From NCBI RefSeq assembly GCF_029255545.1, contig NZ_JANLJJ010000068.1:105774-139430 (forward strand): DNA of 33,657 nucleotides. Reading direction: 5' to 3'. The DNA is from Ferrovibrio sp. Lineage in GTDB: Bacteria > Pseudomonadota > Alphaproteobacteria > Ferrovibrionales > Ferrovibrionaceae. Within the stretch, counting starts at the first letter, position 1. Each line of letters begins with the position of its first letter. The notes beneath the pieces were generated by a model. That model was not told where the DNA came from and ran no database searches. It saw only the letters and a list, made by a program, of their open reading frames with translations. Both the position numbers and the translations under genes were made by a program. This document shows, one piece after another, positions 1-33,657 of the stretch.

Positions 1-36
1 CACCGCCGCGGCAGCGGCCGTTTGCAGAAGTTTCAT
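1..36 (-). CDS. 5' end of an unidentified gene, probably exported protein (partial)
   Basis: An ATG on the minus strand at 36 is preceded by a strong purine-rich ribosome binding site (GGGAAGGG, about 6 bases upstream). The twelve visible codons read MKLLQTAAAAAV, a basic start followed by an alanine-rich stretch that looks like the beginning of a signal peptide. The rest lies outside the window, so no function can be given. It may also be a short cytoplasmic N terminus. Confidence 0.5.
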   Translation of the reverse strand, partial: MKLLQTAAAAAV

Positions 37-92
37 CTTGTTACCCTTCCCTGTTGTGACTTGGACTGCGTTTCCGCAGAACCATCGTAGGA

Positions 93-569
93 TTACCACG
101 ATGCTGCAAAAACCGGCAAGACAAGCTCTGTTATCCACAGGACGACCGCATAACGGGCCGCCTTGCCAAGGCTGACTGCAATCAAGAAACGGGCCAACGG
201 GTAGCGCAACGCACCTGCAGCAAAGGTGAGCGGGTCACCAATCACTGGAATCCAAGAGAAAAGCAGGGCTATTGCACCCCAACGCTGAAACTGCATTTGC
301 GCTTTGTGCAATTGCACAGGTGTGATCGGAAACCAGCGCTTGTGCTCAAAGCGCAGGCACCATGCCCCCAGTAACCAGTTGATCAGTGCACCAATTACAT
401 TTCCGCCGGTCGCCGCCACAAAAAGAATCAGCGGCGGCGCAATTTCAGCAGCACGTGCAGCCGCCAGCGCTGCCTCCGAAGACAGCGGCACAAGCGTGGC
501 GGCCAGCAGCGACCAGAGAAAAAGCCCCGCGACGCCGAATTGCGCCGCCAGCGCCGGATCGAGCGTCAC
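93..569 (-). CDS. yqaA: YqaA-type small DedA/SNARE-associated membrane protein
   Basis: This 158-residue hydrophobic protein has about four membrane segments: residues 10-35, 45-70, 95-120 and 130-155. The GAxIN and FSWIPVIGDPLTFAAG segments resemble the small YqaA branch of the DedA/VTT family, where the IGDP motif sits in the re-entrant region. The family is linked to membrane homeostasis and lipid scrambling; the exact role of YqaA is not settled. The start is GTG at 569, which shares a GTGA with the stop of the upstream M20 peptidase gene. No clear Shine-Dalgarno is visible, so translation is probably coupled to the peptidase gene. Nothing links the two proteins functionally. Confidence 0.8.
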   Translation of the reverse strand: MTLDPALAAQFGVAGLFLWSLLAATLVPLSSEAALAAARAAEIAPPLILFVAATGGNVIGALINWLLGAWCLRFEHKRWFPITPVQLHKAQMQFQRWGAIALLFSWIPVIGDPLTFAAGALRYPLARFLIAVSLGKAARYAVVLWITELVLPVFAASW

Positions 570-1975
570 GCCCGACCGGCGCCGGTGAGGTCAGGCCCCG
601 CCTCGCCCAGGTCCCACAGCAGGCCGGCCATCATCGCCAGGCCTTCGCGCATCACCGGCAGCAGCACATGCTCGTTCGGCGCATGCTGCGAACAGGCGGC
701 ATAGGAATGCGGCATCCATACCGTGGGCAGGCCCATCGTGTCGGCGAAGACGTCGTTGGGCAGCGAGCCGCCCAGATTGGGCAGCAAGGCCGGCCGCGCC
801 CCCATGGTGCGCTCCACCGAGACCAGCGCGAAATGGACATAGGGGTGATCAGGATCGAGACGCGTGGCCTTGAACACTTCGGCACGCGCCTGCGTCACCT
901 GCACCTGTGGGAAACCATGACGGTCGAGGTGGCGCCGCAAAGCCGGCAGGAACTGCTCGGAATCGGGGCCGACGACGAAGCGGATCTGGCAATGCGCCGT
1001 GGCGATGCCCGGGATCGCGTTCACCGGCGCTTCAGGATTGCCGGTCTTGAAGGCCAGCACGTCGAAGCTGCACCAGCCATAAACGCGTTCGGCCGGCGAC
1101 AGGCCCGGCTCGCCCCACCAGGCGTCGATGCCCGGCCCGTCGCTGCCGCCACCGACTTTGCAATCGGCCAGGGCGCGCCGCACGCCGGCCGGCAGTTCCG
1201 TCGGCACCCATTCCGGGATGCGTATCTGCCCGGTTGGTCCAACGATGCTGGCAATCGCATGGGCCAGGATGATGCCGGGATCAGCCAGCAGGCCACCCCA
1301 GTTGCCCGAATGATGCGCGCCCTCGCGCAGGTTCACCGTCAGGTCGAAATTCAGTCCGCCGCGCGCGCCGCAATACAGCGTCGGCCGCTCCGGCGACAGG
1401 CGCGGCCCGTCGGAGGCAAGGAACAGGTTCGCGCCCCATTCCGCCTTGTGCACCGCGCAGAATTCGTTCAGGCCGGGCGAGCCGACTTCCTCGCCGGTTT
1501 CGATCAGCAGCACGACATTGAATCCCAGCTTGCCGCCGCGCGCTTTCAGCACGGCCTCCAGGGCCGCGATGTTCACCGTATGCTGGCCCTTGTTGTCGGC
1601 GGTGCCGCGGCCAAAGAGCTTGTCGCCTTCCTGCACGACCTGCCACGGATTGAGGCCGCTGCGCCATTGCGCGTCCTGGCCGCGGATCACGTCGCCATGG
1701 CCATAGGAGAACACCGTCTTCATGGCGCCCGGCTCACGCCGCGTGGCGACCAGGAACGGGCCGCCCTTCGGCGAGGGGTTGTCATGGACCACGCAGGTGA
1801 AACCAAGTTTCTCCAGAGTGCCTCGCATCTCCTTTTCCAGGTAATCGGCCAGGGCCTGCCGGCGATCGGGATTCTGGCTCTCGGTCGGGATGGCGACGCG
1901 GCGGGCGAGATCGGCTTTGAAGCCACCCTGGTCGAGATAGTCGGTGGCGGCTTTGATGGCGGCGGCGCGGGTCAT
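566..1975 (-). CDS. M20 family metallopeptidase
   Basis: This 469-residue cytosolic zinc hydrolase belongs to the M20 (ArgE/DapE/carnosinase) family, which cleaves dipeptides or N-acyl amino acids. The metal-ligand motifs are in order: YGHGDV (His-x-Asp), GRGTADNKGQ (bridging Asp; the usual DDKG is DNKG here), ETGEEVGS (catalytic Glu pair), ASDGPR, and a late PHSYAACSQHAPNEH with the last His ligand. The M20 dimerisation domain fills the middle. An AAGGAG box 8 bases upstream fixes the start at the ATG at 1975. The open frame runs on upstream to 2464, but that part is out-of-frame metC sequence. The substrate cannot be told. The gene is divergent from metC and followed by yqaA. Confidence 0.88.
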   Translation of the reverse strand: MTRAAAIKAATDYLDQGGFKADLARRVAIPTESQNPDRRQALADYLEKEMRGTLEKLGFTCVVHDNPSPKGGPFLVATRREPGAMKTVFSYGHGDVIRGQDAQWRSGLNPWQVVQEGDKLFGRGTADNKGQHTVNIAALEAVLKARGGKLGFNVVLLIETGEEVGSPGLNEFCAVHKAEWGANLFLASDGPRLSPERPTLYCGARGGLNFDLTVNLREGAHHSGNWGGLLADPGIILAHAIASIVGPTGQIRIPEWVPTELPAGVRRALADCKVGGGSDGPGIDAWWGEPGLSPAERVYGWCSFDVLAFKTGNPEAPVNAIPGIATAHCQIRFVVGPDSEQFLPALRRHLDRHGFPQVQVTQARAEVFKATRLDPDHPYVHFALVSVERTMGARPALLPNLGGSLPNDVFADTMGLPTVWMPHSYAACSQHAPNEHVLLPVMREGLAMMAGLLWDLGEAGPDLTGAGRA

Positions 1976-2072
1976 CGGCAAACTCCTTTGCTTTTTCATA
2001 GCGCCATGCCGCGCGGCTGGGAAGCCTGCCCCAGCCTCCTCATTCCGGCGTCTTTCCGGCCCGGGTCTTCTC

Positions 2073-2086
2073 AGCCCGGCCGGGCT
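2073..2086. repeat. 14-bp perfect palindrome in a divergent promoter region
   Basis: AGCCCGGCCGGGCT lies 34 bases before the metC-like start and 97 bases before the M20 start on the other strand. A second GCCCGG lies just upstream, near 2059. It could be an operator for a dimeric regulator of this divergent pair. In GC-rich DNA such palindromes also arise by chance. I see no strong sigma-70 promoter in the 144-base gap. Confidence 0.4.
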
Positions 2087-2119
2087 TTGCGATAGTCGGC
2101 TTCCAGATTGGAGTCCGCC

Positions 2120-3301
2120 ATGAAAGACGAAACCAAGCTCGCCACGCTCGGCCGCGATCCGGAAGGCCACCACGGCGCGGTGAATATCCCGGTCTATCGC
2201 GCCTCGACCATCCTGCAGCCCAATCTGAAGGCGCTGAAGGACGTTTACGCCGCCCGCGAGCGCGACGAGCAGGTGACGTCCTATGGCCGGATCGGCACGC
2301 CGCTGACCTATGCCTTCGAGAACACCCTGGCCGAGCTGGAAGGCGGCTACCGCGCCATCAGCTTTCCCTCCGGCGCCGCCGCCTGCTCCGGCGCGATCCT
2401 CAGCATGGTCAAATCCGGCGACCACATCCTGGTCACCGACAGCGTCTATGGTCCGACCCGGCATTTCTGCGACACCGTGCTGAAACGCCTGGGCGTCGAG
2501 ACCGAGTATTTCCGCCCCACCATCAATGCCGGCATCAGGGACCTGCTGCGGCCCAACACCGCGCTGATCTTCCTGGAATCGCCGGGATCGCTAACCTTCG
2601 AGATGCAGGACGTTCCGGCCATGGCCGAGATCGCGCACAAGCACGGCGCGAAGGTGGTGATGGACAACACCTGGGGCACGCCGCTCTATTTCAAGAGCTT
2701 CAGCCATGGCGTCGACCTGTCGGTGCATGCCGCGACGAAATACATCGTCGGTCATTCCGATGCGATGCTAGGCGTGGTGATCGCCAACAAAGAGTGCTGG
2801 CCGATGCTGCGCGACAGCGCCCGCGCGCTCGGTAACAATGCCGGCCCCGACGAGGTGTTCCTGGGCCTGCGCGGGCTGCGCACCATGGCGGTGCGCCTGC
2901 CGCGCCACATGGAAAGCGGCATCACGGTGGCCGACTGGCTGCGCGGCCGCGCGGAAGTGACCAGCGTGCTGCACCCTGCCCTGCCGCAGGATCCCGGCCA
3001 TGCGATCTGGAAACGCGATTTCCTTGGCGCCTGCGGCCTGTTCTCCTTCGAGCTGGATCGCAAATACGGCGAGGACGCGGTGGCGGAATTCGTCGATCAC
3101 CTCGAACTGTTTGGCATCGGCTATTCCTGGGGCGGCTTCGAGAGCCTGGTCACCGTGGCCAAGCCGCATGGCATCCGCTCGGCCGAGCCGTGGCGCGACC
3201 ATGGGCCGCTGATCCGCCTGCATATCGGCCTGGAAGCGACCGAGGACCTGATCGCCGACCTGAAAGCCGGTTTCGATCGCCTGAACAAGGCGCAAGGGTA
3301 A
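2120..3301 (+). CDS. metC: Cystathionine beta-lyase-type PLP enzyme
   Basis: This 393-residue Cys/Met metabolism PLP-dependent enzyme most likely cleaves cystathionine to homocysteine, pyruvate and ammonia in methionine synthesis. The fold-type I features are visible: SFPSGAAACSGAI, which binds the cofactor phosphate; DNTWGTPLYFKSF, with the Asp that contacts the pyridine nitrogen; and SVHAATKYIVGHSD, with the Schiff-base lysine near residue 207. The YGRIGTPLTYAFE segment with its Tyr-x-Arg and the YSWGGFESL segment suit bacterial MetC. The start is ATG at 2120 because GGAG sits 6 bases upstream; an in-frame TTG at 2108 is unlikely. The stop overlaps the next start as TAATG, so the acetyltransferase is co-translated. 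Confidence 0.88.
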   Translation: MKDETKLATLGRDPEGHHGAVNIPVYRASTILQPNLKALKDVYAARERDEQVTSYGRIGTPLTYAFENTLAELEGGYRAISFPSGAAACSGAILSMVKSGDHILVTDSVYGPTRHFCDTVLKRLGVETEYFRPTINAGIRDLLRPNTALIFLESPGSLTFEMQDVPAMAEIAHKHGAKVVMDNTWGTPLYFKSFSHGVDLSVHAATKYIVGHSDAMLGVVIANKECWPMLRDSARALGNNAGPDEVFLGLRGLRTMAVRLPRHMESGITVADWLRGRAEVTSVLHPALPQDPGHAIWKRDFLGACGLFSFELDRKYGEDAVAEFVDHLELFGIGYSWGGFESLVTVAKPHGIRSAEPWRDHGPLIRLHIGLEATEDLIADLKAGFDRLNKAQG

Positions 3302-4155
3302 TGACCGACATCCGCCTTCTCACCCCGCAGGACCAGCCGAGGCTGGAAGCATTTCTGCGCGCTCATACCACCGAAACGATGTTCCTGCGCGGCAACCTGG
3401 CCCAAGGCGGCATCCATGATGGCACGCAGCCCTATCAGGGCCGTTATGCCGCCGTATTCGAGGGCGACCGCATCATCGGCGTCGCCGCGCATTACTGGCA
3501 GGGCATGCTGGTCGTGTTTGCGCCGGGCCATGCCGGCGCCGTGGCCAGGGCCGCCGTCTCGAACCGTGCCGTGGCCGGCATCCTCGGGCCCTGGCAGCAG
3601 GCGCTGGACGCCCAGGAGGCGCTGGCGATCGATGACACCGACCGCATCTTGCGCTCCAGGGAAGTGCTGATGGCGCTGAAGCTCGACGAGCTGCGCCAGC
3701 CCGCCGCCCTGCCCAACCAGCATCTGGCCTGCCGGCTGGCGGCAGCGGCGGATCTCGATCTGCTGGCCGAATGGCGGCTGGCCTTCACGCTGGAAACCCT
3801 GGGCGCCACGCCATCCCGGGCAGTCACGGAGCAATGCCGGGCCGAGGCCGCGCGATGGATCGCGGAAGGCAGCCAGTTCCTGCTGTTCGACGGCCAGCAT
3901 CCGGTGGCCGGCTGCTGCTTCAACGCCCGCCTGCCCGATGCCGTGCAGATCGGCAATGTCTGGACGCCGCCGCAATTCCGCAGCCGCGGCTATGGCCGCG
4001 CCGTGGTGGCCGGCGCGCTCGCCGTCGCCCGGGATGCCGGCGCCAACCTGGCGGTGCTGTTCACCCCAACCGACAACGCGGCGGCGAAGACGGCTTACGC
4101 AGCGTTAGGCTTCACGGCCATCGGCGACTATGCGATCCTGCTGTTCAAACCGTAA
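3301..4155 (+). CDS. GNAT family N-acetyltransferase
   Basis: This 284-residue protein has a C-terminal GNAT fold. The acetyl-CoA pyrophosphate-binding loop is visible around residues 225-232 (QFRSRGYGRAVV), followed by the helix VAGALAVARDAGA, the strand AVLFTPTDN and AKTAYAALGF, the usual end of the motif. The first 130 residues form a second, more divergent GNAT-like half (FLRAHTTETMFLRGNL...), as in two-lobed GNAT proteins. The acceptor is unknown. The ATG overlaps the metC stop (TAATG), which makes the two genes one unit. A link with sulfur amino acids is possible but unsupported by the protein itself. Confidence 0.85.
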   Translation: MTDIRLLTPQDQPRLEAFLRAHTTETMFLRGNLAQGGIHDGTQPYQGRYAAVFEGDRIIGVAAHYWQGMLVVFAPGHAGAVARAAVSNRAVAGILGPWQQALDAQEALAIDDTDRILRSREVLMALKLDELRQPAALPNQHLACRLAAAADLDLLAEWRLAFTLETLGATPSRAVTEQCRAEAARWIAEGSQFLLFDGQHPVAGCCFNARLPDAVQIGNVWTPPQFRSRGYGRAVVAGALAVARDAGANLAVLFTPTDNAAAKTAYAALGFTAIGDYAILLFKP

Positions 4156-4167
4156 GGGAGCAGCGCC

Positions 4168-4923
4168 GTGAGCGAGATTCTGACTGCCAGGGTCGATGGT
4201 ATCCTGACCATCACCTTCAACCGCCCAGAGAAGAAGAATGCGCTGACCAGCGCGATGTATGCCGCGATGGCCGAGGCGCTGGAAACGGGGGAAACCGACG
4301 ACGCCGTGCGCGTGATCGTGTTTGCCGGCAATGGCGGCGCCTTCACCGCCGGCAACGACCTGCAGGATTTCCTCAACAATCCGCCGCAGGGCGACAACAG
4401 CCCGGTCTTCCGCTTCCTGCGCGCCATCAGCACCGCCTCCAAGCCGCTGATCGCTGCGGTCAGTGGCGTCGCCGTCGGCGTCGGCACCACCATGCTGCTG
4501 CATTGCGATCTGGTCTATGTCGGTACCGATGCCCGCCTGTCGCTGCCTTTCGTCAACCTGGCGCTGGTGCCCGAAGCCGCCTCCTCGCTGCTGCTGCCGG
4601 CCATGATCGGCCATCATCGCGCGGCCGAGCTGCTGATGCTGGGCGAACCGTTCAATGCCGAGACGGCGAAGGCCTATGGCATCGCCAATGCCATCTTTCC
4701 CGATGCCCGGGTGCTGCCCGAGGCGATGCAGGTGGCGGCCAAGCTGGCGGCCAAACCGCCAACGGCCCTGCGCCTGACCAAGCAGCTGATGCGCCAGTCG
4801 CGCGGCGACATCGCCGGCCAGATGGCGGCCGAAGGCGCGCATTTCCGCAGCCAGCTCACCTCGGCCGAGGCGCGCGAGGCGATGACCGCCTTCTTCGAGA
4901 AGCGCCCGCCGAAATTCAGCTAG
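4168..4923 (+). CDS. Crotonase family protein, more isomerase-like than hydratase-like
   Basis: This 251-residue member of the enoyl-CoA hydratase/isomerase superfamily has the two oxyanion-hole segments: AGNGGAFTAGNDLQDF near 53-68 and AVSGVAVGVGTTML near 97-110. By my hand alignment the position of the first hydratase glutamate (Glu144 in rat hydratase) is not acidic. A glutamate is present at 136 in LALVPEAASS, where delta3,delta2-enoyl-CoA isomerases carry their catalytic acid. Isomerase activity is therefore more likely than hydration. The start is GTG at 4168 with AAGGGAG upstream. It lies 12 bases after the GNAT gene and probably in the same operon. Confidence 0.82.
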   Translation: MSEILTARVDGILTITFNRPEKKNALTSAMYAAMAEALETGETDDAVRVIVFAGNGGAFTAGNDLQDFLNNPPQGDNSPVFRFLRAISTASKPLIAAVSGVAVGVGTTMLLHCDLVYVGTDARLSLPFVNLALVPEAASSLLLPAMIGHHRAAELLMLGEPFNAETAKAYGIANAIFPDARVLPEAMQVAAKLAAKPPTALRLTKQLMRQSRGDIAGQMAAEGAHFRSQLTSAEAREAMTAFFEKRPPKFS

Positions 4924-4950
4924 GCAAAATTCGGGTAAGCCCCGGCCTGT

Positions 4951-5421
4951 TCAGTGCGGGGTGCCGATCCGGGCATGCAGGGCTTCAGGCAGCAGGCGCT
5001 GCAGGTCGCGGCCGCGGATATGCACAAGGCTGCGGTGATCGCCCCCTTCGAAATAGAGATCGTCGCAGCCATCCAGCCGGTCGTCGATCAACACCTCGAT
5101 GCCATAGGGCGTACCGAGCGCCGGAACCGCGCCGGTCTCGCAGTCGCCAAACAATTCGGCCACCTCGCTCTCCGTGGCGAGCCCGATGCGCCGCTGCAGC
5201 ATCCGGCTGAGCCGGCCGAGCTCGACGGCGCAGGCCGCCGGCACGAGGGCCAGCATGTAGCCGTCCTCGTCTTCCAGCAGCACGGCCTTGGCCACCTTGT
5301 CTTCCGGCACGCCGGCGCAATGCGCCGCCGCCAGCATCGTGGTGGCGCGCTGATGCTCGATGATCTCGTAGGGCACGTCACAACGCTCGAGATATTCCTG
5401 CAGGCTGATCGAGAGTCCCAT
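4951..5421 (-). CDS. YbaK/EbsC-type aminoacyl-tRNA deacylase
   Basis: This 156-residue single-domain protein belongs to the YbaK/ProX editing superfamily, which hydrolyses misacylated tRNA such as Cys-tRNA(Pro) or Ala-tRNA(Pro). Typical features are the N-terminal YLERCDVPYEIIEH, the AKAVLLEDEDGYMLALVPA segment with the conserved lysine after the cofactor-free pocket, and the GxxPxLGTPYGIEVLID stretch. The start is ATG at 5421 with a strong AGGAGG box 6-8 bases upstream; longer in-frame starts are less likely. The gene is convergent with the crotonase gene across 27 bases and has no clear terminator there. The specific tRNA target cannot be read from sequence. Confidence 0.82.
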   Translation of the reverse strand: MGLSISLQEYLERCDVPYEIIEHQRATTMLAAAHCAGVPEDKVAKAVLLEDEDGYMLALVPAACAVELGRLSRMLQRRIGLATESEVAELFGDCETGAVPALGTPYGIEVLIDDRLDGCDDLYFEGGDHRSLVHIRGRDLQRLLPEALHARIGTPH

Positions 5422-5564
5422 TGCACCCTCCTCTGGCAAGGGTGACGGTCGCCGCCTGAGCAATAGAGCATGTTTGCGGCCGCGCCGCCGATGTCCTACA
5501 GGCTACACCCGATCGGGCGATCCGCAAGGAATCTGTTTTGGCGGAATCCCGCCTATTGTGCGCT

Positions 5565-6062
5565 TTAACGACAATCGCGGCAGAGACCGACTACCTCGAT
5601 GGTCTGGCGCTCGACGGTGAATCCCAGCCCCTTGGCATCCTGCAGGATGCGCTGGCTCAGCTCCGGGTCGTTGATCTCGATGGCGGTGCCGCAGTTTTTG
5701 CAGATGAAGATTTCCTGCTGCACGACATGGCCCGGATGGGTGCAGCCGATGAAGGCGTTCAGGCTCTCGACGCGATGCACCAGCCCCTGTTCGACCAGGA
5801 AATCCAGCGCGCGATAGACGGTCGGCGGCGCCACCTTCTGGCCATCGCCGCCCATCTGCGCCAGCAGGTCATAGGCGCCGGCCGGCTTGTGGCTCTGCCA
5901 GATCAGTTCCAGCACGCGGCGGCGGATCGGCGTCAGCTTGGCGCCGGTCGCCGCGCAATGCGCCTCGGCACGGCTCAGCGCGTCGCTGATGCAGGCCGCG
6001 TGATCGTGGCCATGCCGGTGGCTATGGGCGTGATGGTGGGGCTGGGGCGAGGCGCTGGACAT
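5565..6062 (-). CDS. zur: Fur family regulator, Zur-like, with His-rich N terminus
   Basis: This 165-residue Fur-family repressor has a winged helix around residues 42-100 (LTPIRRRVLELIW, PPTVYRALDFLVEQG) and a dimerisation domain with two CxxC pairs at 121/124 and 161/164 that form the structural zinc site. HPGHVVQQEIFICKNC resembles Zur more than Fur. The N terminus has eight histidines between residues 9 and 21, like zinc-loading loops; most Zur proteins lack this. The start is ATG at 6062. No strong ribosome binding site is seen and a further upstream start cannot be excluded. No znuABC genes are in the window. It lies 61 bases after the hydrolase gene on the same strand, so it may be its own unit. 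Confidence 0.82.
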   Translation of the reverse strand: MSSASPQPHHHAHSHRHGHDHAACISDALSRAEAHCAATGAKLTPIRRRVLELIWQSHKPAGAYDLLAQMGGDGQKVAPPTVYRALDFLVEQGLVHRVESLNAFIGCTHPGHVVQQEIFICKNCGTAIEINDPELSQRILQDAKGLGFTVERQTIEVVGLCRDCR

Positions 6063-6123
6063 GATGCCAGTATAGGGCGGCCGCCAGTTCCGGCCAACCA
6101 CCCGGCCGGCACCGCCAACCCCG

Positions 6124-6981
6124 CTATTCCGCGAGAAACTGCGCGACCAGGGCGACCTGCTCAGCCGTATCCAGCGCCGGGGCATGGCCGATGCCGGGGA
6201 TATCGACGCGCCGCGCCTTCGGGCCGCGCCGGGTCATCTCGGCGGCGGTGTCCTCGGCCAGCAGGTCGGACACGGCGCCGCGCAGCAGCAGGGTTTTTGC
6301 CGCGATCTGGTCATAGACCGGCCAGGCATCGCCCGAGGCGCCCGCGCTCTGGCGGCCCAGCACGGCGGCGATCTCGGGGTCGTAATGGGTGGTCAGCCGG
6401 CCATCGGGCAACCGCCGCGCCGAGGTTTCCGCCAAACGGCGCCAGCCTGCATCGGCGGCAATACCGAACGGCGCATAGATGGTGCGGAAATACTGCTCCA
6501 GCTCGGGCAGGCTGGCGAAGCTGGGTGGCGTTCCGGCATAGGAGAGGATGCGCTGCACGGCATTGGGCGCAATCGCCGGCCCGACATCGTTGAGCAGCAG
6601 ATGGGTGATGCGGTCCTTCAGCGCCGTGGCAGCGCAGACCATGCCGATCAGCCCGCCCATCGAGGTACCGATCCAGCGCACGTTCTGCAGCTTCAGCATG
6701 TCGAGCAGCGCCACGGCCTGCCGGACATAGAAGGGCACGGTGTATTCTGTATCCGGCTCAGGACTCCAGGCGCTCAGGCCCCGGCCGATGGTATCGGGCG
6801 CGATCAGGCGGTAACGCCCGGCCAGCGCCGTTGCCAGATATTCGAAATCATGGGCGTTGCGGGCAAAGCCGTGCCACAGGATCACCGCCGGCGCGGCCTC
6901 GCCGCCCCATTCCAGGCAATGGACCGAGCGGCCGAGCAGGTCGTAATAGCGCGAGCGCCCGGTCATGATTTCATGCGTCAT
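6124..6981 (-). CDS. Alpha/beta hydrolase coupled to the ABC importer genes
   Basis: This 285-residue alpha/beta hydrolase has the oxyanion segment ILWHGFARNAHDF, the nucleophile elbow GTSMGG with its serine, a probable acid in RGAVSDLL, and the catalytic histidine in GIGHAPAL. Family members include ester hydrolases, C-C hydrolases and enol-lactonases. The ATG at 6981 forms an ATGA overlap with the stop of livM, so it is translated with the transporter. This suggests it acts on the imported compound or an early intermediate. The native ester or lactone is unknown. A second in-frame ATG, at 6966, is a possible alternative start. Confidence 0.85.
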   Translation of the reverse strand: MTHEIMTGRSRYYDLLGRSVHCLEWGGEAAPAVILWHGFARNAHDFEYLATALAGRYRLIAPDTIGRGLSAWSPEPDTEYTVPFYVRQAVALLDMLKLQNVRWIGTSMGGLIGMVCAATALKDRITHLLLNDVGPAIAPNAVQRILSYAGTPPSFASLPELEQYFRTIYAPFGIAADAGWRRLAETSARRLPDGRLTTHYDPEIAAVLGRQSAGASGDAWPVYDQIAAKTLLLRGAVSDLLAEDTAAEMTRRGPKARRVDIPGIGHAPALDTAEQVALVAQFLAE

Positions 6982-8060
6982 GACTTCATCTGCCGCAGCT
7001 TGCCCACGATGCCAACCGGGAAGAAATAAACGCTGAGCACAAACAGGATGCCAAGCCAGAGCAGCCAGCGGTCGGCATGGAACAGGCCGGGCAGCAGCGG
7101 GATGCCGGCGGCTTCCAGCATGCCGCTGAACTGGCCCATCAGCACCTGCAGGTAATTCTGCGCCAGGATGAAGATGGTGGCGCCCAGCACGGCGCCATAC
7201 AGCGTGCCCATGCCGCCGATCACCACCATCAGCAGGATGTCGATCATAATGGCGAAGCTGAGCGTGGTATCCGGACCGGTATAGCGCAGCCACAGGGCCA
7301 TCAGCACGCCGGCCAGAGTCGCCATCCCGGCCGACAGGCAGTTGGCGATCGAGCGATAAACCACGACGCGGTAGCCCAGCGCCTCGGCGCGGAAATCATT
7401 CTCGCGGATCGCCTGCAGCACGCGACCGAACGGCGAATTCACCACGCGCAGGGCCAGCAGGAACAGGATCAGCGCGGCGAAGAAGATCAGGTAATAGGTC
7501 AGGATGCGGCCGTTGATCATCACGCCCAGCACCGGCTCGTCGAACAGGCGGAAAGCCGGGCGCAGCATTTCCGGAATCCGGTAACTGCGGCCATCCTCGC
7601 CGCCGGTGATCTCGTTGAGCTGCGAGGCCAGGATGGCGAAGGCCGAGGCCACCGCCAGCGTGATCATGGCGAAGAAGATCGCCCGCACGCGCAGGCTGAA
7701 CAGGCCGATCAGCAGGGCCAGCAGCATGGCCAGCACCAGCGCCGCCAGCACGCCGAGGCCAAGCGCGCCCCAGCCGGCATTGAAATTGTACATGGCGATT
7801 GCCACGCCATAACCACCGATGCCATAGAACATCGTATGGGCGAACGAGACGATGCCGGTATAGCCCAGCAACAGGTCATAGCTGGCCACCAGGATGACGA
7901 AGACGCAGATCTTGGCGGCAACGTTCAGCGGCTGGCTGCCCGGGAACAGGAAGGGCGCGAAAGCCAGGCTGACCAGCACGATGACCAGCGCAACCGACAG
8001 CGCCTTCGAGCGCGGATAGTCGCCGGAGAGGATGCTGTGGATGGGATTGTTCGGCAGCAT
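6978..8060 (-). CDS. livM: Branched-chain amino acid-type ABC permease, LivM
   Basis: This 360-residue inner-membrane permease of the HAAT importers belongs to the LivM side of the heterodimer. About nine hydrophobic helices are visible, with the family segments SYDLLLGYTGIVSFAHTMFYGIGGY, RVLQAIRENDFRAEALGYRV (the cytoplasmic coupling loop that contacts the ATPases) and VIGGMGTLYGAVLGA. The start is ATG at 8060 with GGGGAGG 7 bases upstream. The gene follows livH after 14 bases and overlaps the hydrolase start by ATGA. The window also holds the matching LivH, two ATPases and a binding protein, so the importer is complete. Confidence 0.92.
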   Translation of the reverse strand: MLPNNPIHSILSGDYPRSKALSVALVIVLVSLAFAPFLFPGSQPLNVAAKICVFVILVASYDLLLGYTGIVSFAHTMFYGIGGYGVAIAMYNFNAGWGALGLGVLAALVLAMLLALLIGLFSLRVRAIFFAMITLAVASAFAILASQLNEITGGEDGRSYRIPEMLRPAFRLFDEPVLGVMINGRILTYYLIFFAALILFLLALRVVNSPFGRVLQAIRENDFRAEALGYRVVVYRSIANCLSAGMATLAGVLMALWLRYTGPDTTLSFAIMIDILLMVVIGGMGTLYGAVLGATIFILAQNYLQVLMGQFSGMLEAAGIPLLPGLFHADRWLLWLGILFVLSVYFFPVGIVGKLRQMKS

Positions 8061-8074
8061 GACGGCGCCTCCCC

Positions 8075-9094
8075 TTACCGCTTGGCCACGGGATAAAGGC
8101 CCTGCGGCCGCCATAGCAGGATCAGCACCATCAGCAGGATGCTGGAGCCCAGCGCCAGCTTGGGCGCCAGGAAGCCGGTGTAGTTCGCCACCAGAGCCAC
8201 CAGCAGCGCGCCGACGAAGCAGCCGCCGATCGAGCCCAGCCCGCCGATGATGATGACGATGAAGATCAGCACGTTCACCTCCATGCCCATGCCGGCGGTG
8301 AGCGTCTGGCGGTAGAAGGCCCAGAGCACGCCGCCCAGGCCGGCCAGGGCCGAACCGGCGATGAACACGCCGACGAACAGGCGGCGGATCCTGTAGCCCA
8401 GCGCCTCCACCATCTCGGCATTCTCGACGCCGGCGCGGATCAGCAGGCCGATCTTGGTGCGGTTGAGCAGCAGGTGCATCAGGCCGAACACCAGCAGGCC
8501 CAGCACCACGGCGATCACGCGGTATTTCTCCATCGCCGCCTCGCCCACCACGATGGCGCCGCGCAAACCTTCGGGCAGCCGCAGCGGGATCGGGCTGGCG
8601 CCCCAGATCACATGGATCATCTGTTCGGCCACGATCATGCCGCCCATGGTGATCAGGATCTGCTTCAGGTGCTGGCCATAGACCGGGCGGATCACCACCC
8701 GCTCGAAGGCATAGCCCAGCGCGCCGGTCACCAGCATGGCGACCACGATGCAGGCCAGCAGCACGCCGATATTGAGCCAGATATTCGGGCTCTCGACCCA
8801 GCCGGCCAGCGGGCCCAGCACCATCAGGCTGACATAGGCGCCGAACGAGATGAACACGCCATGGCCGAAATTCAGCACGTCCATCAGGCCGAAGACCAGT
8901 GTGAGGCCCGAGGCCATCAGGAAGATCATCATGCCCATGGCCAAAGCCGCGACGGTGAGCGTGACCCAGGTGGAGAAACTGCCCACCAGCGGCAGGGCGG
9001 CGACGGCCAGGATCGGCACCAGCAGGGCCGGCAGCCAGTCGGTCTTCACCTTCGGCAGCGAGACGGTTTCAGTAGTGGCGGCAACAGCGGTCAT
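8075..9094 (-). CDS. livH: Branched-chain amino acid-type ABC permease, LivH
   Basis: This 339-residue permease is the LivH-type partner. It has an N-terminal extension of about 30 residues before the helices. Recognisable segments are ASGLTLVFGLMDVLNFGHG, GLLIRAGVENAEMVEALGYRI (coupling loop) and IIIGGLGSIGGCFVGALLV. It ends in LLWRPQGLYPVAKR, which is typical of the family. The ATG at 9094 overlaps the stop of livF as ATGA, so its translation is tied to the ATPase gene. With LivM it would form the membrane channel for an amino acid, amide or organic acid. Confidence 0.92.
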   Translation of the reverse strand: MTAVAATTETVSLPKVKTDWLPALLVPILAVAALPLVGSFSTWVTLTVAALAMGMMIFLMASGLTLVFGLMDVLNFGHGVFISFGAYVSLMVLGPLAGWVESPNIWLNIGVLLACIVVAMLVTGALGYAFERVVIRPVYGQHLKQILITMGGMIVAEQMIHVIWGASPIPLRLPEGLRGAIVVGEAAMEKYRVIAVVLGLLVFGLMHLLLNRTKIGLLIRAGVENAEMVEALGYRIRRLFVGVFIAGSALAGLGGVLWAFYRQTLTAGMGMEVNVLIFIVIIIGGLGSIGGCFVGALLVALVANYTGFLAPKLALGSSILLMVLILLWRPQGLYPVAKR

Positions 9095-9816
9095 TGATGC
9101 GCGTCCATGCTCAGGCCCAGCAGTTTCTGCTGCAGCGTGGTGTCTTCCGCCAGTTCGGCCATGGCGCCGCGATGCACGACGCGGCCATCGTCCATCACGG
9201 CCACGGAATCGCCCAGCAGCCTGGCGGCCATGAAATTCTGCTCCACCAGCAGGATGGTGGCGCCGGTGGATTTCAGCTCGCGGAAGGCCTGGATCATGTT
9301 CATGATGATGGCCGGCGCGAGACCTTTGGTCGGCTCGTCGATCAGCAGCAATTCGCGCGGCTCCACGATGGCGCGGGCGATCGCCAGCATCTGCTTCTGC
9401 CCACCCGACAGCGTGCCGGCGGCCAGAGACCAGAATTTCTCCAGCGCCGGGAACAGGCCGAAAATCCATTTCAGGCGTTTTGGGTCGATCTCGCCGTTGC
9501 GCGCGGCGAGGATCATGTTCTCGCGCACGGTGAGGTCGGCGAAGATGCCCATATTCTCGGGCACGTAGGCGATGCCTGCCTGGGCGATATCGGGCGTGGA
9601 CAGTTTCGTGATGTCGCGGCCATCGAAATGCACATGGCCTTTTGATGCCTGCCACAGCCCCATGATGGTGCGCAACGTGGTGGTCTTGCCGGCGCCATTG
9701 CGGCCCAGCAGCATGGTGAGCTGGCCACGCGGCACCACGAGGTCGATGCCATGCAGGATGTGATACTGCCCGATATGGGTATGCACGCCGTCCAGGCGCA
9801 GGATCGCGTCCTTCAT
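9091..9816 (-). CDS. livF: ABC transporter ATPase, LivF type
   Basis: This 241-residue nucleotide-binding protein has Walker A GRNGAGKTT at residues 38-46, Q-loop region YVPENMGIFADLTVREN, signature LSGGQKQMLAIARA, and Walker B LLLIDEPTKGLAP followed by the switch histidine region LVEQNF. YVPENMGIFADLTVREN and TKGLAP are LivF hallmarks. It pairs with LivG to drive LivH-LivM. The ATG at 9816 overlaps the livG stop by ATGA. Confidence 0.93.
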   Translation of the reverse strand: MKDAILRLDGVHTHIGQYHILHGIDLVVPRGQLTMLLGRNGAGKTTTLRTIMGLWQASKGHVHFDGRDITKLSTPDIAQAGIAYVPENMGIFADLTVRENMILAARNGEIDPKRLKWIFGLFPALEKFWSLAAGTLSGGQKQMLAIARAIVEPRELLLIDEPTKGLAPAIIMNMIQAFRELKSTGATILLVEQNFMAARLLGDSVAVMDDGRVVHRGAMAELAEDTTLQQKLLGLSMDAHQ

Positions 9817-10607
9817 CGCGCGGCCTCCCCCATCGTCTGACCCGCGGCCTCGGGCGAGATGCCGAGATAGGCCTCCTGCACCACCGGCGAGGCGATCACC
9901 GTGGCCGGCTCGCCATCGGCCACCAGGGTTCCGTTATGCAGCACGATGATGCGGTCGGCCAGCGAGCGCACCACGTCCATCTTGTGCTCGACCAGCAGCA
10001 CGGTCTTGTCGCCGCGCGCCTTGATGCCGTGGATCAGGTCCAGCACGGTGGGCACCTCGTCGACCGACATGCCGGCGGTCGGCTCGTCGAACATGAAGAC
10101 ATCGGGTTCCAGCGCCAGCAGCAGGGCCACTTCCAGCTTACGCTGGTCGCCATGGGGCAAAGCGCCCGCCATGGCATTGCGCTTCTCGAGCAGCTTCACG
10201 GACTCCAGCAGGCTGTCCGCCTTCTCGATCAGGTCGCGGCGATGGCTCCACAGCTGCAGGAGCTGCAATCCCGCGCCGGCGCGGGACTGCACGGCCAGGC
10301 GCACGTTTTCCATCACGGTGAGGTTGGGAAACAGGTTGGTAAGCTGGAAGGCGCGCCCCATGCCGCGCTTGGTGCGCGCCGAGGCCGTCAGGCCGCTGAC
10401 ATCATGGCCGCGCAGCAGCACGCTTCCGGCGGTGGCCTTGAGCTGGCCCGAGATCAGGTTGAAATAGGTGGTCTTGCCGGCGCCATTCGGCCCGACGATG
10501 GCGGTGAGCGTGCCGGGATGGAAGGCGCAGCTGACGGCATTCACGGCGACATGGCCGCCGAAGCGGATCGTCAGGTCGCGGGTTTCGAGGGCGGGCGTGG
10601 CGGGCAT
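9813..10607 (-). CDS. livG: ABC transporter ATPase, LivG type
   Basis: This 264-residue ATPase has Walker A GPNGAGKTT at 39-47, the LivG-type RAFQLTNLFPNLTVMENV, a signature region read as LPHGDQRKLEVALLL (LSYGDQRRLE in many relatives), and Walker B VFMFDEPTAGMS with LVEHKMD. The start is taken as ATG at 10607 because the longer frame to 10661 runs back through the hairpin that follows livK. The ribosome binding site is weak. The LPHGD variant in the signature is unusual but keeps the glycine. It follows livK after 57 bases. Confidence 0.9.
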   Translation of the reverse strand: MPATPALETRDLTIRFGGHVAVNAVSCAFHPGTLTAIVGPNGAGKTTYFNLISGQLKATAGSVLLRGHDVSGLTASARTKRGMGRAFQLTNLFPNLTVMENVRLAVQSRAGAGLQLLQLWSHRRDLIEKADSLLESVKLLEKRNAMAGALPHGDQRKLEVALLLALEPDVFMFDEPTAGMSVDEVPTVLDLIHGIKARGDKTVLLVEHKMDVVRSLADRIIVLHNGTLVADGEPATVIASPVVQEAYLGISPEAAGQTMGEAAR

Positions 10608-10625
10608 CGGACCGGATATGAAAAT

Positions 10626-10652
10626 GGCCGGGACAGACAGGCTGTCCCGGCC
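10626..10652 (-). terminator. Hairpin between livK and livG (partial terminator or mRNA stabiliser)
   Basis: An 11-bp perfect stem, GGCCGGGACAG paired with CTGTCCCGGCC, with a 5-base loop, lies 12 bases after the livK stop. In the transcript it is followed by only four U residues (AUUUUC). This is weak for termination and fits an attenuator or 3' stabiliser that makes binding protein more abundant than the ATPases and permeases, a common arrangement in ABC importer operons. Confidence 0.65.
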
Positions 10653-10664
10653 GGTTTGCAATAA

Positions 10665-11864
10665 TCAGCGCTTGTTGCGGATCGGGATCGGCATGGCCGA
10701 TTCCGGGATCACCTGCACGAGGTCGAGCAGGTCGACATCGCTCTTGCCGTCCTTCTTGACCCGGAAGTGGTACATCTGCTGCATCGCCTGATGGTCGTCC
10801 TTGCGGAAGAACATGGTGCCCTTCGGGGTGTCGAAGGCCATGCCTTCCATGGCGGCGATCAGCTTGTCGGTGTTGCTGCCGCCGGCCTTCTGGATGGCGG
10901 TCAGCGCGGCCGAAGCGGCGGCGAAACCACCGGCGGTGAAGAAGTCAGGCGGGGCGCCGTTGTTGCGCTTCTTGTGTTCGGTCACCAGCCAGTCGTTCAT
11001 CGGGTTCTTCGGGAAGTCGTAGTAGTAATAGATCGCGCCTTCCATGCCCGGATAGGGTTTATAGAGCTTCATCACCGGCAGGATGTTGCCGCCCGGCGCG
11101 ATCTCGATGCCGAAACGCTCCGGCTTCAGGTCGGCGATCTTGGGCAGCGGATGCGGGCCGGCCCAGATGATGGCGATGATCTTCTTGCCCGGCTTGTCCT
11201 TCAGCGCATCGAACAGGCGCTGGGCCGAGGCGGTGAAATCGGTGGTCTGGGTCGGGGCATATTCCTCGAACGCGATCTTGACGTTCGGATGCGACAGGGC
11301 GAGTGCTTCCTTCATCGCCTTGATGCCATCGCGGCCGAAGGCGTAATCCTGCGCCAGGGTCGCGACATGCACTTCGCCGGTTTTGGGGAACGCGGCAGCG
11401 CCGGCATAGGCGTCCTGCATCGAGGAGCGGCCGGTGCGGAAGATATACTTGTTCCACTTCTCGCCGGTGATCGCGTCGGCCACGGCCGGCTCGACGATCA
11501 GCACCTTCTTGTGCTCCTCGGCCACCGGCAGCATGGCCAGCGCGCCGCCCGAGCCCGTCGTGCCGACGGCCAGGTCGACATTGTCGTCGGCATAGGCCTG
11601 CTCGAGCAGCGACTTGGCGAGGTCGGGCTTGAACTGGTCGTCCTTGACGATCACCTGGATCTTGCGGCCCTGCCAGGTCATCGAGCCCTTGGTCAGGTAT
11701 TCCAGACCCATCATGAAGCCGGTCTCGGTCTGCTTGGCATAAGCCTCGAGCGGACCGGTCTTGCTGGCGATCAGGGCGATCTTCAGATCGGCGGCCTGCG
11801 CCGTCATGGCGCTGCCGGCGATCAGGGCGGCGGTCAGGGCCGCCGTCTTCATCACGCGCTGCAT
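10665..11864 (-). CDS. livK: Periplasmic substrate-binding protein of the HAAT importer
   Basis: This 399-residue type I periplasmic binding protein is the receptor of the importer. A signal peptide spans about residues 1-24 (MKTAALTAALIAGSAMTAQA, cleaved before ADLK). The mature part begins KIALIASKTGPLEAYAKQ, then AVGTTGSGGALAMLPVAEEHKK and AVADAITGEKWNKYIFRT. This subgroup is, from my knowledge of the family, often found near genes for aromatic or organic acid breakdown rather than amino acid uptake. The start is ATG at 11864 with AAGGGAGA 6 bases upstream. It is the first gene of the minus-strand operon and divergent from tetR, with candidate operators between them. Confidence 0.9.
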   Translation of the reverse strand: MQRVMKTAALTAALIAGSAMTAQAADLKIALIASKTGPLEAYAKQTETGFMMGLEYLTKGSMTWQGRKIQVIVKDDQFKPDLAKSLLEQAYADDNVDLAVGTTGSGGALAMLPVAEEHKKVLIVEPAVADAITGEKWNKYIFRTGRSSMQDAYAGAAAFPKTGEVHVATLAQDYAFGRDGIKAMKEALALSHPNVKIAFEEYAPTQTTDFTASAQRLFDALKDKPGKKIIAIIWAGPHPLPKIADLKPERFGIEIAPGGNILPVMKLYKPYPGMEGAIYYYYDFPKNPMNDWLVTEHKKRNNGAPPDFFTAGGFAAASAALTAIQKAGGSNTDKLIAAMEGMAFDTPKGTMFFRKDDHQAMQQMYHFRVKKDGKSDVDLLDLVQVIPESAMPIPIRNKR

Positions 11865-12168
11865 TTTGTCTCTCCCTTGCGACGATTGCGGACGGACTGC
11901 GGCGGGATCGCTCCCGCCGGTTATGGCGATGGAGACGCGACTACAGGCGTGCGTTATGCGCGACATCGTGCTCCTCCCTTTCCTGCGGCCCGGGTGGTCC
12001 CGGTGCCGGTGACGGGGCGCCGTCCGCTATGGACGCCCGCCAAACATGACACTTGATTCATGTCTCGACTATTCGTAGCCTTGCGCCATAAGCCCGTCAA
12101 GCTGGATTCTGACGATTTCGGCCGTGGGCGGAGGAAACGACGGATAATCAAAACATGACGGCTGAATC
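11865..12168. promoter_or_regulatory. Divergent control region between livK and tetR
   Basis: This 304-base gap carries no gene. It holds two copies of an ACATGA-N8-TCATGT inverted repeat near its right side. The left half (11870-12040) is GC-rich with no obvious conserved signal. A possible plus-strand promoter is TTGATT at 12053 and TAGCCT at 12076 with a 17-base spacer; it would place the first repeat over the -35 box. I see no convincing livK promoter by eye. Confidence 0.6.
12044..12063. promoter_or_regulatory. Candidate TetR operator, copy 1
   Basis: ACATGA, 8 bases, TCATGT: a perfect 6+6 inverted repeat. The identical half-sites with the identical spacing recur 109 bases downstream. 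The size suits a TetR dimer. The position, about 180 bases upstream of livK and inside the divergent region, suits control of the importer, of tetR, or of both. Confidence 0.65.
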
Positions 12169-12172
12169 ATGT
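12153..12172. promoter_or_regulatory. Candidate TetR operator, copy 2, over the tetR start codon
   Basis: ACATGA, 8 bases, TCATGT; the right half-site includes the tetR ATG at 12169. Binding here would block transcription of tetR and the downstream catabolic genes as a roadblock or by covering the start. That fits negative autoregulation of the five-gene acyl-CoA operon. The spacer differs from copy 1 while the half-sites are identical, as expected of a true operator. Confidence 0.65.
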
Positions 12173-12810
12173 TGAACACCGCCTCGAGAAAACGTGCCCT
12201 GCCCCTGCCGAAGACCGGCCGGGGCGAGATGACCCGCCGCAAGATTCTCGATTCCGCCAAACGCGAGATCGGCCGCCGCGGCTTTGCCGAGGCCTCGATC
12301 AGCACCATCACCGCCGAAGCCGGCGTCGCCCAGGGCACCTTCTACATCTACTTCCGCAGCAAGGAAGACGTGATGCGCGAGCTGGTCCTGCATATGGGCC
12401 GCATGCTGCGCCATCACCTGACCGAGGCCACCGAGGGCGCGAGAGACCGCATCGAGGCTGAGCGGCTGGGCCTGCGCGCCTTTCTCGATTTCGTGCGCCG
12501 CAATCCCGACCTCTACAAGGTGGTCGAGGAATCGCAGTTCGTCGACGAGAAGGTCTACCGCCAGTATTACACCGAATTCGCCAAGTCCTACCGCATCGCC
12601 CTGGCCGCGGCCGAGAAGCGTGGCGAGATCACGCCCGGCGGCACCGAGAATGCCATCGAGGTGCGCGCCTGGATGCTGATGGGCATCGCCGTCTTCCTCG
12701 GCCAGCGCTATGGCCTGTGGGACCCGAAAGCCCCGCTCGACCCCATCGTCGATGTCGCCACCGCCATGCTGGCGCATGGTATGGCAGCCCCGGGCATGGC
12801 GGCACGCTGA
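12169..12810 (+). CDS. TetR/AcrR family transcriptional regulator
   Basis: This 213-residue repressor has a TetR helix-turn-helix at about residues 22-68: RRKILDSAKREIGRRGF, then SISTITAEAGVAQGTFYIYF, the recognition helix, and RSKEDVM. A basic 20-residue tail precedes it. The C-terminal ligand domain (FLDFVRRNPDLYKVVEESQFVDEKVYRQYY) resembles TetR proteins that respond to CoA esters or other small ligands, but the ligand is not predictable. It is the first gene of the plus-strand operon, 2 bases from the crotonase start. Inferred targets are its own operon and the divergent livK operon, through the two inverted repeats. Confidence 0.9.
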   Translation: MLNTASRKRALPLPKTGRGEMTRRKILDSAKREIGRRGFAEASISTITAEAGVAQGTFYIYFRSKEDVMRELVLHMGRMLRHHLTEATEGARDRIEAERLGLRAFLDFVRRNPDLYKVVEESQFVDEKVYRQYYTEFAKSYRIALAAAEKRGEITPGGTENAIEVRAWMLMGIAVFLGQRYGLWDPKAPLDPIVDVATAMLAHGMAAPGMAAR

Positions 12811-12812
12811 CC

Positions 12813-13583
12813 ATGGCCTTCACCCGTCTCGACATTGCGGGCCCGGTGGCCCGGCTGAGCTTCAATCGGCCGGAACGGCATAACAGCCTGGTGCCCGAGC
12901 TGATCGCGGCACTGAAACTCGATCTGGCCCGCCTCGCGATGACGCCTGATCTGCGTGTCCTGGTGCTGCAGGCCGAAGGCCGCAGTTTCTCCACCGGCGG
13001 CGATGTCGGCGGTTTCTTCGCCGTGCCGCGTGGTGAACGTCGCGCTTATGCCGATGGCCTGGTCGGCGGCCTGAACGACTGCATCATGGCCCTGCTCAAC
13101 CTGCCGATCCCGGTGCTCAGCCGCATCCAGGGCCCGGTCACCGGCGGTTCGCTCGGTTTCCTGCTGGCCTGCGACCTTGTCGCGATCACGCCGCGGGCCT
13201 TCATCCAGCCCTACTATACCGAAGTGGGCTTCAGCCCCGATGGCGGTTGGACCGCCCTGCTGCCCGCCCGTATCGGCGATGCGGCGGCCCGCGAAATCCA
13301 GCTGCGCAACCGGCGCGTCAGCGCGGCCGAAGCCGTGCAGCTTGGCCTGGCCACCGCGCTGGTCGAGCCAGAGGCGCTGGACGCCACCATCGACGGCTGG
13401 CTGGCCGAACTGCTCGCCAAGCAACCGGCCGCCATCGCGGCGACAAAAGCCTGCCTGCTGCCAGCGGAGCGTCGCGCCACCATCGTCGCGGCGCTGGAAC
13501 TGGAGAAGCAGTCCTTTCTCGACCAGATCGACAGCGAGGAAGCCCATCATGGCATGGCGCGTTTCCTTGCCGAGTCGGCATAA
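12813..13583 (+). CDS. Crotonase family enoyl-CoA isomerase, PaaG-like
   Basis: This 256-residue crotonase-fold protein has the first oxyanion segment EGRSFSTGGDVGGF near 55-68 and the second QGPVTGGSLGFLLACDL near 106-122. The catalytic region is IQPYYTEVGFSPDGGWTALLP: Tyr takes the place of the first hydratase Glu, and Asp143 in SPDGG matches the catalytic Asp of PaaG-type isomerases. It is therefore more likely an isomerase or ring-oxepin-type enzyme than a hydratase. No strong ribosome binding site precedes the ATG; it probably relies on coupling to tetR 2 bases upstream. It belongs to the acyl-CoA operon with the ligase and MaoC genes. Confidence 0.85.
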   Translation: MAFTRLDIAGPVARLSFNRPERHNSLVPELIAALKLDLARLAMTPDLRVLVLQAEGRSFSTGGDVGGFFAVPRGERRAYADGLVGGLNDCIMALLNLPIPVLSRIQGPVTGGSLGFLLACDLVAITPRAFIQPYYTEVGFSPDGGWTALLPARIGDAAAREIQLRNRRVSAAEAVQLGLATALVEPEALDATIDGWLAELLAKQPAAIAATKACLLPAERRATIVAALELEKQSFLDQIDSEEAHHGMARFLAESA

Positions 13584-13594
13584 CGGGGGAAACC

Positions 13595-15094
<1,500 letters not shown>

Positions 15095-15099
15095 GTGCC

Positions 15100-15471
15100 A
15101 TGACCATCATCAGCCACGACCGCGCCCTGGCCCAGGGCGAATTCGACCTGTTCGCCGCAGTCAGCGGCGACAACAATCCGATCCATGTCGATCCGGATTT
15201 CTCCGCCCGCACCCGCTTCGGCCGCACGGTCAGCCACGGCATGCTGCTCTACACCGTGCTGTGGGGCCTGCTGCAGAAGCAGCATCCCGGCGCGCGGCAG
15301 GTCAGCCAGACCATGATGTTTCCCAATCCGGCCTATGCCGGCGAAACGCTGCGCTTCGAGCTGAGCGAGACGGCCTCCGCCGACAGCCGGCGCAGCTATG
15401 CCACCAGGGTCACCCGCGTCGCCGACGGCGCCGTGGTGCTGGATGGCCAGACGGAGATCGCCCTGCCATGA
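15100..15471 (+). CDS. MaoC-type (R)-enoyl-CoA hydratase, active partner
   Basis: This 123-residue single hot-dog domain has the full MaoC hydratase motif. Asp24 and His29 lie in SGDNNPIHVDPDF, followed by FGRTVSHGML, which closes the active site. It would hydrate a trans-2-enoyl-CoA to the (R)-3-hydroxyacyl-CoA. The start is taken as ATG at 15100; a GTG at 15091 gives a GTGA overlap with the ligase stop and is an alternative. It is followed by a second hot-dog gene in ATGA overlap, and the two probably form a complex. Confidence 0.87.
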   Translation: MTIISHDRALAQGEFDLFAAVSGDNNPIHVDPDFSARTRFGRTVSHGMLLYTVLWGLLQKQHPGARQVSQTMMFPNPAYAGETLRFELSETASADSRRSYATRVTRVADGAVVLDGQTEIALP

Positions 15472-15860
15472 CCGAGACCGCCCTCACCCATAAAGGCATG
15501 CGCGTCGGCGACCACGCCAGCGTCACCCGCAGCTTCTCGGCCAACGACCTGCGCCAATTCCAGTCGCTGGCTGCCCGCGACGGCGCCGCGCTCGACGCCG
15601 TGCCCGAGCCTCTGATCGGCGCGCTGTTTTCCTACCTGCTTGGCGTCGAGCTGCCCGGCTTCGGCACCAATTACCTGAAGCAGGAACTGAATTTCGAGCG
15701 GCCGGCCCCGGTCGGCCAGCCGCTGACGGCAAAAGTCGAGATCACCCGCCTGCGGCCCGACAAGCATCTGGTCGACCTCGCCACCACCTGCACCGATGCC
15801 GCCGGCCATGTGATCTGCCGCGGCCGCGCGCTGGTGCTGGCCCAGGATGTCGGTGCGTAA
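15468..15860 (+). CDS. MaoC-like hot-dog protein lacking the catalytic Asp/His
   Basis: This 130-residue protein has the core of a MaoC hot-dog fold: FSANDLRQFQSLAARDG, LIGALFSYLLGVELPGFGTNYL, and the strand LNFERPAPVGQPLTAKVEI. The Asp-x4-His motif of the active site is absent; the equivalent stretch reads ARDGAALDAVPEP. The ATG overlaps the stop of the active MaoC gene (ATGA), so the two are made together. Such pairs of an active and an inactive hot-dog chain are known from heterodimeric dehydratases of mycobacteria; applying that here is inference. A stand-alone thioesterase role is less likely. Confidence 0.78.
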   Translation: MTETALTHKGMRVGDHASVTRSFSANDLRQFQSLAARDGAALDAVPEPLIGALFSYLLGVELPGFGTNYLKQELNFERPAPVGQPLTAKVEITRLRPDKHLVDLATTCTDAAGHVICRGRALVLAQDVGA

Positions 15861-15870
15861 GGATTCCGCG

Positions 15871-16668
15871 ATGTATGTTGCCGAAAGCGGCCCCGGGAAC
15901 ACGCCAGGCCGGCCGCTGGTTTTCCTGCATGGCTGGGCCGCCCATGGCGGCTATTTCACGCCGCAGCTTGCCGCTTTCTCCGGGCGGCATCGCGTTCTGC
16001 TGCCCGACCTGCCCGGCCATCGCCATTCTCCCGCCACCCCTGCCGACCTGACCATTCCGTATCTGGCCGATCAGTTGCACGTCATGTTCAGGACATACGA
16101 TCTGCACGACGCCGTGCTGATCGGCTGGTCGATGGGCGCCATGGTGGCTTTCGATTACATCGCCCGCTATGGCAGCGCCAGCCTGGCCGGGCTGGTGATC
16201 GAGGACATGACGCCGCGCATCATCAATGACCGCGACTGGCAGTTCGGCATCCGCAACGGCTTTGACGCCGCCCAGAGCGAAACCGCCATGCAGATGATGC
16301 GGGCCGACTGGCCATCCTATGCCCAGAATGCCCTGCCCCGCCTGTTCGCCCGCGACAGCCGGATCGATCCCGCGCTGATGAAATGGCTCGGTGCGGAAAT
16401 GGCCGGCAACGATGGCGACGCCATGGCCGCCCTGTGGGCGTCGATGGCGCAGCAGGATTATCGCTGGCTGCTGCCGCAGCTTGAATTGCCGGTCCTGATC
16501 CTGCATGGCAACGAGAGCCAGCTCTATGAGCCAGCCGTGTGCCAGTGGCTGGCCGCCAATATCAACGGCGCGCGCCGGGTTTGCTTCGACGGCGCCGGCC
16601 ATTCCCCGCATCTGGAAATGCCGGATGCCTATAACCGCGGCCTGTCGGAATTCCTCGAGGCGCTGTAG
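15871..16668 (+). CDS. Alpha/beta hydrolase at the end of the acyl-CoA operon
   Basis: This 265-residue alpha/beta hydrolase has the oxyanion segment VFLHGWAAHGGYF, the nucleophile elbow GWSMGA (Ser), a C-terminal HGNESQLYEP where the acid is expected, and the catalytic histidine in GAGHSPHLEMP. It resembles BioH/carboxylesterase-type proteins. The ATG at 15871 has AAGGA 7 bases upstream; an in-frame ATG at 15847 lies inside the hot-dog gene and is less likely. It ends the plus-strand operon 12 bases from the convergent Crp/Fnr gene. It may release acyl chains as CoA thioesters or open an ester or lactone in the pathway. Confidence 0.85.
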   Translation: MYVAESGPGNTPGRPLVFLHGWAAHGGYFTPQLAAFSGRHRVLLPDLPGHRHSPATPADLTIPYLADQLHVMFRTYDLHDAVLIGWSMGAMVAFDYIARYGSASLAGLVIEDMTPRIINDRDWQFGIRNGFDAAQSETAMQMMRADWPSYAQNALPRLFARDSRIDPALMKWLGAEMAGNDGDAMAALWASMAQQDYRWLLPQLELPVLILHGNESQLYEPAVCQWLAANINGARRVCFDGAGHSPHLEMPDAYNRGLSEFLEAL

Positions 16669-16680
16669 GACCGGGCTGGT

Positions 16681-17436
16681 TCAGACCACGCCGTGCTGGC
16701 GCACATCCAGCCGCACGATGGCCTGTTCCAGCGCCGCGCGGTCGGTCAGGTAATAGGTCTTGTCCTTGCGGGCCATCTGGCCGCCATGCAGCAAATTGGC
16801 CAGCACGCGCGCCACCGTCTCGCGCGTGGTCGCGGCGCGGCGGGCGATCTCATGCTGCTTGGGCATGGGATAGATCAGCCAGCCATCGGCGTTCAGCGGA
16901 TCGCGCCGCGCCAGTTTCAGCAGCTCGCGATAGACACGCTGGATCGCGCCCAGCGTGGCAAGATCCATGATGCGTTCGTTGTTGGCGCGGATGATCGCCG
17001 TCAGCCGGCGCATCACCTTCAGGGCCACCGCCGGCTCGCGCGCCAGCAGCGCCTCGAAAGCCTTTGGCGGCATGGCCGCCAGGCGGCAGGTGGTCTGCGC
17101 CACCACGCTGGCCGAGCGACGTTCGCCATCGATGGCGGCGATCTCGCCGAAATAGCTGCCCGCCGACACCAGGGCATAGGAAATCTCGCGGCCATTGCCC
17201 GAGAAATTCACCACCTCCACCGTGCCATCAACCACGAAATACACATCGCGGCTGTCGCTGTTGCGGTCGAGGATTTGCTCATGGGAGGCAAAGCGGCGCC
17301 ACTGGCAGGCGCGCTCCACGTCAGCGCGCGCGGCCGGGCTGAGGTCGCTCAGCAGGTCGATCTTCTCCAGGCTGTCGGGCGCCGCCGTGGCTGCCCCCCG
17401 CCCCTTGCCGGCAGGCCTGCCGGTGTCTTCTGTCAT
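16681..17436 (-). CDS. Crp/Fnr family transcriptional regulator
   Basis: This 251-residue regulator has a cNMP-binding-like jelly-roll at about residues 25-145 (ILDRNSDSRDVYFVVDGTVEVVN, GSYFGEIAAIDGERRSASVVA) and a Crp-type helix-turn-helix at about 195-225 (KQHEIARRAATTRETVARVLANL). The FGEIA segment followed by RSASV resembles the cAMP-phosphate cassette of Crp (FGEL...RSA). No Fnr-type cysteine cluster is seen near the N terminus. The start is ATG at 17436 with AAGGGGGA upstream. It is the last gene of the long minus-strand run, 50 bases after holB. The class III cyclase at 31618-32898 shows that the cell may make cyclic nucleotides. Confidence 0.88.
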   Translation of the reverse strand: MTEDTGRPAGKGRGAATAAPDSLEKIDLLSDLSPAARADVERACQWRRFASHEQILDRNSDSRDVYFVVDGTVEVVNFSGNGREISYALVSAGSYFGEIAAIDGERRSASVVAQTTCRLAAMPPKAFEALLAREPAVALKVMRRLTAIIRANNERIMDLATLGAIQRVYRELLKLARRDPLNADGWLIYPMPKQHEIARRAATTRETVARVLANLLHGGQMARKDKTYYLTDRAALEQAIVRLDVRQHGVV

Positions 17437-17486
17437 TGAATCCCCCTTGCCGCCACACTGGCAGCAACCGGCAGAAGGCAGACGGC

Positions 17487-18617
17487 CTAACGGGCGGCCC
17501 GCCCCAATGCCGCGAACAAATTCAGCAGCATCTGCTTGCGGTCGAGATTGACCGATTCCCCGCGATCGAGCAAGCGACCGAACTGCTCCCAGTCCTCGGC
17601 CCAGCGTTCCGGCCCCTGCCAGGCGGCGAGTCGCCGGGCCAAAGCCGTCTCGCCCGGAAAGATTTCCGCCCAGCCGGCGCCGCCGATCCGGTCGGCGGCG
17701 GCGGCCCGCGCCAGCCGCGCCAGCCACCAGCGGAACAGTTCCGTCATCAGATGGAAACCGGCGCCGCTTTTGTCGCGGTTGATGGCATCGCCGAAGGCAT
17801 GCAGCTTGGCGATATCCGGCTTGGGCAGCTGACCCACCATGTCGAGCAGGCCATGCAGCAGTTTCAGCCCGCCCTGCGCGGCCAGCATCACGGCCCGGCC
17901 GGGCGAGCCTTCCGCCAGCACCGCCAGCCCGCGCCGCTCGGCGGCATCGAGATCGGGCAGCAGGCGGTCCAGCGCCGGCAGCAGGGCCTTCTCATCCAGT
18001 GGCTTCAGGGCCAGACGGCGACAGCGCGAACGTATGGTCGGCAGCAGGCTGCCCGGCGCATGGCTGATCAGCAGCAGCACCGCATTGGGCGGCGGCTCTT
18101 CCAGGATTTTCAGCAGCGCGTTGGCGGCGTTGACGTTCATGTCGTCGGCGGCATCGACGATGCAGACGCGATACCCGCCTTCTGCTGCCGTCATGCCGAA
18201 ACGCTCATTCACCGCGCGCACGTCCTGCACGACGATGTCGCCACGCCAGCGTTCGGCCTTGTCGTCCCAGCTGCGTTCCACCGTGATCAGGTCGGCATGG
18301 CCGGCACTGGCAATGCGATGGAAAACCGGATGCTCTTCCGGGATGGCCAGCGTGTCGGGCAAGACCGGCGCATCGCCGAACAGGCTCGGTCCGCTATCCA
18401 TGGCCGAGGCCGGACCATGGCTGAGCAGGAACCGCGCGAAGCGGAAGGCCAGGGTGGATTTGCCGACGCCGCGCGGCCCGGTGATCAGCCAGGCATGCGG
18501 CAGGCGGCCGGAAGCCCAGGCTTCCAGCAGCGCCTTCTCGGCCGCGGCATGGCCGAACAGGGCGGAGGCATGGCGCGGCCCCCAGGTCGTGGCCTGTTGC
18601 GGGTCGTAGCCGCTCAT
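17487..18617 (-). CDS. holB: DNA polymerase III delta prime subunit
   Basis: This 376-residue AAA+ clamp-loader subunit has P-loop GPRGVGKST at residues 47-55, Walker B-like VCIVDAADDMNVNAANALLKILEEPP, and the sensor-like HAPGSLLPTIRSRCR with the SRC motif of clamp loaders. It helps load the beta clamp. The zinc ribbon of some delta prime proteins is not visible. The ATG overlaps the tmk stop (ATGA). The tmk-holB order is conserved in many bacteria, and in alphaproteobacteria metG often follows; here a Crp/Fnr gene follows instead. Confidence 0.92.
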   Translation of the reverse strand: MSGYDPQQATTWGPRHASALFGHAAAEKALLEAWASGRLPHAWLITGPRGVGKSTLAFRFARFLLSHGPASAMDSGPSLFGDAPVLPDTLAIPEEHPVFHRIASAGHADLITVERSWDDKAERWRGDIVVQDVRAVNERFGMTAAEGGYRVCIVDAADDMNVNAANALLKILEEPPPNAVLLLISHAPGSLLPTIRSRCRRLALKPLDEKALLPALDRLLPDLDAAERRGLAVLAEGSPGRAVMLAAQGGLKLLHGLLDMVGQLPKPDIAKLHAFGDAINRDKSGAGFHLMTELFRWWLARLARAAAADRIGGAGWAEIFPGETALARRLAAWQGPERWAEDWEQFGRLLDRGESVNLDRKQMLLNLFAALGRAAR

Positions 18618-19267
18618 GGCTGCAGACTGAACTGCGCCACCACGGCATGCCAGAGCGCCACGGCGACGCTTTCGACATCGCGGTCGGCATCGATCAGGCG
18701 GCAGCGCTGCGGCTCGCGCGCGGCGATGTCGCGGAACGCGCCGCGCAGCCTGTCATGGAAGTCGCGGCCCATGCGCTCGTAGCGGTCCTCGGCGGCCTTA
18801 TGGCCCTGCATGCGCTGCTTCGCCCGCGCCAGCCCGGTTTCCACCGGCAGGTCGAGCACCAACGTCAGGTCCGGCGCGAAATCGCCCAGCACCAGCTTGT
18901 GCAGAGCCGCCACCACCTCGCGCCCGACCGCGCCGGCATATCCCTGATACGCCATGGTGGAATCGGCAAAGCGGTCGGAAATCACCCAGACGCCGCGGCC
19001 GAGCGCCGGCTTCACCGTCTTTTCCACATGAGCGCGGCGGGCGGCGTAATGCAGCAGGGTTTCGGTCATGGCATCCCAGCGATCGGGATCGCCGGTCACC
19101 AGCAGGCTGCGGATCGCCTCGGCGCCGGCGGTGCCGCCAGGTTCGCGGGTCAGCAGGGTCTCGATGCCGCGTTCGGCCAGCCGGTCGGCCAGCAGCCTGA
19201 TCTGGGTGGACTTGCCGGCGCCCTCGCCACCTTCCAGCGTTATGAATCGGCCGCGCGCCGCGCTCAC
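18614..19267 (-). CDS. tmk: Thymidylate kinase
   Basis: This 217-residue dTMP kinase (dTMP + ATP to dTDP + ADP) has the P-loop GGEGAGKST at residues 13-21, the DR(F/Y) motif as SDRFADSTMAYQG, TREPGGTAGAEAIR as substrate loop, and a LID region AEDRYERMGRDFHDRLR. The start is read as GTG at 19267, which overlaps the carboxypeptidase stop in GTGA and gives MSAARGRFITLEGG. The longer GTG at 19285 would add six residues inside the upstream gene. Essential housekeeping gene. Confidence 0.93.
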   Translation of the reverse strand: MSAARGRFITLEGGEGAGKSTQIRLLADRLAERGIETLLTREPGGTAGAEAIRSLLVTGDPDRWDAMTETLLHYAARRAHVEKTVKPALGRGVWVISDRFADSTMAYQGYAGAVGREVVAALHKLVLGDFAPDLTLVLDLPVETGLARAKQRMQGHKAAEDRYERMGRDFHDRLRGAFRDIAAREPQRCRLIDADRDVESVAVALWHAVVAQFSLQP

Positions 19268-20448
19268 TGCTTCTTCGCGCCCCACAGCAGGTAGCTGACG
19301 GCGGCGCCGATCCGGCCGGTGAAGCCAAGCTGCTGCACATCCGCGCCGGCGACCAGCGGCACTTCCATCAGCGTCGCATCCCTGCTGGCGACGGTCAGCG
19401 TCGCCACCGGCGTGCCCTTGACGATGGGCGCCGGGATCGGGTTCTCGTAGGACACCGTCACCTTCACGGTATTCTTGGTCTGCCGCGGCAGGGTCAGCGC
19501 CAGATTGCGGTCGATCAGCAGCGGAATACGCGCCGCATCGCCCAGCCAGACATCGGCTTCGTCGACCACGGCGCCAGCGGCGAACAGCTTGTAATTGTCG
19601 AACTGGCTGAAGCCGAGCTCCAGCAGGCGCTCGGACTCGCGCGAACGCTCGTTCATGCTCTTCAGGCCGTTCACCACCAGGATCAGGCGGCGGTCGCCGC
19701 GCTTGGCGGAAGCGGTCAGGCCATAACCGGCGGCTTCAGTATGGCCGGTCTTCAGGCCGTCGGCGCCGATATCCTTGTAGAGCAGCGGATTGCGGTTGCC
19801 CTGGGTGATCGGCTTCTTGCTCACCTGGTCGATGCCGTAGGTGAACTCCTTCTCGGAGTAGAAATGGTAATATTGCGGAAAATGCCTGATCAGCTGCTTG
19901 GCCAGCATGGCGAGGTCGCGCGCGGTGGTCAGGTGCTGCGGGTCCGGCCAGCCCGAGGCGTTGCGGAAGCTGCTGTTCTTCAGGCCAAGCTCACGCGCCC
20001 GGTCGGTCATCATCTCGGCGAAGCGTTCCTCGGTGCCGGCAATGCCTTCGGCCAGCACGACGCAGGCATCGTTGCCCGACTGCACGATCACGCCGCGCAG
20101 CAGGTCCTCCACCTTCACGCGGCCGCCCAGCGGGACGAACATCTTCGAACCCTGGATGCGCCAGGCCTTCTCGCTGACCGGCAGCATGTCGTCCATGCGC
20201 AGCTTGCCGGCGGCGAGCTGGTCGAACACCATGAAGGCGGTCATCAGCTTCGACATCGACGAGGGCGGCATCAGCTCGTCGGCATTCTTTTCGAAGATCA
20301 CCGCATCGGTATCGGCATCAATCAGGACCATCTGCCGCGCCACCGTCTCGACCTGGCCCAGCTGGGCCAGCGCGGGCCGTGCCAGCCCAACCGCCAGCAG
20401 GGCGGCGAGGAAAACCGCGGCAACCTTATTCGACGACGATACGCGCAT
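19264..20448 (-). CDS. dacA: D-alanyl-D-alanine carboxypeptidase (PBP5/6 type)
   Basis: This 394-residue low-molecular-weight penicillin-binding protein trims the terminal D-Ala of peptidoglycan stems. A signal peptide covers residues 1-28 (ends ARPALA). The serine-peptidase triad is complete: SMSK with Ser64 and Lys67, SGN at 124-126, and KTG at 232-234. The C-terminal beta-rich PBP5_C domain follows and ends in a short amphipathic tail for membrane attachment. The ATG at 20448 lies 23 bases inside the rlpA 3' end, so translation may be coupled. The choice of the symbol dacA rather than dacC or dacF is by convention. Confidence 0.93.
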   Translation of the reverse strand: MRVSSSNKVAAVFLAALLAVGLARPALAQLGQVETVARQMVLIDADTDAVIFEKNADELMPPSSMSKLMTAFMVFDQLAAGKLRMDDMLPVSEKAWRIQGSKMFVPLGGRVKVEDLLRGVIVQSGNDACVVLAEGIAGTEERFAEMMTDRARELGLKNSSFRNASGWPDPQHLTTARDLAMLAKQLIRHFPQYYHFYSEKEFTYGIDQVSKKPITQGNRNPLLYKDIGADGLKTGHTEAAGYGLTASAKRGDRRLILVVNGLKSMNERSRESERLLELGFSQFDNYKLFAAGAVVDEADVWLGDAARIPLLIDRNLALTLPRQTKNTVKVTVSYENPIPAPIVKGTPVATLTVASRDATLMEVPLVAGADVQQLGFTGRIGAAVSYLLWGAKKQ

Positions 20449-21511
20449 TGCTCTGTCCGTTGCTAAGCACTTGCTGCAGGGCCTGATCGGCGGCCGTCAC
20501 CTGATTGAACGGGCCAAGACGGACGCGGAAGAATTCCTGCTTGTTGACGAAGGTGGATGTCACATTGGCCGGACCGATCAGCGACATCTGGGCGGCAAGC
20601 TTGTGGGCGTTTTCATGCAGGGTGAAGGCGCCAACCTGCACATAGATCTGGCCGCCGCGGGCCGGGCCGACCTCGACCTTCTGCTGCGACAGGTTGCTGG
20701 TCGCCACGTCAGCCGGCCTGGCGGCGGCGTCGGTCGCCGGCTTCTGCGCGGCGAGGATCTGCATCGGCGAAGGCTGGCCTTCCGCCGGCTTGGTCACGTC
20801 AGCGCTGCGGCCCTTCATGCCGGGCGGCGGCGGCAGGGCTTCGGCCGAAACGCCGCCGCGCGGCGCGGCGGCCGGCCGCTCGTCGCCACCCACGCTGCGC
20901 GAGGCAACCATGGTCGCCCCCTCGCCGCCCAGGGGGGCCGGACCAACATACTGCACGCGCACCTTGGCGGTACCCTGGCGCTCATAGCCCAGCAACTGCG
21001 CCGAGCGGCGCGACAGGTCGATGATGCGGTTATTGGCATAGGGGCCGCGGTCGTTCATGCGCACGACGATGGAGCGGCCATTTTCCAGATTGGTGACGCG
21101 GACCAGCGAGGGCATCGGCAGGGTCGGATGCGCCGCCGTCACCTCGTTCATGTCGAAAACCTCGCCATTGGCGGTGGCCTTGCCGTGGAATTGCTCACCA
21201 TACCACGAACCGATGCCGGTCTCGTCGTAACTCGGGTCTTCCTTGGGGTAAAACCAGACGCCGTTGATCTGATAGGGATTGCCGACCTTGTAGATGCCGC
21301 CCTTGCCGGCACCCGACTGGGTGGGCTCGCCGCCACCCCGGATCATGGATTTGGCCGTGTGGTTGAACAGGGTCGTCTCGGCGCAGCCGGCCAGGCCGAA
21401 GGCCGCGGCCAGCAGCAATCCTGCCAACCGGGCGCGCGCCAGCCCGGCGGTGCGGGACTCCCCCCGACCCCCCAGGATCAAGCAAGGGATGGCGTGCCGA
21501 TGGCGTAGCAT
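20426..21511 (-). CDS. rlpA: RlpA-type septal lipoprotein with SPOR domain
   Basis: This 361-residue outer-membrane lipoprotein has a lipobox LAGC at Cys43 after a long N region, a double-psi beta-barrel at about 95-190 (GIGSWYGEQFHGKATANGEVFDMNEVTAAHPTLP), and a C-terminal SPOR domain at about 285-360 (YVQVGAFTLHENAHKLAAQM), which binds denuded glycan strands at septa. RlpA proteins are lytic transglycosylases in Pseudomonas. The barrel has the conserved NDRGPY and IDLS segments. A start within the first 30 residues is possible, because the signal is long at ATG 21511. It lies 19 bases after mltB. Confidence 0.92.
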   Translation of the reverse strand: MLRHRHAIPCLILGGRGESRTAGLARARLAGLLLAAAFGLAGCAETTLFNHTAKSMIRGGGEPTQSGAGKGGIYKVGNPYQINGVWFYPKEDPSYDETGIGSWYGEQFHGKATANGEVFDMNEVTAAHPTLPMPSLVRVTNLENGRSIVVRMNDRGPYANNRIIDLSRRSAQLLGYERQGTAKVRVQYVGPAPLGGEGATMVASRSVGGDERPAAAPRGGVSAEALPPPPGMKGRSADVTKPAEGQPSPMQILAAQKPATDAAARPADVATSNLSQQKVEVGPARGGQIYVQVGAFTLHENAHKLAAQMSLIGPANVTSTFVNKQEFFRVRLGPFNQVTAADQALQQVLSNGQSNARIVVE

Positions 21512-21530
21512 GGTCTATATGTGGTGCATA

Positions 21531-22676
21531 TTAACTGTCGCCCAGCTTGTCGGCAAGCAGGCTGACAGTCAAAGCGTAGTGATGGGCGCAGTTATAGCGC
21601 AGGACCGAGCGGTAATTGGCATAGACTAGGAAAGACGATCCGCCCGGCCCGTCCGGCTGCACCAGGGCGCCGGAAACCTGCGCCTTGGGCAGGTCGCCGC
21701 CATCGGTGCGGCGCACGCCCAGTCTTTCCCACTCGGCAATCGGCATGTCCCGGGTCATCTGGTCGATGGCGCGGCAGCCCGATTTGCCCTCACGGGCGAA
21801 TTCGCCCAGCCGGCCCTGCAGGGCCGGCGGCACCTTCACCTCGCGGCCCCAGGTCTGGGCAGTGTTCCAGCCCGCCTTGGCCAGGTAATTGGCGATCGAG
21901 GCGAACACATCGGCCCGGTTGTTCCAGATGTCGCGCTTGCCGTCGCCGTCGAAATCCTCGGCATAGGCCAGATAGCTGCTGGGCATGAACTGGGGCTGCC
22001 CCATGGCGCCGGCCCAGGAGCCCTTCATGGTGGCAAAATCGATATAGCCGCGATCCAGCATGGTGAGCGCGGCAAACAGCTCGTTGCGGAAATAGGCCGA
22101 ACGCCGGCGGTCAAACGCCAGGGTCGCCAGCGAATGGAACAGCGGCACATCCGCCTTCACCGCGCCGTACCGCGTCTCGATGCCCCAGATCGCCAGCACG
22201 AAGCGCGGCTGCACGCCATAGCGCTGGGAAACCTGCCGCAGGATTGCCTGCTGTTCATCGCGCAGTTTCTGCCCACGCGCGACATTCGCCGAGGTGATCA
22301 CGCGGTCGCGATAAGTCGAGAACGTGAGCTTGAACTCCGCCTGGTTGCGGTCACGCTCGATGATGCGCATCACCGGCTCGACGCCGGCCAGGGCGGTCTT
22401 CACCACATCGGCCTTGATGCCTTTCTGCAGCGCCTCGCTGCGCACCTCGGCGAGGAAAGCGTCGAACTCGGCGCGATTGAAGGCAACCGGCTCGGCGGCC
22501 TGGCCAGCCGGCGCGGCAGGTGCCGCAGCCGCGGTATTCTGCGCATTGCCGCCCGGCGCCGGAGCAGCCGGCGTGATGGTTCCGGCAGAGGCATCGGCCG
22601 GCTGGCCGGATTGCCGCATGCCGCAGGCTGCGACCACCAAGCCCAGGACCACCGCACCATACCGCATCCGCCGCAT
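21531..22676 (-). CDS. mltB: Lytic murein transglycosylase, MltB/SltB type
   Basis: This 381-residue lipoprotein cleaves glycan strands to 1,6-anhydromuramyl products. The lipobox VAAC sits at Cys18 if the start is ATG 22676, where GGAGG lies 7 bases upstream. Upstream ATG codons at 22706 and 22679 are possible. An Ala/Pro-rich linker at about 30-65 leads to the SLT_2 domain, with the catalytic Glu in AIWGIETRYG, then GSWAGAMGQPQFMPSSYL and YAEDFDGDGKRDIWNN. NCAHHYALTVSLLADKL near the C terminus is typical of the family. First of the cell-wall set that continues with rlpA and dacA. Confidence 0.92.
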   Translation of the reverse strand: MRRMRYGAVVLGLVVAACGMRQSGQPADASAGTITPAAPAPGGNAQNTAAAAPAAPAGQAAEPVAFNRAEFDAFLAEVRSEALQKGIKADVVKTALAGVEPVMRIIERDRNQAEFKLTFSTYRDRVITSANVARGQKLRDEQQAILRQVSQRYGVQPRFVLAIWGIETRYGAVKADVPLFHSLATLAFDRRRSAYFRNELFAALTMLDRGYIDFATMKGSWAGAMGQPQFMPSSYLAYAEDFDGDGKRDIWNNRADVFASIANYLAKAGWNTAQTWGREVKVPPALQGRLGEFAREGKSGCRAIDQMTRDMPIAEWERLGVRRTDGGDLPKAQVSGALVQPDGPGGSSFLVYANYRSVLRYNCAHHYALTVSLLADKLGDS

Positions 22677-22723
22677 CATCCCGCCTCCGAATCTGTCCAT
22701 CATCATCTCTACCGGGTGTTACC

Positions 22724-22740
22724 CCGCGCCGGAGGCGCGG
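22724..22740 (-). other. Hairpin between the ElyC-like gene and mltB
   Basis: CCGCGCC and GGCGCGG form a 7-bp stem with a 3-base loop, just after the elyC-like stop. No U-run follows, so it is not a standard terminator. It may slow polymerase or protect the upstream mRNA end. Confidence 0.4.
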
Positions 22741-22747
22741 CCAAGAC

Positions 22748-23572
22748 TTAACCTGTGATATTTCGTGTTTCGCCGGTTGCCGCCGGTCGTGGCGGCAGAA
22801 AATCCCGCGTCTGCCCGGTCAGGCGATAGACCAGCAGGCCGATCCATTCCTTGGTCAGGCTGCTCAGGCCGGACAGGTTGCGCAACGGCTCGAATGCCAG
22901 TCCCTGCCGCGGCCGGGCGATATAATCCACAGGATAAGGCAGCATCGGCCAGTCGAGCGCGTTGAAGCAGTTGATGGCGCGCGGCATATGGCGCGCCGAG
23001 GTGACCAGCAGCCAGGTTTCGCCGGCAACAGGCCCGGCAATCTCCTTGGCAAACCGGGCATTCTCAACCGTATTGCGGGCCTTCGCATCATATTGCACGC
23101 GTGCGGGATCAAGCCCGAGCAGCGCAAAAACGGCGGCGGCGACATCGGCTTCGGTGTAAAGCCGTCCGTCTTTCGGCAATGCGGCGCCGCCGGTGAAAAT
23201 GAGCCTCGCTTCGGGATACCGCCGCGCCAGCGCGGCGAAGGCGATCAGCCGGTCGGCATTGCTGTTCACTTCCGGCCAGCCATGCGCGGCATAGAGCGCC
23301 GGCTCTTCCGCGCCGCCCAGCACGACGATGCCTGCAATACGTTCAGGCAGAGCGGGAACCGGAAAATGCTGCTCCAGCGGCGTGACCAGCCAATCGCGCA
23401 GCGGCAAGGCGCCAAGCACTGCGATGACGGCCAGCATCATGGCCCCCAGGCCGATGCCGAGGCGTCGGCTGCGGTGCCACCATGACAGCAGCAGGGCGAG
23501 GATCAGCAGGCCGAACAGCAGATTGCCGGGGTTGAAGAAACCCCACAGGATCGTGTTCAGCGTGGCGGACAT
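22748..23572 (-). CDS. ElyC/YdcF-family DUF218 membrane protein
   Basis: This 274-residue protein has two membrane helices at about residues 15-32 and 38-57, then a periplasmic DUF218 domain. Motifs are IAGIVVLGGAEEPALY, ARLIFTGGAALP, ARNTVENARF and LLVTSARHMPRAINCF. ElyC in E. coli acts in envelope biogenesis and peptidoglycan precursor handling; SanA and YdcF are relatives. The start is ATG at 23572 with GGGAA upstream. Location at the head of the mltB-rlpA-dacA run supports an envelope role. The gene is divergent from the PrpD-family gene across about 110 bases. Confidence 0.85.
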   Translation of the reverse strand: MSATLNTILWGFFNPGNLLFGLLILALLLSWWHRSRRLGIGLGAMMLAVIAVLGALPLRDWLVTPLEQHFPVPALPERIAGIVVLGGAEEPALYAAHGWPEVNSNADRLIAFAALARRYPEARLIFTGGAALPKDGRLYTEADVAAAVFALLGLDPARVQYDAKARNTVENARFAKEIAGPVAGETWLLVTSARHMPRAINCFNALDWPMLPYPVDYIARPRQGLAFEPLRNLSGLSSLTKEWIGLLVYRLTGQTRDFLPPRPAATGETRNITG

Positions 23573-23683
23573 GAAATTCCCAGGAAACGGCGATTCGGGC
23601 CAGAGATCGGGCCGAGGGATGACTTTGCCCGCATGAATGGTAAATTTCCGTTAACCGCTTTCCAACCCGCCAGGCCCGCCCGA

Positions 23684-24988
23684 ATGACCGCCCTCCCTCC
23701 TCTATCGCTGACCGGCCGGCTGGCCGCCCTGATCGCCGCCCGCCCGATCGCGCCAGCGGACGAGCGCGCCGCCGCCCTGTTCACCCTCGATGCGCTGGCC
23801 AACGCGCTGGCTGGCCGCAAGACCCGGCCGGGCAGCATCCTGCTTGACTGGGCAGCCGCCGAGCCGCTCACCACCGGCCGCGAGGCGCTGCTGCTCGGCG
23901 GCCTGACCCATATCCTGGAGGTCGACGACCTGCACCGCGCTTCGGTCGTGCATCCGGGCTGCGTCGTGGTGCCGGCGGCCTGGGCGCTGGCGCGCCGGCG
24001 CGGCATTCACGGCCGCGCCTTCCTCGCCGCCGTGCTGCGCGGCTTCGAAGCCTGCTGCCGGGTCGGCATGGCGGTTGGTCCGGCGCATTACAAAATCTGG
24101 CACAACACCGCCACCTGCGGCCCCTTCGGCTCGGCCTATGCTGCTGGCGACCTGCTTGGCCTCGATCATGCGGCGATGACCGATGCGCTGGGCAATGCCG
24201 GCACGCAATCATCCGGCCTGTGGCAGTTCCTGGCCACCGGCGCGATGAGCAAGCATCTGCATGCCGGGCGCGCGGCCGAAGCCGGCCTGCTGGCCGCAGA
24301 CCTCGCGGCGCGCGGTTTTTCCGGCCCGCCGCAAATCCTGGAAGGCGAAAAAGGCTTCTTCAAAGCGACCTGCGCCGATCCGCGCCCCGAACGCCTGCTG
24401 GCCGAGCCCGACGCGCCCTGGCAACTGGTGCTCACATCGATCAAGCCATGGCCGAGTTGCCGACATACCCACCCCACGATCGATGCGGGACTGGAGATCG
24501 CGGCGAAAATCGGCAACCGCCCGATCGAACGCATCCATGTCGCCACCTACCAGGCAGCCCTGGATGTCTGCGACCGCGTCGTGGCGAACAGCGAATACGA
24601 GGCGAAATTCTCGCTGCAGCACACCGCCGCGGCCGCCCTGACGGACGGCAGGATCGATTTCGCCAGCTTCGACGCCCCGGCCCGGGCCCGGCTGGCCGCC
24701 ACCGCCGCAACCGTGACCATCGAGGCAGCAAAGCCTTTCACGACGCGTTACCCCAATGCATGGGGCGCCCGCATCACCGCCTGGCTGGGCGATGGCGCGA
24801 CCTTGAGCGCCGAGCGCGAGCACGCCTATGGCGATCCGGAAAATCCGCTGGATGAAGCCGCCATGCGCGCCAAGGCAACCATGCTGCTGGAATATGGCGG
24901 CATCGCCGAACCGCAGCGATTCATCAATGCCATACTGGCCCTGGCCGAGGACGCGCCCCTACCTGACCTGCCGGAAGCCGTGTTATAA
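23684..24988 (+). CDS. MmgE/PrpD family protein
   Basis: This 434-residue member of the MmgE/PrpD family includes 2-methylcitrate dehydratase, cis-aconitate decarboxylase and iminodisuccinate epimerase as known activities. Family features visible are LGGLTHILEVDDLHRASVVHPGC (the Asp-His active region), GRAFLAAVLRGFEACCRVG, KIWHNTATCGPFGSAYAAGDLLGL, SKHLHAGRAAEAGLLAADLAARGFSGP and KPWPSCRHTHPTIDAGLEI. The start is set at ATG 23684 by family fit; an in-frame ATG at 23633 is possible. The substrate is unknown. No prpC or prpB lies near, so a methylcitrate role is not supported. The stop lies inside the -10 box of the next gene. Confidence 0.86.
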   Translation: MTALPPLSLTGRLAALIAARPIAPADERAAALFTLDALANALAGRKTRPGSILLDWAAAEPLTTGREALLLGGLTHILEVDDLHRASVVHPGCVVVPAAWALARRRGIHGRAFLAAVLRGFEACCRVGMAVGPAHYKIWHNTATCGPFGSAYAAGDLLGLDHAAMTDALGNAGTQSSGLWQFLATGAMSKHLHAGRAAEAGLLAADLAARGFSGPPQILEGEKGFFKATCADPRPERLLAEPDAPWQLVLTSIKPWPSCRHTHPTIDAGLEIAAKIGNRPIERIHVATYQAALDVCDRVVANSEYEAKFSLQHTAAAALTDGRIDFASFDAPARARLAATAATVTIEAAKPFTTRYPNAWGARITAWLGDGATLSAEREHAYGDPENPLDEAAMRAKATMLLEYGGIAEPQRFINAILALAEDAPLPDLPEAVL

Positions 24989-24989
24989 T
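24981..24989 (+). promoter_or_regulatory. Extended -10 promoter for the small secreted protein
   Basis: TGTTATAAT is a perfect extended -10 element (TGn plus TATAAT) in otherwise GC-rich DNA. It overlaps the last codon and stop of the upstream gene. The usual start distance would place transcription at about 24996-24997, only 2-3 bases before the ATG at 24999, so the mRNA would be leaderless. The best -35-like match is CTGACC at 24963, spaced 15 bases. Confidence 0.6.
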
Positions 24990-24998
24990 AAATATATT

Positions 24999-25499
24999 AT
25001 GCATCGCTTTCTTGTCGCGTTCCTGATCCTGCTCACCACATCGGCCGCCTGGGCGCAGGGGCAACCGACCCAGGGCGGCCGCAACCGGGGCCCCGGTCCC
25101 TGTTTCACCGCAAAAGAGGCGGAAGCCGAAGCGCAGGTGCGTACCGGCATTCATCTGCGCGAAATCCTGCGCCGCTGCGTGCAGATCGATCCGGCCGGCC
25201 AGGGCGCGCTGGATGACTGGTATGCCTTCGACCAGGAAAACGGCGATCGCCTGCGGGCCGCCGTCGAACTGCGCGGCAAGGCGCTGGCGCGCATCTATCC
25301 GAACCGGGCCCAGGCGCTGCAGTGGGAAACCGATTCCGCCGTGTCGGCCATGAAATCCGTGCAGGTCAACGAAGCGGTCTGCAAGTCCACCTACGATGTG
25401 ATCGAACGGATCAAGAAGGAAAAGTGGCAGGGCTTCCAGTATTACGCCAAGCTGCAACAGAACGTGCTGAACGCCGATCTGCCGCGCTGCAAGCCCTGA
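24999..25499 (+). CDS. Small secreted protein of unknown function, four cysteines
   Basis: I do not recognise a family. The 166-residue protein has a clear signal peptide at residues 1-19 (MHRFLVAFLILLTTSAAWA, cleaved before QG). The mature part is charged and mostly helical (RTGIHLREILRRCVQ, KSTYDVIERIKKEKWQGFQYYAKLQQNV). Four cysteines, near residues 35, 60, 127 and 164, could make two disulfides in the periplasm. There is no Shine-Dalgarno before the ATG. The AT-rich sequence upstream holds a strong extended -10 box, which suggests a leaderless mRNA. Coding looks real: the signal and codon use fit the neighbours. Confidence 0.75.
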   Translation: MHRFLVAFLILLTTSAAWAQGQPTQGGRNRGPGPCFTAKEAEAEAQVRTGIHLREILRRCVQIDPAGQGALDDWYAFDQENGDRLRAAVELRGKALARIYPNRAQALQWETDSAVSAMKSVQVNEAVCKSTYDVIERIKKEKWQGFQYYAKLQQNVLNADLPRCKP

Positions 25500-25532
25500 A
25501 ACGGCGCCGGCGCCCGCCGGATTTTACCATCT

Positions 25533-25559
25533 TTGCGACTGCCGCTTCCGGCCTATAAT
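25533..25559 (+). promoter_or_regulatory. Promoter upstream of the MBL-fold gene
   Basis: TTGCGA at 25533 and a perfect TATAAT at 25554, with a 15-base spacer. Transcription would start near 25566 and give a leader of about 46 bases that contains a 14-bp tandem repeat and the ribosome binding site. Confidence 0.5.
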
Positions 25560-25577
25560 CCCCTTACAGCGGACCTT

Positions 25578-25604
25578 CCGGACCCTGAGGCCCGGACCCT
25601 GAGG
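25578..25604 (+). repeat. 14-bp tandem duplication next to a ribosome binding site
   Basis: CCGGACCCTGAGG occurs twice, separated by one base, so the period is 14. The second copy runs into GAGGAGA, the ribosome binding site of the MBL-fold gene. The first copy ends in a second GAGG, so a spare ribosome binding element sits one unit upstream. Probably a recent slip duplication. Confidence 0.7.
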
Positions 25605-25612
25605 AGACAGCC

Positions 25613-26455
25613 ATGGGACGCCGTCTGGCTTTGCTTGTCGCTGCCTTCGCCCGGGAGATCATGCCGGCGCTCATACTGGCGTTCACTCTGGCGTTTATGC
25701 TGTTGCCTGGTCCGCTGCTGGCCGCCTGCCTCGGCGCGGTTGCCAGCCTGCCGCCGGCACGCATCATGCCCGCCACCCATCGCCTGGCCGCCGCCCCGCC
25801 GAATGCGGCCCGCATCACCTTCATCGGCCATGCCACCTTCCTGATCGAAAGCCCCCAGGGCGTCACCGCGGCAACCGACTACAACGATTACATCCGGCCA
25901 CCGGTGCGGCCCGACATCGTGACGATGAACTATGCCCATACCACGCATTTCACCGACAGCCCTGAGCCCGGCATCCGCCATGTGCTGCGCGGCTGGATGC
26001 ATCAGGGCAAGCCGGCGCGTCACAACGTGCAATACCAGGACATGCGCGTGCGCAACGTGCCAACCAATCTGCGCAACTACGGCAGCGGCACGGAATATGA
26101 CGGCAATTCGATCTTCATCTTCGACGTCTCGCAGCTCTGCATTGCCCATCTGGGCCACCTGCATCACAAGCTGACGCCCGGCCATCTGTCCGATCTGGGC
26201 AAGATCGACGTGCTGATGGTGCCGGTCGATGGCGGCTTCACGCTGAATATCATCGAGATGCAGGAGGTGATCACGCAGATCGGCGCGCCCCTGCTGATCC
26301 CGATGCATTATTTCAGCGACAGCACGCTGGAGCGCTTCCTCGCCCGTTTGCGCGACAGCCACGACATCCGGCTGAACGAGGGCCCAGGTATCGTGGTATC
26401 GCGCGCCAGCCTGCCGAAAAAGCCCACCGTCATGGTCCTGCCGGGCCCGCACTGA
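25613..26455 (+). CDS. MBL-fold protein with altered metal-binding motif
   Basis: This 280-residue protein starts with a long hydrophobic signal that ends in LLAAC (Cys39), a possible lipobox, so it may be an envelope lipoprotein. Residues about 65-260 follow the UlaG/YycJ-like metallo-beta-lactamase fold: ITFIGHATFLIES, DIVTMNYAHTTHFTD, CIAHLGHLHHKLTPGHLSDLG, VPVDGGFT and LLIPMHYF. By hand alignment the HxHxDH motif is reduced to YAHTTH, and the usual HLGD aspartate is His. Activity may be changed or lost. The start is ATG at 25613 with GAGGAGA upstream. The function is unknown. Confidence 0.8.
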   Translation: MGRRLALLVAAFAREIMPALILAFTLAFMLLPGPLLAACLGAVASLPPARIMPATHRLAAAPPNAARITFIGHATFLIESPQGVTAATDYNDYIRPPVRPDIVTMNYAHTTHFTDSPEPGIRHVLRGWMHQGKPARHNVQYQDMRVRNVPTNLRNYGSGTEYDGNSIFIFDVSQLCIAHLGHLHHKLTPGHLSDLGKIDVLMVPVDGGFTLNIIEMQEVITQIGAPLLIPMHYFSDSTLERFLARLRDSHDIRLNEGPGIVVSRASLPKKPTVMVLPGPH

Positions 26456-26542
26456 GCGGCACGGTACCGAACGATACAGTGCCGGCCGAGGCGGAAACCG
26501 CCAGCACCCCGCCCTGCCGGGCGGAACCACCCGGAGAACGGG

Positions 26543-26572
26543 TTGACGGCTCGCCCCCGCGCGCCGTATCAC
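26543..26572 (+). promoter_or_regulatory. Promoter of tRNA-Ser
   Basis: TTGACG at 26543 and TATCAC at 26567 with an 18-base spacer, followed by a GC-rich discriminator. Transcription would begin near 26579, about 11 bases before the tRNA 5' end. A GC-rich discriminator is typical of stringently controlled stable RNA promoters. Confidence 0.5.
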
Positions 26573-26589
26573 CGCCGGCACTGCCCGAC

Positions 26590-26679
26590 GGACGGGTGGC
26601 CGAGTGGTTTAAGGCAGCGGTCTTGAAAACCGCCGTACCTGCAAGGGTACCGTGGGTTCGAATCCCACCCCGTCCGCCA
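26590..26679 (+). tRNA. tRNA-Ser (anticodon UGA)
   Basis: The acceptor stem GGACGGG pairs with CCCGTCC, and CCA is encoded at 26677-26679. The anticodon stem is GCGGT/ACCGC with loop CTTGAAA, so the anticodon TGA lies at 26624-26626 and reads UCN codons. A long variable arm (GTACC-loop-GGGTAC) and the T arm GTGGG-TTCGAAT-CCCAC are those of a class II serine tRNA of 90 bases. No intrinsic terminator with a U-run is seen right after it. Confidence 0.97.
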
Positions 26680-26772
26680 ATCCCGTGCCGGACGCTTACC
26701 CCCTGCCAGACCCGCCGGACCAACCCTCCGGCCGGCCTGCTCCGGCCCCATCCATAGACCCGGGAGTCAACC

Positions 26773-26985
26773 GTGGACGTGAAAGACAGCAACGGCAATC
26801 TGCTGGCCGATGGCGACAGCGTCGTGCTCACCAAGGACCTGAAGGTGAAGGGCGCGAATACCACCCTCAAGCGCGGCACCGTGATCAAGAACATCCGCCT
26901 CACCGCCGACGAGGAGGAGATCGAGGGCCGCACCGACAAGGTGAAGGGCCTGGTGCTCAAGACCTGCTTCGTGAAGAAGGCCTGA
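26773..26985 (+). CDS. PhnA/YjdM-like small protein without zinc ribbon
   Basis: This 70-residue protein matches the C-terminal domain of PhnA/YjdM: VKDSNGNLLADGDSVVLTKDLKVKG, then LKRGTVIKNIRLTADEEEIEGR and GLVLKTCFVKKA. The N-terminal zinc ribbon of full-length PhnA (about 110 residues) is missing, as in a known short form. Despite its name, PhnA has no proven role in phosphonate breakdown. The start is GTG at 26773 with GGGAG 6 bases upstream. The gene stands alone between the tRNA and the convergent diguanylate cyclase gene, 11 bases away. Confidence 0.85.
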   Translation: MDVKDSNGNLLADGDSVVLTKDLKVKGANTTLKRGTVIKNIRLTADEEEIEGRTDKVKGLVLKTCFVKKA

Positions 26986-26996
26986 GCGCGGAACCC

Positions 26997-28463
26997 TCAG
27001 CCTTCCGCCACCTCATCCTCGGCGCCGATGCAGTTCCGCCCGGCCTGCTTGGCGCGGTAGAGCGCCGCGTCGGCGCGCGCGGTCAGCGTCTCCATGTCCT
27101 CGCCGGGCCGCAGCACGGCAATGCCGGCGCTCACCGTCGCCGGCACGGCCTTGCCATCGAAGCTGAAACCGGCCTGCTCCACGGTCAGGCGGATCGTCTC
27201 GGCCACGCGCGCGGCATTGGCCAGGTCGCAGTTGCGCAGGGCCACCTGGAACTCATCGCCGCCCCAGCGGCAGATGATGTCCGATGACCGCAGGCTGGCG
27301 CGGATCGCATTGGCCACGCCGCACAGCACCCGGTCGCCGGCCAGATGGCCGAAGCCGTCATTGATCGCCTTGAAATTGTCGACGTCGATCATGATGGCCG
27401 CCACCGGCTGTTCCTGCCGCTGCGCGTCGCGCACCGCCTGCTGCAGCAGGATATCGAAGGCATGCCGCGTCGCCAGGCCGGTCAGCTTGTCGGCCGCCGC
27501 CGTCGCATCGAGCCGCTTCTGGAAACGGCTGATCGTGATCCACATGGCCAGCAGCACCAGAACGGTGATCAGGGCGCAGATGGCAAGATTGACATAGAGC
27601 GCGTTGCGAATTTCGGCCAGGTCGCCATCCGCATCCTTCTCGACCAGCAGATACCAGCCCAGCTCCGGGATGAAGCGCGCATTGAGAAAACGGGTATGGC
27701 CGCGGTAATCGTATTCGAGGCTGCGGGTTGCCTCTCGTGACCATTGCGGCATCAGCGATCCGAGATCGCCGCGGTCCCGCACGTCGTTTTCCGGCACCGC
27801 CTCGCCTTCGCCGATCAGCACGATGCGGCCGGCCTGGTCGACGAAATACACGGTGCGGCCGAACCGGCGCTGGTAATCATTGATCAGGCTGCGCACCGCG
27901 TTCACCGTCAGGCCGATGCCGGTGGCGCCGATGAAATTGCCCTGGTAATCCAGCACCCGGTAATTGATGAAAATGGTCATCGTGTCCTGGTTGGCCAGAT
28001 CGGGATCGACGTTGATCTCGTAGGGCACCGTCATCCGGCGCACGCGGAAATACCATTCGTCGCGCGGCTCGGTTTCCTGCACCGTCTTCAGGACGCTGTC
28101 GGCGTGATAATAGCGCCGGGTGCGCTCTGACACGAAGAAACTGGTGAAGGCGCCATACCGCTGCTTGATGTCGTGCAGATACTGGATGACGCGGGTTTCA
28201 TCGCCCTCGCCGTCCAGCACCCAGTTGCGCAGGAAGGTGTCGGTCGCCATCACCGACGAGATCAGGATCGGCTGGATCAGGTCCTTCTGGATCTCCGAAT
28301 AGATGTTGTCTGAGGTGAGCGGCAGCTCGGTGTCGACCACGGCATTCCGCAGTGATTGCCGGGACACGAAATAGCTCGCCAGCGAGGTGGCCAGAAAACC
28401 ACCAATCAACAGCGTGCTGACGATTATGACCAGCAGTCGTCGGTCCAGAACGCCCAATCTCAT
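26997..28463 (-). CDS. Diguanylate cyclase with dCache sensor and GGDEF domain
   Basis: This 488-residue membrane enzyme makes cyclic di-GMP. It has a membrane helix at about 10-32, a periplasmic double Cache sensor at about 40-285 (YYHADSVLKTV, DPDLANQDTMTIFINYRV, GATGIGLTVNAV), a second helix at about 290-312, and a GGDEF domain. The active loop GGDEF is intact at 401-405. RSSD at 392-395, five residues before it, matches the product-inhibition I-site (RxxD), so feedback control is likely. The Cache ligand is unknown; many bind amino or organic acids. The start is ATG at 28463 with AAGGG upstream. It stands 89 bases after the TauE-type gene. Confidence 0.93.
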   Translation of the reverse strand: MRLGVLDRRLLVIIVSTLLIGGFLATSLASYFVSRQSLRNAVVDTELPLTSDNIYSEIQKDLIQPILISSVMATDTFLRNWVLDGEGDETRVIQYLHDIKQRYGAFTSFFVSERTRRYYHADSVLKTVQETEPRDEWYFRVRRMTVPYEINVDPDLANQDTMTIFINYRVLDYQGNFIGATGIGLTVNAVRSLINDYQRRFGRTVYFVDQAGRIVLIGEGEAVPENDVRDRGDLGSLMPQWSREATRSLEYDYRGHTRFLNARFIPELGWYLLVEKDADGDLAEIRNALYVNLAICALITVLVLLAMWITISRFQKRLDATAAADKLTGLATRHAFDILLQQAVRDAQRQEQPVAAIMIDVDNFKAINDGFGHLAGDRVLCGVANAIRASLRSSDIICRWGGDEFQVALRNCDLANAARVAETIRLTVEQAGFSFDGKAVPATVSAGIAVLRPGEDMETLTARADAALYRAKQAGRNCIGAEDEVAEG

Positions 28464-28493
28464 TGCCCTTACCGTGCCATGCGTATGTTCATG

Positions 28494-28516
28494 ACAAAAT
28501 TACCCGCCCTGCGGGT
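28494..28516 (-). terminator. Candidate intrinsic terminator after the TauE/SafE gene
   Basis: ACCCGC and GCGGGT form a 6-bp stem with a 3-base loop. On the minus strand it is followed by AATTTTG, a short U-run. It lies 36 bases after the permease stop and just before the diguanylate cyclase start, so it would separate these two genes. Confidence 0.5.
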
Positions 28517-28552
28517 GCCGAGTACAGGCGTTCAAGGAGGCTTTTTGCCGGC

Positions 28553-29407
28553 TCAGTAGAAAAAGCTGACTACAAACCGCGCGCAGACGATCGACAGGAA
28601 CAGCCCGAACAGCACTTCGAGCTTGCGCTTGGGCAGCGCATGGGCGATGCGGGCGCCGATCGGGGCGGTCCAGATGCTGGTCGGCACGAACAGGATGAAG
28701 CCGATCAGCGACACATAGCCCAGCGCCAGCGGCGGCTGCAGGGCGACAACCTCGGGAAATTCGGCGGCGCGCGGCCAGCCGGCATAGATATAGCCCAGCG
28801 CGCCGGGGATCGAGATCAGCACGCCCAGGCCTGACGAGGTCGCCACCGCCTGGTGGATCGGCCGGCCATAGAAGGTCATGAACAGGTTGGACAACTGGCC
28901 GCCGCCGATGCCCATCAGCGACGACAGCACGCCGATCAGCAGGCCAAAGCCGCGCATCACGGTCTTGCCCGGCATGGTATCGCTGATTTTCCAGGACTCG
29001 CGGCCGAACAGCAGGCGGAAAGCCGAGATGCCGGCCACCACCACGAACACGCCCTTGAACAGATCGGCCGGCGCGAACCGGGCCGCATAACTGCCAAGCA
29101 CGACGCCAACGATCACCGGCACGGCCCAGATCTTCACGATCGACATGTCGACCGCGCCCTTGCGGCGGTGGGCATTGAAGGAGCGGATCGAGGTCGGGAT
29201 GATCACCGCCAGCGAGGTGCCGACGCAGAGCGGCATCCGCACCTCCTCCGGAATGCCGATGATGATGAAGAGCTCATACAGCACCGGCACCACCACGGCG
29301 CCGCCGCCGACGCCGAAAACGCCGGCCAGGATGCCGGTTATGGCGCCGGCCGCCAGCAGGGCCATGGCCAGCCAGGCCAGTTCAGAATACGGAATACCAA
29401 AAATCAT
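28553..29407 (-). CDS. TauE/SafE family sulfite/organosulfonate exporter-like permease
   Basis: This 284-residue membrane protein has eight or so helices in two repeats. Both halves show the family glycine motif: GILAGVFGVGGGAVVVPVL and LIGVLSSLMGIGGGQLSNLF. MPLCVGTSLAVIIPTS and VATSSGLGVLISIPGALGYI are the paired TS/G motifs. Members move sulfite, sulfoacetate, taurine-derived ions or other small anions; the substrate is not fixed. The start is taken at ATG 29407 (MIFGIPYSELAWLAMALL). The longer open frame to 29503 is less likely. No sulfur genes are adjacent. Confidence 0.9.
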   Translation of the reverse strand: MIFGIPYSELAWLAMALLAAGAITGILAGVFGVGGGAVVVPVLYELFIIIGIPEEVRMPLCVGTSLAVIIPTSIRSFNAHRRKGAVDMSIVKIWAVPVIVGVVLGSYAARFAPADLFKGVFVVVAGISAFRLLFGRESWKISDTMPGKTVMRGFGLLIGVLSSLMGIGGGQLSNLFMTFYGRPIHQAVATSSGLGVLISIPGALGYIYAGWPRAAEFPEVVALQPPLALGYVSLIGFILFVPTSIWTAPIGARIAHALPKRKLEVLFGLFLSIVCARFVVSFFY

Positions 29408-29657
29408 GGAAAAGCTCGCGCGGGACCAGAGAGACGGATATGCAGGCGAGGCATTCGCCTGCGGCGGCGGCAGGATTTTCGGCGGTGTATGAAACCGGAG
29501 CAACCCCCGGTGGCCCGTCAGGCCCGAATATTTGCATACAATTATCAGTTATCGACAATATTCAGGGCATGCCTTGATCAGCGACAGCATAAAAAAGCAT
29601 CATCCATCCGCTTGCGATGAATCAATGCGTCTCATGCCAGGCCGGATAGGGTAATTT

Positions 29658-29680
29658 CATCCCCAGCCGGGGATGGGAGG
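29658..29680 (+). promoter_or_regulatory. Hairpin abutting the ribosome binding site of a small unknown gene
   Basis: CATCCCC and GGGGATG form a perfect 7-bp stem with a 4-base loop (29658-29675). Two further U.G pairs and one U-A pair can extend it into GGGAGG, the ribosome binding site at 29675-29680. The structure could tune translation of the 29687 gene. The sequence upstream (29408-29657) is unusually AT-rich around 29525-29570 and holds the divergent promoters, which I cannot place with confidence. Confidence 0.5.
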
Positions 29681-29686
29681 GTTCCC

Positions 29687-29983
29687 ATGCTGAGCTACGA
29701 GGATTGCCTGGCCTTTTGCCAGCTCACGCAGGCCGAGATCGACGCCATTGCCGAGCATGAGCATATCCCCCAGATCGTCGCGGCCGAATTCGGCAACTAC
29801 CTGCTCACAGCCCCCGATGGCGGCATGCGCATTCGCCGGATCATCCTCGACGACATCGCCGCCGCCCGGGCACGCGGGGATTCCGCCCATGCCCTGGCGC
29901 TGAAACTGATACTGTCGGAATTCGTTAAGCGTTATCCGCCGAAAGGAAAAGCAGTCCATGACGTTAAACACCATTCGCCTTGA
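29687..29983 (+). CDS. Small conserved protein of unknown function
   Basis: This 98-residue protein has no recognised domain name, but its opening (MLSYEDCLAFCQLTQAEIDAIAEHEHIP) looks familiar from small conserved proteins of alphaproteobacteria. It is mostly helical and acidic, with no signal or membrane segment. A strong GGGAGG box lies 6 bases before the ATG. The end overlaps the next start by 26 bases, so the two genes are co-translated. The function is not known. Confidence 0.8.
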   Translation: MLSYEDCLAFCQLTQAEIDAIAEHEHIPQIVAAEFGNYLLTAPDGGMRIRRIILDDIAAARARGDSAHALALKLILSEFVKRYPPKGKAVHDVKHHSP

Positions 29984-30314
29984 GCTTGCGCGCAACCCGG
30001 ATTTTCCCGAGGGGAGCGCCGCCCATGGCTATGACCTGCAGGCGCCGTTGGATGCCAGTGGCCATCTCGACGCCGAAGCTTGGCGCAAGCAGCGCGCATC
30101 CTGTCGCGTGCGGCGCTTCTGGGCTGGCGAGGACGATCGCAATGGCGAGCTGATCCATACCCGTCAGGGCTGGGCCTTTTCCTATGAACCGGGTGATGCC
30201 GATGACGAGGCGATCTACAAGCTGGACCGCCATCTCTTCCGTACCGGCGAATACGTGACCATCACGGAACCGGACGGCGACTCCCACACCTTCCGGATCG
30301 CCAGCGTCAAATAG
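29958..30314 (+). CDS. Conserved hypothetical protein, 118 residues
   Basis: This soluble protein has a compact, well-conserved-looking sequence: TIRLELARNPDFPEGS, YDLQAPLDASGHLDAEAW, then a Cys-centred basic stretch ASCRVRRFWAGEDDRNGEL and a C-terminal half ending GEYVTITEPDGDSHTFRIASV. I recognise this pattern as a widespread alphaproteobacterial protein of unknown function but can name no activity. AAAGGAAAA lies upstream of the ATG, and the gene starts within the last 26 bases of the preceding one. Confidence 0.85.
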   Translation: MTLNTIRLELARNPDFPEGSAAHGYDLQAPLDASGHLDAEAWRKQRASCRVRRFWAGEDDRNGELIHTRQGWAFSYEPGDADDEAIYKLDRHLFRTGEYVTITEPDGDSHTFRIASVK

Positions 30315-30527
30315 GCGCCGGGATACCGAAAGGCTACGACATCGCATATTGTAAGGGATATCGGGGGAATGCTCGATGATGCGCCGGCGGGTCACTGCAT
30401 CCCGCGTTACGGGCGGCGATCATCGTGGTCTTGACGACCTGAAGGGAAAATAGGGGCTCCTCGCCGGGATTCAAGCCCGCTCTGGTCAGGTTATCGAGAA
30501 TTCACATTCTTGCCTTATTTGGGCTTT

Positions 30528-30585
30528 GGGGCTGGCCTGGCCGGCCGTGGCGGTCACAACCGCTTGGATTGACAAGGCCAGCCCC
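30528..30585. repeat. 11-bp inverted repeat around the cold-shock promoter -35 box
   Basis: GGGGCTGGCCT at 30528-30538 is the exact reverse complement of AGGCCAGCCCC at 30575-30585, with a 36-base spacer. The right arm begins directly after TTGACA. The arms could be operator half-sites or a stem in a transcript reading through from upstream. Confidence 0.6.
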
Positions 30586-30600
30586 CTCCTCTCTTATGAT
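30569..30600 (+). promoter_or_regulatory. Candidate promoter of the cold-shock gene
   Basis: A perfect TTGACA at 30569-30574 and TATGAT at 30595-30600. The spacer of 20 bases is longer than the optimum of 17, so either it is weak or needs a regulator, or the true -10 is another hexamer. Confidence 0.4.
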
Positions 30601-30708
30601 CCGCGCAATCGTGTTTTGCCAGCAGCGGCAGGCGGTCATGTCGATCGGACTCCCTGTGGATGTTCGCCTCGGCCGGCGGCCCAAGCTTCTGCAAATCCCG
30701 ATGGCGCA

Positions 30709-30725
30709 GCATGCCGACGGCATGC
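30709..30725 (+). other. Hairpin in the cold-shock mRNA leader
   Basis: GCATGC, five bases CGACG, GCATGC: 6-bp perfect stem, extendable by two more pairs within the loop. It lies 33 bases before the start codon, outside the ribosome binding site (AGGAG at 30747-30751). It is a candidate part of a temperature-sensing fold. Confidence 0.45.
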
Positions 30726-30757
30726 CTGCATCCGACTATGCCGACCAGGAGTTTCCT

Positions 30758-30961
30758 ATGGCGAACGGTACCGTGAAGTGGTTCAACAACACCAAGGGCT
30801 ATGGCTTCATCCAGCCGGATGCCGGTGGCGCCGATGTGTTCGTGCACATCACCGCTGTCGAGCGTGCGGGCCTGTCGAGCCTGAATGAAGGTCAGAAGGT
30901 CGAATACGAACTGGCCACCCAGAAGGGCAAGACCTCCGCGGTGAACCTCAAGGTTCTCTGA
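30758..30961 (+). CDS. Cold-shock protein (CspA family)
   Basis: This 67-residue single cold-shock domain binds single-stranded RNA and DNA and acts as an RNA chaperone. RNP1 is KGYGFIQ and RNP2 is VFVHI, preceded by GTVKWFNNTKG. Length and ends match CspA-type proteins. The start is ATG at 30758 with AGGAG 6 bases upstream. The frame is open for about 190 bases before this start, but that stretch lacks family similarity. A strong terminator follows at 30985. The gene is monocistronic. Confidence 0.96.
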   Translation: MANGTVKWFNNTKGYGFIQPDAGGADVFVHITAVERAGLSSLNEGQKVEYELATQKGKTSAVNLKVL

Positions 30962-30984
30962 TCGCCACGTGATTGACAAACTGG

Positions 30985-31013
30985 AAACGGCGCCGCTTCA
31001 GGCGCCGTTTTTG
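30985..31013 (+). terminator. Intrinsic terminator of the cold-shock gene
   Basis: AAACGGCGCC and GGCGCCGTTT form a 10-bp stem around a 6-base loop, followed by TTG and further T residues. It lies 24 bases after the cold-shock stop. The opposite side also has an A-run, so it could work in both directions. Confidence 0.9.
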
Positions 31014-31036
31014 TTTGCCCACGGTTGTTTGCCCAC
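31011..31036 (+). repeat. 14-bp tandem repeat after the cold-shock terminator
   Basis: TTGTTTGCCCAC occurs at 31011-31022 and 31025-31036, a period of 14 bases. The first copy begins in the U-run of the terminator. It looks like a slip duplication with no visible role. Confidence 0.75.
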
Positions 31037-31107
31037 AGTCATTTGTAGAGATGCGATTTTCGGCATTGCATCATGACCATATCCGCCATCACGCGGCGTA
31101 TTGGGTA

Positions 31108-31135
31108 TTGCCGCTCCGCCCGCGCCGCTTATAGT
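31108..31135 (+). promoter_or_regulatory. Candidate promoter of the PAS_5-type gene
   Basis: TTGCCG at 31108 and TATAGT at 31130 with a 16-base spacer. Transcription would start near 31142, just before AGGAGG at 31147, giving a very short leader. Confidence 0.45.
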
Positions 31136-31163
31136 TGCGTGGTCTAAGGAGGGGATGGTCAGA

Positions 31164-31646
31164 ATGACGGGTCCCAATATCGGCCTCGTACTTGATCCGG
31201 ATCTGGGACACCTGCTGCCGGCGGCTCAGGACCTTCTGGCCTATTGGCAGGCCAATTGCGGCACGCGCGGTCTGCCAGACCGCAGCGCTTTCGATCCCAT
31301 TGCCCTGCGCCGCTATCTGGGCAACCTGGTGATTGCCGATATCGAGCGGAATGATCACACCGATGTGCGCTACCGCTACCGCCTGGTCGGCACCGATCTG
31401 GCCGAACGCAGCGGCCGCGATGTCACTGGCCGCTATTTCGACGAACTCTACGACCCCACTTCGCTTGCCGAGATGAAATACTGCTTCGGCTGGGTGGCGG
31501 AGCATAAAAGGCCGGCCCGGATTTTCGGCACCTTTCGCCATGCCAACCGCGCCTATCACAGCCTTGACGGCCTGTTCCTGCCCATCGCCACCAGCGGCGG
31601 CGGCGACGTGAACCAGGTTATCGGCTATATTGTGCCGACGAGCTGA
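31164..31646 (+). CDS. PAS_5-type single-domain protein
   Basis: This 160-residue protein resembles the alphaproteobacterial PAS_5 group. It has DLLAYWQANCGTRGLPDRSAFDPIALRRYLGNLVIADIE, then YRYRLVGTDLAERSGRDVTGRYFDELYD, and ends AYHSLDGLFLPIATSGG...VIGYIV. No output domain is present, so it probably signals to a partner. The start is ATG at 31164; ATG 31155 sits too close (2 bases) to the AGGAGG box. Its 3' end overlaps the convergent cyclase gene by 29 bases. A regulatory link with the cyclase is possible but only suggested by position. Confidence 0.85.
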   Translation: MTGPNIGLVLDPDLGHLLPAAQDLLAYWQANCGTRGLPDRSAFDPIALRRYLGNLVIADIERNDHTDVRYRYRLVGTDLAERSGRDVTGRYFDELYDPTSLAEMKYCFGWVAEHKRPARIFGTFRHANRAYHSLDGLFLPIATSGGGDVNQVIGYIVPTS

Positions 31647-32898
31647 TCGACGCGCCCCTGCCGAAAACCTCCTGCGGCTCGGCCAGTCCGCGCAGCGGAT
31701 GGAACCCCAGCGAAGCCAGTCCAGGGCCGGCGCCCGCCGCCTTGGCGAAGGACGCCGAGACGATCAGATTGCGGCCCAGCGAGGCGCAGAGATTCTCCAG
31801 CCGCGCCGCTTCGTTGACTGTCGGCCCGATCAGCGTGAAATCGAGCCGTGCGCCGGTGCCGACATTGCCATACATCACCTCGCCCCGATGCAGGGCGATG
31901 TCCAGCGCCAGAACCGGCTGCCCCGCCTGCTCGCGCGCCGCATTCAGCTGCGACACCGCGGCCAGCGCCTCATCGGCAGCGGCCAGCACCGACCGGCAGA
32001 CCGGCCCGGCATCCTGCCCGGCCTCCAGCTGGAAGCTCGCCAGCAGGCCGTCGCCGAGGAATTTCAGCACCTGGCCGCCATGGCTCTCGATGGCGGGGCC
32101 GAGACAATCGAAATAGGCATTGAGCGTCTCGATCAGGGGCTCGATCGCCAGCCGGTCCGCCAGCGCCGTGAAGCCGCGCAGATCGGCATACAGGATCGCG
32201 GCATCGATCTTCTGCGCCATGCCGCGCCGGATCGCGCCGCTGAGCACGCGTCGCGCCGCGTCACCGCCGAGATAGGCCGCAGTGACATCATGGCTGAGCT
32301 GCGTCAGAACGGCCGCCTTCACCGCCAGGGCCAGCAGCGGCACCAGGCGGCGCAGCCGGGTCAGGTGATCGTCGCTGAATCCGTCCGGCCGCGCCGTGGT
32401 GAAAGAGCTGATCATGCCGATGCCGGCAAACCGATCGGTGACGAACAGCCCCTGGTCGAAGGTCCAGCCGAAATTATGCGCCTGCGCGAACCAGTCGGTC
32501 AGCCCCTGACCGGCGAATTCGGCGAAGACCGGAAAATCGAAGTCCGGCGCCGGATCGACCAGCCGTTGACGCATTTCCGGCACATTGTTGGCAAGCATGT
32601 GGCGCAGCGGACTGGTCCGCCAGGCCTCCGGCTCATCGGCTGGCTCGCGGTGCGGCATGGCGTCGTTGCCGATCAGGCCGCCCTCTTCCACCCAGGTATA
32701 GCCGCGCGCCCGCACCAGGGGGTGCAGCGTCGCCATGCCGACGAACACGCGATGCAGTGGAATGCCCGCTTCCAGCGTCCGGCTGCAGAAATCGGTAACC
32801 AGCGTCTCGGGCGAAACATCGTCCAGGCCGGATTGCACCAGCCACATCGCCACCGGGATGTCGCTGGCCGGCATATGTTCGGTATTGGGAATCGTCAT
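31618..32898 (-). CDS. Class III adenylate/guanylate cyclase
   Basis: This 426-residue soluble cyclase has an N-terminal sensor-like half of about 210 residues without a recognised name and a C-terminal class III catalytic domain. Visible catalytic features are AAILYADLRGFTALADRL (first metal Asp), VLKFLGDGLLASF (second metal Asp), and RLDFTLIGPTVNEAARLE, which carries the base-selecting Asp-Phe-Thr and the transition-state Asn and Arg. The set points to ATP as substrate. It would provide cAMP for Crp-type proteins such as the one at 16681. It follows no other gene closely, but the sterol desaturase stop is 9 bases upstream, so both may share one mRNA. Confidence 0.92.
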   Translation of the reverse strand: MTIPNTEHMPASDIPVAMWLVQSGLDDVSPETLVTDFCSRTLEAGIPLHRVFVGMATLHPLVRARGYTWVEEGGLIGNDAMPHREPADEPEAWRTSPLRHMLANNVPEMRQRLVDPAPDFDFPVFAEFAGQGLTDWFAQAHNFGWTFDQGLFVTDRFAGIGMISSFTTARPDGFSDDHLTRLRRLVPLLALAVKAAVLTQLSHDVTAAYLGGDAARRVLSGAIRRGMAQKIDAAILYADLRGFTALADRLAIEPLIETLNAYFDCLGPAIESHGGQVLKFLGDGLLASFQLEAGQDAGPVCRSVLAAADEALAAVSQLNAAREQAGQPVLALDIALHRGEVMYGNVGTGARLDFTLIGPTVNEAARLENLCASLGRNLIVSASFAKAAGAGPGLASLGFHPLRGLAEPQEVFGRGASISSSAQYSR

Positions 32899-32907
32899 GC
32901 CGCCACC

Positions 32908-33657
32908 TTATACGGTCTCGCGGCGGATTTCCTGTGACGATGGTACGTTCTGGCGACGCAGGGGCTGCAGCAGCATGCGGTCGAGGCGCTGCTCGGCCGG
33001 ATCGCGGAAGTCGCGCAGGCCGATCACCATGCCGTCATGGCCATCGCGCGGCTGGGCCCGGTAGGTGCCAAACAGGCGGTCCCACCAGGGCAGGTTGAAA
33101 CCGTAATTGCTGTCGGTCTCGTCGCGATGCCACGAATGGTGCACCCGGTGCATGTCCGGCGTCACCACCACGGATCGCAACACCCGGTCCAGCCCCGCCG
33201 GCAGCGCCAGGTTGGCGTGATTGAACATCGAAGTGGCATTCAGCAGCAGTTCGAACAGCAGCACGCTTGCCGCCGGCGCCCCCAGCAGCAGCACGGCGAC
33301 CAGCTTGATGCCGAGCGACAGCAGGATTTCCACCGGATGGAAGCGCGCCCCCGTCGTGACGTCGATATCCAGGTCGGCATGGTGCATGCGATGCAGGCGC
33401 CAGAGCGGGGCGATTTTGTGGAAAGCCACATGCTGGCCATAGATCAGCAGATCGAAGGCCAGCACGCAGACCGTAATGGCGAGCCATGCCGGCGCGTCCA
33501 GCATATTGAACAGGCCGATACCCTGCCCGGATGCCCAGATGGCAATTCCGACGGCGGCTCCGGGCGCGACCAGCCGCAGCATCAGGGTGTTGAGCGCGGC
33601 AATGCCGAGATTGGCCGGCCAGCGCCGCAGCCGCCCGATGCTCAGCATCCGGCGTGG
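32908..33657 (-). CDS. Sterol desaturase/fatty acid hydroxylase family protein (5' end outside window)
   Basis: This di-iron membrane oxygenase family is marked by histidine boxes: HVAFH (HxxxH), HRMHH (HxxHH) and HRVHHS (HxxHH), plus NHAN between them. Three or four hydrophobic helices are visible. The frame stays open to the window edge (Pro-Arg-Arg before the ATG at 33648), and family members usually carry some 30-50 residues more at the N terminus, so this is probably partial. Members hydroxylate or desaturate lipids such as sterols, carotenoids or ornithine lipids; the substrate is unknown. It is upstream of the cyclase gene on the same strand with a 9-base gap. Confidence 0.87.
   Translation of the reverse strand, partial: PRRMLSIGRLRRWPANLGIAALNTLMLRLVAPGAAVGIAIWASGQGIGLFNMLDAPAWLAITVCVLAFDLLIYGQHVAFHKIAPLWRLHRMHHADLDIDVTTGARFHPVEILLSLGIKLVAVLLLGAPAASVLLFELLLNATSMFNHANLALPAGLDRVLRSVVVTPDMHRVHHSWHRDETDSNYGFNLPWWDRLFGTYRAQPRDGHDGMVIGLRDFRDPAEQRLDRMLLQPLRRQNVPSSQEIRRETV

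Follow-up and report, generated by a model that had tools for sequence, protein, structure and literature searches.

The window, by which we mean the whole 33,657-nucleotide stretch of Ferrovibrio sp. DNA that was analysed, contains two divergent sets of genes. On the minus strand, livK (10665–11864), which encodes a periplasmic binding protein (PF13458; start from conservation), is followed by the ATP-binding protein genes livG (9813–10661, the longest open reading frame, whose start may be later) and livF (9091–9816), and by the permease genes livH (8075–9094) and livM (6978–8060), whose order is kept in the loci compared. After livM comes a gene for an alpha/beta hydrolase (6124–6981, PF00561); the starts of livH, livM and this hydrolase gene were set by eye. 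On the plus strand, tetR (12169–12810) encodes a SaFadR-like regulator of 213 residues and would be the first gene of a catabolic operon whose limits are predicted. It is followed by genes for an enoyl-CoA hydratase-family protein (12813–13583, PF00378), an acyl-CoA ligase (13595–15094, PF00501; start by eye), two short proteins (15100–15471 and 15468–15860) that each match the N-terminal, hydratase-like part of PRK08190, and a second alpha/beta hydrolase (15847–16668, PF00561). We take the two PRK08190-like proteins to have a hotdog/MaoC-type fold. The nearest solved structures to the ligase, 8weu/8wev, carry the names fatty-acyl-CoA synthase and feruloyl-CoA synthetase, and among the cluster proteins searched against NCBIfam none reached a curated cut-off. 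The substrate of the system may be a fatty or aryl carboxylic acid.

The conserved start of livK is at 11864 (MQRVMKTAAL, with GGGAGAG in front), and the longest open reading frame, 10665–11966, is over-extended. Because livK starts at 11864 and not at 11966, the gap between livK and tetR measures 304 bases (11865–12168). The pattern ACATGA-N8-TCATGT has two exact matches here, at 12044–12063 and 12153–12172, with starts 109 bases apart. These are the two perfect 6+6 inverted repeats that an earlier sequence-only reading had pointed out, one in the divergent livK–tetR gap and the other over the tetR start, whose ATG (12169–12171) lies inside the right arm; both are exact. Across the genome (4,110,678 bases; 4.1 Mb), a scan returned the same two places only, where the base composition of the window would predict 0.036 exact matches; the reversed control pattern gave 0 matches. 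A test confined to the window is weak, because with two mismatches allowed 14 of 100 shuffles equalled the two matches, though both real matches are exact. Two palindromic sites between tetR and its predicted divergent target livK are a feature of the TetR/tetA-type dual-operator arrangement.

We designate the two sites as predicted operators, annotated without a strand. O1, on the livK side (12043–12064, core 12044–12063), reads AACATGA-CACTTGAT-TCATGTC and is an exact palindrome in its core; its seventh pair is broken in the window's species, and the arm reads TCATGTT in 9/9 congeneric rows. O2, on the tetR side (12152–12173, core 12153–12172), is a 7+7 palindrome with the arms AACATGA and TCATGTT. 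The spacers of O1 and O2 agree at four of eight positions (C...TGA.), and C-N4-GA is kept at the same three places in 10/10 rows at both sites, which means that the spacer is more than neutral filler. The earlier description of conserved arms with variable spacers thus stands in part: the spacers do differ, but they are not freely variable.

The start of tetR has features of its own. No Shine–Dalgarno-like word (GGAG, AGGA or GAGG) was found in the 20 bases that precede the start codon, and the congeners have another in-frame ATG downstream of it. The two rows from other genera have no ATG within the site, so a start codon there is not general. Leaderless initiation, or initiation masked by the operator (12152–12181), is possible. 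The sequence-only reading had also placed a tetR promoter between the two sites. This claim found no backing and must be regarded as unproved, because a scan of 11850–12200 for sigma-70-like promoters found 0, with 0.1 expected.

The regulator carries an N-terminal TetR_N domain (PF00440, 52.8 bits against a cut-off of 24), the sole match in a Pfam search, which returned no ligand-domain family. Its AlphaFold2 model (mean pLDDT 91.7) comprises nine helices and no strand, and the top fold matches in the PDB are TetR proteins. By sequence, the nearest solved chain is SaFadR (6EL2/6EN8; 1.9e-33, and 7.6e-40 with a profile), and the first seven fold matches are likewise SaFadR chains, with TM-scores of 0.69–0.79 by query length, Bacillus FadR coming next. 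In both sequence and fold, the window's TetR is closer to SaFadR than to other solved TetR proteins. According to PMC6449355, SaFadR (FadRSa of Sulfolobus acidocaldarius; PDB IDs: 6EL2 and 6EN8) is a repressor that is removed from DNA by acyl-CoA; it has four genomic sites, one of them in its own control region, and represses an acyl-CoA degradation cluster. The same source lists Tyr47, Gly48, Leu49, Tyr51 and Phe52 as base-contacting residues, and Arg73, Lys77, Arg86 and Arg132 as contacts to CoA.

For comparison of these positions, the best 80 of at least 534 relatives were taken, a QGTFY pattern being used in picking them. In these 80, the Gly48, Tyr51, Tyr53 and Arg73 columns (SaFadR numbering) are identical in 80/80, and the Arg86 column holds arginine in 75/80. 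The invariance of QGTFY is partly due to selection, since that pattern served to find the relatives. Tyr47 is replaced by Gln and Leu49 by Thr in 80/80, Phe52 gives way to L, I, V or T, and Lys77, Arg132 and Met101 of SaFadR are not kept. Because the nearest solved relative is the acyl-CoA-released SaFadR, we infer by analogy that repression by the window's TetR would be relieved by an acyl-CoA.

Within the family, tetR is present in 12 of 18 genomes (10/10 of the genus and 2/8 of other genera). Each of the nine congeners has a single exact match to the pattern, and 0/8 family members of other genera have one. When the regions upstream of the 12 tetR orthologs were aligned, both sites were found in 12/12. 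The livK-side site reads AACATGACAsTTGATTCATGT within the genus and is exact in 9/9 congeners; the tetR-side site takes a weaker TGAC-N4-GAWTCA form in the aligned rows, with a degenerate right arm in 4/12, and among the family genomes compared its perfect copy is peculiar to the window's species. The two sites are also the best-kept 24-bp stretches of the gap, with a mean identity of 0.95 for O1 and 0.79 for O2, against 0.54 for the remainder; this profile and the matrix used below were built from 10 of the 12 family rows, L020 and L023 being omitted as near duplicates. The motif is therefore present in the orthologous livK–tetR gaps, as the earlier reading had led one to expect.

A model built from sequence only, on 36 chosen sites that included seven tetR-side sites and one of eight livK-side sites from the Roseibium group, was used to scan the window's own genome, the genus and the Roseibium group, with up to 150 candidates scored per genome. 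In the window's genome, it returned the two sites only at E≤10. Across the genus, it found the livK-side site in 10/10 genomes at E≤1 and the tetR-side site as well in 7/10; in G010, G012 and G013 the tetR-side site fell below this cut-off and the livK-side site stood alone. The regulator thus looks like a one-locus regulator in the Ferrovibrio sp. genome. An asymmetric pattern, MTGAC-N4-GATTCAKGTT with up to three mismatches, matched the same genome at 76 places on one strand and 77 on the other, against 8 and 14 for the reversed control. With fewer than two mismatches, it matched O1 and O2 only; nine places follow with two mismatches, and therefore no further regulon member can be named from this pattern. 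An extra weak match (E 0.45–0.47) was seen in two congeners, G007 (L153) and G009 (L152), near 1501 in each locus, at the 5′ end of a DUF4212 open reading frame that adjoins a longer frame resembling a solute symporter by eye; no match of this type occurs in the window's genome at E≤10, with up to 150 candidates scored.

To look beyond the family, we used 20 sites from the window's family to train a symmetric matrix and ran it on 76 held-out loci; L055, L056, L059 and L068 were left out of the 80 relatives' loci, their records being in the training set or nearly so. In 45 of the 76 loci, the 350 bp upstream of tetR hold a site of at least 14 bits, against a mean of 0.25 over 20 shuffle rounds. 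Elsewhere in the held-out loci there were 16 matches in 1.2 Mb, against one in a single shuffle round. Record titles among the 45 positive loci name Trueperaceae, Bacillota or allied genera, Acidimicrobiia, Caldilineaceae and Myxococcales. In 10 of the remaining 31 loci a site is found, but outside the region upstream of tetR, and the other 21 lack any site of at least 14 bits, 12 of these 21 being gammaproteobacterial and without a livK match. The TetR relatives in these twelve gammaproteobacterial loci (L082, L084–L086, L089, L091, L092 and L100–L104) share 42–51% identity and keep the QGTFY helix; neither a 14-bit site nor a livK match was found in any of the twelve.

We also examined a class sample of 289 genomes, in which a tetR ortholog was defined by E≤1e-40 with up to 10 candidates scored per genome. 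Orthologs were found in at least 11 of the 289, and a site of at least 14 bits lies within 150 bp upstream of tetR in 11/11 of those found, including 8/8 from outside the training family. One of these eight (L210) and L064 are a single record; the other seven are not among the 80 relatives.

The operator also travels with livK. In the loci fetched from nine genomes of the Roseibium, Stappia, Tepidamorphus and Breoghania group, livK and tetR do not form a divergent pair. At E≤0.5, with up to 150 candidates scored, the model finds two places in eight of these nine genomes, the first at tetR and the second upstream of livK, and G020 has the tetR site only. The distance from tetR site to livK site in the eight genomes is 9.6–160 kb, so the two sites need not lie close together, and seven of the eight separate livK sites were absent from the model's training set. 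In loci where livK-G-F-H-M, the ligase gene and tetR form one joint order, a site precedes livK in 7/7; these seven belong to the 10 loci whose site lies elsewhere than upstream of tetR. Among three further genomes, the L083 record has one site between livK and tetR, that of L089 has none, and that of L103 has seven, away from tetR. The separate livK sites are the strongest evidence for one regulator over importer and catabolic operon. Given the conservation of the sites, their linkage to tetR in the held-out loci, the livK sites that stand apart and the joint operons, the adjacent TetR very probably controls its own gene as well as the liv importer and the catabolic operon, as the sequence-only reading had predicted.

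These observations can be assembled into a switch in which each promoter would have one operator. A TetR dimer on O1 would block the predicted livK promoter, and a second on O2 would block transcription, or its start, at tetR. One repressor would thereby silence its own gene along with the LIV-type importer and the hydratase/ligase/hydrolase operon; the prediction that TetR occupies the two sites and acts as a repressor on either side has comparative support. When substrate enters, the operon's own ligase would convert it to an acyl-CoA, and the thioester would bind TetR, which would then leave the DNA. We consider this scheme as a whole, with O1 and O2 as TetR operators and with acyl-CoA-relieved repression of importer, catabolic operon and tetR, likely to be correct.

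Other readings of the same repeats must be weighed against this scheme. That the repeats serve a different regulator, or arose by chance, is scarcely credible: similar palindromes do occur away from tetR in other genomes, but a single gap here holds two exact matches where the genome as a whole should yield far fewer than one (0.036), and the linkage to tetR in 45/76 held-out loci and 11/11 class orthologs speaks against it. The possibility that O1 and O2 are joined in a repression loop, through paired TetR dimers or another protein, fares little better and is very improbable. It would fit the spacing in most rows of the genus, where the sites lie 109–113 bp apart (10/12 family rows), but one genus row has 125 bp, and across two-site loci the spacing ranges from 48 bp (a doubtful pair) to 203 bp. 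The mean helical phase, taken over 16 distinct and not fully independent spacings, is about 0.47 turn at 10.5 bp, which would put the two sites on opposite faces of the helix. Moreover, at 9 bits the 49 loci L056–L104 divide into 19 with one site, 18 with two or more and 12 with none, a count in which L056, L059, L068 and (weakly) L074, with its doubtful second site, need care. The loop that the earlier reading had thought possible is thus disfavoured, spacing and phase not being kept and single-site loci being common; and with variable spacing, single-site loci and sites that can be 9.6–160 kb apart, we rejected looping as the reason for conservation.

It is also improbable that TetR controls only itself and its catabolic operon, the livK-side site being distant-acting or spare and the importer otherwise controlled. 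The 304-base gap does exceed the 200-bp rule of thumb given for divergent TetR targets in PMC3511530, and G020 shows that a tetR-side site can stand alone at E≤0.5. Against this, the livK-side site is the better kept of the two, and a site lies upstream of livK both in 8/9 genomes where livK is far from tetR and in all seven joint livK-first operons. Somewhat more room must be left for a reading in which the sites are indeed those of TetR but the protein acts as an activator, or responds to a ligand other than an acyl-CoA, such as a free acid or an amino acid, although we think it unlikely. The absence of the SaFadR contacts Lys77 and Arg132 and the Pfam result, TetR_N alone, would allow it. 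What counts against it is that the nearest relative by sequence and fold is an acyl-CoA-released repressor, that Arg73 (80/80) and Arg86 (75/80) are kept, and that the operon carries its own CoA ligase. Acyl-CoA-relieved repression of importer, operon and tetR therefore remains our preferred reading.

Several described systems resemble this arrangement in part. SaFadR, the nearest solved relative, shares Gly48, Tyr51, Tyr53, Arg73 and mostly Arg86 with the window's TetR and its relatives, but it is archaeal, controls lipase and beta-oxidation genes, recognises a 16-bp motif, and has the residues Lys77 and Arg132 that the window's TetR does not keep; the term ‘ABC transporter’ is absent from the main text of PMC6449355. 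TetR/tetA also pairs a regulator with a divergent target across a gap that holds two palindromic operators, but there an efflux pump, tetracycline and an 81-bp gap are involved (PMC3511530), whereas here the regulator faces an importer and leads a catabolic operon across 304 bases. In AtuR/RdmA, too, a TetR protein represses a catabolic cluster that is divergent from it, and the gap carries two inverted repeats (PMC9973270). We tried the operator of this system as a candidate and rejected it: the AtuR/RdmA repeats AGCAAGCGCTTGG and CCAAGCGCTTGCT given in that source are absent from the gap and from the window, and because the two are reverse complements of one another, a search of the plus strand covers both strands. 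Control here would work as in TetR/tetA and AtuR/RdmA, with a different operator. Bacillus FadR (PDB IDs: 3WHB, 3WHC, 5GP9 and 5GPA), the next best fold match, is also an acyl-CoA-binding TetR, but identity is about 20% and, according to PMC6449355, its ligand enters from the dimer interface, unlike that of SaFadR. The TetR entries FabR, FadP, LiuQ, PsrA and RutR of PMC5343134 were set aside as other regulators, and the word ‘liv’ was not found there. Among the open-licence papers listed, we found no description of this operator or regulon; one elsewhere is possible.

The type of control proposed is ordinary and its mechanism textbook; what is unusual is the breadth of operator conservation. 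A repeat caught by eye has led to a concrete regulon prediction, in which one regulator, through one operator, governs an importer and a catabolic operon. With somewhat less than even confidence, we suggest more generally that the operator AAACATGA-N8-TCATGTTT (core TGA-N8-TCA) has been retained in several phyla by an old acyl-CoA-sensing TetR with an archaeal protein as its nearest solved relative, and that this regulator jointly switches an acyl-CoA ligase and a LIV-type importer. If this is true, the transporters of such clusters would take up fatty or aryl carboxylic acids and not branched-chain amino acids. Because records from several phyla share the operator, and because it is found with livK even where that operon lies elsewhere in the genome, it offers a handle for finding and re-annotating transporters labelled ‘branched-chain amino acid’ whose genes are linked to those of acyl-CoA ligases.

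Sites of similar form also occur away from tetR. A loose symmetric palindrome was tried as a regulon finder and rejected, as it appears in 32/289 class genomes against 10/289 for the reversed control, and 28 of the 32 carry it away from a tetR ortholog. A near-identical palindrome, AACATGAATCAGTATTCATGTT, adjoins an unrelated-looking TetR gene, recognised by eye, in G060 (L205, near 1501), a genome in which up to 10 scored candidates gave no tetR match at E≤1e-40. Solimonas sp. SE-A11 (G028, the L103 record) has seven AACCTGA-N8-TCAGGTT-like places at E≤0.5, with up to 150 candidates scored (L163, L170, L174 and L176–L179), none of them at its tetR relative. Among the neighbours searched in Pfam, there were DUF2306, PH-domain, Sel1, TPR and integrase matches with no acyl-CoA theme, and the sites possibly represent a wider regulon or another regulator. 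In G174 (L183, near 1501), a genome with a tetR ortholog, a 35-bit site lies upstream of genes that resemble 3-oxoacid CoA-transferase subunits by eye, a possible extension of the regulon.
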